A DNA stretch of 64,000 bases from contig NZ_QRGP01000001.1 of NCBI RefSeq assembly GCF_003367235.1, positions 1 to 64,000 on the forward strand, written 5' to 3'. The notes under the pieces were generated by a model. It saw only the letters and a program-made list of their open reading frames with translations, had not been told where the DNA came from and searched no databases. Below are positions 1-64,000 of this stretch, piece after piece; position 1 is the first letter of the stretch, and every line of letters begins with the position of its first letter. Source of the DNA: Sphingorhabdus pulchriflava (GTDB taxonomy: Bacteria; Pseudomonadota; Alphaproteobacteria; Sphingomonadales; Sphingomonadaceae). A program made the translations under genes and the position numbers.

Positions 1-333
1 CAGTCGAAGATCATCGAGACAACCCCGCCGCGCAGCGGCCGAACAGGAAACGGCACCCTTGCACGGCGCGACGCCGACGGACGCCCTGCGCCCGGACCTG
101 TGGGCCAGCGGGCGTCCGGCCAGGAGAGAGGCAAGAGTGCCTGCGGGTCAGCCTAAAAACGCCGCACCCTCAGGAGCGCGCAGCGCGGGACAGAGTGCGT
201 CCTTTGAAAATTCCGCTCAATTTCCTACGCTCCCGATCGTCACCCGAAGGGCCAAGACTACAGGCTTGGTTCGCGTGAGCGAATAGAGCGGGTTGCCCGA
301 AGGGCAGCGCGATGAAACCGTAACTCGGTCTAT
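1..333. other. Non-coding, GC-rich flank
   Basis: No convincing gene is seen here. The only sizeable open frame (59-286, + strand) has a low-complexity Arg/Ala/Pro translation without family features. The stretch contains inverted repeats: GGACGCCC near 79 pairs with GGGCGTCC near 111, and CCCGAAGGGCC-like hairpins lie near 243 and 296. It sits downstream of the accessory operon and may be part of the same imported region. Confidence 0.4.
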
Positions 334-2472
334 CTATGCCGCTTTGAAGCGTTTCGACAGAAAGGCCGGAATTTCGCTCAAGGGCATCTCGGGCGACGAA
401 TTGCCGCTGCGAACATACAGCCGCTCATAGCCGACGCCGTTCTTGTCCTTACCGGACACGATGATTGCAGCATCTGACGGACGGACCTCGATCTTGCAGA
501 TTTCGACGCCAGCCACCTCGGGAAAGCTGATCTTCAGTTTCCCCGCCGTGAAATTCTGGCCGAAGGCTTGTGCGAACAAATTTCGCAAATGGATCTCGAA
601 ACGATCCCGGTCGGCGTCGCCAAGGCAAGCGAAATCCTGCTCCAGCCCCACCGCGTCGCCGCTGTCGGCCACGCCAATCAGCAAGGTGCCCCCATCGAAG
701 CTGTTGCCGAAGGCCGCAATGGTCTTGACGACCACTGCCTCAAGTTCCTTGTTCACCCGGCCTTCGTTCACGTCCCAGCGCAGGGTTTGCTTAAACTCCA
801 GCTCTTCGCTTTCACCCTCGCTGATCATTTCCTCAAGTGTGATGGGCACGTCGCCGACGGCTAGATCGGTAATCGAACTCAGGAATCCATTGAGTTCGGA
901 AGCCAGCATTTCGCGCCGCCTCTCAAGGAAGCGTTCGTAGTTTTCTAGTTTCCACAGTTCGGGATCATCTGGAATGCACTGACGCGCCAGCGAGTCCGGA
1001 TTCTTGGCAGCGATTTCTGCGAGGTAGTCCTCCGCATTGGTCGCGCTTTTCGTCCGGTTGGCGATCTGCGTCAGAATCGCCCGGTTGGTGATTTCTTGCG
1101 CGAGCGCGTATTTGATCCGATTATCGGTTCCGTATCCGGCGGCCTTGAGCTTCGAGAACGGGAAAATATGATCGTTCTCCAGCGCGTATTTCTTGCCCAT
1201 CGACTGCGAGAGCTTGATGCCGGTCGTGAAGCAGGTCGCGCCTTTGCTTTTGAAATACCAGCGCATCATTGGGTAGAGCGGATGCGAAATCGCTCTTCCG
1301 ACAAACTCGTCCGGGCTGATTTCCAGCGTCCTCTCGTCCTTGATGATTTGCAACAGATCATCGAACGGCTGGGTTGAATCCTTGACGACCTTGAGATCGC
1401 GGTCGAGCTTCTGCGGTAGCTGGCTGACGTAGCGTGTCCGGATTTGCGCGTAATAGAACCACTTGACCAGTTTCTTGATCTGCAAGCCGGTCAGATGCCC
1501 GTCCTGCTGGAAGCAGTAGGTAATGATCGGAATCAGCGCGTAGATCGAGTTCACCTCATCGGTGTGGTCGATGAAGGCGTGCGACTGCATGATGTTGGCG
1601 ACATAATCGAGCGTCTGCGATTCCAGCTTTTTCCAGGCCTCCTGAATCGGCCCGTCATTCTTCTGGTCATGCAGGAAGTGCATGTTCGAGCCGGAGTGAT
1701 AGAGACAGGCGAGCAGGGCATAGACGATGAAATCGAGCTTGAAGGTGTATCCGCGCTTTTCCAGTTCGGTCAGCTTCGCCTTGAAAATGTCGCGGGCCTG
1801 CGGCCAGTATCCGGAAATCTGCGCCAGGGCCAACTCCGCCTCGGTCAAGGAAACGCCGCTGGCGTTCACCTTGTAGAAGATGTCGATGGCCTCGCGTATG
1901 CTGGCCTTCACAGGAATGGTCTGTTCGGGGAACTCCCGGTCGAGGATGTTCTCGATCGACTTCACATTGTCGTCGATCAGGTCGTCGCGCTCGCGCGGAA
2001 CCTCCTCGCCCCTGTCCTCCAGCGAGCGGACAACATCCTTGGCGCGAACCTTGCGTTGAAAAATATCGGTCAGATTTTGCCAGCGCGGGTCATTCTCCAT
2101 CTTGAGCTTCTTGTAATACTCCAGCTCTCGCGTTTCGACGTTCACATAGAGACCGCGCGTGTCATTGAGGATTTCGGGAGCGGTATAATAGGGCGGCAGG
2201 TCTCCGCGAATGAGCATATAGAGCGTCGTCAACCGCTGCTGTCCGTCCAGCAGTATCCTGACCGCCCCCTGCTTCTCGTTGTATTTGTGCGGTCCCTTCA
2301 ATTCCGGTGGCGTGTTGGTTTCCCAGGTCAGCATGGTGCCGGTCGGATATTCCTTGATCAGCGAATCCACGAGCTGCTTGGCATCGTCGCGCTTCCAGAC
2401 GTATTCGCGCTGGAACGCCGGGACGAAGAGCTGCTTTTCGTCGATCTTGTCGAGGGCCTGAGATATCTTCAC
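334..2472 (-). CDS. DUF262/HNH protein fused to AlbA_2 (Schlafen-like) domain
   Basis: A 712-residue protein. The N-terminus is a DUF262 (GmrS-type) domain with the FQREYVWK segment near residues 20-27 and the diagnostic DGQQR at 76-80; in this family that motif belongs to a ParB/Srx-like nucleotide-binding fold. Around residue 435 the ENDHIFPFSK segment, followed by an Asn-rich NRAILT/NRTKS region, matches the DUF1524 His-Me (HNH) nuclease. From about residue 552 an ELEFKQTLRWD start and GGTLLIGVAD match an AlbA_2/Schlafen-like putative DNA-binding domain. DUF262-DUF1524 proteins include modification-dependent restriction enzymes (GmrSD) and SspE; the C-terminal AlbA_2 is an extra. It is the last gene of the leftward operon, 3 bp after the helicase stop. 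Role as a defence effector is inferred. Confidence 0.85.
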   Translation of the reverse strand: MKISQALDKIDEKQLFVPAFQREYVWKRDDAKQLVDSLIKEYPTGTMLTWETNTPPELKGPHKYNEKQGAVRILLDGQQRLTTLYMLIRGDLPPYYTAPEILNDTRGLYVNVETRELEYYKKLKMENDPRWQNLTDIFQRKVRAKDVVRSLEDRGEEVPRERDDLIDDNVKSIENILDREFPEQTIPVKASIREAIDIFYKVNASGVSLTEAELALAQISGYWPQARDIFKAKLTELEKRGYTFKLDFIVYALLACLYHSGSNMHFLHDQKNDGPIQEAWKKLESQTLDYVANIMQSHAFIDHTDEVNSIYALIPIITYCFQQDGHLTGLQIKKLVKWFYYAQIRTRYVSQLPQKLDRDLKVVKDSTQPFDDLLQIIKDERTLEISPDEFVGRAISHPLYPMMRWYFKSKGATCFTTGIKLSQSMGKKYALENDHIFPFSKLKAAGYGTDNRIKYALAQEITNRAILTQIANRTKSATNAEDYLAEIAAKNPDSLARQCIPDDPELWKLENYERFLERRREMLASELNGFLSSITDLAVGDVPITLEEMISEGESEELEFKQTLRWDVNEGRVNKELEAVVVKTIAAFGNSFDGGTLLIGVADSGDAVGLEQDFACLGDADRDRFEIHLRNLFAQAFGQNFTAGKLKISFPEVAGVEICKIEVRPSDAAIIVSGKDKNGVGYERLYVRSGNSSPEMPLSEIPAFLSKRFKAA

Positions 2473-2475
2473 CGG

Positions 2476-5400
2476 TTAATCCTTTAGTTCCTGTTCCTGC
2501 CTCACGCCGCCAATCCGGCGATGCAGCCCTACCCCGACATTTTCGACGAGGCCGCGGGCGTAAAGCGAATTGCTGCGGCCAATTCGGGTCAGCGCATTAT
2601 TGACGAGCTCTTCCCATTTTTCTTCGCGGGGACGCGACGGAGACCGCTTCCGATCGCCCGGTGTCAGCGCAATCAATTCCGGTATCCGCGCCTTCAACTG
2701 CGCATTGGTCCAAATTTGGCCATCACTCATAAGTTGGAGAATAGCGTCCTGAACCTGTGCCTCCGTTGTTCGCAACTGGTCGGTTGCTGGCCCAATCTGG
2801 GGACTCAGCGGGAGGTTGCCTTCTTCGACCGGAACGTCGGTGATCGTCAGTGTGCGAGTGGCCGATTCTGAAGCTGGCTCATCGGCCAACGTAATTGGCG
2901 TATCTTGCCCATCACCGCCGGCTTCGATCAGGTCTTCCCCAAAGCCGACCGAGCTCCATTCCTTGTATTCGGTGTAGACCGTAGATCGCCGACCTGCCGC
3001 TCTGGGCTTGATGTCCATCGAGTCAAGGAGCGTGCACAGTTCGTCGAGGACAGCTTGGCTTTCGCGCACAAAGCGCGAGGCAAAACAGCGCCAGAAGCGC
3101 CACCCGGCGCGTTCGAGTGTTCGCTGGCGCTGCATATCCGCAGGCCATTGTTCCGGTCCGTGGTAGCGGTCACCGTCACATTCGATGGCGAGCCGACGAT
3201 CATCATCGCCTTCGACCACTATGTCGATGCGATGCTGACCGACCCGTACCTGAGTATCAAGAGTATATCCCCGGTCATGCAAGGCATCGAAAATCTCGCG
3301 CTCGAAGTCAGATTCACAGCGCAGCCGGGCATCTGCCGCTTCGTCGGTGTCGTTCGGGAAAGGCGAGCGGAAATGCTCGAGCAAGGCACGGCGAAGTTTA
3401 TCGGCGGGACTAAGCTGCTCAAGCTCGATCGATCGAACAAGAATCATCCTTTCGCGCGCACGGGACGCTGCCACGTTGAAGCGTTGCTCGAAGGCCAGCC
3501 CACTCAACGCCGATGCATTGCCGGGCGTTGCGACCATCGAAAGGAACATGATGTCCCGTTCGTCGCCCTGGAAGGTCGCAGGGTCGCCGACCCGCACCCG
3601 ATATTTTTCGATGAAGGGTATGCCGAGATCGTTCTCGATCCGGCTATAGATCAACGCTGCTTGGTCGGTTCCCAACAGCGTCGTCACACCAATGCTCCGC
3701 CCGTCAAATGATGGATCGTCGGCGATACACCGCAATTCCTCAATGACGTAATCGGCTTCAGGCGGGTTGGTCTTGCTGCGTCCCTTGCGATAGCCATCAA
3801 CCACGAGAACATCGGACAGAACAGGATCGAGGCGCTCCGAAGCTTTGGAAAGACGCAACGGGCAAAGCTCGTTGCGGTAGAATTGGCGCTTCGAAAATTC
3901 AATGATCGGCGCAGCGCATCGGAAATGCTCGCGCAACATGAAACGATCAGCCCCAAAGATGACGCTCGCCAGGTCATACAGCGAGCTTTCCTGACGCATC
4001 GGTTCGATGAACAGCGGCACCTGCATTGAAAGGAAGCGCGTCGCCAGCGCATTCGACTGTTCCATGTTCAGGCCGACATTGTCCGGGCTGACCTGCTTGT
4101 CGTCTCCAACAACGAGTATCTGCTTTGCCCGGAACAATGCAGGAAGCGCTGACAGCGTCGATTGCGACGCCTCATCAACAATCACCAGATCGAAGATGCC
4201 GAGTTCGGCCGGAAGGGACTCCGAGACGCGGCTATGGGGCATGATCCAGCAAGGCAATGCGCTCTTGACGGCATCTGCCGCGTTGCGCGCCGTTTTACGA
4301 TGACGATTTGCGCTCTTGCCGGTTCCGCGCCCGATCTTGCCCACCGCAACTGCATAAGCGGCCAACGCTTGCATGACGCTGGGCGAAGCTTTTTCCTTCA
4401 GCGCCCGCCATGTCCGCTGTTCAATCGTGCGAATGTAAGTCTTTGAAAGGTCGGCCTCGGCCTGCTCTCGCTGCTTGTGGAGTTGCCGCAATCGTGCCGA
4501 TTGGTTCGATTCCTCAAGCCAGCGGTCAAGTCGGCGCAACCGCCAGCGTTGCCGCCAATCGCCGGGACACAATAGGTCGACAGCGCCCGCCGGCGTCGAC
4601 AAAAGCTGCGCTGCCCATAGTGGAGCGCCGCTATCCTTGATCTGGCCCGATATGGTGCGAATCGTCTCCCAATGCTGTTGCAACCCATGCAAATGGGCGA
4701 TCCTTGCGGAACTGCGCGAGACTTCCGCCGCCAACACCTGCCGGGTCAAAACCTGTTCGCCTATACGTGCGGCCAAGGTGCGGACATCTTCATGAATGGC
4801 TGTATCGCCTCGACCAACGGATTGAAGCAGCGATTTACGCATCGACCGAGCTGTCTGGAGCCCGGCCAGTTCGAGGTGAACGTGAAGGCAGTCGAGGACG
4901 TCAGCGGGATCTGAGTGTTGATCGATCGGTCCACGCCAACGCGGCATCAAAGTCCGAACCTCGTGGGTCAGGCGCTCGGCATCGGTGATGAGCACCGAGA
5001 GCGCATCTAGGCGGTCTAGCAGCTTCAAGGCATCGCGCCCCGCCGCCGTGCCAGTCGCCGTGATCGCAGGCAAACCCGTCCCGGAGCAAGCGTGGTTCCA
5101 ACTCTGCACAAAGCTGTGCGCTCGATCAGTCGCATCAATGAAGCGGGCGATGGCTTGCCAATCGCTGGCCAGCGATGGAGCCTTACCTTTGAGCCTGACT
5201 GCCGCGATATGGATTTTTGTCGTGCGGGCGAACAGACCGGCAAGCGCACCCAAACCTGTCCCGCCTTCAGCCAGATCGGTCACGCTTGTCCTGAAACGCG
5301 GATCATCAAGACAATTGTCAGACAGCACGACAGGTCGGGTCAGAAAGAAGCGCTGATCCTCCTCCAACGCACTGGCTTCATCGCGGAGCTGAAGCAAGGC

Positions 5401-7893
5401 TTCGCGTATGGGAGCACCTGCCGGGTCCATGAGGTCCACAAGGGCCGAGTCGAGCGGACTTGAAGACCTGTCGAGGTCGAGACGACGCTGATTCCACGCA
5501 GAAAGCTGCTTTTCGGTGGACTCCGCTAAAGCGATTGTTTGTGACTGTGTGTCCCGCAGCCGCCAAACCCCGCCATCGGCAATCGTCTGCTCAATGCTCG
5601 CCGCCTTTTGCAAGCTGTCATGTGCTGCAAGAATGGCATCGACATCGGCCAACAAGTCGAGCGGGGGAAGCGTCTTGCCAAGATAGCAGAGGTCATCGCC
5701 AACGGCTTGGCGCGCAGCGCGCAATGAGGCGACATCTTCATCGTTGAAACGGGGTTCAAAATCGCTCGCCGGGCCTATGGCATCCGGCAACCATGTCGCA
5801 TTCTCCCCCGCAGCCAAAACTTCGCGCGCGGCTTCGAGCGGTTCAATCCTTTGCCCGTCCATTTCCAGTTTGGAGAGCGCCGCACGACCGATTTGTTCGG
5901 TTTCGCGATCATTCGCGGCGAGCTGGCGATGCAGACCGTCGATCTTGGCCTCAAGGCTCGCGATCTCCGCGTCGAGCTCTGATTTACGCAGATGCTGAAG
6001 CCGCTCGGAGATGAGATCAACCGATCCGCGAAACTGGCGAAGGCCCTCGCGGTCGCTATCCAGCAGGCTCACGGCCAGCGGGCGGATTTGCGCAGGAAGC
6101 TGGTCCTGTAGCACCCGAAGCGCGGGCGACTTCTGTGATGTCACCAGCACCCGCCGCCCGGTTGCCAGATAGTGGCTGATGATATTGGCAATGGTGTGGG
6201 TCTTGCCGGTTCCCGGCGGCCCTTGCACGACAACGCCATCTCGCACTGCGAGGCGCTGCGCGATCTGGACCTGTTCGGCATTGAAAGGCTTCGGGAAGAA
6301 CAGCTCTTCGCCTGACCCGTCAGAAGAAGTGGCGCCGGGGATGCTATTGATCCCCCGAAATGTCGGGAAATCCTCATTCTGCAACTCGCGGGACGGGTTA
6401 GTGAACAGCGCGGCGATGGCGGGCGGGATATCAATCTTGCCTTCGCTGCTTTCCAGCAAATCGCGAAACGCGAGCAAGTCGGCCATCAACTGAGTGGCGC
6501 GCCGCTCTCGCTGAAGGAAAGCGAAACCGTCGGTGATGCGCAGTTCCCCGCCGGGCACCGGAAGCGGAAGCGAACTCCCATCTTCGCCACGGGCATATTG
6601 CGCACCGGGGTCGAGCAAGGCAGCTGCATTTTGCAGAATCGGCTCGAAGGTTGAACGAACGAATGGAGAGAGAGAATCGTCGTCGAGTTCCTCGATGTGG
6701 CGCATCGCCTGCCTGCGCCACACATCCACCTGAACGAGCCCAAGGGCATCGAGAGGGTCCGCTTCCACACCGGGGCGGGCCTCGGCCCTCGGAATGAGCG
6801 AAATAACGTGGCTGACTGATTCGAGTTCTATGTCCAGCGGGATTGTCAGAAGCGGATAAAGCAGCCGCTTGCCCGAGCGGAACAAACCCGCATAGCCAAG
6901 ACCACAGACCAGTTCCTGCGGAATGCCATCGGGCGCGGCAAGCGCCTGACGCAATGCGAACAGCGCGCTATAAAAACCTATCGTCTTGCGGCGCGGAACT
7001 TCAATCTCGGCCCATTCGGCCCAAGGTCCTGCGATGTATGCCGCAAGGCCGTCGCGCAGCGCATCGGCTTCGGCATAGTCGTCGAGATCAAGTCCGGCAG
7101 CTTCATCGTCCAAGACGATTTCTGCGGCCTTGCATTCGGCAGCCGACAGCCGTTCGCGCAGTCGAGGTTCACGGGCGGGGTCGTCGGACAGTACCAACCA
7201 CGCCTTCAAAAGCTGGCCCGCCGGTTCTGGCGGCGGTTTTCGGTTGAGGCGTTCAACCGTCAGGAATGCAACGTCCTCACCCGATGCCCGGTTGAACGCA
7301 ATGCCGGGCAATGCCGCCAATTCATCATGCGTGCGGTGGAGCGCGCGGTGATCGGCAACATCGGTGACGAGCTTAAGTTTGTCCTTCTCGACCGCAATGA
7401 CATAGTCGATCAGATCGAGCATCCGTGAAAGGACAAGTGGATCGGCCGCATCGACCGTTTGGGAAGGTGCAGCGGACATCGAACTCCGATCAATCTTTGC
7501 AGCCGGTTCTGCCTCTTCGGGCGTCGGCGCGACCTCTTCAGCAATCGGGATCACCTGGGCGCGATCTTCAGGTTCCGGCTCTGGCTCGATTTCCAGCTTG
7601 GCTCTGAGCGCATCAAGTCTGTTGCGGCGAGGATTGCGGGTCGGCGAATGGTCAGCGCCCAGCGCCGATGTTTCAGGCAATGCAGAAGGCGCAACCGGTT
7701 GGAGCGAAAGCTGAAGCTCAAGGCCGTCGAGAATGGATGTGATCTTTGCACGGAGGCGATGGGCACGATCGGTATCGCGATGGTGCAGCTCGGCGGCAAT
7801 GATTTCCAGCCGCTGCCGGTCAAGACGATGCTGCTCGACCAGCTGTTCAAGCTGGGCAATCGAATCCTGAAAATGCGGCCGCCCACCACTCAT
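2476..7893 (-). CDS. Large SF1 (DNA2/UPF1-type) helicase with C-terminal MTES_1575/Vsr-like nuclease
   Basis: A 1805-residue protein. Walker A GPPGTGKTHT lies near residue 560, and the helicase is split by a long insertion before Walker B (VIVDEAS, about 1238) and the GDDKQVSP motif III. The late motifs include FQGDERDIMFLS and FNVAASRARERMILV, typical of SF1B UPF1/DNA2 helicases. At about residues 1510-1600 a DFEREIF start, an RIDIVV...LAIECDGD core and a WRFWRC end fit the REase_MTES_1575 (Vsr/DUF559-like) nuclease. The last ~100 residues look like a winged-helix domain. The N-terminal 550 residues are unassigned. It overlaps the methyltransferase stop by 4 bp (ATGA), so the two are probably translationally coupled. 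A DNA-unwinding nuclease in a restriction-like defence system is the likely role. Confidence 0.85.
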   Translation of the reverse strand: MSGGRPHFQDSIAQLEQLVEQHRLDRQRLEIIAAELHHRDTDRAHRLRAKITSILDGLELQLSLQPVAPSALPETSALGADHSPTRNPRRNRLDALRAKLEIEPEPEPEDRAQVIPIAEEVAPTPEEAEPAAKIDRSSMSAAPSQTVDAADPLVLSRMLDLIDYVIAVEKDKLKLVTDVADHRALHRTHDELAALPGIAFNRASGEDVAFLTVERLNRKPPPEPAGQLLKAWLVLSDDPAREPRLRERLSAAECKAAEIVLDDEAAGLDLDDYAEADALRDGLAAYIAGPWAEWAEIEVPRRKTIGFYSALFALRQALAAPDGIPQELVCGLGYAGLFRSGKRLLYPLLTIPLDIELESVSHVISLIPRAEARPGVEADPLDALGLVQVDVWRRQAMRHIEELDDDSLSPFVRSTFEPILQNAAALLDPGAQYARGEDGSSLPLPVPGGELRITDGFAFLQRERRATQLMADLLAFRDLLESSEGKIDIPPAIAALFTNPSRELQNEDFPTFRGINSIPGATSSDGSGEELFFPKPFNAEQVQIAQRLAVRDGVVVQGPPGTGKTHTIANIISHYLATGRRVLVTSQKSPALRVLQDQLPAQIRPLAVSLLDSDREGLRQFRGSVDLISERLQHLRKSELDAEIASLEAKIDGLHRQLAANDRETEQIGRAALSKLEMDGQRIEPLEAAREVLAAGENATWLPDAIGPASDFEPRFNDEDVASLRAARQAVGDDLCYLGKTLPPLDLLADVDAILAAHDSLQKAASIEQTIADGGVWRLRDTQSQTIALAESTEKQLSAWNQRRLDLDRSSSPLDSALVDLMDPAGAPIREALLQLRDEASALEEDQRFFLTRPVVLSDNCLDDPRFRTSVTDLAEGGTGLGALAGLFARTTKIHIAAVRLKGKAPSLASDWQAIARFIDATDRAHSFVQSWNHACSGTGLPAITATGTAAGRDALKLLDRLDALSVLITDAERLTHEVRTLMPRWRGPIDQHSDPADVLDCLHVHLELAGLQTARSMRKSLLQSVGRGDTAIHEDVRTLAARIGEQVLTRQVLAAEVSRSSARIAHLHGLQQHWETIRTISGQIKDSGAPLWAAQLLSTPAGAVDLLCPGDWRQRWRLRRLDRWLEESNQSARLRQLHKQREQAEADLSKTYIRTIEQRTWRALKEKASPSVMQALAAYAVAVGKIGRGTGKSANRHRKTARNAADAVKSALPCWIMPHSRVSESLPAELGIFDLVIVDEASQSTLSALPALFRAKQILVVGDDKQVSPDNVGLNMEQSNALATRFLSMQVPLFIEPMRQESSLYDLASVIFGADRFMLREHFRCAAPIIEFSKRQFYRNELCPLRLSKASERLDPVLSDVLVVDGYRKGRSKTNPPEADYVIEELRCIADDPSFDGRSIGVTTLLGTDQAALIYSRIENDLGIPFIEKYRVRVGDPATFQGDERDIMFLSMVATPGNASALSGLAFEQRFNVAASRARERMILVRSIELEQLSPADKLRRALLEHFRSPFPNDTDEAADARLRCESDFEREIFDALHDRGYTLDTQVRVGQHRIDIVVEGDDDRRLAIECDGDRYHGPEQWPADMQRQRTLERAGWRFWRCFASRFVRESQAVLDELCTLLDSMDIKPRAAGRRSTVYTEYKEWSSVGFGEDLIEAGGDGQDTPITLADEPASESATRTLTITDVPVEEGNLPLSPQIGPATDQLRTTEAQVQDAILQLMSDGQIWTNAQLKARIPELIALTPGDRKRSPSRPREEKWEELVNNALTRIGRSNSLYARGLVENVGVGLHRRIGGVRQEQELKD

Positions 7894-10800
7894 GCCGCAA
7901 ACCGCCCGTCGGCGAGTTTGCGGGCCTGCCCGATGGCTGCCAGAGCATCCAGCACCGGGGTAACGCCCTTGGCGTTGGTGCCTTTGATGGCGCGGGCGAT
8001 TTCGTTGGGGTGTTGCGGGGTCTGCGAAGCGGCGAGGATTGCGGCGACGGTGCTGACTTGCTCCGCCAGAGTTTTTGGCCAGGGGATGATTGTCGCGGGC
8101 GCGGCGGCGGGGGTGTCGCCAAGGTCGAGGGTAGCGTTGACTTGGGGGGCCGCGGCACCGGGCGACTGGAACTCGGGGCGGAGCCAGCGGATTTGGCCTT
8201 TGGCCTCCTCGGCGGCGCGAACCTTGTTCAGCGCCACGAGGCGGGTGAGAATGTCTTCGTCAGAGAGATCGGCAGGCCAGCCATAGGCTTCGGCGACGGC
8301 GCTATCTATGGCGTCGTGATGCTGGCGGATCAGCGTCACCAGCCCGCGATCATGCACGTCGCGCTCCTTGTCAGTCAGCGCACGGCCTGCTTTTAGCGCC
8401 TCCAGCACATTGTAGAGGCCGGTCAGGGTCAGATCGTCATGCGCGGTCAGCACCTGCTTACGCAGCGCGTCGAGCGCCTCGGCCTCGGCGCGGATGCGGG
8501 CTTTGAGCGGTTCGGGGACATCTGCCGGGAAGGGAAATGGATCAAAGCAGCGGCTTTTCACATAGACCGGATCGTCGCCCATCCCGAGCCGCCCACCGCT
8601 TTCAATGGCCCAAGGGACGTGGAAGCGACTGGACAGAACACCAAGAAAATAGGCGTCGTCCAAGGCGATGCAGGCCAACTTGTTATCCGGCAAGATCGAC
8701 ATGGGCAGGAACTGGAAGACACGATGCTTGGCGGTTTCGATGGTGGCGATGTATCGCGTTACACCTGCCAGTGCGCGGCGCAGTTCGGAGCGGGGTTCGC
8801 CGAACAGCCACCAATTGTCACGATAGCTGGCGCGGTTGTTCTGCTCGCGGTGCGGCTTAACCGTAGTCGCAACATGCTGATAGACCGCCGGATAGCGATC
8901 CCGCATTTGCGCTTCGCTCAAGCCGTAAAGGTCAATCACCTTCACCCCACGCGGATGCGAGGCAAGATCGCGACCGTTGCGATAATCGAAGATCACCGCT
9001 TCATTCCCGTCTGTGCCGGTGCGAATGTAGGCTGGTTGCGGGCCAGTGATTTGAACCTGCGAAAGCGCGTCCGCCTGCTCGGGCGTGACGATGAAGCCGT
9101 CGCCATGAAGTTTGACACCCGGCGAGCAAAGGCCCTCGTTCGCATTCAACGCCATTGTCGATGTCACGTCCGCGCCAATGCGAAGATCGGGGCCGATCAG
9201 GCCGATGTTGATACCGAACGTGACAGTCTGCGGTGCATCGCTTTCATCCAAAACAGTTTGCATCATGCCGGACTCGCGGCCTGACCTTGCTTGCGGTTCC
9301 GCCACAGTCATGGCGATACGCACCGCTGCACCGTCCTTCTCGTCCACCCAAGGGTGATTGGGGATGGCGAAGCGCAGGCTGACACCAGCTTTTGCGTCAA
9401 GATGCCTGGCGATCACCCGGCGACTGAATACTTGCGTGATGCTGTTAGTGGTGACGAAGCCGAAACGGCGGGTCTTTTCCTTGCGCGTGGCAAGCGCCGC
9501 CTTGTCCCACCAGTGCATGACAAAATCGGCGGATTCGGGAACATCGGTGGTCTTGAACAGGGCATCGAAATATCCGTCGCCCAAGCGTTCGCGCACATCC
9601 TTGCCGCCTATGAAGGGCGGATTGCCGACGATAAAGGTGGCCTTGGGCCATTTCGCCGCCTTGGGCGCGACATACCGCTCGACCTCCACCCGCGCATCCT
9701 CATCGGGAACCTTCTTGCCGGTGACAGGATGCAGCTTCATCGTCTCGCCGTCCCAGCGGGTGAGCGGCTTGCCATGCTCGTCCCGCTCCAGCACCTTCTT
9801 GTCCCAAGTGATCAAGGCATCACGGTTCTCGATGGTCTTCACGTCGCGCAGCACAGGTTCGGGCGGCACTTTGCCTTCGCCGTTCACCCTGAAATGCCAT
9901 TGCAGATAGCCGATCCACAGCACGAGTTGGGCAATCGCCGCCGCGCGCGGGTTAATCTCTATACCGAGGAAGTTTTCGGGCGTGATGGTGTGACCGCTCA
10001 GCTCCGCAACGGTCTGCTTTTCGCCTTCAGGCGCGAGTTCGGCGAGCCGCCCGATCACTTCGCCCTCCAGCTCCTTCATCCGCGCGAGCGCAACATAGAG
10101 GAAGTTGCCGGTGCCGCAGGCGGGATCGAGCACTTTGGTCTGCGCGAGTTGCGCGTGGAACTTCTCGATGACAGCGTGCGCCTCATCCGCCTTGCCCGCC
10201 TCGATTAACTGGCCAGCGGCGGCCTGCACCCCCGCCCAGTCGGCGCGCAGGGGCTCCATGATCGTGGGCATGACCAGCCGTTCCACATAGGCGCGCGGCG
10301 TATAATGCGCGCCGAGCTTGGCGCGTTCCTTGCCGTCAAGCGCGCGTTCAAGCAGGGTGCCGAAGATCGCGGGTTCGACATGGTTCCACTTGTGCGTCGC
10401 CGCCTCGATCAACAGGCCGATCTCGTCGGCATTGAGTGCAATCGCAGTGGTATCCTTGAACAGATAGCCGTTGAAACGCAGCACGGTTTCACCAGCCTCG
10501 CCAAGAACGCCTGCCAGTCCGCCCTTGTCCATCGCGTGCCACAGCGATGACAGGTTCGGCGCGAAATTCTCCGGGCGCTTCTGCATCCGGGTGAGGAAGT
10601 TCGTGAAGCTGCCTTCGGGGATGAGCTGCACATCCTCGGCAAACATCGTGAACAGGCAGCGCATCAGAAAATCGGCAACGCGGGTGGGGTTCTGCTCGCG
10701 CTTTTCGAGCCGCTTGGACAGTTCGGCGAGATGCCCCGCAATCTCGCGGGTGACGCGCGCGGCTTCCTTCGATGGATCGAGGCTGAGCGGGTCGGTCCAG

Positions 10801-11411
10801 ATTGTGGAAAGACGGGCGCGGACATCTTCGCTCCGCAGATCGTCCAGCGCGATGCGGAAGCGGGCGGCATCGGGGAACTGGGTGTATTGCTTCCCCGTCC
10901 CGCTGAAATCGGCATAGACGTCGATGCAGTGGCCAACGTCGGTGACAAGCAGAAAGGGAGGCCAGCCGTGGTCGATCGGCAGCGCCTTGGCATAGCGTTC
11001 AGCTTGGCCGCGTGCTTCGACCATCGCTTTCGACCAGGTGGGTGTGCCGCGTTTCGCCGTGCCGCGCTTGAAGCGGGCGGCGGCGGTCTGGCCGAAAATA
11101 TCAAGGTCTGCTTCGCCCTGTTCGGCGGCCTTGCGGTCTGCATCGCTACCCTGTTTGGCTTCGAGCACGAAGCAATGGCGCTTGTAGGCGTCTATTCGCC
11201 CAAAGCTCTCAGTGCCATCGGCTTCCTTCTGGAACACCCGACGCTCAAACACATAGTCATTGTGGGTATCGTCGGTGCGGCTGCCCTTTGGCGGATCAAC
11301 ACCGATCAGCGCGCACAGGCCGTTGACGAAACTCTGCGTGTTCGCCAGCTCGGAGCCGCCGGTCAGCGCCCATTCGGCAATGAAGGATTCGAGTTTGTTG
11401 TTATCTGACAC
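7890..11411 (-). CDS. Type IIG-like restriction nuclease / adenine DNA methyltransferase
   Basis: A 1173-residue protein with an N-terminal PD-(D/E)XK signature (D74, then E84-A-K86 in FVLEAK), a helical spacer, and an amino-methyltransferase with SAM motif I DPACGTGNF (429-437) and catalytic motif IV NPPF (597-600). NPPF places it with N6-adenine enzymes. The C-terminal 400 residues would hold target recognition. Overall order (nuclease, spacer, MTase, recognition) is that of MmeI-like single-chain restriction-modification enzymes, though such MTases also occur in BREX/DISARM-type systems. It starts 57 bp after the fic stop and overlaps the helicase gene by 4 bp, so cleavage and DNA translocation may be shared between the two proteins. 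Recognition sequence cannot be read from the protein. Confidence 0.85.
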   Translation of the reverse strand: MSDNNKLESFIAEWALTGGSELANTQSFVNGLCALIGVDPPKGSRTDDTHNDYVFERRVFQKEADGTESFGRIDAYKRHCFVLEAKQGSDADRKAAEQGEADLDIFGQTAAARFKRGTAKRGTPTWSKAMVEARGQAERYAKALPIDHGWPPFLLVTDVGHCIDVYADFSGTGKQYTQFPDAARFRIALDDLRSEDVRARLSTIWTDPLSLDPSKEAARVTREIAGHLAELSKRLEKREQNPTRVADFLMRCLFTMFAEDVQLIPEGSFTNFLTRMQKRPENFAPNLSSLWHAMDKGGLAGVLGEAGETVLRFNGYLFKDTTAIALNADEIGLLIEAATHKWNHVEPAIFGTLLERALDGKERAKLGAHYTPRAYVERLVMPTIMEPLRADWAGVQAAAGQLIEAGKADEAHAVIEKFHAQLAQTKVLDPACGTGNFLYVALARMKELEGEVIGRLAELAPEGEKQTVAELSGHTITPENFLGIEINPRAAAIAQLVLWIGYLQWHFRVNGEGKVPPEPVLRDVKTIENRDALITWDKKVLERDEHGKPLTRWDGETMKLHPVTGKKVPDEDARVEVERYVAPKAAKWPKATFIVGNPPFIGGKDVRERLGDGYFDALFKTTDVPESADFVMHWWDKAALATRKEKTRRFGFVTTNSITQVFSRRVIARHLDAKAGVSLRFAIPNHPWVDEKDGAAVRIAMTVAEPQARSGRESGMMQTVLDESDAPQTVTFGINIGLIGPDLRIGADVTSTMALNANEGLCSPGVKLHGDGFIVTPEQADALSQVQITGPQPAYIRTGTDGNEAVIFDYRNGRDLASHPRGVKVIDLYGLSEAQMRDRYPAVYQHVATTVKPHREQNNRASYRDNWWLFGEPRSELRRALAGVTRYIATIETAKHRVFQFLPMSILPDNKLACIALDDAYFLGVLSSRFHVPWAIESGGRLGMGDDPVYVKSRCFDPFPFPADVPEPLKARIRAEAEALDALRKQVLTAHDDLTLTGLYNVLEALKAGRALTDKERDVHDRGLVTLIRQHHDAIDSAVAEAYGWPADLSDEDILTRLVALNKVRAAEEAKGQIRWLRPEFQSPGAAAPQVNATLDLGDTPAAAPATIIPWPKTLAEQVSTVAAILAASQTPQHPNEIARAIKGTNAKGVTPVLDALAAIGQARKLADGRFAA

Positions 11412-11468
11412 GGAATGTCTTTAGCCGTCGAAGGCCAATACTCGCAATCGACAAACGCGGTGGCAGTT

Positions 11469-12590
11469 TCATTTGGAATCAACATCCTCGTCAACTGCTA
11501 GCCGATACCGCGCATAGCGTCGCTCGCCAGTGCGGATCAGCGCGCCTTTCTCGACAAGATCGCCCAAATCGCGGGTCGCCGTGGCAAGCGCAGCCCCTGT
11601 GATCGTCCGGTAATTCCCAGCGCTCAACCCGCCCTCAAACCCGTCCGGCCCTTCGCGGAACAAGCGCAACAACGCCTTTTCCTGCCGTTCGTTGATTTGT
11701 CCGCGCAAGCGATCGAGCAGACGGGTCTTGTCGATCAGGAAGCGGATGCGGGCGATCGTCCGCGCCTGCGCCTCGATCACAATATCGGCAAACCATGTCA
11801 GCCAGGCATCAATATCGTTGCTCTGGCTGCCAAGCTGGAGCGCGGCGTAATAGGCTTTGCGGTGGCGATTGATCGTCTCCGCAAGCGCCGTCAGGGTTGG
11901 GGCTGCAAGGTTCTGCGCCAATGCCTTTTCCGCAATCGCCCGCCCGATCCGGCCATTACCATCCTCAAAAGGATGGATGCTCTCGAACCACAAGTGCGAG
12001 ATTGCGGCACGGGTGATCGCCGGAAGCGGGTTCGCTGACGCCGGTGCGCTATCATTGAACCACGCGATGAAGCGGGTCATTTCCATCGTAACGGTCTCGG
12101 ACGGCGGTGCCTCGAAATGGACGCGCGGCGCATGGAGCGCGCCCGAAACGATCTGCATGGCGTCCTCATGCGTCCGGTAGCGCCCGACATCGGCAATGTC
12201 GCGGCGTCCGTTCATCAACATCGCGTGCCACGCAAACAGAGTCTGGTCGTCGAGAGGTGCTGCATGGTTGCGATAAACATCTGCCATGAGTTCCGCAGCC
12301 CCGGCCTCTGCCGCACTGGCGCGGCGCGAATCCGTGGCAAAGCCCAGATGCCGTGCGAGCGACGACTGGACGCTAGCACGGTCGAGGATTTCGCCCTCGA
12401 TGGCAGAGCTATCGACCACTTCTTGCGATATGAGTTCGATGGTCAGGCCGCCGCGCTCGTCGGCGTCAAGATGGTGCAGTGCGCCAATGACGACGCCTGA
12501 ACCTTTCAGGAATTGCTCTTCGGACGCACGGATGCGGTCCGCGTCGAAGCGGAAATCAGGCCAGTCGGGAAGTTGCCAATTCCAGCGCAT
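11469..12590 (-). CDS. Fic family protein with DUF4172 N-terminal domain
   Basis: A 373-residue protein. The Fic core HPFEDGNGRIGR (206-217) has every catalytic element of AMP-transferring Fic enzymes. An N-terminal inhibitory helix motif S61-x3-E65-G66 fits the [S/T]xxxE[G/N] consensus of class II, self-inhibited Fic proteins. The first ~80 residues (RWNWQLPDWPDF...) match DUF4172. The C-terminal ~90 residues contain a winged-helix-like segment, common in such proteins and compatible with DNA binding or autoregulation. The gene heads the accessory operon and is preceded by a strong inverted repeat. Whether it is a toxin, a regulator of the downstream restriction genes or an independent cargo gene cannot be told. 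Confidence 0.9.
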   Translation of the reverse strand: MRWNWQLPDWPDFRFDADRIRASEEQFLKGSGVVIGALHHLDADERGGLTIELISQEVVDSSAIEGEILDRASVQSSLARHLGFATDSRRASAAEAGAAELMADVYRNHAAPLDDQTLFAWHAMLMNGRRDIADVGRYRTHEDAMQIVSGALHAPRVHFEAPPSETVTMEMTRFIAWFNDSAPASANPLPAITRAAISHLWFESIHPFEDGNGRIGRAIAEKALAQNLAAPTLTALAETINRHRKAYYAALQLGSQSNDIDAWLTWFADIVIEAQARTIARIRFLIDKTRLLDRLRGQINERQEKALLRLFREGPDGFEGGLSAGNYRTITGAALATATRDLGDLVEKGALIRTGERRYARYRLAVDEDVDSK

Positions 12591-12609
12591 GATGGATAAG
12601 GCGCCTTTC

Positions 12610-12666
12610 TATCAATCACGATATAGCATGAAAATGATTGATAAAGCGATAGCCAATCAATCATCA
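12610..12666 (-). promoter_or_regulatory. Operator-like inverted repeat upstream of fic
   Basis: TATCAATCA (12610-12618) and TGATTGATA (12635-12643) are a perfect 9-bp inverted repeat with a 16-bp spacer, 20-53 bp upstream of the fic start codon. A third half-site, CAATCAATCATCA, follows at 12654-12666. The stretch is AT-rich in otherwise GC-rich DNA. It probably carries the promoter and operator of the accessory operon; the binding protein could be the winged-helix C-terminus of Fic (inference). Confidence 0.55.
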
Positions 12667-12805
12667 GGGAGATGACGCTGCGCGGTGCTGTTTGCGGCGA
12701 TGGCCGAATCCCGTCCGGGATTCCTGCGGCCACCATGACAATGCCGTTCGATTGTCATTTCGCGGAAGCGGGGCGCGGCCTGCACGGGCCGCCATACCCC
12801 GCTCG

Positions 12806-12848
12806 GGCATGACCCCGCCACCGTTCGGCGGCGTAAAGGGATCATGCC
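12806..12848. repeat. Long imperfect hairpin downstream of tRNA-Leu
   Basis: GGCATGACCC (12806-12815) pairs with GGGATCATGCC (12838-12848) around an inner CGCCACCG/CGGCGG stem. It lies 9 bp past the tRNA 3' end. It may act as a terminator or be a REP-type intergenic palindrome; there is no U-run. Confidence 0.45.
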
Positions 12849-12856
12849 GAAGGGGC

Positions 12857-13182
12857 TGGTGCGGACGGGGGGACTTGAACCCCCAAGGGCAATGCCCGAC
12901 GGATTTTCTTACCCGCTACGGTTTTCACCGCCGCCCGCCACCCTTGATCGGGCTGGGGCGTTTGGAGTCTGGACTATCCCTTCACCGTGCCACGGCAAGC
13001 CGTGGGTTAGGTGCTGCCCGTCTAGTCTCTACACCTTCCGTAGCGCTTTCGCGCTGCGGCTTGGCTCGGGATTGCCAGTTGAGAGGTTTCCCCGAATTTG
13101 AGCAGTTCTGCATCGCAGGTTTCCCCGCGAGCACTCAAGTTTGGTCTAAGTCCGTTGCGTCTACCGATTTCGCCACGTCCGC
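12857..13182 (-). tRNA. tRNA-Leu(UAA) interrupted by a group I intron
   Basis: Exon 1 is 13148-13182 (reads GCGGACGTGG... to ...ACGGACTT) and exon 2 is 12857-12907 (starts AAAATCCGT, ends CGTCCGCACCA with encoded CCA). Joined, they give an 86-nt class II tRNA: a 7-bp acceptor stem GCGGACG/CGTCCGC, an anticodon stem ACGGA/TCCGT with loop CTTAAAA (anticodon UAA), a long variable arm GTCGGGCATTGCCC and a GGGGG-TTCAAGT-CCCCC T-arm. The gene is interrupted after U34, the same position used by the cyanobacterial and plastid tRNA-Leu(UAA) introns. Standard bacterial tRNA finders may miss it. Confidence 0.9.
12908..13147 (-). ncRNA. Group I self-splicing intron (IC3-like, 240 nt, no ORF)
   Basis: Between the tRNA exons the minus strand carries a group I core. 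P4/P5 and P6 lie in TTCGGGGAAACC and GGCAATCCCGAGCCAAGCC (about 13059-13106). The guanosine site is GGTGTAGAGACTAGACGG (13017-13034), and the matching P7 3' strand GATAGTCC lies near 12972. A CCACGG-loop-CCGTGG hairpin (12990-13005) fits P8. The 3' end is the expected terminal G (12908). Exon 1 ends in U, and ACUU can pair with GAGU at intron positions 12-15, giving the U-G wobble needed at the 5' splice site (P1). No homing endonuclease is encoded. Splicing is predicted to be autocatalytic. Confidence 0.88.
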
Positions 13183-13195
13183 ATTTCCGAGGCCA

Positions 13196-13224
13196 CCTAT
13201 AGAGGGGCGATGAATCTTAGCCAA
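13196..13224 (-). promoter_or_regulatory. Predicted promoter of tRNA-Leu
   Basis: On the minus strand TTGGCT (13219-13224) and TATAGG (13196-13201) are 17 bp apart, ending 13 bp upstream of the tRNA 5' end. The intact tRNA gene thus has its own promoter on the recombinase side. Confidence 0.5.
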
Positions 13225-13236
13225 GTGAGATAATGG

Positions 13237-14517
13237 TCAGCCATCGTCGCCCGATGTTGATTTTCTCGATGGCTTTGGCCGCGCCTTGCGAACATTGACT
13301 GCCGAAGCGTCAATAGTGTTTGTTAAATGGCGGGCGTAATGTTTCTCGATCATCTCGACGCTAGTGCGGCAATTCTTGGCAACCTGATAGATGTCGGCTC
13401 CTTCGAGCAAACGAAGACAGATGTAAGTATGCCGCAGACTGTAGCAGGTGCGGACATGACCATCGCGGTCGAACTTCAGGTTCAGTTCGTCGAGCAGCGT
13501 ATTCATCAGATCGCGGGGCGTCTTCCCGAAAATCCGATCGGTTGGCTTGAGTCCCTTCCGCTTGGAAATGCGCTCGAAAGGCAGGATCGCACCGGGCATC
13601 GACTTGCAAAAGCCGACGCCGCGCTTGCCGCGCACCTCGATTTCCAGGATGCGCTCGCCGGTCGATTCGTCCTTCACAATCTTGACATCGCGCAGCTCAA
13701 GTCGCGCGGACTCATCGGGGCGAAGCCCGGTGTTGCCCATGAACAGAACATAGTCGTGAAAATTCTCGCAGACCTCGCGCCAGCGCGGTTTGGGAGGGTT
13801 CTTCGTCCGCTCGCGCGTCGCCTCGTAGAGCATCTTGTATTCTTCGGGCGAAAACCAGGCGCGATGTTCGAGCTTGCCGGACGTCTTGTAGGGTGCAGAC
13901 ATATCCGGGAGCGCAGCGATCCAGCCTTTGCGATTGGCGGTTTTCAAGACCTGTCGCAGCGTTACGATTTCGTGATGCAAGGTGGAGCGAGCGGGCTTCT
14001 TCGGTTTGCCGGTCTTGGGATCGATTCGCGACGTCTGGCGATGAACCCGATACTCCTGGACCTTGCCGGCCGTAATGTCTTGAACCGGGGTGTCGCCAAA
14101 GAACGGATTCAGGTGAAGGCGGATGATCTCGGACTTCGACTCGACATAGTCTGCATTGCGCTCGCCGAGCGTGATAACCTCGAACTCGTCCGTGAACGCT
14201 TTGGCAGCGTCAGCAAAACTTGGACCGCTCGCCGCTTGGCGACGGCGGCCATCGAAGGGCGGGCCGGGTTCGGCAGGGAGAGGCTGAACGGGGTCGTTTA
14301 GCAATGACACGCCACCGCGACGGCGCTGGCGATCTTCGACGCACCGCTCCATATACCAGTCGCGCGCGAAATCCTTGGCGGCGGCGAGGCTCTCTTCCTT
14401 CGTCGTCTGCCTGTAGTTGCGACTGCCAAGGTAGGTCGCGCACTGCCAGAATCGGCTGTTCTCACGCTTGTAAACGTGAAGCGCGCCATCCATCAAAACA
14501 TGGCTCTCGATTGGCAC
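13237..14517 (-). CDS. Tyrosine recombinase / phage-type integrase
   Basis: A 426-residue protein with a SAM-like core-binding N-terminal half and a C-terminal catalytic domain. Visible catalytic residues are R266 (NTGLRPDES), R362 (SLRHTY) and the nucleophile Y394 (EKHYARHL). The usual first box-II histidine is Y359 and the H/W position is R384, as in a family of island integrases with NCRTS in place of LGHSS. The gene lies between an intact tRNA-Leu and a truncated copy of its 5' half, so tRNA-Leu(UAA) is the likely attachment site. Its stop is 54 bp from the tRNA 5' end. Upstream, TGTGTAAG occurs twice within 22 bp (14533-14553), a possible operator. Confidence 0.88.
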   Translation of the reverse strand: MPIESHVLMDGALHVYKRENSRFWQCATYLGSRNYRQTTKEESLAAAKDFARDWYMERCVEDRQRRRGGVSLLNDPVQPLPAEPGPPFDGRRRQAASGPSFADAAKAFTDEFEVITLGERNADYVESKSEIIRLHLNPFFGDTPVQDITAGKVQEYRVHRQTSRIDPKTGKPKKPARSTLHHEIVTLRQVLKTANRKGWIAALPDMSAPYKTSGKLEHRAWFSPEEYKMLYEATRERTKNPPKPRWREVCENFHDYVLFMGNTGLRPDESARLELRDVKIVKDESTGERILEIEVRGKRGVGFCKSMPGAILPFERISKRKGLKPTDRIFGKTPRDLMNTLLDELNLKFDRDGHVRTCYSLRHTYICLRLLEGADIYQVAKNCRTSVEMIEKHYARHLTNTIDASAVNVRKARPKPSRKSTSGDDG

Positions 14518-14627
14518 TGTGAAAACTCCAAAATGTGTAAGACATGTGTAAGTCTTTTTTGGAGTCTCGACCTTACTTAAACCGTTGGTTTTACTTGGTT
14601 TTTGGCTTAGAAAAATAGGCTAAAGGC

Positions 14628-14668
14628 GATTTTAAGTCTGTTGCGTCTACCGGTTTCGCCACGTCCGC
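14628..14668 (-). repeat. Truncated intronless tRNA-Leu 5' half (att repeat)
   Basis: The last 35 bases match exon 1 of the intact tRNA-Leu (13148-13182) at 33 of 35 positions. The match continues through GATTTT, which is what follows in an intron-free tRNA-Leu(UAA) anticodon loop (loop CTTAAAA), then stops. The copy has no 3' half and cannot be functional. It reads as the stub left in the host chromosome after site-specific recombination in the anticodon loop. Confidence 0.75.
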
Positions 14669-14723
14669 ACGCACATGCGCATGGCACAGCCCGCCGCGCG
14701 ATGCCAGACTTCTGTTGAAATTT

Positions 14724-14739
14724 TGCTGTTTGAAACAGC
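14724..14739 (-). terminator. Weak hairpin after ihfB
   Basis: GCTGTTT/AAACAGC stem starting 7 bp past the ihfB stop, followed on the minus strand by AAAATTT rather than a pure U-run. A modest terminator candidate. Confidence 0.35.
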
Positions 14740-14745
14740 GAGAGC

Positions 14746-15024
14746 CTATTTGTTCAGGCGCTCGCGGATTTCCTTGCCCGGCTTGAAATAGGGAACGCGT
14801 TTTGCCGGAACATCGACTGCGGAACCAGTACGCGGATTGCGCCCCTTGCGCGGTTGACGCTCACGGGTTGAAAACGCCCCAAAACCGCGAATTTCAACAC
14901 GGCCACCGTCGGCGAGCCGCTGAATGATCTGGTTGAAAAACAGATCGACGATGCGTTCAACCTCTTCGCCCGTCATGCCGGGATTTTCGGCTTCCAGCTT
15001 TTTAACCAGTTCAGATCGGATCAT
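14746..15024 (-). CDS. ihfB: Integration host factor subunit beta
   Basis: A 92-residue HU/IHF-family protein. It begins [10 protein letters not shown], has the DNA-bending arm with RNPRTG and ends with [14 protein letters not shown], the typical C-terminal helix. The start at 15024 is chosen because GGAGG lies 8 bp upstream and it gives the family length; a start 57 bp further upstream would add an unusual tail. IHF beta pairs with IHF alpha (encoded elsewhere) to bend DNA in replication, transcription and site-specific recombination. Gene order ihfB downstream of rpsA is usual in proteobacteria, and this marks the return to core chromosome after the recombinase region. Confidence 0.93.
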
Positions 15025-15150
15025 GGCCCATGCCTCCACCGTTGACCGGCCCCAAACGGACTCGGTTTTGCCCCTCGACATCGCAGATGGTGACAGAAAA
15101 GCCTCACGCTTACAATGGCATTATGTCGATTTGTAAAATCGAACCGCCAC

Positions 15151-15186
15151 AAAAAAGGGGCCGTTCCATAACGGAACAGCCCCTTT
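15151..15186 (-). terminator. Rho-independent terminator of rpsA
   Basis: The minus strand reads GGGGCTGTTCCG-TTAT-GGAACGGCCCC followed by TTTTTT. It lies 19 bp past the rpsA stop and separates rpsA from ihfB. Confidence 0.8.
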
Positions 15187-15204
15187 CTATAACCTTTGTT
15201 AGGA

Positions 15205-16911
15205 TTACTTCTTGGCGCCCTTCAAGGCTTCGCCAAGAATGTCGCCGAGCGAAGCGCCCGAGTCTGAAGAACCATATTGTTCGACGGCCTGCTTTTCTTC
15301 GGCAAGCTGCAGCGCCTTGATCGAGAAGTTCGGCTTCTTCGAACGGTCGAAACCGGTGATCATGGCGTCGAACTTCTGGCCAACCTGGAAGCGGTCGGGG
15401 CGCTGCTCGTCACGGTCACGGCCAAGGTCGGCACGCTTGATGAAGCCAGTTGCACCATCTTCGCCGGCCTGGACTTCAAGGCCGCCATCGCGGACTTCAA
15501 GAACGGTGACGGTGACAGTTGCACCCTTTTTCAGGCCGCTCGACGAAACGGCACCACCAGCGGTCGGGGCACCCTTTTCAAGCTGCTTGATACCGAGGCT
15601 GATGCGTTCCTTTTCATGGTCAACGTCGAGAACGATGGCCTTGACCATCTCACCCTTGCGGTGGAGGTGCAGCGCATCTTCGCCCGAAATGCCCCAGGCG
15701 ATATCCGACATGTGGACCATGCCATCGACGTCGCCATCCAGACCGATGAACAGACCGAATTCGGTCGCATTCTTGACTTCGCCTTCGACGGTCGAACCAA
15801 CCGGGTGCTTTTCTGCAAACGCTTCCCAAGGGTTGGACTGGGCCTGCTTGAGACCGAGGCTGATGCGGCGCTTTTCGAGATCGACATCAAGAACGATAAC
15901 ATCGACTTCCTGGCTGGTCGAAACGATCTTGCCGGGATGGACGTTCTTCTTCGTCCAGGACATTTCCGAAACATGGACCAGGCCTTCGATGCCGGGCTCG
16001 AGTTCGATGAATGCACCATATTCGGTGATGTTGGTGACAGCACCATGCAGGCGCGCACCGACCGGATATTTCGCAACGGCACCTTCCCAGGGATCCGATT
16101 CCAGCTGCTTCATGCCAAGGCTGATGCGCTGGGTGTCGCGGTTGATGCGGACGATCTGCACCTTCACCGTGTCGCCGATGTTGATCATTTCCGACGGGTG
16201 GTTGATGCGCTTGTAGCTGATGTCGGTGACGTGCAGCAGGCCATCGATGCCGCCCAGGTCGACGAACGCACCATAATCGGTGATGTTCTTGACGACGCCT
16301 TCGATGATCTGGCCTTCAGCGAGATTCAAGATCAGGCCCGAACGCTGTTCAGCACGGGTTTCTTCAAGGATGGCGCGACGTGAAACAACAATGTTGCCGC
16401 GGCGACGGTCCATCTTCAGGATCTGGAACGGTTGTGCGATATCCATCAGCGGGCCAACATCGCGTACAGGGCGAACGTCAACCTGCGAACCGGGAAGGAA
16501 TGCAACGGCACCACCAAGGTCAACAGTGAAGCCACCCTTGACGCGGCCAAATATGACGCCATCGACGCGGTTGCCAGCGGCGAATTCGCCTTCGAGCTTG
16601 TCCCAAGCGGCTTCGCGGCGCGCGCGGTCGCGCGACAGCACGGCTTCACCGTTCAGGTTTTCGACGCGGTCGACATAGACTTCGACTTCGTCGCCGACAT
16701 TGAGGTCGGCTTTCTGGCCGGGCATCGAAAATTCGCGCAGGGCCACACGGCCTTCGCTCTTCAGGCCAACGTCGATCATCGCGAAGTCGTTTTCGATTGC
16801 GGTGACAGTGCCTTTTACGACGCGGCCTTCAAAGCCACCTTCTGCACCACCAAGTGATTCGTTGAGCAACGCTTCGAAATCGTTGCGGGTAGGGTTTGGC
16901 GAACTTGCCAT
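15205..16911 (-). CDS. rpsA: 30S ribosomal protein S1
   Basis: A 568-residue protein made of six S1/OB-fold repeats. Recurrent signatures include VDLGGIDGLLHVTDISY, YGAFIELEPGIEGLVHVSEM and FGLFIGLDGDVDGMVHMSD, each followed by a RISLG(L/M)KQ end. Repeats 3-6 are most regular, while the first two (EGRVALREF, AFLPGSQVDVRP) are the divergent ribosome-binding pair, as in other proteobacterial S1 proteins. It binds mRNA leaders and presents them to the 30S subunit. A strong terminator follows. The 220 bp upstream to cmk should hold the promoter and the autoregulatory leader usual for rpsA, but no motif was identified with confidence. Confidence 0.97.
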   Translation of the reverse strand: MASSPNPTRNDFEALLNESLGGAEGGFEGRVVKGTVTAIENDFAMIDVGLKSEGRVALREFSMPGQKADLNVGDEVEVYVDRVENLNGEAVLSRDRARREAAWDKLEGEFAAGNRVDGVIFGRVKGGFTVDLGGAVAFLPGSQVDVRPVRDVGPLMDIAQPFQILKMDRRRGNIVVSRRAILEETRAEQRSGLILNLAEGQIIEGVVKNITDYGAFVDLGGIDGLLHVTDISYKRINHPSEMINIGDTVKVQIVRINRDTQRISLGMKQLESDPWEGAVAKYPVGARLHGAVTNITEYGAFIELEPGIEGLVHVSEMSWTKKNVHPGKIVSTSQEVDVIVLDVDLEKRRISLGLKQAQSNPWEAFAEKHPVGSTVEGEVKNATEFGLFIGLDGDVDGMVHMSDIAWGISGEDALHLHRKGEMVKAIVLDVDHEKERISLGIKQLEKGAPTAGGAVSSSGLKKGATVTVTVLEVRDGGLEVQAGEDGATGFIKRADLGRDRDEQRPDRFQVGQKFDAMITGFDRSKKPNFSIKALQLAEEKQAVEQYGSSDSGASLGDILGEALKGAKK

Positions 16912-17132
16912 GGTTAGAGTTCCTTGTTCACATTTTATCCGGCCAATCGGTTGGTTCCGATGGTCTTTGACCAGACTGCCCTTGAAGCCCCATGCTGCAA
17001 AGGCATTCTCCAGATTTTTGCTTTGATTTCAGCGACCTGATAGATTGCAGTACAAACAGAACGATGCGGTACAAGCTATGCCCGAAGGCGTCTTGCCGCA
17101 TGCCCGATTAATAGTGCTAGCTTGGCCGACCT

Positions 17133-17765
17133 CTATTTGGGTCGATTCTCTATCTTCGCGTCCACCAGCGCAATCGCCCTTTGAACGGCCGCGCCTATAG
17201 TCAAATTGCCGGTATCTAGCAAGTGCGCGTCTTCTGCAGGTTTCAGCGGGGCATTAGCGCGTTCGGTATCGCGTTTGTCGCGGGCACGGATGTCTGCAAG
17301 GATGGTTTCGTAATCGACAGTAGCGCCGCGGGCCTGCATTTCCTTGAACCGGCGTTCGGCACGAATTTCGGCGGAAGCAGTCACGAACAGTTTTACATCA
17401 GCTTGGGGTGCGATAACGGTACCGATATCACGCCCGTCAAGTACCGCCCCAGCAGGCTGATTGGCAAAATCAACCTGACGTTTGTTGAGTGCTGCGCGCA
17501 CCTCCGGATGGACCGATACGCGGCTGGCAAGACCGCCGGTCGCTTCGTCGCGCAGCGCAGGGTCGTCGAGAAGACTGTCAGGGAAAGTGCAAGCTGCCAC
17601 AGCCTCGACGGAGTTGTCCGCATTGGCACCATTCAGCGCGACCTGTCGTCCAACCGCGCGATAGAGCAAACCCGTATCGAGCCAGGGCAGGCCATAATGC
17701 TTGGCGAGCGCCTTGGAAATTGTACCCTTGCCCGATGCTGTCGGGCCATCGACTGCGATAATCAT
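17133..17765 (-). CDS. cmk: Cytidylate kinase
   Basis: A 210-residue (d)CMP kinase, which phosphorylates CMP/dCMP with ATP. The P-loop VDGPTASGKGTISK begins at residue 5, the acceptor segment is LDTGLLYRAVG, and DGRDIGTVIAP and ERRFKEMQ follow, all diagnostic of Cmk. Length is slightly short for the family (about 215-230). It lies upstream of rpsA in the conserved aroA-cmk-rpsA order, with one secreted protein gene in between. Confidence 0.95.
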   Translation of the reverse strand: MIIAVDGPTASGKGTISKALAKHYGLPWLDTGLLYRAVGRQVALNGANADNSVEAVAACTFPDSLLDDPALRDEATGGLASRVSVHPEVRAALNKRQVDFANQPAGAVLDGRDIGTVIAPQADVKLFVTASAEIRAERRFKEMQARGATVDYETILADIRARDKRDTERANAPLKPAEDAHLLDTGNLTIGAAVQRAIALVDAKIENRPK

Positions 17766-17800
17766 CGCGGCGCTTTAACGCCGCTGCTAGAAATCGGCCA

Positions 17801-18328
17801 TTAATTTATCTGATAAGCGTCGATCCGCGCGTCGAGCAATTGGTTGTTCGTATCGAACAGCAATTTGATCCAGCCGCCACTGTCGAATGCCCCGCCACAA
17901 GAAGCGATTCCCTCACCTTCTCCGGCTTCGCCGGGTTCGAGGCAATCGATTTCAATTTCGGGTAGAAAGGCGCGGACGCGCGCCAGCACTGCATCGCGCG
18001 AACGCTCAGTCCCAATGTTGAGGGCGGTCAGCGATGTCGCGCCTGCCCGCTTCGCAGAAATACTCTTGATTGCGATCTTGTTGCCCACCAGCACATGCTC
18101 AACCCCGGCAGAATCCTCCCAGGTGCAAAGAATCATGTCATCGTCGCATTCGCCGCTATTGGTAGGGCGACCGATGGATTTTGCTTTGGTGGGGACGTTC
18201 ATTGCAAAGCGCGAAAAGCTGGCATCGGCGCGCTTGAAAGGATCGGCGATATTTTTGCTCTGGGCCGCGACTGGGCAAAGAACAACCATTAGGCTGACAA
18301 AGCCGACAAAAGATCGAGTCCGGAGCAT
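17801..18328 (-). CDS. Secreted protein of unknown function
   Basis: A 175-residue protein with an N-terminal signal peptide (hydrophobic FVGFVSLMVVLCPVAAQS, probable cleavage after AAQ). The mature part has four cysteines (GECDDD, ILCTWED, DCLEPG, ASCGGA) that could form two disulfides in the periplasm. It ends WIKLLFDTNNQLLDARIDAYQ, a beta-rich tail seen in small periplasmic proteins. It is embedded between aroA and cmk, with 35 bp to the cmk start, so may be co-transcribed. No family recognised. Confidence 0.7.
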   Translation of the reverse strand: MLRTRSFVGFVSLMVVLCPVAAQSKNIADPFKRADASFSRFAMNVPTKAKSIGRPTNSGECDDDMILCTWEDSAGVEHVLVGNKIAIKSISAKRAGATSLTALNIGTERSRDAVLARVRAFLPEIEIDCLEPGEAGEGEGIASCGGAFDSGGWIKLLFDTNNQLLDARIDAYQIN

Positions 18329-18432
18329 TTAGACTACCCTTAAAAGACAATGTTGCGCGACTCTCACATTGAGCCGTCATCGGGGTCAATCAAAACGATG
18401 GCCTAGTACGTAGCGCCAGCCAGCGCTAAACG

Positions 18433-19761
18433 TCACCTGCGCAGGCTTTGCAGCATCACCTCAAAGGTTGGAAAACTCGTCGCTATCGGCGATACATCGT
18501 CGACCATAATGCCCGCACGGGCGTTTTGACCCGCTACGGCGAAGCTCATTGCGATACGGTGGTCGAGTGCGCTGGCAATGGTCGCGCCCCCCGCAAATGG
18601 TTCGCCGCCGCTGCCGTCGAGGATGAGCCCGTCTTCGCGTTCTTCCAGCTTTACGCCGATCATGGTCAATCCAGTCGCCATCAGCGCCAGGCGATCGCTT
18701 TCCTTGACACGCAGTTCGTCGAGGCCGCTGGTCGTGGTGCGGCCCTCGGCCATGCTGGCGGCAACAAAGAAGACCGGGAATTCGTCGATCATGCTTGGCG
18801 CGACCTCAGGTGGCACTTCAATGCCTTTGAGCGCTGAATGCCGCGCGGTGATATCCGCCACCGGCTCTCCACCGACGACGCGTTCGTTCGAATAGTGGAT
18901 GTCAGCACCCATCGCCTCGAGCATTTTGAAGATGCCAGTGCGTGTGGGGTTCATGCCAACATGGGTGACGGTGACTTCGCTGCCCGGGGTGATCAGCGCT
19001 GCGACAATCGGAAAGGCTGCGGATGAAGGGTCGCCCGGTACTTCAATGTTCTGCGGCTTCAATTCGGCCTCGCCGTGCAGGCGGATATGGCGCACACCTT
19101 GCACGTCGGTCTCGACGGTCAGTTCGGCACCAAAGCCTGCCAGCATCCGTTCGCTATGGTCGCGTGTTGGCACTGGCTCGATAACTTCGGTGATCCCCGG
19201 CGTGTTCAACCCGGCGAGGAGTATAGCCGATTTCACCTGCGCCGAAGCCACCGGTAGGCGATAGCTGATCGGAACAGCGGGGCAGATGCCGCGCACCATC
19301 AACGGTAGGCATCCGCCGGGGGAGGCATTGAATTCCGCTCCGGTCAGCGACATCGGGTCGATCACTCGCTCCATCGGTCGCTTGGAAAGGCTGGCATCAC
19401 CGATGAAGGTTGCGCTGATCGCGTGGCTAGCGACCAGCCCCATCAACAGCCTCGTCGAGGTGCCGCTATTACCCATATCGAGTGCAGTCTGCGGCTGAAG
19501 CAGCCCGCCGACACCAACGCCGCTTATGCGCCATTCGCCTTCGCCAGTGCGTTCGATGGCCGCGCCCATCGCGCGCATGGCGGCGGCGGTCGCCAGCACA
19601 TCCTCACCCTCCAGCAACCCGGATACCCGGCTTTCGCCGACAGCAAGGGCGGAAAGCATCAACGAGCGATGGCTGATGGATTTGTCGCCGGGCACCTTCA
19701 CTGTGCCGCGAAGTGGGCCGCTTGCGGTAAAGGTGGCAGGACGGGGTTGTGCGCTGTGCAT
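18433..19761 (-). CDS. aroA: 3-phosphoshikimate 1-carboxyvinyltransferase (EPSP synthase)
   Basis: A 442-residue enzyme of the shikimate pathway that joins PEP to shikimate-3-phosphate. Signatures are VPGDKSISHRSLML (24-37), LDMGNSGTSTRLLMG (about 92-106), and the C-terminal DELRVKESDRL with EPFAGG and DHRIAMSF. Alanine at the position after NSG-T (T-S-T-R-L-L-M-G) makes it resemble the class I/II split less clearly; class cannot be called safely by eye. Starts the aroA-(secreted protein)-cmk-rpsA run on the minus strand and is divergent from the FYDLN-acid gene. Confidence 0.96.
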   Translation of the reverse strand: MHSAQPRPATFTASGPLRGTVKVPGDKSISHRSLMLSALAVGESRVSGLLEGEDVLATAAAMRAMGAAIERTGEGEWRISGVGVGGLLQPQTALDMGNSGTSTRLLMGLVASHAISATFIGDASLSKRPMERVIDPMSLTGAEFNASPGGCLPLMVRGICPAVPISYRLPVASAQVKSAILLAGLNTPGITEVIEPVPTRDHSERMLAGFGAELTVETDVQGVRHIRLHGEAELKPQNIEVPGDPSSAAFPIVAALITPGSEVTVTHVGMNPTRTGIFKMLEAMGADIHYSNERVVGGEPVADITARHSALKGIEVPPEVAPSMIDEFPVFFVAASMAEGRTTTSGLDELRVKESDRLALMATGLTMIGVKLEEREDGLILDGSGGEPFAGGATIASALDHRIAMSFAVAGQNARAGIMVDDVSPIATSFPTFEVMLQSLRR

Positions 19762-19916
19762 AGGCTGGGTGCTTTGCTTTCAGCCCGCAGACAAGTCAAC
19801 GCTTACACTAATTTTTGACAGGCGCGCTGCACTGTGGCAAGGGCGGCGCCTGTTTGCAGCGAGTCTCCTTTGCGAGCCCGCATTTCACGCAATTTTGAAA
19901 GGATTTGAGGCCCACC

Positions 19917-20234
19917 ATGGTGAAGGCTGAATGGGGAACCAAGCGCACTTGCCCGAAATGCGGCACGCGATTCTACGATCTGACCAAGGACGAACCGGTT
20001 GAGTGCATCGAATGCGGCAACCAGTGGACGCCCGAACCTGTATTGAAATCGAAACAGCCGCTTCCTTTCGAAGAAATTGAAAAGAAAAAGGACGATGCCG
20101 ACTTGGCCGATGACGATCTCGACATCGATGTCGATGCTGTCGACGGCGATGTTTCGCCCGACAATGATGTAGACCTTGGCGGTGACGAAGACCTTGGTGT
20201 TGCTGGCACCGAAGGCGACGGCGACGACCAATAA
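19917..20234 (+). CDS. TIGR02300/FYDLN-acid domain protein
   Basis: A 105-residue protein. It begins with a rubredoxin-like zinc ribbon (CPKCG ... CIECG, residues 12-40) around the family motif GTRFYDL, and ends in a strongly acidic tail of Asp/Glu (DDADLADDDLDIDVDAVD...). Members are nearly confined to alphaproteobacteria. Function is unknown. The ATG at 19917 is preceded by GAGG at 6 bp; an in-frame TTG 12 bp upstream is less likely. It is divergent from aroA and followed by tRNA-Ala, a conserved neighbourhood. Confidence 0.92.
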   Translation: MVKAEWGTKRTCPKCGTRFYDLTKDEPVECIECGNQWTPEPVLKSKQPLPFEEIEKKKDDADLADDDLDIDVDAVDGDVSPDNDVDLGGDEDLGVAGTEGDGDDQ

Positions 20235-20346
20235 ACGAAATTGAAAGCGGGAAGCTGGCTCTGCCATTTTCCCGCTTGCAAATGCAGGGGCAGTGCGGCT
20301 AAAGGCCCGCCTCTGAAATGCATAGCCGCCTTGTTGCGCGGCATTT

Positions 20347-20422
20347 GGGGCCTTAGCTCAGCTGGTAGAGCGCTACACTGGCAGTGTAGAGGTCAGGGGT
20401 TCGACTCCCCTAGGCTCCACCA
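20347..20422 (+). tRNA. tRNA-Ala(GGC)
   Basis: A 76-nt cloverleaf: acceptor GGGGCCT/AGGCTCC with one G-U pair, D-arm GCTC...GAGC, anticodon stem CTACA/TGTAG with loop CTGGCAG (anticodon GGC), T-arm AGGGG-TTCGACT-CCCCT and an encoded CCA. Confidence 0.97.
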
Positions 20423-20446
20423 TTTCACTCCACACCAATCACCTGC

Positions 20447-22105
20447 TTAATCCATTCTGGCGTTCAGCCACGAACGGAGCTTTTCGATTTCCACGTCGGA
20501 CCAGCCCTGTGGGTCGGTTATTGCCATCCAGGCTGTCAAATAATCATCAGCGGCGTACACATGTCCTGTGCCATCAGGTGTTGTCGTGGCTGTCATGGCG
20601 TCATAGGCGGTCTGAATAAACGTGATAACTGGAATCCAACGTAGTTCTGGCGCGACATCGGGGCCTTTCGGGCTGTTAAGCCATTTCGGTTTTCGCCACA
20701 TGCTTTTGGTGTCCAGAAAGACGATCGGGTCAGAAGCATATTGTAGATAAACAAAACGCATAGGGCCCCAACCGGCTTCCGCTGGCTGCTGCGAACCGTT
20801 CTGGTTCTGGAACCGAAACAATGAACTGTCGCGGAAAATAGGTAGCCATGCCGGACTGTCGTTGTTGCGCGTGCGGGTAATTTCTTGCCATATCGGGCTG
20901 GCAAATGGTGGACCGACCCAAAGCGCGCCGCCGAAGGGATCACCCACAATGTCGTGAAAATCGAACGACTGCTCCGAATTCAGCGCGCCAAGGCTGAGGC
21001 CGAACAGGATGAGCTTCGGCCGCTTTTCGGCTGGCATCGCATGCCAATGGCCATAGACAGCGTCAAACACGGCACGTGCCGTTTTGTGGCCACTCTCAGG
21101 TTGGGTAAATAGACTGAGCCAACTGGGCAGATAGGAATATTGCACCGAAACAGAGGCTGTGTCGCCGCGCTGCAGCATTTCGATAGGGGCCATCGCTGCA
21201 GGATCGATCCAGCCGGTTCCGGTAGGTGTTGCGATGACCAGCAGTGTTCGTTCAAATGCACCGATCCGGAGCAGTTCGGCCAAAGCTAACGCGGCCCTCT
21301 CTTCTGGCGTTTCAGCCGAATTGACGCCTACATAGACGCGAAGTGGCTCGAAAGCTGGCTTGCCTGTCAATTCCTCAATCTCGGCCTGCGTCGGGGAAGA
21401 CAAGATGTGATTCCGGCCTGCAGCGCCAATGCTTTCCCAGGCGATCAACGAATCCGGTCCACCGGTCTTCAATGGTGCGGCGGGTGGTGGGGCATCGGGT
21501 GGGATGAACTGATCGACTTCACGGTATGAATTGTCGAGGACCCGAACAACATTGCGGATCAATATGCCGTTGCCGATAGACCAAGCAATGAAGAGCGAAA
21601 TCGCAAAACCTGCCAGTATCGCAGCGCGTTGCGGCACGAAGCGCCCTAGCCAACCTGCTAAAAAATGCGCAAATTTTCTGAACGCGCGGGCTGCAATCAG
21701 AATACCCACTATGGTCGGCAGTGATACCAACAAAATTATCAAGGCTCGCGGCGAATCTTCTGCTTTGATTCCCAATGCCCGATTGGTTGCGTTCTGCCAG
21801 TCTGCGGCAAAAGCCAGTCCGAGAACAATGAGAATTAGCGCTACCGCGATTAAGACACGATCTGTAACTAGGCGTGTGTTCGCGCTGAAACGGGTGAAAC
21901 CCAGCCAGCGATAAATGGCCAAAATGCCAGTTCCGATGCCATAAGCGAGCATGAAGGCGATAGCAGCAATTACGCCCTGCAATAGCGCCGGGCGGGGAAT
22001 AAGACTGGGCGTAAGGCTGGCAAGGAAAGCAAGCCCGCCAAGGGCGCAGCCAAAGGGAGATTGTGGAGCGATGTAAGAACGAAGACTGTGAAAATCGAAC
22101 TTCAT
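20447..22105 (-). CDS. Membrane alpha/beta-hydrolase (Abhydrolase_9 family)
   Basis: A 552-residue protein. The first ~200 residues contain four to five hydrophobic segments (for example ALGGLAFLASLTPSLIPRP and LQGVIAAIAFMLAYGIGTGI), matching Abhydrolase_9_N. The C-terminal half has a nucleophile elbow FGLSLGA, preceded by LIAWESIGAAGRNHI and VYVGVNSAETPEERAALAL, and matches the Abhydrolase_9 catalytic domain. A serine hydrolase facing the periplasm or membrane is predicted; substrate unknown. It is convergent with tRNA-Ala and 151 bp downstream of the small lipoprotein gene. Confidence 0.87.
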   Translation of the reverse strand: MKFDFHSLRSYIAPQSPFGCALGGLAFLASLTPSLIPRPALLQGVIAAIAFMLAYGIGTGILAIYRWLGFTRFSANTRLVTDRVLIAVALILIVLGLAFAADWQNATNRALGIKAEDSPRALIILLVSLPTIVGILIAARAFRKFAHFLAGWLGRFVPQRAAILAGFAISLFIAWSIGNGILIRNVVRVLDNSYREVDQFIPPDAPPPAAPLKTGGPDSLIAWESIGAAGRNHILSSPTQAEIEELTGKPAFEPLRVYVGVNSAETPEERAALALAELLRIGAFERTLLVIATPTGTGWIDPAAMAPIEMLQRGDTASVSVQYSYLPSWLSLFTQPESGHKTARAVFDAVYGHWHAMPAEKRPKLILFGLSLGALNSEQSFDFHDIVGDPFGGALWVGPPFASPIWQEITRTRNNDSPAWLPIFRDSSLFRFQNQNGSQQPAEAGWGPMRFVYLQYASDPIVFLDTKSMWRKPKWLNSPKGPDVAPELRWIPVITFIQTAYDAMTATTTPDGTGHVYAADDYLTAWMAITDPQGWSDVEIEKLRSWLNARMD

Positions 22106-22256
22106 AATCTGCTCCCCGATTATGTGGCTGATTGGTCCGGCCTAATGACGATCGGCAGGTGACCGTGAAGATTGGAATCACAGCTATAAATTGCTGTCTT
22201 TGCGTTAGCACACACCGCTATTTTTGTTGGCTCGGCGAAGCAAGAAAGTCGAACAT

Positions 22257-22409
22257 TCACTTGTCAGTTTCCCGCTCTTCTTCATGCAAATCCTGGTCGA
22301 TATTATTAGCGTCCTTTTTGACCTCGGTCTCGATGTCGGAATAGCGCTTATCGAAGCTTTTCCCGCACCCGGATAGCAGCAAAACAAGCAACAGAGCGAT
22401 GCCACGCAT
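22257..22409 (-). CDS. Small lipoprotein (50 aa)
   Basis: Encodes MRGIALLLVLLLSGCGKSFD followed by a short charged tail ending EERETDK. It has a lipoprotein signal with lipobox LSGC (Cys15) and only ~35 mature residues, rich in Asp/Glu/Lys. The start overlaps the tamB stop by one base (TGATG), so translation is probably coupled to TamB. Too short for most gene callers. Function unknown; the position suggests an accessory of the TamAB envelope machine. Confidence 0.65.
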   Translation of the reverse strand: MRGIALLLVLLLSGCGKSFDKRYSDIETEVKKDANNIDQDLHEEERETDK

Positions 22410-25400
22410 CAGTAATCCTTCCGATATCGCACGCTGACATTGGATGTGCCAAAACTACTTAACTGGCTGAGCACCGACAATGCCGGGGTAAGACTGATTT
22501 CGATCTGACTGGCCGTATAGCCCCGCGCGTCGGTGATGATTTCCACATAAACATCGTTGGTAATATATTGACCCAGCGCAATTGCTGTGCCGCGCCCAGC
22601 CTGTTCGTCTGGGTTCAATATCCTTAGCCGGTCAAGGCCGGTGGCTGATTGCAGAACGCCCAAGGGATTAAGGCCACCCGGCGCCGCTCGCAGGCTATTG
22701 AGCGATGCCGCCAACTGGACGGCCTGCACCGCCGACAGTTCAGCAACCGAATTGCCGAACAGGATTCGAGCCATGATTTCATCCTGAGGCAGGGCTGGGG
22801 TCGATGTGAAGAATATCTCGGGCTTGTTTCCAGTCCCGCGAACTTCGACCCGGACCGTAGTTCCGTCGACTTCGCTGGCTGCGATAACCCGCAGCGACGG
22901 GTTGCTATATTCTCCGCCATTGAATGTCAGGCGTCCGGTTTCGATGCCAAAGGATCGACCAGCAAAGCCCAATGTTCCGCGAACCAGTTGCAGGTCACCT
23001 GTGATGAAAGGTGCGTCTGACGTGCCGGTGACCCGCAAATCCGCTTTCCATTCGGATTCGAGTCCCATGCCTGAGATATAGAGTTCGTCCGACGCCACCA
23101 ACCGGATGTTCAATTTCCAGTTGGAGGGGAGCGAACTGACGGGATTGGCATCCCCGGTGATACGCGTCGGGCCCGAAGCCGACTTTCTCCTTACGCCGGT
23201 CAAGGTCGTCACGCTCGCTGCATTCTGGCGAACGATCCTGAAACGGGTTTCGGGAAGCGCAAGTGTACCGCTGACGAGGGCACCATTGCCGGGTGTGTTG
23301 GTGACTTCGATTTTTCCGGTGGCGGCTGTGGTGACAAGCTCGCTTCGGGCAAGCCGTGCACGGTCCAGATCCAGGTCGATTTTTGCCGGGAAACCCTTTT
23401 CGAAACTCAGGTTGATGATGCCTTGACCACTGACGGTGCCGTCGCCCGCTTTGGCGGAAATCTCGGTCAGGTCGAGGACGTCACTGTTAAACACACCGCG
23501 CACCCGTAAATTGGTCAGCCGTGTGCCATAGGTCTCATTTTCATAGATGAGATTATCAGATCGAACCGATCCGGTAAGCAATGGAACGCGCAAATTGCCC
23601 GAGAAATCAGCGGCAACAGCGACGGGGCCGACAAGGCTTTGATTGGCCAGCGTTGCAAGCGAGAACAGCAGATCCGACGGGCCATTATATCGGATTCCGC
23701 CAGATAAGGGTGCTTCGAGCAGCTTGTCGATCCATTCTCCAGGGCCGGTTGGAAGAGCGCCCAGCTTGACCTGTAGCCTTCCGACTTTTGCGTTTTGGCG
23801 TAAAATCAGCGCCGAAAATCCGCCGCCATCGGTATCGAGATTGCCCTTAAGGCTGATATTGACTGGCTGCGATGGGGCGCCAACGCTGTTGCGTGTGAAG
23901 CGTTTGATCTCCAGCCGGCCTTGTGCTTGAGGCACAGCATCGAAAGAGGCTTGGTACCAGTCGATAACCCCGCTTGCACGCCCGCCCATTTCAAAGCCGG
24001 GCAGCATGGGGTTGAGGATAGCGAGGTTCACATTGTCGATGTTCGAACGTATTTGCAGTGCATCCGCATATCGACCTTCGAGTCTGATCGTTCCGTTCCC
24101 CACCATAATTGCCGACGGAAGCAGGGCGTAGCCACTTTTCTCCGGAGCAATCCGCACCGGCTTCGCTGAGGAAAAGGAAATGCCATTTGCCCTGCCGCGC
24201 AACGCCACAGTCCAGAGATCAGGAGTCAACTGGCCATTCGCAGCTATGCGGAACGGAAAAGTGCTGCGGCCCTCTGCCAGAAATTGTGCGTTGCCCTGGC
24301 CATTCCGGTAATCGATTTTCCCGCGAGCTGCCCCGATAAACAACGAATCGATCGTTGCATCGGCCAATTGCACATCTGCGCGCACCTGCGGCTGTTCGAA
24401 AAACACAATGTCGGCATCGACTATCCCGCGACCGATACGCAGGGTTTTCTGCCCCTGAAGCACGGCATTGGCGGCCGTCGCCTTGACGACGGCACGCTGA
24501 TAACGGCCCTGCGCCGACAGTTCGGCAGTACCATCAAAGCCTGAACCACTGCCGATCAACTGGCCCGCAAAGGGCCCTGCAGGCAATTGCTGAAGCCGAC
24601 CGCCAAATCTAATGCCCGAGAAATCAACCCGTTTGACATCAAGGACAAGGCTTTGGGTGTTAGACAGGATGTCGACATCGCCATCAAGCGGTCCATAATC
24701 GGTGGTCGCAGTGAACAGCACAGAGAAGCCTTGTGCGGTTCGTTTGACCAATGCGCTGACATCGGCCAGACCGATGCCCATTCCGGGGCGTTGTGCCGTC
24801 ACTCTTGCAACTGGCTCGGTCAGGGTCCCGCTGACCGCTATGCCGACTGGTCCATATTCGGTCGAATAGCCGCTGCCAGTAAAGCGAACGACGCCTGATG
24901 CCATGACATAACTTCCGTTTCCCTTGTTCAGGCGAAGTTTGGGCGCTGTCATTCGTGCCGATGTAATCTGCACGATTCCATTTTCAGAAAGACCGATACC
25001 TGCGCGGACCAGCATTTGCCCGCCGAGGAAATCGCGCACCCCGTCGCTGTCTAACTGCGTTGATCGCGCTCTAACCGTGCCTGAAATCGCATAATCGTTT
25101 CGCATACGGCTTTTGAGGCCGAGATCGGCGTCGATATCAAACAAACCGACGGATTCGATCCGGTAGCGATCAATCTTGCCCTTGATGCTTGCCGCCAGCT
25201 GACCCTTGGGAAAATCAGCGGCCCCTTTCAGCACTGCCGACACGCGATTGGATCGCAGGTTGAGCCTTTCGCTTAAAAGACGTCCGTTGGAATAAGCGAG
25301 GTCCCCGTAGAGACGGATATTCTCCAATATCCGTTTATCAGTGACTTCAAAGCCGGTCATCCGCCGCGCGCGTGCCGAAACCGGTATGCGGACAAAATCC

Positions 25401-26572
25401 TTTTCCGACCGAGTCACGCCTGTCGCACTTAGTCCAAAAAAGGCAAACTCGCCCCACTGCAATCGATCGGCTGTCACCGAATAGTCGATTTGTGGTGCGG
25501 CGATCGGGCCATCGAGAAGGAATTTGCCATTTGCCCCTTGGGTCGCGATGCCACCGGAAAGGGCAACTTTGCGCGGTATGCGCGCATTGACGGCCATTTT
25601 CTGGAAAAGGCTATCGGCCAAATCGACTGTGCCAGCGGCATCTACCCGCACTTTGTCCGAAACCAGATTGCCGGTGATTTGCGCTACGCGTTTTTCATAG
25701 TCGGCCATCAAGTCGACTTTGAACTTGGGGGCGAGCAAAGCGCCGAAGACATTGTCGCCCTCAAACTTGCCCAGCAAAATGTCTCCCGCTGCCGAAAATT
25801 TTCCGTCTCTTGCCGAGAGCACCAAATCGGCGCTGCGGTCTTTGCCTGCCTCCGCGTTTAGTTTGCCGTCCCATTTGCTCCAGCTGCCTTTGCCCTCAAG
25901 GCGAAGTTTCAACGGCGCTTCCAATCCTAGCAGCCCTGCGGCCAGCCCGTCTGCGGGACCATCAAGACGCATTGCCAGATCGAGGTGATCCTTGTCGGGA
26001 ATCGCGTCGAGACGGGCAACAAGCCTGTCGCCCTGTGCTGTCTGCCCCGTGGCGTCGATAAGGGCCCTTGCATCGACAATCCGCGCTTTGGCTTGCAGAC
26101 CCAATATCTGCTCTTTGCCTGTAATCGCCTTGGCGAAGACGATGCGATCAAATTGCAGACGGTCTATTCGGATATCAAGGTCTGGGAAAAAGGGTTCGCC
26201 GCGATCCGGAATGATACGCAATTCGGGAAGGCGGCGGACGTAGGCTGTTTGCGCGGTAAGTGCGTCAATAGAAACCCTGCCATAGATATAGTCGAACGGG
26301 TGCCAGTCCAGACGCGCATTTGGAATGCTCGCAAATGTCCCCTTGTCATCCTGGATGCGGACATCGATGAGTTCGGCTTCTCCATAAATGGACCCATCAA
26401 TCGTTCCGATGCGAATGTTCAGGCCATTTTCGAATTCATAGGCAGCGACCTGACGGGCAATGAACTTATGGCCAGAAGACGTATCCAACCAGAAATAGAA
26501 ACCGAAAACTGCAGCTACCAGCAACACGCCGATAGCTGTGATGCCCGCAATCCATTTCCAAAGCGCCCTCAA
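22409..26572 (-). CDS. tamB: Translocation and assembly module protein TamB
   Basis: A 1387-residue protein. A single N-terminal membrane anchor (ITAIGVLLVAAVFGFYFWL) is followed by a very long beta-rich periplasmic region of AsmA/DUF490 type. The C-terminal DUF490/TamB domain is recognisable by GYTASQIEISLTPALSVLSQL and ends in SVRYRKDY. TamB spans the periplasm and works with TamA in outer-membrane protein insertion and in phospholipid transport. The start is TTG at 26572, overlapping the tamA stop as TTGA, so the two are coupled. The end overlaps the small lipoprotein gene. Confidence 0.93.
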   Translation of the reverse strand: MRALWKWIAGITAIGVLLVAAVFGFYFWLDTSSGHKFIARQVAAYEFENGLNIRIGTIDGSIYGEAELIDVRIQDDKGTFASIPNARLDWHPFDYIYGRVSIDALTAQTAYVRRLPELRIIPDRGEPFFPDLDIRIDRLQFDRIVFAKAITGKEQILGLQAKARIVDARALIDATGQTAQGDRLVARLDAIPDKDHLDLAMRLDGPADGLAAGLLGLEAPLKLRLEGKGSWSKWDGKLNAEAGKDRSADLVLSARDGKFSAAGDILLGKFEGDNVFGALLAPKFKVDLMADYEKRVAQITGNLVSDKVRVDAAGTVDLADSLFQKMAVNARIPRKVALSGGIATQGANGKFLLDGPIAAPQIDYSVTADRLQWGEFAFFGLSATGVTRSEKDFVRIPVSARARRMTGFEVTDKRILENIRLYGDLAYSNGRLLSERLNLRSNRVSAVLKGAADFPKGQLAASIKGKIDRYRIESVGLFDIDADLGLKSRMRNDYAISGTVRARSTQLDSDGVRDFLGGQMLVRAGIGLSENGIVQITSARMTAPKLRLNKGNGSYVMASGVVRFTGSGYSTEYGPVGIAVSGTLTEPVARVTAQRPGMGIGLADVSALVKRTAQGFSVLFTATTDYGPLDGDVDILSNTQSLVLDVKRVDFSGIRFGGRLQQLPAGPFAGQLIGSGSGFDGTAELSAQGRYQRAVVKATAANAVLQGQKTLRIGRGIVDADIVFFEQPQVRADVQLADATIDSLFIGAARGKIDYRNGQGNAQFLAEGRSTFPFRIAANGQLTPDLWTVALRGRANGISFSSAKPVRIAPEKSGYALLPSAIMVGNGTIRLEGRYADALQIRSNIDNVNLAILNPMLPGFEMGGRASGVIDWYQASFDAVPQAQGRLEIKRFTRNSVGAPSQPVNISLKGNLDTDGGGFSALILRQNAKVGRLQVKLGALPTGPGEWIDKLLEAPLSGGIRYNGPSDLLFSLATLANQSLVGPVAVAADFSGNLRVPLLTGSVRSDNLIYENETYGTRLTNLRVRGVFNSDVLDLTEISAKAGDGTVSGQGIINLSFEKGFPAKIDLDLDRARLARSELVTTAATGKIEVTNTPGNGALVSGTLALPETRFRIVRQNAASVTTLTGVRRKSASGPTRITGDANPVSSLPSNWKLNIRLVASDELYISGMGLESEWKADLRVTGTSDAPFITGDLQLVRGTLGFAGRSFGIETGRLTFNGGEYSNPSLRVIAASEVDGTTVRVEVRGTGNKPEIFFTSTPALPQDEIMARILFGNSVAELSAVQAVQLAASLNSLRAAPGGLNPLGVLQSATGLDRLRILNPDEQAGRGTAIALGQYITNDVYVEIITDARGYTASQIEISLTPALSVLSQLSSFGTSNVSVRYRKDY

Positions 26573-28623
26573 AATGCCTGCCCTAGCGACACATAAAAGG
26601 AAAAGCGCGATTCACCGCGACGCCGGCTGACTGGCGTTGCGACGTCGATGCGGACGGGACCGAAATTGGTGTAGAAACGGCCACCCAGACCAATGCCGAA
26701 ACGCCAATTATCAAATTGCGGTGTGCTTTCCTGATAGACCTGACCGGCATCGATAAAAGCAACCGCGCCGAAATCTCCGAACCGGTAACGAACCTCTGCC
26801 GCGGCTTCGTTCAGGCTGCGGCCGCCAATCGGATTACCCTCGAAATCGACAGGTCCAAGCTGCTGGTATCCGAAGCCGCGCACAGATCCGCCGCCGCCGC
26901 CATAATAACGGCGCGATGGGGGCAGGTCGTCGCGCGACGTTCCGATGATTGATCCCACACGACCGCGTGCTGCGACAACGACCGACTCTGCGATGGGTTG
27001 GTAATAGGTGCCTTCAATCATCCCGCGCAGGTAAAAACGCGAACCTTCCCCCAATGCCGTTTCGGGCGACATGCGCAGATTGAGCCGAAAACCGCGACTT
27101 GGATTCAGCAGATCGTCTGACCGGTCAAAACCCACCTGGGCAGGTAGAGCGGCGACATAATAGAGTTTCCGATCACGCGACAGTCGCGCAATCTCGAACA
27201 GGCTTTCATAGGTGGCAAGCAATTCGAAGCCGACAGCGTAGGTCAGTTTCTTTTGCCAGATTGGTGTCGATTGATACGAAAGCGTTCCAGCAAGGCGGCC
27301 CGTATAGGCGTCGAAAGCATCGTAATTTTTGTGCAGCGCTGACAATGACAATTCGATCGTGCGGTCGCGCCGACCGGCATTAGAGCGGTTGAAGATCACC
27401 CCCAATGCCTGTTCCTGCGTACCCAGAATTCCACTGACCCCAAGCGCCCCCTCAGGCGGAAACAGATTGCGATGGGTCCAGCTGCCCTCAGCCTTGAAAC
27501 CAAGACCTGTTTCATAGCCAGCTGACGCGGCGATCGTACGTGCAGGTCCGGCCTCTTGCTTGACAAGAAGATCGGCATAAGCCGTGCCGTCAGCAGCATT
27601 GTTCTGGCTGGGGACGGCCTCGACCGAAACGGTCGATAACAGCCCGGTAGCGACCAGCGCTTCGCGTAAATCGTCGACTTTGCGGGCATCGTACAAATCT
27701 CCGGTCCTGAAGCGACGCAATATGGCGACATGTTCTGCTTCGAATACCGGATTGCCCTCGGTCAAAACCTCCCCGAAATAGCTCTTCACGCCGGTCGTAA
27801 CCGGCAGGGTATAGTCTCCGGTGCCGAGGGTTTCGTCGAGCAGGATGTCGCGTTGTCCCACCTGGGCAAAGGGATAACCATTTTGCGGCAGTGCGAGCGA
27901 AATCTGCGCTTCGGCCGCTACGACATCGTCGGCAACAATCGGGTCGCCGGTTTTTAGGGGAAAGCTTGGGCGGATTAGGTTTTCGGTGACATCGGCAGGT
28001 GCATCAAAGACAATCGAACCAAAACGATAGCGTTGGTCGGGCCGAACCCGAAACTCGACCTCAATTGCCCTTCCAGTCGTTTCAGACCGTTTTGAAGAGA
28101 GGTTGACCTTGCCGTCATAAAATCCTTCGCTCGACAATATATCGAGCAGCAATTGCTGGTCTGCGCGCGCTTTGGCGTTAATAGCCGACCGGCTTTCGGC
28201 GGACCCTCCGTTGAGGCTTAAACTGGACAGCTCGCGGAAACGTCGATTTATCCGATCAAGGATCGCGGTATGTTCGCCCGCCGCTTTCAGCCCGTCGATC
28301 TGGACTGCATAGCTGACAAGATTTTCGGCATTGTCCGTTTCGGGAATGGAGTCGTCAGACAATGGTTCAGCTGCGAAATTCTCCAGCGACGGCAATGGTT
28401 CGTCGATTGCAGGATCGGCTGGATCGAGTTCCGTTTCATCAACCTCGCCAGTTTGGGCTGGCTGCTCTCCTCCTTCGTCGACATTTTCGTCAAATGCAGG
28501 GATTGCCTTCGCGAATTCCTCATCCGAGATAATCGATGGAATCGGGCTCGCAACAGGCTGCGCTACTGCGTCCTGGGCAAGCGCGAAGGCGATCCAAGTC
28601 AGGCTTGTTTGTAGAGCAATCAT
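26569..28623 (-). CDS. tamA: TamA/BamA-family outer membrane assembly factor
   Basis: A 684-residue protein from the chosen start (MIALQTSLTWIAFALAQ, a signal peptide); an upstream in-frame ATG at 28668 would add 15 polar residues and spoil the signal. After an acidic low-complexity linker (residues ~30-80) come POTRA-like domains and then a C-terminal Omp85 16-strand barrel. The barrel carries GGGGSVRGFGYQQLGP (the VRGF/Y lid-loop motif of the superfamily) and ends in FSFYVSLGQAF with a terminal aromatic. Directly upstream of tamB with a 4-bp overlap, supporting TamA over BamA. The acidic linker is unusual. Confidence 0.9.
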   Translation of the reverse strand: MIALQTSLTWIAFALAQDAVAQPVASPIPSIISDEEFAKAIPAFDENVDEGGEQPAQTGEVDETELDPADPAIDEPLPSLENFAAEPLSDDSIPETDNAENLVSYAVQIDGLKAAGEHTAILDRINRRFRELSSLSLNGGSAESRSAINAKARADQQLLLDILSSEGFYDGKVNLSSKRSETTGRAIEVEFRVRPDQRYRFGSIVFDAPADVTENLIRPSFPLKTGDPIVADDVVAAEAQISLALPQNGYPFAQVGQRDILLDETLGTGDYTLPVTTGVKSYFGEVLTEGNPVFEAEHVAILRRFRTGDLYDARKVDDLREALVATGLLSTVSVEAVPSQNNAADGTAYADLLVKQEAGPARTIAASAGYETGLGFKAEGSWTHRNLFPPEGALGVSGILGTQEQALGVIFNRSNAGRRDRTIELSLSALHKNYDAFDAYTGRLAGTLSYQSTPIWQKKLTYAVGFELLATYESLFEIARLSRDRKLYYVAALPAQVGFDRSDDLLNPSRGFRLNLRMSPETALGEGSRFYLRGMIEGTYYQPIAESVVVAARGRVGSIIGTSRDDLPPSRRYYGGGGGSVRGFGYQQLGPVDFEGNPIGGRSLNEAAAEVRYRFGDFGAVAFIDAGQVYQESTPQFDNWRFGIGLGGRFYTNFGPVRIDVATPVSRRRGESRFSFYVSLGQAF

Positions 28624-28885
28624 TGTAGAGAAAAATTCTCCAGCCTCTGGGTCGTCTGACTGCTCCATCTATCGCCACAGAATGTCAATTGCCGACTTTT
28701 CCCGTAGGCGGCGCGTGGGTGGCGGCTCTGGTCTTTACTTTGGTAAAGGTGTCCATCGGTAAACGCTACGCAGATTGCGTTTTGCGCTTCATTCTTTGCT
28801 TGTGACCAAGGATGGCTCGGCTATGCAAGTAACCGAATTAGGCGGGGGAGGCGGCGTGAAAACTGACAGCGTAGGAGCCGGTAAA

Positions 28886-29698
28886 ATGCTTTCGGGCTGG
28901 ATGCGCGAGCCGTTGGTACATTTCCTGCTCGCCGGAATTGCCGTGTTCCTGTTTTCAATGCTGCGCGGGGAAGAGGTGGATGCGTCGAGCCGGACCATCA
29001 ACATTGATGAAGCCCAGGTTAGCAGACTAAGTGAAGCCTTTGCCCAGACTTGGCGTCGTCCGCCGACGCCTGATGAAATTGATGGGATAATCCGGGACTA
29101 TATCAAGGAGGAGGTTTATTACCGGGAGGCCTTGCGGCTTGGTCTAGATGCCGATGATACCATCATCCGGCGCAGGTTGAGGTCGAAAATGGAAACGCTA
29201 GCGGTTTCGGAGATTGAATCCGCAGTTCCCGATGATACGATATTGCAGGCTTGGCTCGACAAATACCCGCAGCGTTATGCCCAATCGGCGACTATTTCTT
29301 TTGACCAAGTCTATATCGGGACGGATGGTAGTCGAGCCTCTTCAATCCTTTCCAGGATCAAGGCAGGGGCAGACTGGCGCGAAGCAGGCGAGCCCATCAC
29401 GCTTCCGGCGACACTTGCTGAGGCAGATCGCGACAGCGTGGCACGCACGTTTGGGACAGCCTTTGCTGACGAGCTGTTCGCGTTGAAACCCGGCACGGCT
29501 TGGGCAGGTCCGTTAATGTCCGGCTTTGGCGCGCATATAGTCCGCGTGCGTTCGATTGAAGCGCGCGGAAAGCCGGGACTTGCCGACGTGCGGCGTCAGG
29601 TCGAGAATGACTGGCGCGCCACAACCGCCAAACAACGCGAGGCAAAGGCGTATCAGGCGCTACTCGACGGCTATACGATCAAGATAGAAAAACCGTGA
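28886..29698 (+). CDS. Peptidyl-prolyl cis-trans isomerase-like membrane protein
   Basis: About 270 residues. It has an N-terminal anchor (EPLVHFLLAGIAVFLFSML), then a SurA/PpiD-like chaperone region (DEIDGIIRDYIKEEVYYREALRLGL) and a degenerate parvulin domain ending in GPLMSGFGAHIVRVRS. The ATG at 28886 has AGGAG 8 bp upstream; starts at 28775 or 28823 would add a Gly-rich stretch that does not look translated. It overlaps the next gene by 4 bp (GTGA). Proteins of this type are commonly paired with HupE/UreJ-like membrane proteins; the shared role is not established. Divergent from tamA. Confidence 0.8.
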   Translation: MLSGWMREPLVHFLLAGIAVFLFSMLRGEEVDASSRTINIDEAQVSRLSEAFAQTWRRPPTPDEIDGIIRDYIKEEVYYREALRLGLDADDTIIRRRLRSKMETLAVSEIESAVPDDTILQAWLDKYPQRYAQSATISFDQVYIGTDGSRASSILSRIKAGADWREAGEPITLPATLAEADRDSVARTFGTAFADELFALKPGTAWAGPLMSGFGAHIVRVRSIEARGKPGLADVRRQVENDWRATTAKQREAKAYQALLDGYTIKIEKP

Positions 29699-30675
29699 TA
29701 CGGGGGCTTTTCCTGCTGTTCATAGCACTGGTCGCGATTGCTCCGGCATACGCCGACGAAATGCGCCCCGGTTATCTGGAGTTCAGTCAGAACAATGCCA
29801 CAGACTGGCGTTTGGTGTGGAAAGCCCCGCTGCGTGGCGGGCTGACACCTGACACCCGACCTGTGCTGCCCGATGGTTGCGCTCTGACTGGTGCTACCGA
29901 ACGTCAACGGGCCGCAGCTGCGGTGATTTTAACCAGCGCGGTCAGGTGCAAGCTTGACGTGGCGGGGCAGGGCATTGGTCTGTCGGGTTTTGGCGCAAGC
30001 CAAACCGATGTGCTGGTGCGCGTATCGCCGCTGGATCGACCGGTGCAGGTGTTGCGTCTGACACCGAAAGAACCAATGGCCGTCATCGCAGCCAAGCCAG
30101 AGCAGTGGCAGGTCGCATGGACCTATTTTGTCACCGGCATTGAGCATATCCTCTTTGGCTACGATCATTTGCTGTTTGTCGTATCGCTGGTGCTGCTGCT
30201 GTCCGGTGCGTGGACGATAGCCAAGGCTGTCACAGCCTTTACGGTCGCCCATTCGATTACCTTGATTGGTACAACGATGGGGCTGCTTGGCTTGCCGCAA
30301 CGGCCGGTCGAGGCGGTGATTGCGCTCTCCATTTTGTTCCTCGCAGTTGAAATCGCAAAAAAGCGCGAGGGGGTACCCCGATTGTCCGAACGCATACCTT
30401 GGGTTGTTGCCTTCGGTTTCGGTCTGCTGCACGGATTTGGTTTCGCAGGGGCTTTGCAGGAAATCGGATTGCCTGAAAGCGATGTTCCGACGGCGTTGCT
30501 GACGTTTAATCTGGGAGTGGAAGTTGGCCAGTTGGCGATTGTGCTGGCGGCTCTTGGCCTTTTGTATCTGCTGCGCCGTTTTGCCAAGGCAATAGAAATG
30601 CCAGTTTTGAAACTTGCCACCTATGCCATCGGTATCACGGCAAGCTTTTGGTTTGTTGAGCGCACATTTGCCTGA
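29695..30675 (+). CDS. HupE/UreJ_2 family membrane protein
   Basis: A 326-residue protein with a GTG start overlapping the PPIase stop. A signal peptide (FLLFIALVAIAPAYA) and ~120-residue soluble domain precede seven or so transmembrane segments. The family motif TGIEHILFGYDHLLFV lies near residue 148, followed by AHSITL and the HGFGFAGAL segment. The histidines in these motifs could bind a metal; related HupE/UreJ proteins transport nickel, but this long form (PF13795) is uncharacterised. Two-gene operon with the PPIase-like gene. Confidence 0.83.
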   Translation: MIRGLFLLFIALVAIAPAYADEMRPGYLEFSQNNATDWRLVWKAPLRGGLTPDTRPVLPDGCALTGATERQRAAAAVILTSAVRCKLDVAGQGIGLSGFGASQTDVLVRVSPLDRPVQVLRLTPKEPMAVIAAKPEQWQVAWTYFVTGIEHILFGYDHLLFVVSLVLLLSGAWTIAKAVTAFTVAHSITLIGTTMGLLGLPQRPVEAVIALSILFLAVEIAKKREGVPRLSERIPWVVAFGFGLLHGFGFAGALQEIGLPESDVPTALLTFNLGVEVGQLAIVLAALGLLYLLRRFAKAIEMPVLKLATYAIGITASFWFVERTFA

Positions 30676-30684
30676 TTGCTCAGT

Positions 30685-31383
30685 TCAGCGTCCGACAAAG
30701 TGCAGCGCTGGCCCGTGCATTTTGAGCCATTGATCCGCGGTTTTGCGGTCACCTTCGTATAGCGCTTCAAACCAGTCATAAAAGGCAGGGCTGTGGTCCA
30801 TGTGCCGCATATGTGCGACTTCGTGAGCCACCACCGAACGGCGGACAAAAGGTGGTGCCATCACCAGCCGCCAACTAAGCGATATTGTCCCGCGAGAAGA
30901 ACAACTGCCCCACCGGCTGCGAGGATCGCCAACCGACAAACTCGGCGCAATCTCTCCGGCCTTGTCACAATAGTCCTGCAAGTCTTGGGCGAACAAAGTC
31001 CGCGCCTCTTCGCGCAGCCAACGGATGATGCGTTGGCCCACCATTTCTTCCGGGCCACCGAGGTGCAATTCAGCGCCTTCATCACCCATGTTCCGGTGAA
31101 CACGTCTGCTGCCGTCTGGTAGCCAGACAATTTTATGCGGTTCACCGGAAAAGGCGATGGTTTCACCATGGCCGATCGACACCGATACAGGCGCCATCTC
31201 AAAGCGGGAGGCAATCCATTGCCGCTTTTGTGCGACAAAAGCGAGCGCGGTTGCAGTCGGGGCATAGACCGGCATGGTGATGCGGATTTCGCGGCGTACG
31301 GTATCGGCGCGCATCGAAATGCGCCGCGCTTGCCGTGTCCGCTTTATTCGGACAGGCACCTGCTCGCCTTCGATGTCGACCAT
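30685..31383 (-). CDS. YgjP-like M48-type metallopeptidase (DUF45)
   Basis: About 232 residues. The zinc motif is HEVAHMRHMDHSPAFY (HExxH plus downstream His), and the substrate-side SRWGSCSSRGTISLSWRL is the YgjP/SprT-like hallmark. The start MVDIEGEQVPV at 31383 fits the usual N-terminus; a longer form from 31446 would overlap the upstream gene by 44 bp. Cytosolic, no signal peptide. It is downstream of the YcgN gene in a leftward run SCO-YcgN-YgjP, 20 bp apart. Convergent with the HupE-like gene. Confidence 0.87.
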   Translation of the reverse strand: MVDIEGEQVPVRIKRTRQARRISMRADTVRREIRITMPVYAPTATALAFVAQKRQWIASRFEMAPVSVSIGHGETIAFSGEPHKIVWLPDGSRRVHRNMGDEGAELHLGGPEEMVGQRIIRWLREEARTLFAQDLQDYCDKAGEIAPSLSVGDPRSRWGSCSSRGTISLSWRLVMAPPFVRRSVVAHEVAHMRHMDHSPAFYDWFEALYEGDRKTADQWLKMHGPALHFVGR

Positions 31384-31402
31384 TGGGTCCCCGCCCTTTG
31401 GG

Positions 31403-31837
31403 TCAGAGAGGCTGTTCGACAATATGGTTTTCAAGCGGTCCAGCATGGAGTTCGGATATTGCCCGACCTTTGACCGATATGCCAGCCTGATGCACAGCAT
31501 TGCGGTCTCCGCAGATCAGATAGTGCCAATCGGGCAGTTTTTCGTCCTTTGAGCGCAGCACATAGGCGCAGGTAGAGGGCAGCCAGGGATAGTCGTCAAT
31601 CGTCCAGCGGGTTAGCCGGATGCAATCGGGCACATGCATCCTCCGATGCCGGTAATCGGCGCACATGCAACTGTTCAGATCAAGCAGTTTGCACGCGACA
31701 TTTGTCGGGTAGATGCGGCCGGTATCTTCATCTTCAACCTTGTGCAGGCAGCATTTTCCACAGCCGTCGCATAGCGCCTCCCACTCATTGCGGGTTAGCT
31801 GGTTGATCGGGCGTTCCCAGAAGGGGGTGTCGGCCAA
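31403..31837 (-). CDS. YcgN/UPF0260 cysteine-cluster protein
   Basis: About 144 residues beginning at an inferred TTG: LADTPFWERP, the standard YcgN N-terminus. An ATG start at 31894 would give extra residues that overlap the SCO gene. The CDGCGKCCLHK motif, later NSCMCADY, PDC and LICGD cysteines give a metal/Fe-S-type cysteine cluster (YkgJ/UPF0260). Function unknown. It begins one base after the SCO stop, implying translational coupling. Confidence 0.85.
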   Translation of the reverse strand: MADTPFWERPINQLTRNEWEALCDGCGKCCLHKVEDEDTGRIYPTNVACKLLDLNSCMCADYRHRRMHVPDCIRLTRWTIDDYPWLPSTCAYVLRSKDEKLPDWHYLICGDRNAVHQAGISVKGRAISELHAGPLENHIVEQPL

Positions 31838-31838
31838 G

Positions 31839-32456
31839 TTAGCGCACCCATTTCGAAAGTTCGGCTGCAACCAGCTTTGGATCACCTTCATTGGCGTCCG
31901 TATTGGGCGTGTCGGCGGGCAACAAAGCCAGCGGTTTTCCATCCGGTCCCATCAAATAGGGAACCTGGCTGTGCCCCATAAGATAGCTCTCGGGACTGGA
32001 TCCCTCGACCCGCTCATAATGAATGGCAAAGGCTTTGGCGGTGGCCGAAATTTCGCCATCGGTGCCGGTCAGGCCAATCAAGCGTGGGTGAAAGGCGCTG
32101 ACAAATTGTTTTAGCACCGCCGGCGTATCACGACCTGGGTCAACGGTGATAAACATTGGCTGCACCTTGTTCGCCAGAACGGGATGGGCTTTTTCAAACA
32201 TGGTCAGCCCGGCCATCAGATGCTGCATGTCGGGCGTGCAGATGTCTGGGCAGTTGGTGTAACCGAAATAGACCAGCCGGTATTTGCCTTTGAACTCGTC
32301 ATAGCTGCGCTTGCGACCATCCTGATCGGTCAGTGTGAAGGGGGCGCCGATTGCGGCCCCTGCAAGCGGCGCTTCGCTCAGCGGTGGTTGGGCAGGACCC
32401 GAATTACAGGCAGACAAAGCAAGGGCGGCGATAAGAAAAGTGACATTTTTGTTCAT
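31839..32456 (-). CDS. SCO1/SenC copper chaperone-like lipoprotein
   Basis: A 205-residue protein. Start MNKNVTFLIAALALSAC gives a lipoprotein signal with lipobox LSAC. The thioredoxin-like domain holds the copper ligands: C-x3-C in YTNCPDICTPD and the distal His in MGHSQVPYLMGP. SCO proteins deliver copper to the Cu-A site of cytochrome c oxidase or reduce its cysteines, acting on the periplasmic face of the inner membrane. First gene of the SCO-YcgN-YgjP run. No oxidase genes are in this window. Confidence 0.9.
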   Translation of the reverse strand: MNKNVTFLIAALALSACNSGPAQPPLSEAPLAGAAIGAPFTLTDQDGRKRSYDEFKGKYRLVYFGYTNCPDICTPDMQHLMAGLTMFEKAHPVLANKVQPMFITVDPGRDTPAVLKQFVSAFHPRLIGLTGTDGEISATAKAFAIHYERVEGSSPESYLMGHSQVPYLMGPDGKPLALLPADTPNTDANEGDPKLVAAELSKWVR

Positions 32457-32525
32457 GGCGGTGCCAGCATTGGTCTGGTAGGGGCGCAAATTCAAGTTCG
32501 CATTTTTTGATTCAGGACAGGGGAT

Positions 32526-33161
32526 ATGATCTCAATTCGTGCGGCCCGACGTGGCTTGGTCCTTTCAGTGCTCGCTTCTGTACTGGTGTCGACACCAGTG
32601 TTCGCGCAATTTTCCGACGGATATAATTTCCTGAAGGCCGTTCGCGAACGCAAGGGCGAGGACGTCGAAAAATTCATTAATGAACCTGGGTCAGTCGCTT
32701 TGCGGACCAAGGACGACGCCACTGGTGAAACTGCACTGCACATAGTCACCCAGCGCCGCGATCTCGATTGGCTGCGGTACCTGTTGCAAAAAGGAGCGGA
32801 TCCCGATCTGAAGGACAAAAAGGGCACTGCGCCCTTATTGCTCGCGACCCAACTTGGCTGGATCGAAGGTGTACAGGGATTGGTGAAGTATAAGGCGATG
32901 GTCGACATCACCAATCGCAGTGGAGAGACTGCGCTGATCCGCGCGGTGCAATTGCGCAATCCGGATATGGTGCGCGAACTGCTGAAAGCCGGCGCTAACC
33001 CCGACAAGCGAGATACGATTGCCGGGCTCAGCGCACGCGAATATGCGGCGCAGGATGGGCGTAACAGTGCGATCCTCGGCATTATCGAGCGAGGTGGAAA
33101 GACCGAGAGTCCCGCTAAAGCAGACGATCTGGATTTTTCAGGGATCAGCGACGTTAAATAG
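32526..33161 (+). CDS. Secreted ankyrin-repeat protein
   Basis: A 211-residue protein with a signal peptide (VLSVLASVLVSTPVFAQ). About four ankyrin repeats are visible: GETALHIVTQRRDLDWLRYLLQKG, GTAPLLLATQLGWIEGV, GETALIRAVQLRNPDMVRELL and LSAREYAAQDGRNSAIL. A short disordered tail (TESPAKADDLDFS) ends it. Likely a periplasmic protein-protein interaction module; partner unknown. Divergent from the SCO gene and convergent with msrB (6 bp). Confidence 0.87.
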   Translation: MISIRAARRGLVLSVLASVLVSTPVFAQFSDGYNFLKAVRERKGEDVEKFINEPGSVALRTKDDATGETALHIVTQRRDLDWLRYLLQKGADPDLKDKKGTAPLLLATQLGWIEGVQGLVKYKAMVDITNRSGETALIRAVQLRNPDMVRELLKAGANPDKRDTIAGLSAREYAAQDGRNSAILGIIERGGKTESPAKADDLDFSGISDVK

Positions 33162-33167
33162 CCGACT

Positions 33168-33659
33168 TCAAATCGGCTCGAATCTCATCGCCGCGCCATT
33201 CATGCAGTAGCGCTTGCCCGTAGGCTTGGGGCCGTCATCAAAGACATGGCCGATATGGCCGCCGCAGCGTGAGCAGTGAACTTCGGTTCGTGGCAAATGC
33301 AGGCCGTAATCCGCCTTTGTCCCGATTGCGCCGCGAATCGGTCGCCAGAAACTGGGCCAACCTGTCCCACTTTCATATTTCGTCAGCGCATTGAACAATT
33401 TTTGCCCGCATCCGGCGCAGACGAAATTCCCCTTCCGCTTTTCATCGTTAAGCGGGCTGGAAAAGGGCGGTTCGGTATACTCCTTGCGCAACACACGATA
33501 GGCCAAGGGGGAGAGGATCTTGCGCCACTCGGCATCGGATTTGACGACCGCAAAAGCCTTACCTGCTGCAGCGGATGATGCCCAAAGCGCAGCGGTAGCC
33601 AGACTTACCACGCCACCCAAGGCGGCTTTCAGGAAAATACGCTTGCCGTAATTGTTCAT
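33168..33659 (-). CDS. msrB: Exported peptide-methionine (R)-S-oxide reductase MsrB
   Basis: A 163-residue protein. The MsrB domain has two zinc CxxC pairs (CAGCG and CSRCGG), the GTGWPSFW substrate pocket and the catalytic cysteine in RYCMNGAAMRF. An N-terminal KRIFLKAALGGVVSLATAA with AAAG cleavage region suggests export by Tat or Sec, so this copy probably repairs oxidised periplasmic proteins rather than cytosolic ones. The RF(C/I)-type resolving cysteine near the N-terminus is not obvious. Confidence 0.92.
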   Translation of the reverse strand: MNNYGKRIFLKAALGGVVSLATAALWASSAAAGKAFAVVKSDAEWRKILSPLAYRVLRKEYTEPPFSSPLNDEKRKGNFVCAGCGQKLFNALTKYESGTGWPSFWRPIRGAIGTKADYGLHLPRTEVHCSRCGGHIGHVFDDGPKPTGKRYCMNGAAMRFEPI

Positions 33660-33725
33660 GCCGAAATCCTTTCGCCTGCTTGAATGTAAGTACGTTCGAA
33701 GCAGGCAAAAGGTTTCAAGGAAGAC

Positions 33726-35024
33726 TCAATATTTTGTAAGTTCAACGTCCATCGAGCGATAGCCGTGGACGAAGCAGCCGGCAACACGGATTGGTTCTGC
33801 CACGACATTCGGGCGGAGGCGGCGCTTGGCCATTTCTTCGAGAAGCACACGGATCTGCAACTCGGCCAGACGCGCGCCAACGCAGCGGTGGATGCCATAG
33901 CCGAAGGACAAATGGCGGCGCGCATTTTCGCGATCGACAATCAGTTTGTCGGGATTGTCGAAGACGGTTTCGTCGCGATTGGCCGAAAGATACCACATGC
34001 CGATCTTGTCACCTGCCTTGATTGGTGCACCGAACAGGTCGTGGTCCTTGAGCGCAGTGCGGCGCATATGCGCCAGTGGTGTCTGCCAGCGGATGACTTC
34101 GCTGACCGCATTCGGGATCAACTCTGGGTTCTTCTCCAGCTTCTCACGCTCGTCCTGGAAACTGTGCAGGCCATAGGCATAGCCCGACATCGAATTGCGG
34201 GTGGTATCATTGCCACCGACGATCAGCAGGATGAGATTCCCCATATATTCGAACTGGTTCATGTCCTTCATCGGCGAATGGATCATGCGGCTGATAAGGT
34301 CTGGTGCTTCACCCCGATTTTTGCGCTCGTCCCACAGACGCTGGAAATAGGCACCCATCTCAAACATCTTGGCCAGACGTGCCTTGCGTGTTTCCTCGGT
34401 GCGGAACAGTTCGACATCACCCGCCCAGTCAGACCATTCGGTTAGCAGACGGCGATCTTCCCATGGGAAGTCGAACAAGAGGGCCAGCATCTGTGTCGTT
34501 AGTTCGATCGAAACCTTGTCGACCCAGTCGAAAGCGGTGCCGACGGGAAGTGAATCGAGCAACTCACCGGTCCGGCGACGGATGTCGGTCGCCATGCGTT
34601 CCATTTCGCCTGGGGTGAAGGCGGGCGCAATAACACGGCGTTCCTCGGTGTGCTTGGGCCGGTCCATCGCGATGAACATCGGCATGACGATTCGCTCGTC
34701 TTCCGGAATGGGTTCATCAAGCGCTTCATCGTCAACCAGCGTGATGCCGCCATGTTCGAACGAGGAGGAGTAAATGTCTGGCAATGCCTCGACATGCTGG
34801 ATGGCTTTCAGCGTGGTGACATTCCAAAAGCTGCCAAAACCGCTGCCCTCGACCTTGTTGATCGGGGCCTGCTCGCGCATTTCCTTGAAAATCGGATGCC
34901 AGCGATCCTCGACATAGATTTCGGGTCGGGTGACGTCCCATTCATGCGGACACTGAACTACCTTCCAAGGCAGCTTCTCGCCAGATTCGGTTGCCGATGT
35001 ATCGAGCACAGGGGCAGTTGCCAT
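33726..35024 (-). CDS. Cytochrome P450, CYP153-like alkane hydroxylase
   Basis: A 432-residue soluble bacterial P450. The I-helix reads LIVGGNDTTRNSMSG, a GGNDTTRN form typical of the CYP153 family; the K-helix ExxR is EVIRW; the haem-binding loop is FGYGIHRCVGARLAE with the Cys ligand. CYP153 enzymes hydroxylate terminal carbons of alkanes or fatty acids with a ferredoxin and reductase. Those partners are not adjacent, though a [2Fe-2S] ferredoxin lies at 55083. AGAGGAG lies 7 bp before the ATG at 35024. Family assignment is from memory of the motifs. Confidence 0.85.
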   Translation of the reverse strand: MATAPVLDTSATESGEKLPWKVVQCPHEWDVTRPEIYVEDRWHPIFKEMREQAPINKVEGSGFGSFWNVTTLKAIQHVEALPDIYSSSFEHGGITLVDDEALDEPIPEDERIVMPMFIAMDRPKHTEERRVIAPAFTPGEMERMATDIRRRTGELLDSLPVGTAFDWVDKVSIELTTQMLALLFDFPWEDRRLLTEWSDWAGDVELFRTEETRKARLAKMFEMGAYFQRLWDERKNRGEAPDLISRMIHSPMKDMNQFEYMGNLILLIVGGNDTTRNSMSGYAYGLHSFQDEREKLEKNPELIPNAVSEVIRWQTPLAHMRRTALKDHDLFGAPIKAGDKIGMWYLSANRDETVFDNPDKLIVDRENARRHLSFGYGIHRCVGARLAELQIRVLLEEMAKRRLRPNVVAEPIRVAGCFVHGYRSMDVELTKY

Positions 35025-35116
35025 TTTAGACTCCTCTTTCTTTGTCATGAAGAGTGCCATTGCTGACAATAATGTCAATCCCGTTTCGATAAGCAACTTA
35101 ATTTGCGGTTAGCAAA

Positions 35117-36340
35117 TCAACCCGGGAGTTTAACCAAGCCGAACAGCTTTTTGCCGCCTGTGTCCTTGATCCGGCCAGCGCTCCCTGATTTCATGACATT
35201 GCGGCGGAACAAGTAAACCCCGACACGCAGAATGATAAGCACAAACAATGCTTGCCAGACAACCGCGAGGAGGTGCGGCCACAATGTCGCATCCTGCGCG
35301 GCTCGGGCGACCATCGCGAAAGGCGATGTGAACGGGAAAAGGCAGGCGAACAGTTCGATGGGTTCACCCATCTTGGTGACTGTGTACATGGCAAGGAAGA
35401 AGTTGATCAACTGGGCCATAGTCACCGGCATGGACAAGGTTTGGACCTCACGTACCGTCGCCGCCATTGCGCCAATTCCAAGGAATAGTGATCCAAGGAT
35501 GAGATAGGCCATTGTGAAATAGACCACGCCGAGCATCACGAATATCGGCCAGCCAACAGCGGGCGTAGGCAGGCTGGGCAAAGCGGGGCCGGACAGGCTT
35601 GCAAGCCCGAAGCCCACTGCAGACCAAACTGCAATGCCGACAAAAGCCATGGCCAGCATGGCAAATAATTTGCCTAGGAATACTGCGTCCATAGGAACGG
35701 CTGCGGCCAAAATCTCGATAATTTTGTTCGCCTTTTCCTCGACAAGATTGGAAAGCACCATGCCCGCGAGCAGCATGGTCAGCATGAACAGCAAAACTTG
35801 CGTCGCTTGTGCGGTTACCAGCCGCTGCTGCTTTTCATTGCCGGCGCTGCGTTGGACCAACCGTGTTTCGACTGGTGGAAGCGCCATTGCGTCGGCATTC
35901 TTTGCGAAAGCCGCGAGCATCGCGACTTCCCCCTTGTAGCTTTCGATGGGTCCCCGCGTGCCGGTCAGAACAGGCTTATCGAGAGTTCCACCGAGTATTG
36001 CCGCCAGACCATTTGCTTTGTCATCAAGCAGCTGTTCGGGCGCAGAGTCGCTTGCCGACTGGGCCAGTTGTTTCATTTCGGGCAACCGCCTTTCTCCAAC
36101 TTGTGCGGCAAGTGATGCTCGTGCTGCCAATAACTGACGACTGTCGTCAGCCGACATTGCCACGCCGATAACCGGACGATCGATATCACGTGCAACCTGC
36201 CCGCCGAGCAAACCTGCAGCTCCCCCGACAAGCAAAGGAAACATCGGTCCCAACAGGAAGAAGAAGAAGGCCTTGGAGAAGATGATAGCCGTGAAATCAC
36301 GGCGGCCGATGACGAATGCGGCGCGGATAGTCTCTATCAT
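35117..36340 (-). CDS. ABC-2 type transporter permease (NatB-like)
   Basis: A 407-residue membrane protein. One N-terminal segment (IFSKAFFFFLLGPMFPLLVGG) is followed by a ~150-residue extracytoplasmic region and five or six C-terminal helices (VLLFMLTMLLAGMVLSNLVEEKANKIIEILA is characteristic of NatB/YhaP permeases). NatAB-type exporters move sodium or small molecules; the substrate here is unknown. It overlaps its ATPase gene by 4 bp (ATGA). Confidence 0.88.
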   Translation of the reverse strand: MIETIRAAFVIGRRDFTAIIFSKAFFFFLLGPMFPLLVGGAAGLLGGQVARDIDRPVIGVAMSADDSRQLLAARASLAAQVGERRLPEMKQLAQSASDSAPEQLLDDKANGLAAILGGTLDKPVLTGTRGPIESYKGEVAMLAAFAKNADAMALPPVETRLVQRSAGNEKQQRLVTAQATQVLLFMLTMLLAGMVLSNLVEEKANKIIEILAAAVPMDAVFLGKLFAMLAMAFVGIAVWSAVGFGLASLSGPALPSLPTPAVGWPIFVMLGVVYFTMAYLILGSLFLGIGAMAATVREVQTLSMPVTMAQLINFFLAMYTVTKMGEPIELFACLFPFTSPFAMVARAAQDATLWPHLLAVVWQALFVLIILRVGVYLFRRNVMKSGSAGRIKDTGGKKLFGLVKLPG

Positions 36341-37269
36341 ATCAATTCCTCCGCAGTGGGTGCATCCATCTCGGCGGCGGTATCTTCACCTGCAATGGCA
36401 ACAAAAGCATCATGCAGGCCGGGGCGTTCGATCGAAAGAGACCGAATGCCCGCCTTGCCCCCAATCAATGCCGTAAGCAGCGGTTCGACTCCGCTGTCGG
36501 GTAAGGTGAAATGCCACCAATTGCCTTCATGCCTGACGTCGTCAGGCAGTGCCTTACGCCAGGGGCCGTCGGCGGTTTCGGTTTCCAGATGCACCTGCGG
36601 ACGCAATCGGTCGCGCGCGGTTGATACGAGTCCATCAAAGCTCACCTTGCCCTTGGCAATAATCGCGATGCGTTCGCACAACCGTTCGGCATGGGCGATG
36701 ACGTGGGTGGAGAATATAATCGTGACGCCGCGGTCCGCTTGTGCGCGTATCATGCGTTCGAGCTTCGCCTGATTGAGCGCATCAAGGCCGGAAAAGGGCT
36801 CGTCGAGTACAATCAGCTTTGGATCGTGGACGATAGTGCCGAGCAGTTGCACGGTTTGCGCCATGCCTTTCGAAAGTTGGCGTATCTGGCGGTCGGCAGC
36901 ATAGCCAAGCCCTGCCTCTTCCATCAGTTCGCGCCCGCGCATTTCGGCCGCTTTCAATGGCATTCCGCGCAGGGCGCCCATGAACGCGATGGTATCTGCA
37001 GCCCGCATCGACTGGTAAAGTCCGCGTTCTTCGGGAAGATAGCCCACCAGTTTGGATTGGCTCAATGGGCGGTCAGAGCCGAGCAAGACACGTGTTCCTT
37101 CATCGGGATCGATAATCCCCAGCAACATTCGGATCGTGGTCGTCTTGCCGGCGCCGTTCGGTCCCAAAATGCCGTAGATACTCCCCTCGGGTACGTTCAG
37201 GTCGATGCCGTCGACCGCGCGAAAACCATCGAACTGCTTGACAAGCCCGCGTGCCTCGATTGCATGCAT
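36337..37269 (-). CDS. ABC transporter ATP-binding protein (NatA-like)
   Basis: A 310-residue ATPase: Walker A GPNGAGKTTT, Q-loop in GYLPEERGLY, signature RQLSKGMAQ (LSKGM in place of LSGGQ, common in this subgroup), Walker B LIVLDEPFSGLD and H-loop STHVIAHAE. A C-terminal extension of ~90 residues is typical of ABC-2 exporter ATPases. Start ATG at 37269 gives MHAIEARGLVKQF; a longer frame would run into the divergent queG start. Confidence 0.92.
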   Translation of the reverse strand: MHAIEARGLVKQFDGFRAVDGIDLNVPEGSIYGILGPNGAGKTTTIRMLLGIIDPDEGTRVLLGSDRPLSQSKLVGYLPEERGLYQSMRAADTIAFMGALRGMPLKAAEMRGRELMEEAGLGYAADRQIRQLSKGMAQTVQLLGTIVHDPKLIVLDEPFSGLDALNQAKLERMIRAQADRGVTIIFSTHVIAHAERLCERIAIIAKGKVSFDGLVSTARDRLRPQVHLETETADGPWRKALPDDVRHEGNWWHFTLPDSGVEPLLTALIGGKAGIRSLSIERPGLHDAFVAIAGEDTAAEMDAPTAEELI

Positions 37270-37317
37270 ATTGGTAAATCGCCCCAAAGTTATCCGACAC
37301 CCGAATAGGGACAGCGC

Positions 37318-38457
37318 GTGAAAAGACACAAGACAAATTTGGTTAACGCCCTGAAGGAAAAGGCGAGGGCTGAGGGTTTTGCCGATTGCCGCGTGGCTCC
37401 TGGTTATCTCGCACCTGAAGCGGGCGACCGATTGCGTCAGTGGCTTAATGAAGGTCGAAATGGCGATATGCTCTGGATGGCCGATCGCGTCGACCAGAGA
37501 TCGAGCCCTGACGGCCTATGGCCAGAAGTGCAGTCAGTCATCATGCTCGGCATGAGCTATGCGCCTGAAACCGACCCTATGGCTCTTGAGGCGCAGCCGG
37601 AGCTGGGCCGCATTTCGGTCTATGCCCAGCGCAAAGATTATCATGATGTCGTTAAAGGCGCGCTCAAGCGGCTGGCGCAATGGTTCGTCCACCAAACGGG
37701 CAGCGAAGTGAAGGTATTTGTCGATACGGCACCGGTGCTGGAAAAGACCCTCGCCGAGGCAGCCGGGCTGGGTTGGCAGGGCAAGCACAGCAACCTCGTC
37801 AGCCGCGAACATGGCAGCTGGTTGTTGTTGGGTACGATATACACAACTGCAGAGTTGGAGCCTGATGTTGCAGGGCGCAACCGCTGTGGATCATGTACTG
37901 CTTGCCAGACTGCCTGTCCGACAGATGCTTTTCCTGCACCCTATCGTGTCGACGCACGCCGCTGTATTTCCTATCTGACGATCGAGCACAAAGGGCCAAT
38001 CCCGCACGAATTCCGCCGTGCGATGGGGAACCATATCTATGGCTGCGATGATTGTCTGGCCGCTTGCCCCTGGAACAAATTTGCCCAAACCGCTTCGGTG
38101 CACAAAGCGTTGGCGCAGCGGACGGAATTGTCGGATCTGCCATTGGCTCGGTTGCTCGCGCTCGATGACAGTCAATTCCGGCAACTGTTTGCAGGGACCC
38201 CAATCAAGCGGACCGGGCGGGATCGCTTTGTCCGTAATGCCGCAATTGCGGCCGGCAACAGTGGCGATATCGCCCTTGTCTCGCCGCTGGTGCAGTTGCT
38301 CGACGATGCCAGTTCGCTGGTACGCGGCGCAGCCATTTGGGCGATCGCGCAATTGGATGAAGTTCAATTTTCGGCAGAAAAGTGTGCGCGACTCAAATTT
38401 GAGTCAGATGAAGCAGCGCTTTTGGAGTGGGAGGTCAGCGTGCCATCAGCGCGTTGA
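37318..38457 (+). CDS. queG: Epoxyqueuosine reductase
   Basis: A 379-residue cobalamin- and [4Fe-4S]-dependent enzyme for the last step of queuosine synthesis in tRNA. Two ferredoxin-type clusters are visible (CGSCTACQTACP and CDDCLAACPWNKF), preceded by the catalytic KVFVDTAPVLEKT Asp region. The C-terminal part has HEAT-like repeats (RFVRNAAIAAGNSGD, LVRGAAIWAIAQL). GTG start at 37318. Its 3' end overlaps the convergent lipoprotein gene by 23 bp. Confidence 0.94.
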   Translation: MKRHKTNLVNALKEKARAEGFADCRVAPGYLAPEAGDRLRQWLNEGRNGDMLWMADRVDQRSSPDGLWPEVQSVIMLGMSYAPETDPMALEAQPELGRISVYAQRKDYHDVVKGALKRLAQWFVHQTGSEVKVFVDTAPVLEKTLAEAAGLGWQGKHSNLVSREHGSWLLLGTIYTTAELEPDVAGRNRCGSCTACQTACPTDAFPAPYRVDARRCISYLTIEHKGPIPHEFRRAMGNHIYGCDDCLAACPWNKFAQTASVHKALAQRTELSDLPLARLLALDDSQFRQLFAGTPIKRTGRDRFVRNAAIAAGNSGDIALVSPLVQLLDDASSLVRGAAIWAIAQLDEVQFSAEKCARLKFESDEAALLEWEVSVPSAR

Positions 38458-38833
38458 CACATTGCGCGCGGTCCACTTCGGCCCCGTCGCTGCGCCGCGC
38501 ATCGACATGGGTTACAATCTCCGCGCCATTCTTGCCGTCGGGATAGAGATAGGCATCGAGGATGCAGGCGCGACCGCTGAACTGCAGTTTGCGCCCCTGC
38601 ACCTCGATAATATCAAGGCGCGGCGGACCGAACATGCGGACCAGCGTTCCCATGTCCTTGCCCATAACGGCGTCGAGCCCCTTTGAGGATGATGCCGTTC
38701 GCGCTGTCGGTGAAGTCGCGGCGGGTTTGTCCAGCGGCACGGGTGCGCTTTGCGGACGTTTGGGTTCGGCGCTGGCAGCGCCGCAAGCCGTCAGCATCAT
38801 TGTAGCAATTGCGACCGAGGCAAATCTCTTCAC
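38435..38833 (-). CDS. Small lipoprotein, SmpA/OmlA-like region possible
   Basis: A 132-residue protein. Lipoprotein signal MKRFASVAIATMMLTAC (lipobox LTAC), a Pro/Ala/Ser linker, then a ~75-residue domain with LDAVMGKDMGTLVRMFGPP and LQFSGRACILDAYLYPDG. The G-x5-L-x2-MFG-PP start followed by a CILDAYLY strand loosely resembles SmpA/BamE-type folds; this is a weak call. It overlaps the downstream stop of queG on the other strand and follows the EI24 gene with a 4-bp overlap. Confidence 0.72.
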   Translation of the reverse strand: MKRFASVAIATMMLTACGAASAEPKRPQSAPVPLDKPAATSPTARTASSSKGLDAVMGKDMGTLVRMFGPPRLDIIEVQGRKLQFSGRACILDAYLYPDGKNGAEIVTHVDARRSDGAEVDRAQCVNALMAR

Positions 38834-39501
38834 TTGTTTGTCACCCTGAATTTTCCATGCGCCATATGCACGGCAGACGCGGTGGCGACAACTGGGACAA
38901 CAAACTGCAATAGCGGAACCATCATGCCTGCGGCACCAGCCAAGCCAAGCATCAGTCGCTCACCCTTGCCGAAAGCGGCCATATGATGCCCGTGACGTGC
39001 GACCAGCATATCCTCCAGATCGCGCCCGAGCAGCAGGGCATTGACGCCAAGAAACACTAGCGGCGCACCGATGCCGGTAATCAGCAGCACCAGATAGAAT
39101 GGCAGCGCCAACAGATTATATCCGAGCGCGCGCATGGCCGAGCGCATACCCATCCGTGCCGACTGCCAATTGCTCGGCCGCTTGCCGCGCGCGGCCTCGA
39201 AAGGATAATGCTTTGCTTCGATGATATCGATGATGTCGTCGGAGAAGACCCAGGTGATGGCAATCGCGATCATTCGGAACAACACCAACCCGCCGATCAG
39301 CAGCACCGCGATGGCTGCGACGGCGCTCAACCCGCCATCATCGGCATAGCCGAGGGCATGGAACAGCCAGTCTATCGAAAACCACAGGCCGATGCCCAAA
39401 AAGACGAAGGACAGCAGAGTGAGCAGCATCACCCGTGCGAGGATGCCCATGATGCCTTTGTCCGAAAGACTGGCGAAGCCGAGCGAGATGGCTCTGAACA
39501 T
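38830..39501 (-). CDS. EI24 (CysZ-like) domain membrane protein
   Basis: About 223 residues with four to five hydrophobic segments (GILARVMLLTLLSFVFLGIGLWF, AVAAIAVLLIGGLVLFRMIAIAI, LPFYLVLLITGIGAPLVFLGVNALLLGRDL). The NALLLGRDLEDMLVARH stretch is typical of EI24/CysZ family proteins. Members include sulfate permease CysZ; substrate here unknown. Start MFRAISLGFASL at 39501, with AGGTGG close upstream. First gene of a pair with the lipoprotein. Confidence 0.83.
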   Translation of the reverse strand: MFRAISLGFASLSDKGIMGILARVMLLTLLSFVFLGIGLWFSIDWLFHALGYADDGGLSAVAAIAVLLIGGLVLFRMIAIAITWVFSDDIIDIIEAKHYPFEAARGKRPSNWQSARMGMRSAMRALGYNLLALPFYLVLLITGIGAPLVFLGVNALLLGRDLEDMLVARHGHHMAAFGKGERLMLGLAGAAGMMVPLLQFVVPVVATASAVHMAHGKFRVTNK

Positions 39502-39597
39502 TCCACCTAGATAGTGCGGGTGTATTACACATGCAAGCCACTTGCCCTTTTGTGCAAGCCGCATTAGGGCGCGCCAAACTCTTTGCAGGAAGTGTAA

Positions 39598-40596
39598 ATG
39601 ACGCAAACTCGCTACGACGTGCTGGCCATCGGCAATGCGATTGTCGACGTGATTTCAGACGCCGACGATGCCTTCATTACCGCGCAAAATCTCAACAAGG
39701 GCGGGATGACTCTGATCGATGCGGAGCGCGCGCAGACGCTGTATGATGCAATGGGCCCCGGTCGCGAGATCAGTGGCGGCAGTGCGGCCAATACGCTGGC
39801 GGGGCTTTCAAGGCTTGGCCACAAGACGGCGTTTATCGGGCAGGTGGCGCACGACCAGCTCGGTGACGTTTTCGCACATGACATCCGCGCAACCGGAATC
39901 GACTTTGACGTGCCAGCCCGCCCAGGCCAACCGCCGACGGCGCGCTGCCTGATCCTAGTCACTCCTGATGCGCAGCGGACGATGAACACCTTCCTTGGTG
40001 CAGCGCAGTTCCTGCCCGAAACCGCGATCGACAAATCGAAGATCGAAGCTTCCGCCTGGCTGTATCTCGAAGGCTATTTGTGGAACGCGCCTGAATCGCG
40101 TGCGGCGATGACGGGTGCGATTGCCATTGCCAAAAAGGCCGGGCGCAAGGTTGCGCTGACGCTGTCCGACGCCTTTGTTGTCGATGGCCATCGCGATGAA
40201 TTCTTCGCGCTGATGGATGATGGTTCGCTTGACTTGCTATTTGCCAACGACACCGAAGTGCGCGCGATGATGCAGACCGAGGATACCGAGGCGGCCGTTG
40301 CAGCGCTGGCGGCGCGCGTTCCGATGCTTGTGTGCACACATGGTGCGGCGGGCGCAGAGGCGCATCGTGGCGACGAACATGCGCGCGTTGGCGCAGAAAA
40401 AGTCGAACGTGTGGTTGATACCACCGGCGCGGGCGATCTGTTCGCGGCGGGCGTTTTTGCCGGGCTGGCGGAGGGCCGCAGCCTTGAGGATTGCCTTACG
40501 ATGGGTGCCGTTTGCGCCGCTGAAGTCATCAGCCATTATGGCGCGCGGCCTGAGGCGGATATCCGCAAGCTCGTCGCCAAGCGGCTCGGTTCCTAA
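39598..40596 (+). CDS. PfkB-family sugar/nucleoside kinase (adenosine kinase-like)
   Basis: A 332-residue ribokinase-fold enzyme. The N-terminus YDVLAIGNAIVDVIS, the first signature GGSAANTLAGLSRLG and the catalytic DTTGAGDLFAAGVFAGL are clear. LANDTEVRAM is the anion-hole helix region. Closest type by eye is the alphaproteobacterial adenosine kinase group. It phosphorylates the 5' OH of a nucleoside or sugar with ATP. Divergent from EI24, convergent (4-bp overlap) with the next membrane protein gene. Confidence 0.92.
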   Translation: MTQTRYDVLAIGNAIVDVISDADDAFITAQNLNKGGMTLIDAERAQTLYDAMGPGREISGGSAANTLAGLSRLGHKTAFIGQVAHDQLGDVFAHDIRATGIDFDVPARPGQPPTARCLILVTPDAQRTMNTFLGAAQFLPETAIDKSKIEASAWLYLEGYLWNAPESRAAMTGAIAIAKKAGRKVALTLSDAFVVDGHRDEFFALMDDGSLDLLFANDTEVRAMMQTEDTEAAVAALAARVPMLVCTHGAAGAEAHRGDEHARVGAEKVERVVDTTGAGDLFAAGVFAGLAEGRSLEDCLTMGAVCAAEVISHYGARPEADIRKLVAKRLGS

Positions 40597-41330
40597 TAAG
40601 GCAAGACCCGCACGACATCGGGCCAGAAGCCAAGCGCCCAGATCGGATAGCGCACGAAATAGCCGAAGATCAGCGCGCCCAGCCCCCATTTGGTGGCCCA
40701 GTGCAGGCCGCCTATCGTCTTCCGGTCCCACAGGATCAGCGGGATGACGAAGGCGAAAGCGACCAGCCCGCTCACCGCATGTCCCACCATCACCGGCGGG
40801 AAGATCGGCCAGCGGCCGACGCCGGGTTCAACCATCATCAGCGTGAAGAGCAGCATGAAACGCTTGTGCGCCTGCGGGTCCATGCGGTTGCGCCAGCCCA
40901 TGATAAGCATCAGGATCATCGGCGGCAGCGCCATCAGCGGCACCACCGACCAGCTTTCGGCGTCGATAATCGGCGGATGGGTGCCGCGCGCGATTGCGTG
41001 GGTCGCGGTCAGATAGGATAAAGGAATGATGATCACCGCGAGGGCAAATCCCCACACGCCCAGCTGCCGGTGGATATCGCGCCGCTTTGCTGCAACCAGC
41101 CGGATCTGCGTATAGAATATCGCCAACCATCCGGTCAGCGCGATGCCATGCGCCATGACGAGAGGCGTCAGCGACGGGTTGGGCCGCGGATAGCTGACCG
41201 TCTGGAAAAGATAGAAACTCGGCGCAAAGCCGATGAAAATGGCGATGATGATAGCAATCGCCATGCGCCCATAGAAACGACGCTCGGCATCTTGGGCCTC
41301 TGCGCCCGTTGCATTGGCTGTTGTCGCCAT
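40593..41330 (-). CDS. Multi-pass membrane protein, unknown
   Basis: About 245 residues with six or seven hydrophobic segments (AIAIIIAIFIGFAPSFYLF, LVMAHGIALTGWLAIFYTQ, LGVWGFALAVIIIPLSYLTA, LMALPPMILMLIMGW, VSGLVAFAFVIPLILW). Conserved-looking polar spots are MAHG, RRDIHRQLG and HKRFMLL; these histidines within helices are seen in haem or quinone-binding membrane proteins, but no family is assigned. GGGGGAAGGGG precedes the ATG at 41330. Confidence 0.78.
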   Translation of the reverse strand: MATTANATGAEAQDAERRFYGRMAIAIIIAIFIGFAPSFYLFQTVSYPRPNPSLTPLVMAHGIALTGWLAIFYTQIRLVAAKRRDIHRQLGVWGFALAVIIIPLSYLTATHAIARGTHPPIIDAESWSVVPLMALPPMILMLIMGWRNRMDPQAHKRFMLLFTLMMVEPGVGRWPIFPPVMVGHAVSGLVAFAFVIPLILWDRKTIGGLHWATKWGLGALIFGYFVRYPIWALGFWPDVVRVLPY

Positions 41331-41684
41331 ACCCCTTCCCCCCGGAATTATGTTCGGTGCGACCCGAAAGGCTGGGATTTTTCTGCGGTGTCCCGCCTTG
41401 AGACAGCTTGTTACATATCTGTGACGGCCTGTGAATCGCCCATTTGGCCTATAACGGTGGATAGGGGCAGGCGTGCGGCAAAGCGAATAAGGCAAATGGC
41501 CCTAAAGTGACATAGTACACCGGAAGGGTGGGGGCCGATTGTCACCTGTGTCACTTTAGCGCCACCGATAACTGGCGGTGTGAACAGAGAGGCGAGGGTA
41601 GGGGCAGCGGCCTGTTTCCATCGCGCTACCCAAGCAGAAAAGCGCCATGTAGGACAGTGCCTTGCTTGACCTTGCACCGCCAAG
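41331..41684. other. Intergenic region with palindromes, no gene
   Basis: Nothing coding is supported here. It holds the upstream region of the membrane protein gene, an 11-bp inverted repeat (41502-41559), a small CCACC/GGCGGTG hairpin near 41562-41580, and the -35 region of the DUF4440 gene promoter. Confidence 0.6.
41502..41559. repeat. Inverted repeat CTAAAGTGACA
   Basis: CTAAAGTGACA (41502-41512) and TGTCACTTTAG (41549-41559) are perfect 11-bp complements separated by 36 bp, with another GTCAC at 41541. It could be an intergenic REP-type element or a spaced operator. Confidence 0.6.
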
Positions 41685-41706
41685 CTGTATTATATATATA
41701 ATACAG
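41666..41706 (+). promoter_or_regulatory. Promoter with overlapping palindromic operator
   Basis: TTGACC (41666-41671), a 16-bp spacer, then TATTAT (41688-41693). A perfect 22-bp palindrome CTGTAT-N10-ATACAG (41685-41706; the middle is alternating TA) covers the -10 box. It lies 14 bp before the DUF4440 start codon. Related sites precede both M48 genes at 57889 and 59263. Confidence 0.7.
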
Positions 41707-41719
41707 AAAGGTCTCGACC

Positions 41720-42214
41720 ATGTTTCTCGCATCCGCCTTGCTTCCCGCCCTGCTCCTCGCGGGCTCCACTCCGGCGACGATGCCCGACGGGGCCGAGCTG
41801 GCGGCGTCAGTCCAGTCCGCCGACAGCGAGCTGTTCGCGTTATTCTTCACCGGCTGCGATCCTGAGAAATTGCGGACGATGGTGACCGATACCCTCGAAT
41901 TCTATCATGACAAGGGCGGGCTTGTCGCGACGTCGGGCGCGCAATTTGTCGCTGAATATGCCACCAATTGCGAAGCGAAAAAGGCCCCCGATGCGTGGCG
42001 CAGCCGGCGGGAGCTGGTCACGGCAAGCCTGCATGTCGATCCCGTCCCCGGCTTTGGCGCGATGGAAGCGGGGGAGCATCTGTTCTACGAACGAAAGGGC
42101 GACGGCCCGGAAAAGCTGGTCGGCAGGGCGGGCTTTGCGATGGTGTGGCAATGGGCGGAAGGCCGATGGAAACTGCACCGTGTGCTCAGCTACGGGCACA
42201 AACCGGTTCCTTGA
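41720..42214 (+). CDS. DUF4440 / NTF2-like secreted protein
   Basis: A 164-residue protein with a signal-like N-terminus (MFLASALLPALLLAGSTPA) and an NTF2-like fold: an ADSELFALFFTGCD helix, MVTDTLEFYHDKGGLVATSG and a C-terminal MVWQWAEGRWKLHRVLSYGH typical of DUF4440 proteins. Function unknown. It is preceded by a strong promoter overlapped by a palindrome, so expression is probably tightly repressed or activated. Confidence 0.82.
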   Translation: MFLASALLPALLLAGSTPATMPDGAELAASVQSADSELFALFFTGCDPEKLRTMVTDTLEFYHDKGGLVATSGAQFVAEYATNCEAKKAPDAWRSRRELVTASLHVDPVPGFGAMEAGEHLFYERKGDGPEKLVGRAGFAMVWQWAEGRWKLHRVLSYGHKPVP

Positions 42215-42273
42215 CCAATATCAATTCGCCCGCAGCACCGCCTGTGCAACACCGTGCAAAAGGGAGGATGCAG

Positions 42274-42708
42274 ATGCAGGACAGGCAGGCCAAGCTGGCG
42301 CTGGTTGAACGCGGGCTGGAGCGTGCGGCGGAGGCGATTGGCGATATCACCGCGCCGCTGATGGCGCGCTTTTACGCCGCTCATCCGGCGGCGGAGGCGA
42401 GCTTTGAGCATCACGGCCTCGGCAAGCGTGCGCTGCTGGAGGCGGAGATGGTCGGCAACGTCCTTTATTGCCTGATGACCTGGTTCGAACGGCCGGAGGA
42501 GATCCGCATCATCCTCTATGATTCGGTGCCGCATCATCAGGAAACGCTGAAGGTCGAGGCTGGCTGGTATGAAGGCATGCTGTGGGCGGGGATCGACCTG
42601 ATTGAGGGCACGCTGCCCGAAGACGCGGCGGACGAACGCGCCGTGTGGGAGGAAATGCGCGCCGGGCTGGCCGAGACTATAGCCAAGGCGCGCAGCTTTA
42701 TCGGTTGA
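42274..42708 (+). CDS. Globin-like protein
   Basis: A 144-residue all-helical protein (LALVERGLERAAEAIGDITAPLMARFYAAHPAAEASFEHHG...). The helix-turn pattern with FYAAHP, a His-rich HHG, VPHHQET and AGWYEGML resembles the globin-like proteins found in sphingomonads, where one of the histidines would be the proximal haem ligand. Start at 42274 gives AGGGAGG at 6 bp; ATG at 42268 is too close to it. A hairpin follows. Family call is tentative. Confidence 0.6.
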   Translation: MQDRQAKLALVERGLERAAEAIGDITAPLMARFYAAHPAAEASFEHHGLGKRALLEAEMVGNVLYCLMTWFERPEEIRIILYDSVPHHQETLKVEAGWYEGMLWAGIDLIEGTLPEDAADERAVWEEMRAGLAETIAKARSFIG

Positions 42709-42714
42709 GCCAGC

Positions 42715-42735
42715 CCCTCTCCCATTGGGAGAGGG
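42715..42735 (+). terminator. Hairpin after globin-like gene
   Basis: CCCTCTCCC-ATT-GGGAGAGGG, a perfect 9-bp stem starting 6 bp past the stop, without a strong U-run. Terminator or REP-type hairpin; compare the similar one at 59106. Confidence 0.45.
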
Positions 42736-42795
42736 TTGCGCAGACTTACCGCTGATAGCGGCTAGTCGAAGCTGGGTAAGGGATACGGCTTTTGC

Positions 42796-42899
42796 GGACT
42801 GTCCCAAGCCCGGATATGTCCGGGTGCAGTGGACTGTCCCTGAAAGCCAGTGGGCGACCTGTCGGGGACAGTCCACGGCGCTAGCGCTTGGGACAGTCC
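42796..42899. repeat. Nested inverted-repeat element
   Basis: Outer arms GGACTGTCCCAAGC (42796-42809) and GCTTGGGACAGTCC (42886-42899) are perfect complements. Inside, GTGGACTGTCCC (42829-42840) and GGGACAGTCCAC (42865-42876) form a second perfect stem, and CCCGGA-TATG-TCCGGG (42809-42824) a third. The core GGACTGTCCC therefore appears four times in alternating orientation within 104 bp, like a REP doublet or a small non-autonomous palindromic element. Confidence 0.75.
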
Positions 42900-42912
42900 C
42901 CTTGCGGCGGCT

Positions 42913-43251
42913 CTACCCCTCCGGCGGAGGAGCGACCGTTACGGGGCCGATTTCCTTCAGGCATTCCTTGATCGGGGCCAGGTCTTCCATGCTGGTGGGC
43001 GGGTTGCTGATCAGGTCTTGCACGCTCTTGCCCGCCATGAACTTGTCGGCGGCGCAATCGCAGACCTTGTTGAGGTCAACATTGATCCCTTCGGGCACTT
43101 GCCCCTCGGCGGTCGCGGCGCAGCTGGAAACCAGCGACTGGCGCATGGTCGATTTCACATTCTCGTCCAGAGCCCCGCCTTCGCCACAGGCAGAAAGCGC
43201 GAGAAGGGCAATCGGGGCAAGCGAAAGGGCGGCAAAACGCATCTGGGGCAA
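42913..43251 (-). CDS. Small cysteine-containing lipoprotein
   Basis: A 112-residue protein with a lipoprotein signal (LSLAPIALLALSAC, lipobox LSAC) and a mature domain with four cysteines (SSCAAT, KVCDCAAD, KECLKE). The pattern MRQSLVSSC...KVCDCAADKFM recurs in small alphaproteobacterial exported proteins of unknown function. Preceded by GGAG. The nested repeat lies just past its stop. Confidence 0.75.
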   Translation of the reverse strand: MPQMRFAALSLAPIALLALSACGEGGALDENVKSTMRQSLVSSCAATAEGQVPEGINVDLNKVCDCAADKFMAGKSVQDLISNPPTSMEDLAPIKECLKEIGPVTVAPPPEG

Positions 43252-43339
43252 CTCCTCTGGTTGGTTGCTGCCGATATGGGGAGGGGTGTGGGGATTTGAA
43301 GGGGCATGACAAATGGGGCGGCTTCGCTAAAATCGCCCG

Positions 43340-43756
43340 ATGACCGACCCTCTAACCGCCACCTGCCATTGCGGCGCGGTGCATGTGCAGATTGCGCGGG
43401 CGCCAGACTTTATTTTCGAATGCAATTGCAGCCTGTGTGACAGCCACGGCGCATGGTGGGGCTATTATGACCCAGGCGAAGTGGTGGTGACGGGGGAGAC
43501 GCGGGGCTATGGTCGCGTAGATCGGGAGGTTCCAGCGGTCGAGGTGCATTTCTGCCCCCGCTGCGGCTGTACCACGCATTTTGCCTTGAGCGAGGCCTTT
43601 CTGGAAAAGAGCGGCGTCGCGAATGACCGCATGGGCGTCAACATGCGCCTGTTCGACCGCGCGGCGCTATCGGGGGTGAAGCTGCACTATCCCTATGGCC
43701 GGGCATGGGATGGCACCGGCGAGTGGGGCTATGTGCGCGAGGCGGTGGATTTGTAG
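43340..43756 (+). CDS. GFA-family (glutathione-dependent formaldehyde-activating-like) protein
   Basis: A 138-residue zinc-binding protein. Cysteine motifs CHCGAV, ECNCSLCDSHG and HFCPRCGCTTHF are the Mss4-like GFA fold. Despite the family name, most members have no demonstrated formaldehyde activity. It stands alone between two minus-strand genes, and the AT-rich island starts 70 bp after its stop. Confidence 0.88.
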   Translation: MTDPLTATCHCGAVHVQIARAPDFIFECNCSLCDSHGAWWGYYDPGEVVVTGETRGYGRVDREVPAVEVHFCPRCGCTTHFALSEAFLEKSGVANDRMGVNMRLFDRAALSGVKLHYPYGRAWDGTGEWGYVREAVDL

Positions 43757-43826
43757 GGGGGGTAAGGTGCTTCGCTAATTCGGTAGTCGAGAATTTTAGC
43801 ACCGGCATAAAGGTCGCGACGATATG

Positions 43827-45002
43827 TTATTCGTCGAGAATCATTTCATCGAAGAACAATTTCCCGTCTTTCGATAGGTTAAGTTGGAATCTAGGGTTGA
43901 ACTGATACTCTGCGATCAGCCGATCTAGACGTGTAGCACCCTCATAGTATGAAAATGATGGATATTCAACCAATAGTTGATTGCTATCAACGATAAACCA
44001 AAAAAGATCCATGAATATCAAAACATTAGATGTATCAGATGATAAGTAATCGATGACAGAGTCTATGATTTGCATCAAGTCTCCTTCTTCATCTTTTTTC
44101 TTTGTTATCTTGTCCAAGTATTTCAATATGACTCTAGGTTCAACAGTTCCGCATAGGTAAAAAATACTTCCATTCATAAGTTCATCGTACAGTATGTCGG
44201 CGATATCATTATTGTCACTATCAGAGTAGCTATATAACTCGATCAAGCGCCCTACAATCAATTTATCAATATGTGAAAAATCCGTAAAGTTATGAGATTC
44301 TCCAAGAAATTTTGTTAACAAATCAAAAATTCTATCGTCAAACATAACCCTACGAGCAAGTACTAAAAATACTCGTTTCCATTCTTCATCAACGGGGTAT
44401 TCAAAAAGCCATTCGAAAATTTCTTCAGTTGGTGTATCCTTAAAGCTTTCAGCGACAAATCCTTCGCCAAATTCGGCAGCTCTTATTTGTTCCCACCATA
44501 TGTCATTCGAACGGCGTGCTCGCGTATCTGATCTTGTAAGCTTGGTAACCGAGCGATCAGGCAGTCCGCAGTTACGCAGATAGCTTTCATGAAGTTCTGC
44601 AAGCAAAGATTCTTGAGCGTTCCCAAGACGCGCAAGCGTAAGCCGAGTAAGCAGCGGAAGTCGTTCGTCATTCAACGCCAACTCTCCGGTTCTGATCGCC
44701 GGACCTATTTCCTCATACGAAGTCTCGCAAAGTGTACCAGCGGAGTCGTAATAGGCGTATCGACTGTAGTCGCCTTCCCGGCAAAACCAGCTGCGGAGTG
44801 AGGGTATAAAAACAAACTTGTCGGTATCAAAAAATTCAATGAAGGATGTAATTTTCCCGTTTATATCAATTTCTTGAACGAAGGGCCAATTAATACTGCC
44901 ATGGTGAAAAATAGGATAAAGAACTCCGTTCTTACTTGTAGTAATAGATATATAGCCTACACATTTAAAGGAGCTCGAAATGCTCACCGAGCTATGCCCC
45001 AT
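43827..45002 (-). CDS. Unrecognised protein, AT-rich island gene 2
   Basis: A 391-residue soluble protein. The N-terminal ~110 residues look beta-rich (SVSISSSFKCVGYISITT, INGKITSFIEFFDTDKFVFIPS), followed by a helical region with repeating Leu/Ile/Asp patterns (KLIVGRLIELYSYSDSDNNDIADILYD is one helix pair) that may be an alpha-solenoid. No catalytic motif is obvious. AT-rich codon use contrasts strongly with its neighbours, pointing to recent transfer. It overlaps the preceding gene by 19 bp, so the two are one unit. Possible two-gene defence or toxin-type system; unproven. Confidence 0.7.
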   Translation of the reverse strand: MGHSSVSISSSFKCVGYISITTSKNGVLYPIFHHGSINWPFVQEIDINGKITSFIEFFDTDKFVFIPSLRSWFCREGDYSRYAYYDSAGTLCETSYEEIGPAIRTGELALNDERLPLLTRLTLARLGNAQESLLAELHESYLRNCGLPDRSVTKLTRSDTRARRSNDIWWEQIRAAEFGEGFVAESFKDTPTEEIFEWLFEYPVDEEWKRVFLVLARRVMFDDRIFDLLTKFLGESHNFTDFSHIDKLIVGRLIELYSYSDSDNNDIADILYDELMNGSIFYLCGTVEPRVILKYLDKITKKKDEEGDLMQIIDSVIDYLSSDTSNVLIFMDLFWFIVDSNQLLVEYPSFSYYEGATRLDRLIAEYQFNPRFQLNLSKDGKLFFDEMILDE

Positions 45003-45769
45003 TCTTTATAAAGTTCAAAAATAATATTATATATATGGTAATAATACATTTCCTGTTTAAGAGGAAAAGATGGATATGACAGTACTTCTATTCCCATTTT
45101 GTCACATTTATCAACTAATTCATCACTCTCTAAGTACTCTTCTGGTATTATGAGTGCTTTGCATGCGCCATCAGACAAATGAATCTCATGCTCTGTTTGT
45201 AACTCTATTGAAAATCTACGGTCATCAATTTTTTCGGAATAGCTAACAATCAGCTCGTATAAAGCATGAATCTCTTCGTCGACCGCAGTTGTTTCAAATC
45301 TAGAATCAAAATCCTTTTTATCTCTTGGGCTTAATTTAAAAAATCTTTCACAATCAACGAAGAACGAAGAAACAAGGCGACTTGGGGAGTCAGGCATTGA
45401 ACCTGTATCGTATTCGTTTCGCGGCATCATTCCAAAGAATTCTGGATAAATACCGTTCTCGAAGGCACCCGTATCAAAAGGAAATATCCTTTTGTAGCGA
45501 GATACTTTGTAGTCAAATAGAAAAACTGCCGGAAGCTGCCAATACTTTGTGATCTGCGATCGGCTTTCCCTTTTATATGACGGCCTTCCATAAAATAAGT
45601 ATGTTAGCTTTTCATTCTGAAAAACATTACATGACTGAGGATTGATCACATTATCGAATAAAATGCGTCGAGCGGAGTAAGCGCTAGTAGAATGAAATAC
45701 CGGCATTTCAGCCGACTTTCTGACAGTATTTTTACTAAGAAAGCGGCTTAGCGCATTGTCGAACGTCAT
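44984..45769 (-). CDS. Unrecognised protein, AT-rich island gene 1 (ART-like N-terminus?)
   Basis: A 261-residue protein. The N-terminus PVFHSTSAYSARRILFDNVI, a conserved-looking CNVFQNEKLTYLFYGRPSYK and a later SPSRLVSSFFVDC give an order (H-S/T, R, Y-F-YGRP) slightly reminiscent of ADP-ribosyltransferase-like folds such as DarT, but the resemblance is weak. The C-terminal half is acidic and helical, with a region EIHLSDGACKALIIPEEYL. GGAG lies 7 bp before the ATG. First gene of an AT-rich pair; the compositional break starts near its promoter. No relative was recognised. Confidence 0.65.
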   Translation of the reverse strand: MTFDNALSRFLSKNTVRKSAEMPVFHSTSAYSARRILFDNVINPQSCNVFQNEKLTYLFYGRPSYKRESRSQITKYWQLPAVFLFDYKVSRYKRIFPFDTGAFENGIYPEFFGMMPRNEYDTGSMPDSPSRLVSSFFVDCERFFKLSPRDKKDFDSRFETTAVDEEIHALYELIVSYSEKIDDRRFSIELQTEHEIHLSDGACKALIIPEEYLESDELVDKCDKMGIEVLSYPSFPLKQEMYYYHIYNIIFELYKEWGIAR

Positions 45770-46036
45770 CTACAGCTCCATCAAGGATTCAATCATACTG
45801 ACGTTAAATCTTGAGGCGGGCAACAAAAAATGGTTGTCCCTATGTTACGTCAACATCAGTCAATTGTTTTAACTGCTCTGGCAACCCTCGCTGGCTCCCC
45901 CACGCATTCGTTTCTCCTGTGTCTTCGACGTTGTATGCAGCATGCTAAAGCAATGACTTCAAACAATGCCCGTATAACTGGCAGCCACGTTGACCTCTGG
46001 TCGCCTAATGGCCCGACCACATCCTCTGTTCCCGGC

Positions 46037-48997
46037 TCACTTTCCTCTTTCGAGCAAGGGCTTGAGATAATGCCCAGTATATGACCTCGGGTTCTTCGCA
46101 ACCTCTTCGGGAACGCCCTCCGCCACAATCTCCCCGCCCTTAACGCCCCCCTCGGGCCCAAGGTCGATAATCCAGTCAGCGGTCTTGATGACATCGAGGT
46201 TATGCTCGATCACCACTACGCTATTGCCTTGCTCGACCAGCCGGTGGAGCACCTCCAATAGTTTGCGCACATCCTCGAAATGCAGGCCGGTGGTGGGCTC
46301 GTCCAATATGTAGAGCGTCTGCCCCGTCGAGCGCCGCGACAATTCCTTGGCGAGCTTCACGCGCTGCGCCTCGCCGCCTGACAGCGTCGTTGCCTGCTGC
46401 CCGACCTTGACATAGCCGAGGCCGACCTCTGCCAGCATCGCCATCTTGTCGCGGATCGGGGGGACGGCCTTGAAGACCTCGACCGCGTCCTCGACCGTCA
46501 TGTCGAGCACGTCGGCGATCGACAGCCCCTTCCACTTCACCTCCAGCGTTTCGCGGTTGTAGCGTTTGCCGTGGCATTCCTCGCACGTCACATAGACGTC
46601 GGGCAGGAAGTGCATCTCGATCTTGATCAGGCCGTCGCCGCTGCAGGTCTCACACCGCCCGCCCTTGACGTTGAACGAAAAGCGGCCGGGCTTGTAACCG
46701 CGCGCTTCGGATTCGGGCAGGCCGGCGAACCAATCGCGGATATTGGTGAAGGCGCCGGTATAGGTGGCGGGGTTGCTGCGCGGGGTGCGGCCGATGGGCG
46801 ACTGGTCGATGTCGATCACCTTGTCGCAATGTTCGAGGCCGGTCACCTTGTCATGCGCGCCCGCGATCACCCGCGCGCCGTTCAAGGAACGCGCCGCGGC
46901 GGCGTAGAGCGTGTCGATGGTGAAGCTCGACTTGCCCGATCCCGATACGCCGGTGATGCAGCAAAATGTGCCAAGCGGGATGCTCGCGGTGACATTTTTG
47001 AGGTTGTTCGCCCGCGCGCCGTGCAGCGTCAGTTTCTTGCCATTGCCCTTGCGCCGCTTCTTCGGAACCGCGATTTCGCGGGTGCCGTTGAGGTAATCGG
47101 CGGTGAGCGATTTGGCCTTCAGGATCGTCTCCAGCGTCCCCTCCGCCATCACCGTGCCGCCATGGACGCCAGCACCCGGGCCGAGATCGACGATCCAGTC
47201 GGCGGTGCGGATGGCATCCTCGTCATGCTCGACGACGATCACGGTGTTGCCGAGGTCGCGGAGCCTTTGGAGGGTCGCGAGCAGCCGGTCATTATCCTTC
47301 TGGTGCAGGCCGATGCTGGGTTCATCGAGCACATAGAGCACGCCCGACAGGCCCGAGCCGATTTGCGAGGCGAGGCGGATGCGCTGGCTCTCCCCGCCGC
47401 TCAACGTGCCGCTGGTGCGATCGAGGTTGAGATAATCGAGCCCGACATTGTTGAGGAAGCCAAGCCGCTCGTTGATTTCCTTCAGGATCGCCTTGGCGAT
47501 TTGCGACTGGGTGGGGGTGAGCTGCGCGTCGATAGTGCTGAACCAGACCAGCGCGTCCGCCACGCTCATCCGCGTGGGTTCGGAGATGTTGGTGCCCGCG
47601 ATCTTGACGCTCAGAGCCTCCGGCTTCAGGCGCGCACCGTGGCAGGTTTCGCAGGGCTGGCTGGTCTGGAACTTGCCCAGCTCCTCACGCATCCACGCGC
47701 TGTCTGTCTGCAACATGCGGCGGTTGAGGTTGCCGATCACGCCTTCAAACGCCTTTTTGACGGTGTAGCTTTTGCGGCCATCCTGAAAGGTCAGCTCAAC
47801 CGGCATGCCGCCGGTGCCGTGGAGGATGATGAGGCGTTGGTCGGGCTGGAGCTTGTTCCACGGGGTGGTGAGCTCGAAATCATAGGCTTTGGCGAGCGAA
47901 CTCAGCACCTGCATGTAATAGGGGCTGGGCGGGTTCGATTTCGCCCAGGGCACGACCGCGCCCTGTTTGAGCGACAGCGCCTCATTGGGGACGACCAGCT
48001 GCGGATCAAATTCCAGCCGCTCGCCCAGCCCGTCGCAATCGGGGCAGGCGCCCTGCGGCGCGTTGAAGCTGAACAGCCGCGGCTCGATTTCGGCGATGGT
48101 GAAGCCGCTGACCGGGCAGGCGAATTTTTCGCTGAACACGATGCGGTTGGGCGGCAGGCCGGTGCCTTTCATCGCCCCGCCGGTCACATTGCTGGGCGCT
48201 GGGGTAAAGGTCGCCCGTGCCTCGCCGAACGCCGTTGGCACGCTATCCGCACCGCCCATTGCCTCCGCCACCGTGCCATCGGCAAGATCGACAAAGGCCA
48301 GCCCCTCGGCCAGCTTTAGCGCCTGCTCAAAACTATCGGCCAGCCGCGTCTGGATGCCGTCTTTCACGACGATGCGGTCAACCACGACCTCGATGTCATG
48401 CTTGTACTTCTTGTCGAGCGCGGGGGCTTCCTCGATCGGATAGAATTCGCCGTCGATGCGCACGCGGGTATAGCCCGCTTTCTGCCATTCGAGCAGCTCC
48501 TTGCGATACTCGCCCTTGCGCCCGCGCACCACGGGGGCGAGCAGATAGGCGCGCGTGCCCTCGGGCAACTGCATCACGCGGTCGACCATCTGCGTCACCG
48601 TCTGCGCGGTGATCGGCAGGCCGGTGGCGGGCGAATAAGGCACCCCGACGCGCGCCCACAACAGGCGCATATAGTCGTAAATTTCAGTGACGGTCGCGAC
48701 GGTGGAACGCGGGTTGCGGCTGGTGGTCTTCTGCTCGATCGAAATCGCCGGGGAAAGCCCCTCGATATGCTCGACATCGGGCTTCTGCATCATCTCGAGG
48801 AATTGCCGCGCATAAGCGGAGAGGCTCTCCACATAGCGCCGCTGCCCCTCGGCATAGATAGTGTCAAAAGCGAGGCTTGACTTGCCCGAACCCGACAGGC
48901 CGGTGATCACGATCAGCTTGTCGCGCGGCAGATCGATATCGATGCCTTTGAGATTATGCTCGCGCGCACCGCGCACGCTGATGTGGGTGAGGCTCAT
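46037..48997 (-). CDS. uvrA: Excinuclease ABC subunit A
   Basis: A 986-residue protein from [18 protein letters not shown]. It has two ABC ATPase halves: Walker [10 protein letters not shown] near residue 30 and GVSGSGKSS near 650, signature [14 protein letters not shown] and [14 protein letters not shown], and Walker [11 protein letters not shown] and [11 protein letters not shown]. Zinc modules are CPDCDGLG and CETCSGDG...CEECHGK. UvrA dimers find bulky DNA lesions and load UvrB in nucleotide excision repair. The frame is open 84 bp upstream, but the chosen start matches the family. Confidence 0.97.
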
Positions 48998-49110
48998 AGA
49001 CCGCTTGTTCCAGATTTGTTCGCTAAGCGCAAGAGTCGCGCTGTTCCAAAACGAGATGGCGGTGGATGAGGGGTTTTGCAACCCAGCGCTTTTGCTGTAA
49101 ATTGAACATC

Positions 49111-50016
49111 ATGCAGCGACCTGGGGGCAGATTCGCAGCGTATCGAAACGCTTTGTGCGCGATGCTCGGCATCGTCTCATTGGCTGCACCTGCTGTCGCG
49201 CAATCCGAGATTGTCTTCGCCCCCGGCACCGGCGATGCGACCCTGATCACCGCCCAACCCGCCGGCCCCGCATTCAAGCGTTTCTCTTGCACCGGCTTTC
49301 AGGAAGCCAAGGCGAAACTGCTGTCTGTCTATTCGGCCGAGCATCCGGAGGGTCTGGCTACACCGCAACACCGGCTAGACCGCTCGCTGCTCGACGAAAC
49401 GCTGGCGAGCTATGAAAAACATGTCTGCCTGTGGGGCAGCGGCAGCGGGCCTTCGATGATGGTGGTCGTCGATTTCGCCAAGCGCAGTGCGGACCCGCGG
49501 CTCTATGTGGTCGATCTTGAAAGCGGGCAGGGGCTAGATAGCCCGGTGGTGGTCGCGCATGGCATCGGCTCGGATCCCGATGATGATGGCTATGCCGACG
49601 CCTTCGGCAATGTTTATGAAAGCTGGATGTCGTCGTTAGGCGCGGCGCGCGGAGGGGAGTTGTATCGCGGGCGCAATGGACTTTCACTGCGGCTCGACGG
49701 CCTTGATCCCTCCAACAGCGCGATGCGTGAGCGCGACATTGTCGTGCACAGCTATGCAGCGGAGCGGCGGCGCTATTTCAACTATAGCCTGATGTCGGCA
49801 CGCGGCGGCAAGCCGGGGACGAGCGAAGGCTGCTTCGTTGTCGAACCGCACCGGCGCGACTGGCTGTACGACCGGTTGCGTGATGGTGGCTTCCTCTTTG
49901 CCGGGCTCGGGAAGCAAGGCATGGAACAACGCGGCAAGCCTGTACCGGTGCAATCTGCGCCAGCCCAATCCGCTTTCCAGCAGGTCTTGTTCCGTCAGGG
50001 GACCGGAACGGAATAA
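49111..50016 (+). CDS. Murein L,D-transpeptidase catalytic-domain (YkuD_2-like) protein
   Basis: A 301-residue exported protein. The signal peptide ends AAPAVAQ. In the C-terminal half HSYAAERRRYFNYSLMSARGG and GTSEGCFVV give the His and S-x-G-C of L,D-transpeptidase-like catalytic domains (PF13645 type), where the Cys is the nucleophile. It may cross-link or trim peptidoglycan, or attach proteins to it. Upstream it is divergent from uvrA with 113 bp between starts. Confidence 0.8.
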   Translation: MQRPGGRFAAYRNALCAMLGIVSLAAPAVAQSEIVFAPGTGDATLITAQPAGPAFKRFSCTGFQEAKAKLLSVYSAEHPEGLATPQHRLDRSLLDETLASYEKHVCLWGSGSGPSMMVVVDFAKRSADPRLYVVDLESGQGLDSPVVVAHGIGSDPDDDGYADAFGNVYESWMSSLGAARGGELYRGRNGLSLRLDGLDPSNSAMRERDIVVHSYAAERRRYFNYSLMSARGGKPGTSEGCFVVEPHRRDWLYDRLRDGGFLFAGLGKQGMEQRGKPVPVQSAPAQSAFQQVLFRQGTGTE

Positions 50017-50028
50017 GCTGTTTGGCCC

Positions 50029-50637
50029 TTACCCCTGTGGGGGAGTAGGGTCAGGTTGAGGCGCAAACAGTTTCTGCAACATGCGCTTTGCCGCGAACAG
50101 CCCCCAGATGGTGAGTGCGAGCAGGACCAGCGCAATGATCGCTGCGATCACCGGATTGGCGAAAGCAAGCGCCAGCAGTCCACCAGTCACGACATCTTCG
50201 GCAGTCGAGAGAATGATGTTGCTCACCGGTTCCGGGCTGGTGTTCACCGCCGCGCGCGTCGTTGCTTTGGTCGCGTGACTCGCGAGCGCTGCCCCGCCAC
50301 CCAGCAGGAAGACGATGACCTGCCAGACCGGATCACCGGCATCGACCACGGCCAGCGCCAGCATCGCTCCACCCAAGGGCCGGATTAGCGTGTTGAGGCC
50401 ATCCCAGATCGAATCGAGCCAGGCCACCTTGTCGGCGAAAAACTCCGCAATCGCGCCAAGTCCTGCAATGCCGATCACCCACGGGTTGGCGAGCGCATTG
50501 AGCATCTTCAGATTTTCGGGAAGGTCGACGACGCCGAAATACATCGCCAGGCCGGTTGCAAAGACGGTGAGGTAAAGCCTCCACCCCGATAAAAGGCTGA
50601 CACTGGCGGCCAGGCCCAGCAATTCGACGATACCCAT
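50029..50637 (-). CDS. DUF4126 membrane protein
   Basis: A 202-residue protein with five or six hydrophobic segments. MGIVELLGLAASVSLLSGWRLYLTVF, IAEFFADKVAWLDSIWDG and HATKATTRAAVNTSPEP(V)SN are hallmarks of DUF4126. Function unknown. GGGGAG lies 7 bp before the ATG at 50637; a longer frame upstream has no such site. Ends 13 bp from the stop of the convergent transpeptidase-like gene. Confidence 0.87.
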   Translation of the reverse strand: MGIVELLGLAASVSLLSGWRLYLTVFATGLAMYFGVVDLPENLKMLNALANPWVIGIAGLGAIAEFFADKVAWLDSIWDGLNTLIRPLGGAMLALAVVDAGDPVWQVIVFLLGGGAALASHATKATTRAAVNTSPEPVSNIILSTAEDVVTGGLLALAFANPVIAAIIALVLLALTIWGLFAAKRMLQKLFAPQPDPTPPQG

Positions 50638-50806
50638 CCAGCTTCTCCCCGAGTTACGGTGCGGATGTCGTGATGGTGCCAGTGTGCGTGGGTTGTGGCA
50701 AGCGTCGCCACACAATGTTTACAGTCAGGACAAACAGGCTGGCCGCCCCGCCGGGTGTGTGATGGACAGCGGGACGGCCAAGGGGGAAGGGAGAGAGTGT
50801 CCCGCC

Positions 50807-51322
50807 TCAGCGTTTGCGCTGTTTGCGGGTAACACTGGTGTCGCGGGTCACATTGCCGTTCGACCGCGAAACCGTGTCGGTGCGGTTATAGATTTCGGAA
50901 CTATTGCGCGAAGCTGAACGGTTTGCAGTGAAACCGTTTTCGGTGCGGGTCTTGGAACCGGTGTAGCTGTATTCGCCGCCATTGGGCCCGGTTCCGCTGC
51001 CGGTCGCCGTCCAGCCATTGTCGGTCTTGGTCCGCTCAACATCATAGGTTGCGGTCTTGCCGTTGAAGCCGGTGCGCGATCCACTGCCGGTGAAGCCGGT
51101 ATCGGTACGCTGGCGATCGCGTTCGGTGGTTGCCGTGGCACCGTCGCTTTTGCGGGTAACAATCTTGTCCGAACTGAAGGTTCCGGCTTCTTTGTCGCGG
51201 ACCGAAGTTTTCGTGCCGCTGGCCTTGGGGCCATCAAAGGTCGAGGTGCGGGTTTGCGGCTCTGCTTGTGCGATTCCTGCAAGAAAAGCGGCGGAGAGGG
51301 TAAACGCTATCAGCTTTTTCAT
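50807..51322 (-). CDS. Secreted Thr/Ser-rich repeat protein
   Basis: A 171-residue protein. Signal peptide KKLIAFTLSAAFLAGIAQA, then a basic, Thr/Ser/Gly/Asn-rich mature region with three or four imperfect ~22-residue repeats of the form T-x2-G-[FW]-T-x-[SR]-x-S (TDTGFTGSGSRTG, TDNGWTATGSGTG, TENGFTANRSASR), ending RKQRKR. Likely periplasmic or surface-exposed and unstructured or beta-rich. It is not part of the sigma operon (54 bp from the anti-sigma stop) but reads in the same direction. Confidence 0.75.
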   Translation of the reverse strand: MKKLIAFTLSAAFLAGIAQAEPQTRTSTFDGPKASGTKTSVRDKEAGTFSSDKIVTRKSDGATATTERDRQRTDTGFTGSGSRTGFNGKTATYDVERTKTDNGWTATGSGTGPNGGEYSYTGSKTRTENGFTANRSASRNSSEIYNRTDTVSRSNGNVTRDTSVTRKQRKR

Positions 51323-51375
51323 GGGTCAAATCCTTTGCTGTCTATTGAAGGCCGTTTTTGACCGCCTTCAGATAG

Positions 51376-52329
51376 TCAACGCGCGACGTCGCCATTCCCT
51401 TCGTTTTCGGGTGCAATTTTTTCTGCTTCAGGCGAAGTCGCTGACGCTGATTGCACGATGGCCAGCAATTCGCGGCGGATGGCGCGACGCTCTGCGGGTG
51501 CGGCTGTCCGCATCTGCTCGCGCAATTCGCGGACGCGCGCCTGCTGTTCGGGTGGCAATTGACGAAATGCTTCGCGCCGCGCTTCCGCCTTGGCTGGATC
51601 GATCCGGGGCTGCTTCAGCTGATCCCCAGTCGCGGCCTTGTCCTCGACAGTTATGCTGCTCGCGACTTCTTTGCGCTGCGCCATTTCGCGGTGCGCAAGT
51701 TCGCGTTCGATTTTGCGCCGGATTGCGGGATTTTGCAGCAGCCGATGTTCGGCAAGCGCGCGCCGCAATTCAGGGAGTGTTACCTCACCCTTTTCAAGCA
51801 TGGTCTCGATTTCCTGCCGCGCGATGGCGAAACGTTTCTGCCTTGGCAGCGCCCGAAAATCGGGAACTGTGCGCAGCCGCTGGTAGAGAGCGCGCACTGC
51901 CTGGCGTCCGTTCGGGGTGGGTTCGGTTTCCGGTTGAGCCGGAACCATTTCCTTGCTGACGAAAGCGGGTTTCGCTTTGGGCTTGGGAATATCCTTTTGG
52001 GGCAAATCGACCAGCTTGGCCTTGGCAAGCGCGTCGCTTACCATAGGGACATAGACGGGATCGCCGAAAAATCCTGATGCGGCGGCGGTTGCGGTGGCGA
52101 TACCAAAAGCGGCGACCACCGTGACAATCCGCCCCGAACGGCGCCAGCCAGCGCTGCCAAACCGTCGGCGGGCCGGAGCAAGTGGTGGCGTGATTGAAGA
52201 AGATTCGACAGGCAAGTCACCCGCTGCGATGCGGGCGGCCAGTCGGTCGCCAAAGCCTTGCGGCAAGGGCGGCACCGTCAGTCGGTCGAGAGCGGCGGCG
52301 ACATGTGGCGGGAAAGCAGGATCGGTCAT
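51376..52329 (-). CDS. Probable anti-sigma factor with periplasmic Arg/Gln-rich domain
   Basis: A 317-residue protein. An N-terminal cytosolic segment (~75 residues, HVAALDRLTVPPLPQGFGDRL) and a transmembrane helix (IVTVVAAFGIATATAAASGFF) precede a ~215-residue periplasmic region rich in Arg, Glu and Gln (LPPEQQARVRELREQMR), like the LTxxQ/Spy-type or DUF3106 helical hairpins. Overlaps the sigma factor stop by 4 bp (ATGA), the usual sign of a cognate anti-sigma. It would hold the sigma factor at the membrane until an envelope signal acts on the periplasmic part. Confidence 0.75.
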   Translation of the reverse strand: MTDPAFPPHVAAALDRLTVPPLPQGFGDRLAARIAAGDLPVESSSITPPLAPARRRFGSAGWRRSGRIVTVVAAFGIATATAAASGFFGDPVYVPMVSDALAKAKLVDLPQKDIPKPKAKPAFVSKEMVPAQPETEPTPNGRQAVRALYQRLRTVPDFRALPRQKRFAIARQEIETMLEKGEVTLPELRRALAEHRLLQNPAIRRKIERELAHREMAQRKEVASSITVEDKAATGDQLKQPRIDPAKAEARREAFRQLPPEQQARVRELREQMRTAAPAERRAIRRELLAIVQSASATSPEAEKIAPENEGNGDVAR

Positions 52330-52895
52330 ACCGTTACTCCCTTCCCTTCGACGCAATCGCGCAATGAAGCGCGGGCGCGGAACAGCAGCGATTCAAACGC
52401 CTTGATCTGCATGGCCAATATATCGGCGGCCATCCTGTTTTGCCTTTCCTCATAATAAGTCAGCACAATCGCTGCGCGTTGCCGGTCGGGCAGCGCTTCG
52501 ATGCACGCGGCGACAGCGCTGCGGACGTCATCCTCCTCGATCACTTCGTCGGCCAATGGGCTTTCATCGGCGCGTTCGGGGACTGCATCGTCGCCGACAA
52601 AGCGGCGGCGTCGGATGCGGTCGAGGCAGGCGTTGGTCGCAACGCGTGTCAGCCACGCCGCTACGCCGGGGCCGCCCGCCTGCCAGCGCCCGGCATATTG
52701 CCACAGCCGCAGCAACGCATCTTGGGCCACATCTTCGGCCTCGGCAGCGTCGTTCAGCATACGATAGGCGATACGCCATGCGATCTCTGCATGGCGATCG
52801 GCGAGCAGGCGCAACGCATCTGCATCACGCGCGGCGACACGCGCCATCAGCGCGTCGTCACTTTCGCTCGCTATCGCTTGCGCGGTGGTTGCCAT
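52326..52895 (-). CDS. ECF-family RNA polymerase sigma factor
   Basis: A 189-residue sigma-70 family protein with sigma2 (AWRIAYRMLNDAAEAEDVAQDALLRLW, residues ~40-65, and DRIRRRRF) and sigma4 (ALPDRQRAAIVLTYYEERQNRMAADIL followed by SLLFRARASLRD). No region 1 or 3, so ECF type. Coupled to the membrane anti-sigma. No autoregulatory promoter was identified with confidence. Divergent from the NUDIX gene. Confidence 0.93.
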   Translation of the reverse strand: MATTAQAIASESDDALMARVAARDADALRLLADRHAEIAWRIAYRMLNDAAEAEDVAQDALLRLWQYAGRWQAGGPGVAAWLTRVATNACLDRIRRRRFVGDDAVPERADESPLADEVIEEDDVRSAVAACIEALPDRQRAAIVLTYYEERQNRMAADILAMQIKAFESLLFRARASLRDCVEGKGVTV

Positions 52896-53010
52896 TCAGA
52901 TCTGGTCCTTAGCTTCACTGCCATTGATGCTATAACGTGCGGGTTACAAAAACCCTTCGCGAAAAAATGATAGCTTGGCAGACGCGTCTTTCCATGCTGC
53001 AAAGGGGACG

Positions 53011-53811
53011 ATGTCTGAAGAATTATTGATCCACCCCGTCACCGGCGAAGTCATGCCGCCCGCGACCCCTGCCGCCACCATGGTTATTTTCCGCAACAAT
53101 CCGGAAGGCGGCCCGCCGCTGATCCTCATGGTTGAGCGTGTGAAGTCGATGGCCTTCGCGGGGGGTATGGTGGTTTTTCCGGGCGGGAAGGTTGACGATC
53201 ATGACCGCGCTTATGCCGGGGTGCTCGATCACGGGTTGGATCTGCACGAGGCAGCAGCCCGGCTGGCGGTGATCCGGGAGACCATCGAAGAGGCAGGCCT
53301 TGCTCTCGCGCTGGACGGCGTCGTTGATGCAGCCGATTGCGCCGAAGCGCGCGCCGCGCTGTTCGACGGGGCGAGCCTCAAGGAAATCTGCGACGACAAT
53401 GGCTGGACGCCGCAGCTGAACCAGCTGGTGCCCTGGGCCCGCTGGCGCCCGCCGAATCTGGAGACGCGGGTTTTCGATACCCGCTTCTATCTGCTCGACG
53501 CAGGCGATGCACATCTGCCGGCGGTGGTCGACAACACAGAAAACCGCATGCTTTTCTGGGATAGCGCACCGGGAATTCTCGACAAGATTGCCCGCAAAGA
53601 GGTGAAGGCAATCTTCCCGACCGTGCGCAATCTGGAACGACTGGCGCAGTTTGAAAGCTTTGACGATGCCGCCAGCCATGCTGCCGACTATCCGGTGAAG
53701 CTGCTGCTCACTTATGTCGAGGAACGCGATGGCGTGCCGCATATCTGCATCCCCGAAGGCCATGGCTATCCGGTGGTGGCCGAGGCGATGACCACGGCGA
53801 CCCGCGGCTAG
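53011..53811 (+). CDS. NUDIX hydrolase-like protein
   Basis: A 266-residue protein. The N-terminus has AATMVIFRNNPEGG and VVFPGGKVDDHD, then a slightly degenerate Nudix box ending RETIEEAGLAL. The C-terminal ~120 residues (ARWRPPNLETRVFDTRFYL, IFPTVRNLERLAQF) match the longer NUDIX proteins related to mammalian NUDT19-like CoA hydrolases. Substrate is uncertain. AAGGGG lies upstream of ATG 53011. It is followed after 4 bp by the nucleoside transporter. Confidence 0.87.
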   Translation: MSEELLIHPVTGEVMPPATPAATMVIFRNNPEGGPPLILMVERVKSMAFAGGMVVFPGGKVDDHDRAYAGVLDHGLDLHEAAARLAVIRETIEEAGLALALDGVVDAADCAEARAALFDGASLKEICDDNGWTPQLNQLVPWARWRPPNLETRVFDTRFYLLDAGDAHLPAVVDNTENRMLFWDSAPGILDKIARKEVKAIFPTVRNLERLAQFESFDDAASHAADYPVKLLLTYVEERDGVPHICIPEGHGYPVVAEAMTTATRG

Positions 53812-53815
53812 GCGC

Positions 53816-55081
53816 TTGGCGATTTTTGCACAGCTCCAGGGGCTGCTGGGCGTTGCCCTGATCGTTTTCCTGGCATGGGCATTTTCCGAAAATCGGAAGC
53901 AGCTTCCCGGTTTGCGCTGGATTGGTGGAGCGTTTTTGCTGCAACTCGCACTCGCGCTGCTGATCGTGCGTGTGCCTGTGATCTGGGATGCGATCAACGT
54001 CGCCAACCATGCGGTGCAGGCTATTGAAAAAGCAACGCTTGTCGGTTCGAGCTATATGTTCGGCTATCTGGGTGGCGCGCCTTTGCCATTCCCGCTAGCC
54101 GAGGGCAGCCAACCGCCGCTGATCATCGCTTTCCAGATATTGCCACTGGTGATCGTGTTTTCGGCGATATCGGCGCTGCTGTGGCACTGGAAAATCCTGT
54201 CATGGATTGTGCGCGGCCTGAGTTGGGCGCTGCAGCGCACCTTGGGCGTCAGCGGTGTTGTCGGCCTTGGTGGCGGAGCGAACATCTTCCTCGGCGTGGT
54301 CGAGGCGCCTTTGGTGCTGCGTGCCTATTTCGAACGGATGAGCCGGGGCGAATTGTTCATGATCATGGTGCTGACCATGGCCAATATTTCGGGTGCAATC
54401 CTGATCCTTTATGCAACTACGCTGTCCAAGACCGTGCCCGATGCGGTGGGGCACATGATCTCCGCCTCGCTGATCTCGCTGCCAGCTGCGGTGCTGATCG
54501 CGAGGTTGATGGTGCCCGGGGATGGCAAGACAGCAACCGACCCGGATGACACCAGCCTGAAATATGACAGCAGCATCGACGCGATCATTCGCGGGACGAT
54601 GGATGGGGTGCAGTTGTTCCTCGCGGTAATCGGCGTGATCATCGTCGTCTTTGCGCTGGTCGCGCTGGTCGACCAGATGCTCAGCGTGCTGCCATTGGTG
54701 GGTGGTGAGGAGCTGACGCTGCGGCGTATGTTCGGCTGGCTGTTCGCGCCGCTGATGTGGGCAATCGGCGTGCCGTGGAGCGAAGCGCCGACGGCAGGTG
54801 CGCTGATGGGCACCAAGGCGATCCTCAACGAATATGTCGCTTATCTCGATTTGGCGGCGCTTCCGGCGGGCGAGCTCGGACCGCGCAGCCAGTTGATCGT
54901 CACTTATGCGCTGTGCGGCGTCGCCAATTTGGCGAGCATTGGCCTGCTGGTTTCCACCATCGGGACGCTCTGTCCCGAACGCCGGGGCGAGGCCGCGGCG
55001 CTGGGAATGAAAAGCTGGATTGCCGGAAATCTAGCGTCCGCAATGACCGGCGCGGTGATCGGGCTGGTGACGGCGGTTTAG
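53816..55081 (+). CDS. Concentrative nucleoside transporter (NupC/CNT family)
   Basis: A 421-residue inner membrane protein with about ten helices. Family regions GLGGGANIFLGVVEAPLVLRAYF (QTEAP-like helix), MANISGAILILYA, MGTKAILNEYVAYLDL and ALCGVANLASIGLLV (with N and S contacting nucleoside and sodium) are clear. It imports nucleosides with Na+ or H+. The start is a TTG 4 bp after the NUDIX stop, so the two are probably co-translated, fitting nucleotide/nucleoside salvage. Confidence 0.92.
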   Translation: MAIFAQLQGLLGVALIVFLAWAFSENRKQLPGLRWIGGAFLLQLALALLIVRVPVIWDAINVANHAVQAIEKATLVGSSYMFGYLGGAPLPFPLAEGSQPPLIIAFQILPLVIVFSAISALLWHWKILSWIVRGLSWALQRTLGVSGVVGLGGGANIFLGVVEAPLVLRAYFERMSRGELFMIMVLTMANISGAILILYATTLSKTVPDAVGHMISASLISLPAAVLIARLMVPGDGKTATDPDDTSLKYDSSIDAIIRGTMDGVQLFLAVIGVIIVVFALVALVDQMLSVLPLVGGEELTLRRMFGWLFAPLMWAIGVPWSEAPTAGALMGTKAILNEYVAYLDLAALPAGELGPRSQLIVTYALCGVANLASIGLLVSTIGTLCPERRGEAAALGMKSWIAGNLASAMTGAVIGLVTAV

Positions 55082-55082
55082 A

Positions 55083-55400
55083 TCAATCTTCCGGCGCGAT
55101 GGTGACGACAAGGCCCTCGAGGCTGTCGTTCATCTGTATCTGGCACGACAGGCGCGAGCTTTCGTTGCGGCTGTCGGTCGAATCGAGCAAGTCATTCTCG
55201 TCCTCGCTCATAGCCGGAACTTTGTCGGCAAAAGCACCATCGACAAAGACGTGACAGGTCGCGCAGCTGCAGCAGCCGCCGCATAGTGCGAGCAGCTCGT
55301 CAAAGCCATTGTCGCGGATCACTTCCATCAGCGACAGGCCGTTTTCGGCCTCAACATCGCGAGCTGATCCGTTGCGCGAAATGACGGTAATCTTGGGCAT
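55083..55400 (-). CDS. [2Fe-2S] ferredoxin, adrenodoxin type
   Basis: A 105-residue protein with cluster ligands C40, C46, C49 (C-x5-C-x2-C) and C86, the adrenodoxin/Isc-ferredoxin spacing. An extra Cys pair at 43-44 is unusual. Such ferredoxins donate electrons to P450s or Fe-S assembly; the P450 at 33726 is a conceivable partner, but nothing in the context links them. Convergent with the transporter. Confidence 0.93.
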
Positions 55401-55458
55401 GCGGGACTCCCCTGTTCGAAACTGTTTCGCGGGCCTGATAAAAGCGCCCTTACGTTAA

Positions 55459-56508
<1,050 letters not shown>

Positions 56509-56510
56509 CT

Positions 56511-56795
56511 ATGCCCTCTGACGAGCTGGTGGAGTTCGCCGCCAAGCTTGCCTTTCGGGCGGTAGTGAATGTACCCGAGCTCGTTTTCAACAAATATGTC
56601 GCACGCTATTTCCATAGCGTAGGCCGCTATACGATTATGCTCGGAACCCTTGGCTTTGTGCGTATTCCATCTTCACGCCGGATGGTCCCGCAGGGCACCA
56701 GGCCGAAGCCTACCCTGCAAGATTGGTTGGCGTTGTTTATCGGAATTGCGGTCTGGTGCGGCGCGGCGGCGTTGGTGGTATTGGCTTATTGTTAG
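56511..56795 (+). CDS. Small membrane protein, unknown
   Basis: A 94-residue protein with one C-terminal transmembrane helix (LALFIGIAVWCGAAALVVLAYC) and a basic soluble part. Starts 2 bp after trxB stop, so likely co-transcribed. No family recognised. The 3' end overlaps the DUF4199 gene on the other strand by 4 bp. Confidence 0.6.
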   Translation: MPSDELVEFAAKLAFRAVVNVPELVFNKYVARYFHSVGRYTIMLGTLGFVRIPSSRRMVPQGTRPKPTLQDWLALFIGIAVWCGAAALVVLAYC

Positions 56796-57325
56796 GCTGC
56801 CGCCTTTGCAGGCATGAAGTTGCTCTTGCGGAGCAAGGCTGCGGAAACCAGCGGGACGAGCAGCCCGATCGGCGCAAATTCGCTAAGGGTTATCAGCATG
56901 CGGAACAGCGGCTGCTCATATTGTTTGGCGAAATCCTGCATTTCCGCCGATTGCTTGGCTATTTCGGCAGCCGAGGCACCCGATGCCTTCAGGTCTTTCA
57001 GATAACCGGCAATATATTCGTTCATGAAGGCATAGTCGGTCTTCCACATATAGACTTCCCAGCTGAAGACATAAGCCACTGCCGCGACGGATGCGATGCC
57101 GAGGCCAAGCCAGAATGCGGGCCAGAAACGGATGACCCCGCCCAGTTCGGTATCGCGGTACCGTTTGATCCCGACAAAGACGAAGCTGGTCGCCACCAGC
57201 ATCGACAAATAGCCCGCGACCATGCCTGCCGCGCCGCCTTCTGGGACGAACAGCATGCCGATATTCCATCCGGCGATGACGATGACTGCGGCGATCAGGC
57301 CGTAAACTGCGATAATCCGTCCCAT
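56792..57325 (-). CDS. DUF4199 membrane protein
   Basis: A 177-residue protein with four hydrophobic segments (IIAVYGLIAAVIVIAGWNIG, MVAGYLSMLVATSFVFVGI, FWLGLGIASVAAVAYVF, ITLSEFAPIGLLVPLVSAALL). The YRDTELGGVIRFWPAFWLG loop is typical of DUF4199. It lies downstream of the LuxR-type regulator on the same strand (95-bp gap), so may be its target or partner. Function unknown. Confidence 0.82.
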   Translation of the reverse strand: MGRIIAVYGLIAAVIVIAGWNIGMLFVPEGGAAGMVAGYLSMLVATSFVFVGIKRYRDTELGGVIRFWPAFWLGLGIASVAAVAYVFSWEVYMWKTDYAFMNEYIAGYLKDLKASGASAAEIAKQSAEMQDFAKQYEQPLFRMLITLSEFAPIGLLVPLVSAALLRKSNFMPAKAAA

Positions 57326-57420
57326 TGTATATCTCCTTCAATTTGGACGGGTCGGAGCTAAGCCGCCAATGCGCGCCAATCTATCGCCCAAAAGGGTGAT
57401 TTGGTGGCTTTCGCCCATTT

Positions 57421-57870
57421 TCACGGCAGGATATCCAGCGTCCGCGCCTTGTGGATCGCTTCGGTACGGTTGGCAGCTTCCAGCTTTTCAAACAGTCGTG
57501 CGACGTGCGTTTTGACGGTGTTGGGGGAGATGCCGAGCCGCCGTGCGATCACCTTGTTGGCGGCACCCGAGGCAAGCAGATCAAGCACCTCGCATTCGCG
57601 TTCGCTGATGCCGAGCGAGCGTATCGCCGCGTCGTTGCGTTCGAAAGCAGGTCCGCGCGGCTGCGGGGTCAACCGGTTGCCGACCCACATGCCCAGCGCG
57701 ATGAACAGGATTGCGACAATGCCAATATACAGCTCGGTGGACCAGGCACGCACCATATGCTTGTAATCGAGCCATTCGAGCAACAATGCCCCGGCTGCCA
57801 ACGCCAATCCGTACAGGATCATTACCCTCCACATGCGAGCTAGATAACCTTCGACGTTGTATTCAGGCAA
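57421..57870 (-). CDS. Membrane-tethered LuxR-type regulator
   Basis: A 149-residue protein with two N-terminal transmembrane helices ([19 protein letters not shown] and [18 protein letters not shown]-like) and a C-terminal LuxR helix-turn-helix ([27 protein letters not shown]...[13 protein letters not shown]). No receiver or autoinducer domain. It is divergent from the first M48 gene, and the palindrome at 57889-57910 lies in the 61 bp between them, so it is a candidate regulator of that site (inference). Confidence 0.85.
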
Positions 57871-57888
57871 GCTACATGCAAATAGCTG

Positions 57889-57910
57889 CTGTATGACTCA
57901 TGCAATACAG
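57889..57910 (+). promoter_or_regulatory. CTGTAT-N10-ATACAG operator, M48 copy 1
   Basis: CTGTAT (57889-57894) and ATACAG (57905-57910) form a 6-bp inverted repeat with a 10-bp spacer, the same spacing as at 41685. It ends 21 bp before the M48 start and lies between two divergent genes. No clear -35 was seen at the expected distance. Confidence 0.55.
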
Positions 57911-57931
57911 TAGTTTGAGGGAGGAAATAGC

Positions 57932-59098
57932 ATGACATTCAATCCGGCAGCGGAAACCGCGCGTTATATCGACAGTCTGGGGCCGGAGGCGCTGCAAAAA
58001 GCCGCGAATTATACTTCAGGTGGGCACTGGATGCTGCTTTGGGGTCTTGCGGTTTCCGCGGTCGTAACATTGATCATGGTGCGCTCGCGCATTCTCGACC
58101 GCGTGGCAGTTCGGTTTGAAAAGCGCGGCCGGGCATTCCGGACATGGCTGATCGCGATGGTCTATTTTCTAAGCTCGGCTTTGCTCACTCTACCTTGGAC
58201 GCTGTACGAAGACTATTTTCGTGAGAAAAGCTATGGCAGAACAAGCCAGCCTTTGGCGGATTTCCTGGTACAAGATGCGATGGGTACGATGCTGTTCAGC
58301 ATCTTTGGTGGGTTGTTTTTTCTTGGCGTTTACGCGCTCATCCGGCGTACCGGAAAGAAATGGTGGTTGTGGTCCGGTGGGCTTGGAGCTGCAGCTATTA
58401 CAGTGACCATCCTGCTGTCTCCCTTGCTGATCGAACCGCTTTTCAACAATTATAAGCCTGTTCCCGAAGGTCCCGTCAGGACCGCTCTGGTAGAGATGGG
58501 TGCCGAGGCAGGCATAGCCGAAGACAGGATAGTGATGTTTGATGGTTCGCGCCAATCGAACAACTTCACGGCCAATGTATCGGGCGTGTTTGGTACCGGC
58601 CGCATAGCAATTTCCGACGTCGCGCTGAAGCAGGCTTCGTTAGATGAAGTCAAAGCGGTGACAGGTCATGAGATCGGCCATTATGTTCTCGGCCATGTCT
58701 GGCGTTTCGTATTCCTGTTTTCCGGTATGGCGATTGTTGGCTTCTTTCTCACCAACCTGATGTATGATCGTGTCGCCTCAATGTTCGGCAGCAAAGCGCA
58801 AATTGGTGACCCTGAAGGATTACCGATCATTATGTTCACCATGTCGCTGCTATTTCTTTTCGCGCAGCCGTTGAATGGTGTGATTAGAATGGGAGAGAGC
58901 GAAGCCGATGATTATTCGCTGCGCACTGTAAATTTGCCCGACGCACTTGCAGGTGCCCTAATCAAAACCGCTGAATATCGCTATCCACGCCCTTCAGCGA
59001 TTGAGGAAGCCATATTCTATTCGCATCCGTCGATCGAACGCCGCATTCGCAACGCGATGGAGTGGAAAGCGAAAGGGTTGGAAAAGGCAGTACGGTAG
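57932..59098 (+). CDS. M48 (Ste24/CAAX prenyl protease-like) metallopeptidase, copy 1
   Basis: A 388-residue membrane peptidase. The N-terminal part has five hydrophobic segments and the Ste24-like [10 protein letters not shown]-type region, and the zinc motif is HEIGHYVLGHVWR with the distal Glu in SEADDYSL. LLIEPLFNNYKPVPEG and [19 protein letters not shown] are family hallmarks. Members cleave CAAX proteins in eukaryotes; bacterial forms may act in membrane protein quality control. The paralogue at 59298 is highly similar over its full length, indicating tandem duplication. Confidence 0.93.
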   Translation: MTFNPAAETARYIDSLGPEALQKAANYTSGGHWMLLWGLAVSAVVTLIMVRSRILDRVAVRFEKRGRAFRTWLIAMVYFLSSALLTLPWTLYEDYFREKSYGRTSQPLADFLVQDAMGTMLFSIFGGLFFLGVYALIRRTGKKWWLWSGGLGAAAITVTILLSPLLIEPLFNNYKPVPEGPVRTALVEMGAEAGIAEDRIVMFDGSRQSNNFTANVSGVFGTGRIAISDVALKQASLDEVKAVTGHEIGHYVLGHVWRFVFLFSGMAIVGFFLTNLMYDRVASMFGSKAQIGDPEGLPIIMFTMSLLFLFAQPLNGVIRMGESEADDYSLRTVNLPDALAGALIKTAEYRYPRPSAIEEAIFYSHPSIERRIRNAMEWKAKGLEKAVR

Positions 59099-59105
59099 TT
59101 TTCAT

Positions 59106-59129
59106 TCCCCTCCCGCAAGCGGGAGGGGA
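59106..59129. repeat. Perfect hairpin between M48 copies
   Basis: TCCCCTCCCGC and GCGGGAGGGGA (59106-59116 and 59119-59129) with an AA loop start 8 bp past the copy-1 stop. Terminator or REP-type palindrome; short AAATT follows. Confidence 0.5.
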
Positions 59130-59133
59130 GAAA

Positions 59134-59228
59134 TTATGCCGTCGACTTCTTCTCCAGCCTGAATTTGTGCAGCAACGGCTCGGTATAGCCGCGCTCGACG
59201 CAGAGCGGTTTATTGACGCGAATCTATA
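59134..59228. pseudogene. Tandem-duplication scar: glcB 3' end fused to trxB 3' end
   Basis: Read on the minus strand, 59134-59191 encodes [18 protein letters not shown]-stop, nearly the same as the malate synthase C-terminus (60464-60525). Read on the plus strand, 59187-59228 encodes [13 protein letters not shown]-stop, nearly the C-terminus of TrxB (56465-56508). The two fragments meet at GCCGC, shared by both. Neither is functional. The join is what remains when a unit running from the trxB end through M48 to the glcB end is copied in tandem. Confidence 0.85.
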
Positions 59229-59244
59229 AATCTGGCTTTCAGGG

Positions 59245-59284
59245 TTGACTTCGCTGCTCCTGCTGTATTGATAGTATAACACAG
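59245..59284 (+). promoter_or_regulatory. Promoter/operator, M48 copy 2
   Basis: TTGACT (59245-59250) is a -35 candidate; CTGTAT (59263-59268) and ACACAG (59279-59284) are a near-palindrome with the same 10-bp spacer as the other two sites. The -35 to operator distance (12 bp) matches that upstream of the DUF4440 gene (13 bp). AGGAGG follows at 59286-59291. Confidence 0.6.
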
Positions 59285-59297
59285 TAGGAGGTTGGAA

Positions 59298-60467
59298 ATG
59301 GCATTCAATCCGGCAGCGGAAACCGCACGCTATATCGACAGTCTGGGGCCGGAGGCGCTGCAAAAGGCGGCGGATTATACCAGCGCGAGCCACTGGATGC
59401 TGCTTTGGGGGCTGTTGGCATCCGCAGTGGTGACATGGATCATCGTCCGGCTTGGCATTCTCGACAAACTGTCGGCCAAGCTGGAAAAACGTGGCTGGGC
59501 ACTGCGTACCTGGCTGGTGGGCGTCACCTATTTCCTTGTCTCCGCCATCATCAGCCTGCCGTGGAGTATTTATCAAAATTGGGGTTTCGAGAAGTCCTAC
59601 GGTCGCACCAGCCAACCGCTCGCCGATTTCCTGATGCAGGACGCGATTGGAACGGTGATTACCAGCCTGCTCGGCGCGCTATTCTTCCTTGGCATCTATG
59701 CGCTGATCCGGAAGGCCGGCAAGCGTTGGTGGCTATGGTCTGGCGGGCTCGCGGCTTTTGCCGGTGCGGCAACGATGATCCTTTCGCCAGTGCTGATCGA
59801 ACCCTTGTTCAATGAATATAAGCCGCTTCAGGAGGGGCCTGTTAAGGCCGCGCTCGTCGATATGGCGGCAGAGGCAGGGATCGGCTCTGATCGCATCTTT
59901 GTCTATGATGGCTCGCGCCAATCGAACAATTTTACCGCCAATGTCTCGGGCCTGTTTGGGTCAAAGCGGATTGCGATTTCGGATGTCGCGTTAAAGGGCG
60001 CGTCGCTCGACGAGGTGAAGGCGGTGACAGGCCATGAAATCGGCCATTATGTCAGCGGCCATATCTGGCGGATGGTGGGCGTGCTGGTGCTGCTGGCAAT
60101 GGTGCTGTTCTTCCTCGCCGACCGGCTGTTCCCGCGTTTCGCCCGACTGTTTGGCAGCAACGCACAAATTGGCGATCCGGTCGGCTTACCTATCCTGATT
60201 TTTCTGGTCGGTTTTCTGGGCCTGTTCGCCCAGCCTGCGATGAACGGCGTTGTCCGTGCTAGCGAGCGTGAGGCGGACAATTATTCGCTCAAGCACGTCA
60301 AACTGCCCGACGCACTCGCAAGCGCTTTGCTCAAAACCGCCGAATATCGCTACCCCCGCCCCAGCGCGCTGCAGGAGGCGCTGTTCTACACCCATCCGAG
60401 CGTCGAATGGCGCGTGCGCAATGCGATGGAATGGAAAGCGAAGCGGTTGGAGAAGGCGGGGCGCTAA
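59298..60467 (+). CDS. M48 (Ste24/CAAX prenyl protease-like) metallopeptidase, copy 2
   Basis: A 389-residue paralogue of copy 1 with the same N-terminus ([23 protein letters not shown]), zinc motif [13 protein letters not shown] and distal Glu in [10 protein letters not shown]. Divergence is spread over the protein, so the duplication is not recent, yet both active sites are intact. AGGAGG is 6 bp before the ATG at 59298. The stop overlaps the convergent glcB stop by 4 bp. Confidence 0.93.
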
Positions 60468-62548
60468 GCCGCCGCCTTCTTCTCCAGTCTGAATTTGTGC
60501 AGCAACGGCTCGGTATAGCCGCTGGGCTGGGCAACACCTTCATAGACCAAGGCCCGGGCGGCGTTGAGCGCAATGCTGTTACCTTCCAGCTTTTCGTAAA
60601 GCGCATCGCCGGCATTCTGCGCGTCAACTTTGGCCGCCATTTTGGCGAAGGCGGCGTCGACCTGTTCGGGGGTGCACACGCCGTGCAGCAGCCAATTGGC
60701 GATATGCTGCGACGAAATGCGCAGCGTGGCGCGGTCTTCCATCAGGCCGATATCGTGGATGTCAGGAACCTTGGAACAGCCAATGCCCTGGTCGATCCAG
60801 CGCACGACATAACCGAGAATACCCTGCGCGTTATTCTCCAATTCCTGTTGCACTTCCTCCGCAGACCAATTGTGGCCGCGCGCGGCTGCAGGAATGGTCA
60901 GCAAGGCATCAAGCGCTGGAGTTTCCTTGCTCGCCAGTTCCTTCTGCACTTCGAACACATCGACCATGTGATAATGCATCGCGTGCAAAGTGGCGGCGGT
61001 GGGTGAGGGGACCCATGCGGTGTTCGCGCCGGATTTGGGATGGCCGATTTTTTGCGCCATCATATCCTTCATCATGTCGGGTGCGGCCCACATGCCCTTG
61101 CCGATCTGCGCCTTGCCCGAAAGCCCGCAGGTGAGGCCGATCTGCACATTGCGCGCCTCATAGGCCTGGATCCAGGAAGAAGCCTTCATGTCTGCCTTGC
61201 GGATCATCGGGCCTGCCTGCATCGCGCTGTGCATCTCGTCACCCGTGCGATCGAGGAAGCCGGTGTTGATGAAGACGATGCGGTCGCGCACGGCATAGAT
61301 GCATGCGGCGAGGTTGGCGCTGGTGCGGCGCTCCTCGTCCATCACGCCGACCTTGATTGTGTGCCGGTCGAGACCCAGCATATCTTCGACAGCATCGAAC
61401 AGGTCGTTGGTGAAGGCGCATTCCTCCGGCCCATGCTGCTTGGGCTTGACGATATAAATGCTACCGGCGCGGCTGTTGCGGTATTTGCCCAAGCCCAACA
61501 GATCGTGCATTGCGCAGAGCGAGGTAAAGACGGCGTCGAGTATGCCCTCGGGTGCCTCGCTGCCATCGGGCAGGCGGACAGCCGGGTTGGTCATGAGATG
61601 GCCGACATTGCGCACGAACATCACCGAGCGACCGTGGAGTAGTTCCTCGTCCCACTCGCGATCATCGTCGAGCGCGCGGGTCATGGTGGTGCCGCCCTTT
61701 TCGAAGCTCGCGGTCAGGTCGCCGCGCATCAGGCCCAGCCAGTTGGTGTAACCCTTGACCTTGTCTTCGGCGTCGACCGCCGCGACCGAATCCTCAAGGT
61801 CGATGATCGTGGTCAGCGCGGCTTCAAGGATGACGTCGGCGATACCCGCCTTGTCAGTTTTGCCAACCGGATGGTTGCGGTCGATGACGATTTCGATGCC
61901 GAGCCCGTTGTTGCGCAGCAGGATATCGTCACCGCGGCGGATGATGGGTATCGCCTGATCGGCAAGCTGCAGGTCGCCGCCATCCCAATCGACCCAGCTT
62001 CCACTTGCGAGCGGCACCGCAGAATCGAGGAAATTGCGGGCATAGGCGATCACGGCATCGCCACGCGCAGTGTCATAGCCACCGGGTCGCGCTGCGGGCG
62101 CATCAAGCACATCGGTGCCGTAAAGCGCATCGTAAAGGCTGCCCCAGCGCGCATTGGCGGCGTTGAGGACGAACCGGTCGTTGAGCGCGGGCACCACCAG
62201 CTGCGGGCCCGCCATCGTCGCAATCTCGGCGTCGACATTCAGCGTACCGATTTTGAAGCCCACCGGTTCGGAGACCAGATAACCGATCTCGGTCAGGAAC
62301 GCCTTATAGGCCGCCATGTCGGTAATCGGCCCCGGATTGGCTTTGTGCCACGCATCGAGCTTGGTCTGCAAATTATCGCGCTTGGCGATCAAGGCGCGGT
62401 TGACGGGAACTAAGCGCCCAAGAATGTCGGCCAGACCCCGCCACAGCGCATCAGCCTCGACGCCGGTTCCCGGCAAGGCTTTGGCTTCGACAAATTCGGC
62501 AAGAGCGGATGCAATCTGCAATCCGGCGCGGTTTACATAGACTGTCAT
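60464..62548 (-). CDS. glcB: Malate synthase G
   Basis: A 694-residue enzyme of the glyoxylate cycle, condensing glyoxylate and acetyl-CoA to malate. Signatures include [15 protein letters not shown], the [18 protein letters not shown] stretch, [26 protein letters not shown] and the C-terminal [20 protein letters not shown]. Start [19 protein letters not shown] at 62548 gives a length close to the usual ~720. No isocitrate lyase gene is present here. A copy of its last codons lies at 59134-59191. Confidence 0.96.
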
Positions 62549-62681
62549 TTTTGGCTCCAGAGTGAACAATGGTGCCCGGGGAGAGTTATATTGTTCGCCG
62601 GGCCCTAGCGAGACTTTGCGGATTTCTAAAGCGGAAAGTTGGATAGGATATGGTAAGCTGTTGCTGCTAAAGGGAGTTTCG

Positions 62682-63479
62682 ATGTTTCTGGAACGCCAAT
62701 TTATTGAAAAGCCCTGGGGGCGGGATGACCTCCCGCCTGAATTTGGCGCGCTCGGCGGGCAGCGGATCGGCGAAATCTGGTATAATGGCGTCGGGCAAAC
62801 ACCGCTTCCGCTGCTGGTCAAATGGTTATTCACTTCCGAAAAATTGTCGATTCAAGTCCACCCAAGCGACGCTGATGCGCAGCAGAGAGGATTGCCTTCG
62901 GGCAAGGAAGAATGCTGGTATATTGTCGAAGCAGAGCCCGGTGCAGTTTTGGGCATCGGTACGAAGCGGGCGCTGTCGGACGAAGAGTTGCGCGCCGCAT
63001 CGCTGTCTGGAGAAATCGAAGAGCTTCTCGACTGGAAGACTGTGTGCACCGGAGACTATTTCTATATCCCGGCAGGCACCATTCATGCCATCGGCGCAGG
63101 CATCACGCTGGTCGAAGTTCAGCAACCCGCGGACATCACCTATCGCCTTTACGACTATGGACGTCCGCGCGAAATGCACCTTGAAGATGGCGTCGCTGTG
63201 GCGATTCCCGCGCCTTACGCAGATGCTCGGTCCGGGCATGTTTCGGGGAACCTGAAACTGGCGAAAGGACCGCATTTCTGGCTTCACCACATTGTGGATG
63301 ATGCGGGAAAAGGCATCGTTCGGGACGGCGGGCCCTATTGGTTGGTGCCGGTTTCAGGCCATGCCACGTTCGATGGAAAGTCGATAGTTCGCGGCGATTG
63401 TGTGATGGTAGAAATGCTGGAGCAACTGCATGTGGAGCAGAATTCCTCGCTGTTGATTGCTGGAATTGCGACGAGTTGA
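62682..63479 (+). CDS. Mannose-6-phosphate isomerase, class I (ManA-like)
   Basis: A 265-residue cupin enzyme: [12 protein letters not shown], the zinc ligands in [12 protein letters not shown] and KEECWYIV, and [12 protein letters not shown] with [18 protein letters not shown]. It interconverts mannose- and fructose-6-phosphate. This is the short bacterial form lacking the helical insert of larger enzymes. AAGGGAG is 5 bp before the ATG at 62682. Divergent from glcB. Confidence 0.9.
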
Positions 63480-63506
63480 TCAGTTACCCATGTATTAGTC
63501 ATTAGT

Positions 63507-63529
63507 ACGGCTTGATTGTAAAAAGCCGT
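63507..63529 (+). terminator. Hairpin after manA-like gene
   Basis: ACGGCTT (63507-63513) pairs with AAGCCGT (63523-63529), 28 bp past the stop. There is no U-run, so it is a weak candidate. Confidence 0.3.
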
Positions 63530-63597
63530 CTGCTAGACACCCCACTTTACAATTTGCGGAAAGATATCAGTAATCCGCAGAAGAGGGTCTACACCGA

Positions 63598-63738
63598 ATG
63601 GAAGAGAGAGAATTGATCGCTCTCGGCCTCGTTGCCGTCATGCTGATTATCGGTGCATTTCTCATTGCCCGGAGAATAAGCGCAAAGCGTGCATTTGAGT
63701 ATCGGCAGTCAGGTCGCGGCAAGTCGATTAACGACTGA
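63598..63738 (+). CDS. Small single-pass membrane protein (46 aa)
   Basis: Encodes MEERELIALGLVAVMLIIGA then FLIARRISAKRAFEY and a basic tail ending GRGKSIND. One transmembrane helix with a positive C-terminal flank, so the tail probably faces the cytoplasm. AGAGGG lies about 10 bp upstream. Short enough to be skipped by gene callers. Function unknown; convergent with the DUF1801 gene (8 bp). Confidence 0.55.
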   Translation: MEERELIALGLVAVMLIIGAFLIARRISAKRAFEYRQSGRGKSIND

Positions 63739-63746
63739 AAGCGGTT

Positions 63747-64000
63747 TCAGACCGGCGGATATTTATCCGCCATATAGGCGAGCGAACGGGCACACAGCTC
63801 TTCCAGCACCGCTTCGTCAACATCCGTCAGTCTCTTGATGTAGAGGCACGACTTGCCGGTTTTGTGCTTACCGAGGCGTGCCATGAGTTCCGGTTGGCCG
63901 TCGAATCCGTCGATCAGATAGAACACAGTTTGCCCCTTGCGCGGTGAAAAGCCGATGCGGCACATATCGCCCTCGCGCCCGCTTCCATATTTATAGTGAT
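63747..64000 (-). CDS. DUF1801 domain protein (partial, cut by window edge)
   Basis: The frame is open to the window end and reads HYKYGSGREGDMCRIGFSPRK before LYL-like FYLIDGF, ARLGKHKTGKSCLYIKRL and a DVDEAVLEELCARSL end. These are the C-terminal ~85 residues of a DUF1801 (YdhG-like) protein. The N-terminus lies beyond the window. Function unknown. Confidence 0.85.
   Translation of the reverse strand, partial: HYKYGSGREGDMCRIGFSPRKGQTVFYLIDGFDGQPELMARLGKHKTGKSCLYIKRLTDVDEAVLEELCARSLAYMADKYPPV

Follow-up and report, generated by a model that had tools for sequence, protein, structure and literature searches.

A group I intron in the replacement tRNA-Leu(UAA) gene carried by an apparent integrative and conjugative element of Sphingorhabdus pulchriflava

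Organization of the locus

The window (the whole stretch of 64,000 nucleotides of Sphingorhabdus pulchriflava DNA that was analysed) contains an intact tRNA-Leu(UAA) gene interrupted by a group I intron, an integrase gene, the 5' half of a further tRNA-Leu(UAA) gene and several cargo genes of a mobile element, the coordinates of which are collected in Table 1. The intron-bearing gene was reported by ARAGORN when run with its intron option (tRNA-Leu (taa) at L001 c[1399,1724], with a 240-nt intron from tRNA nucleotide 36), the insertion point lying directly 3' of U34 in the anticodon loop. It was overlooked by ARAGORN run without that option, and annotation programs that ignore introns would overlook such genes.

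Table 1. Features of the window and of the associated contigs of the same genome (G000)
Feature	Position	Strand	Basis or remark
Replacement tRNA-Leu(UAA) gene	12857..13182	(-)	Intron-aware ARAGORN and tRNA inventory
5' exon, 35 nt, ending ...ACGGACTT after U34	13148..13182	(-)	
Group I intron, 240 nt	12908..13147	(-)	RF00028, homologues, covariation
3' exon, 51 nt, starting AAAATCCG..., CCA encoded	12857..12907	(-)	
Tyrosine-recombinase-type integrase, 426 aa	13237..14517	(-)	Phage_int_SAM_3
attL: 5' half (41 nt) of cut resident tRNA-Leu(UAA), ending in core ACTTAAAATC	14628..14668	(-)	
10-bp core ACTTAAAATC, common to attL and attR	14628..14637	(-)	attR = G000:C3:335151-335160
ihfB, flanks intact tRNA-Leu(UAA) in relatives	14746..15081	(-)	Pfam Bac_DNA_binding and synteny, from which the gene name is inferred
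Fic-domain protein, element cargo	11469..12590	(-)	
MmeI-like type IIG restriction-modification enzyme, element cargo	7890..11411	(-)	
Helicase/REase_MTES_1575 defence-like protein, element cargo	2476..7893	(-)	
GmrSD N-terminal and Schlafen AlbA_2 protein, element cargo	334..2334	(-)	
Second element, cuts tRNA-Leu(CAA)	G000:C2:668903-686594 and G000:C1:2126778-2155120		About 46 kb if the contigs abut

The insert begins with AGACC and ends with GGTAAG, and matches the Rfam group I model over its full length (RF00028, model positions 1-253, E 1.5e-8) with a score of 42.6 bits, which falls below the curated cut-off of 50 bits; eight matched intron homologues lie on both sides of that cut-off, four above it (50.6 to 66 bits) and four below (38.9 to 45.5 bits). 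There is no other RF00028 match in the whole genome. When the introns of 30 chosen relatives were aligned, the core proved mostly invariant, with no variation at all in the terminal G or in the two strands of P7 (GACTA/TAGTC). Covariation was evident in 26 of the 59 base pairs drawn by RNAalifold, each having at least one sequence that is altered on both sides with pairing retained; this program cannot draw the P3/P7 pseudoknot, and its pairing of the exon with one P7 strand was taken as an artefact. At the 5' splice site, as judged by eye from the alignment, the exon end ...ACTT lies opposite GAGT of the intron, with U facing G. A conserved core recognized by the covariance model, U opposite G at the 5' site, a terminal G and a paired P7 together mark the insert as a group I intron, and a spurious intron was ruled out by the covariance match, the homologues and the covariation. 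As a member of this family the intron would be expected to splice itself out, and the mature tRNA is predicted to have an anticodon loop of the usual form. Its 240 nt leave no room for a homing endonuclease gene. Weak Rfam matches over the gene (LOOT, mascRNA and tmRNA) were taken as chance or tRNA-like overlap. The first-pass annotation of this DNA had proposed a complete tRNA-Leu(UAA) split after U34, a group I intron of 240 nt, the P7 pairing and the terminal G, and all of these are borne out.

The same annotation had raised the possibility that another intact tRNA-Leu(UAA) serves the cell, and this was rejected on the tRNA inventory. A search of the genome, assembled in six contigs and given by the assessment tool as 99.99% complete, with RF00005 produced 42 matches, 41 of them above the cut-off; in these 41, ARAGORN recognized only the leucine anticodons CAA, UAG, CAG and GAG and hence no second intact UAA gene, and the 42nd match is the 3' exon of the window's gene with the adjoining intron. 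As the sole copy found, the window's gene would be essential to a cell carrying the integrated element. For UAA and CAA alike, the one intact tRNA-Leu gene found lies within an element, and the two elements share one integrase family.

The gene order in relatives with an intact locus is ihfB, tRNA-Leu(UAA), lipoprotein gene. In the window, ihfB is followed by the first 41 nt of tRNA-Leu(UAA) alone, the sequence after ...CAGACTTAAAATC being foreign. The 3' half of the resident gene was found on a separate contig, C3, where it runs from ACTTAAAATC at 335160 down to 335106 and is followed by the lipoprotein gene that comes after the intact tRNA gene in all four relatives compared (74-76% identity). 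Half genes are present at both junctions, and attL and attR have only the 10-bp ACTTAAAATC in common. On the sequence of these junctions, one resident tRNA-Leu(UAA) gene is cut in its anticodon loop, and as a core of 10 bp is too short for it, the gene is not rebuilt by the element. A half-gene present by chance was rejected, since the same order recurs in relatives and host synteny is kept on both sides. We give scarcely any credence to the reading in which the window's tRNA gene is an ordinary resident one with an intron, the integrase gene and half-gene nearby being there by chance or as relics of some other element: resident intron-bearing UAA genes at the ihfB locus are indeed common in the family, but here ihfB is followed by the cut 5' half, then by the integrase gene and only then by the intron-bearing gene, an order seen again in named relatives, and the 3' half and its host neighbour are elsewhere.

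Two other genomes show departures from the usual arrangement. In G001, a different integrase-like ORF adjoins an intact tRNA-Leu(UAA) gene, and a displaced 3' half lies on a separate contig (L113 and L114, on C97 and C128), apparently a conventional element at the same tRNA locus whose integrase rebuilds the gene. The lipoprotein gene was also looked for behind resident intron-bearing genes, as its presence there might betray a collapsed element; in G005, of the same genus as the window, an intron-bearing UAA gene stands behind ihfB (L035) and the usual lipoprotein gene is about 90 kb off, which is open to several readings.

The integrase gene adjoins attL on one side and is separated from the intact intron-bearing tRNA gene by 54 bp on the other. 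Residues R266, K298, R362, H363 and Y394 of the protein, which we take to be catalytic, are invariant in 15 aligned sequences. The element runs off the edge of contig C1 and would measure about 52 kb if C1 abuts the end of C3. In that case it has, over the two contigs, type IV secretion genes and genes for a coupling protein, a relaxase, copper resistance and an RND pump, with the type IIG restriction enzyme, the Fic protein and two more defence-like proteins as further cargo; judged by these genes, it is an apparent integrative and conjugative element that would be capable of conjugation. Capsid, tail and terminase families were absent from the Pfam matches of the 23 ORFs scanned, out of 41 of at least 90 aa in the element, and only three of 40 pattern matches in viral contigs code for an integrase relative; given the conjugation genes and the few relatives in viral contigs, a prophage is held unlikely on this coverage of the ORFs.

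The same genome holds a second integrase gene, at C2:669021, the product of which is 87% identical to that of the window. It lies between the 5' half of a tRNA-Leu(CAA) gene and an intact tRNA-Leu(CAA) gene, and the matching 3' half is at C1:2126778. The CAA replacement of this second element is without an intron, and its loop reads ATTCAAAATC as against ACTCAAAATC in the cut gene.

Introns in related elements and in resident genes

A scan of named genomes with the 15 aligned integrases gave 534 relatives, the best 80 of which were classified by target and replacement gene; within this set the closest named relatives of the window's integrase come from Sphingopyxis, Sphingomonas and other Sphingomonadales. 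Among the best 80, a UAA-type cut gene was found in 20 loci, 19 of them showing the replacement and the other, L213, ending before it, and one additional locus (L237) has a UAA replacement with an unrecognized left half. All 20 legible UAA replacements in this set have the intron, the match in L202 being weak (32.9 bits). The same was true of the UAA replacements in the family sample (6/6: G000, G056, G147, G256, G267 and G318), in the genus (2/2: G016 C25 and G022) and in the class sample (6/6: G345, G435, G450, G658, whose contig ends inside its replacement, G701 and G716). Counting the window, all 34 UAA-type loci with a legible replacement have the intron. In 28 of them the cut left half was found as well; the UAA type of L237, G318, G022, G345, G450 and G701 rests on the replacement, G022 showing the right half as well. 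A further class sample was searched for an intronless UAA replacement, which would have been a counter-example, and none turned up among the loci read. Of L132, L146, L148, L153, L155, L156, L161 and L163-L165, whose neighbouring ORFs were listed, L155 was the one locus subsequently linked to an integrase.

In contrast, an intron was present in none of the 42 legible CAA, Ser or UAG replacements among the best 80 of 534 relatives. In that set, 31 of the 43 CAA-type loci have a CAA replacement that lies in the same direction and lacks an intron, 12 have none in the stretch examined, one additional locus shows a CAA replacement alone, eight Ser and two Leu(UAG) genes behind the integrase are all without an intron, and five loci, L174 included, yielded neither cut gene nor replacement. 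These figures bear on a use of the intron at the RNA level, whereby splicing would couple tRNA supply to the state of the cell or the precursor would evade anticodon nucleases. The presence of the intron is by itself in keeping with such regulation; however, the usual anticodon loop predicted for the mature tRNA and the lack of introns from legible CAA, Ser and UAG replacements speak against it, and we regard it as improbable.

More informative is a comparison with resident UAA genes, for which the frequency of the intron is a lower bound, counted in one family only. RF00028 matched in 29 of 298 family genomes and, in various tRNA genes, in 31 of 385 class genomes, and an intron-bearing UAA gene occupies the resident place just behind ihfB in at least 20 of the 298; all three counts are lower bounds, as the large searches use stricter filters, under which a control was matched in two of 14 known genomes as against four in a single-genome search and the copy at the contig end in G658 was missed. 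The presence of a tRNA-Leu intron outside the cyanobacteria, put forward as a surprise by the first-pass annotation, is thus no rarity in this family, and a gammaproteobacterial tRNA-Leu(UAA) intron was reportedly published by Vepritskiy et al. in 2002. That annotation was right about the gene, the split site, the intron and its sphingomonad-like setting, as well as about the relevance of the case to intron transfer, and wrong about its rarity; it missed the role of the gene as the replacement carried by a mobile element.

In a quick tree of 97 integrases, from which the fragments L256, L167 and L034 were left out, the window's integrase is nested among those of CAA type, and the UAA label needs 12 changes, at least nine of them on supported branches. 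When pairs on separate branches were compared (29 UAA and 46 other rows), target and intron differed together in seven of seven (sign test, p 0.016); L213, 13 non-UAA loci in which the replacement was not legible and those loci whose type was Lys or unknown were left out of this comparison. The test is limited, since an intron of this kind needs U34, which in part predetermines the contrast with CAA genes. From the 34 UAA-type loci, 33 introns were extracted; L208, L210 and L211 have the same one, which leaves 31 distinct. The intron tree (61 sequences), in which support is often weak and the bootstrap unsettled, was made without L048, L211 and those introns whose ends were not located. In this tree, 31 element-borne and 21 resident introns are intermixed, the element-borne label needing 13 changes with at least five on supported branches, and a single clade holds 12 of the 31, the replacements being related in part by descent. 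The intron of the window falls into one group with the introns of G016 and G022 (84/61 support), although the integrase of G016 sits in a distant part of the integrase tree (the fragmentary integrase of G022 has 98% identity to the one in L086), which makes it probable that the tRNA cassette has passed from one integrase lineage to another.

Such swapping of cassettes, together with an exon context (CGGACTT before the intron and AAAATCCG after it) that is common to most intron-bearing genes, resident or element-borne, would be expected if an early UAA-type element had taken up an intron-bearing gene by chance and the cassette had then spread among integrase lineages with the intron being of no use. 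We consider hitchhiking of this kind possible but doubtful, because the intermixing of element-borne and resident introns, with its supported label changes, points to several captures, and because intronless UAA replacements are absent from all 34 legible loci when the resident intron was found in at least 20 of 298 genomes.

The masking hypothesis and known systems

Our working hypothesis, which we think slightly more probable than its negation, is that the element replaces the tRNA gene that it has cut, and that the intron in the core of the replacement hides it from the integrase and is spliced out in the RNA. Going by the junctions, the tyrosine integrase would have placed the element within the anticodon loop of the sole resident tRNA-Leu(UAA) gene. 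As the only intact copy is the one carried just behind the integrase gene, the resident gene would be lost and the cell would live on the carried gene. The intron lies between U34 and A35, inside the core, and would split the attachment sequence in the DNA; in the window's replacement only ACTTA of the core is contiguous on the left of the intron. A replacement with a split core would be unusable as a target for its own integrase or that of an incoming relative, whereas use of an unmasked replacement as a target would mean that the integrase gene was deleted or the last working gene broken. In the RNA, the intron would splice itself out to leave a normal tRNA. Masking would then be not only an effect of the intron but the reason for its retention, and elements of this kind may carry introns between genomes.

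The spread and persistence of small tRNA introns without a homing endonuclease have long been debated, and here a vehicle, in the form of tRNA-replacing elements, and a possible benefit, in the form of a split attachment core, appear together. We tentatively suggest, as an idea whose correctness we rather doubt, that group I introns of the anticodon loop shield bacterial tRNA genes from integrases, and that tRNA-replacing elements select intron-bearing replacements, carry them across species and leave them resident after recombination between the replacement and the flanking halves. If this were true, tRNA introns lacking an endonuclease would gain both a benefit and a vehicle.

What is new here is that an intron splits the core of the replacement tRNA gene; the layout itself is known from the tRNA-dependent lysogeny of actinobacteriophages (Guerrero-Bustamante and Hatfull 2024, PMC10865867). 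In the available part of that paper, a tyrosine integrase acts on a tRNA gene through a core of about 10 bp, the gene is not rebuilt, the phage encodes a tRNA of the same isotype (phage Gaia, with an 8-bp core, being the tRNA-Leu-CAA case), and the authors call for checks in other groups. The present element resembles those phages in having its integrase gene beside att, a 10-bp core, a target gene that is not rebuilt, a carried tRNA of the same isotype and no other intact copy found, but unlike them it is an apparent conjugative element of the Alphaproteobacteria with a UAA replacement whose group I intron splits the core; in the text of that paper, 'group i' does not occur and 'intron' occurs once. 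Integration of the tRNA-dependent kind, described in actinobacterial phages, is thereby extended to the Alphaproteobacteria and to what appears to be a conjugative element.

The idea that an intron may protect a tRNA gene is shared with Sugahara et al. (2012; PMC3293823), who, in the portion of the article available and citing Randau and Soll (2008), put forward the idea that an archaeal tRNA intron protects attB and that it is to the advantage of a mobile element to bring the intron with it. The case described in that portion is one environmental archaeal intron gained through the att site, whereas here a bacterial group I intron is found in many elements and in a separate replacement gene. 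According to the accessible sections of two reports on Sinorhizobium meliloti prophages (PMC11476347, PMC12429752), a host tRNA gene is sometimes substituted by the incoming one, and phiLM21-like prophages have tRNA-Leu(UAA) among the sites used and the tRNA gene is rebuilt; alphaproteobacterial hosts and tRNA substitution are thus held in common, but those elements are phage-related, and the word 'intron' is absent from both texts. The introns of cyanobacterial tRNA-Leu(UAA) genes, likened here by description, have the same gene, position after U34 and conserved core, and differ from the present ones, which are borne by mobile elements. Within the titles and abstract beginnings returned by a literature search that covered few subscription journals, no paper linked group I introns of bacteria to replacement tRNAs carried by mobile elements.

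CAA-type elements and other relatives

Among the best 80 of 534 relatives, CAA-type elements have U32 in 28 of 32 replacements and C32 in 43 of 43 cut genes. Four replacements retain C32, and the gene cut in L082 has U32 at the left junction. In L174 (on the contig of L074 and L112), the replacement has U32 and is itself interrupted immediately after ATTCAAAATC. As two U32 genes (L082 and L174) have been cut, U32 is not a reliable protection and the parallel between the CAA-type elements and masking by an intron is weak. The CAA-type element of L174 is inserted at a GACTCAAAATC core outside any recognizable tRNA gene, possibly reflecting a secondary site and a second insertion event.

The CAA-type loci with a cut gene and no legible same-direction replacement in the stretch examined include L206, L212, L222, L223, L225, L235, L241, L249 (a damaged copy) and L252 (a copy in the other direction); in these, the cell may be able to do without tRNA-Leu(CAA) as long as UAA remains, or the replacement may lie farther off. 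Upstream of the integrase gene of L089 there are two differing 5' halves of tRNA-Leu(UAA) in tandem, as if two insertions were stacked. The tRNA genes directly behind the integrase gene are tRNA-Ser (UGA or CGA) in L229, L236, L240, L242, L244-L246 and L251 and tRNA-Leu(UAG) in L232 and L248. A permuted tmRNA match (RF04321, 119 bits, and also beta_tmRNA) was found at L202:1042-1357, on a contig labelled Nevskia. Integrase relatives in L280 (G345), L272, L273 and L276-L278 adjoin tRNA-Met, and in L280 an intact tRNA-Met gene is present on both sides of the integrase gene.
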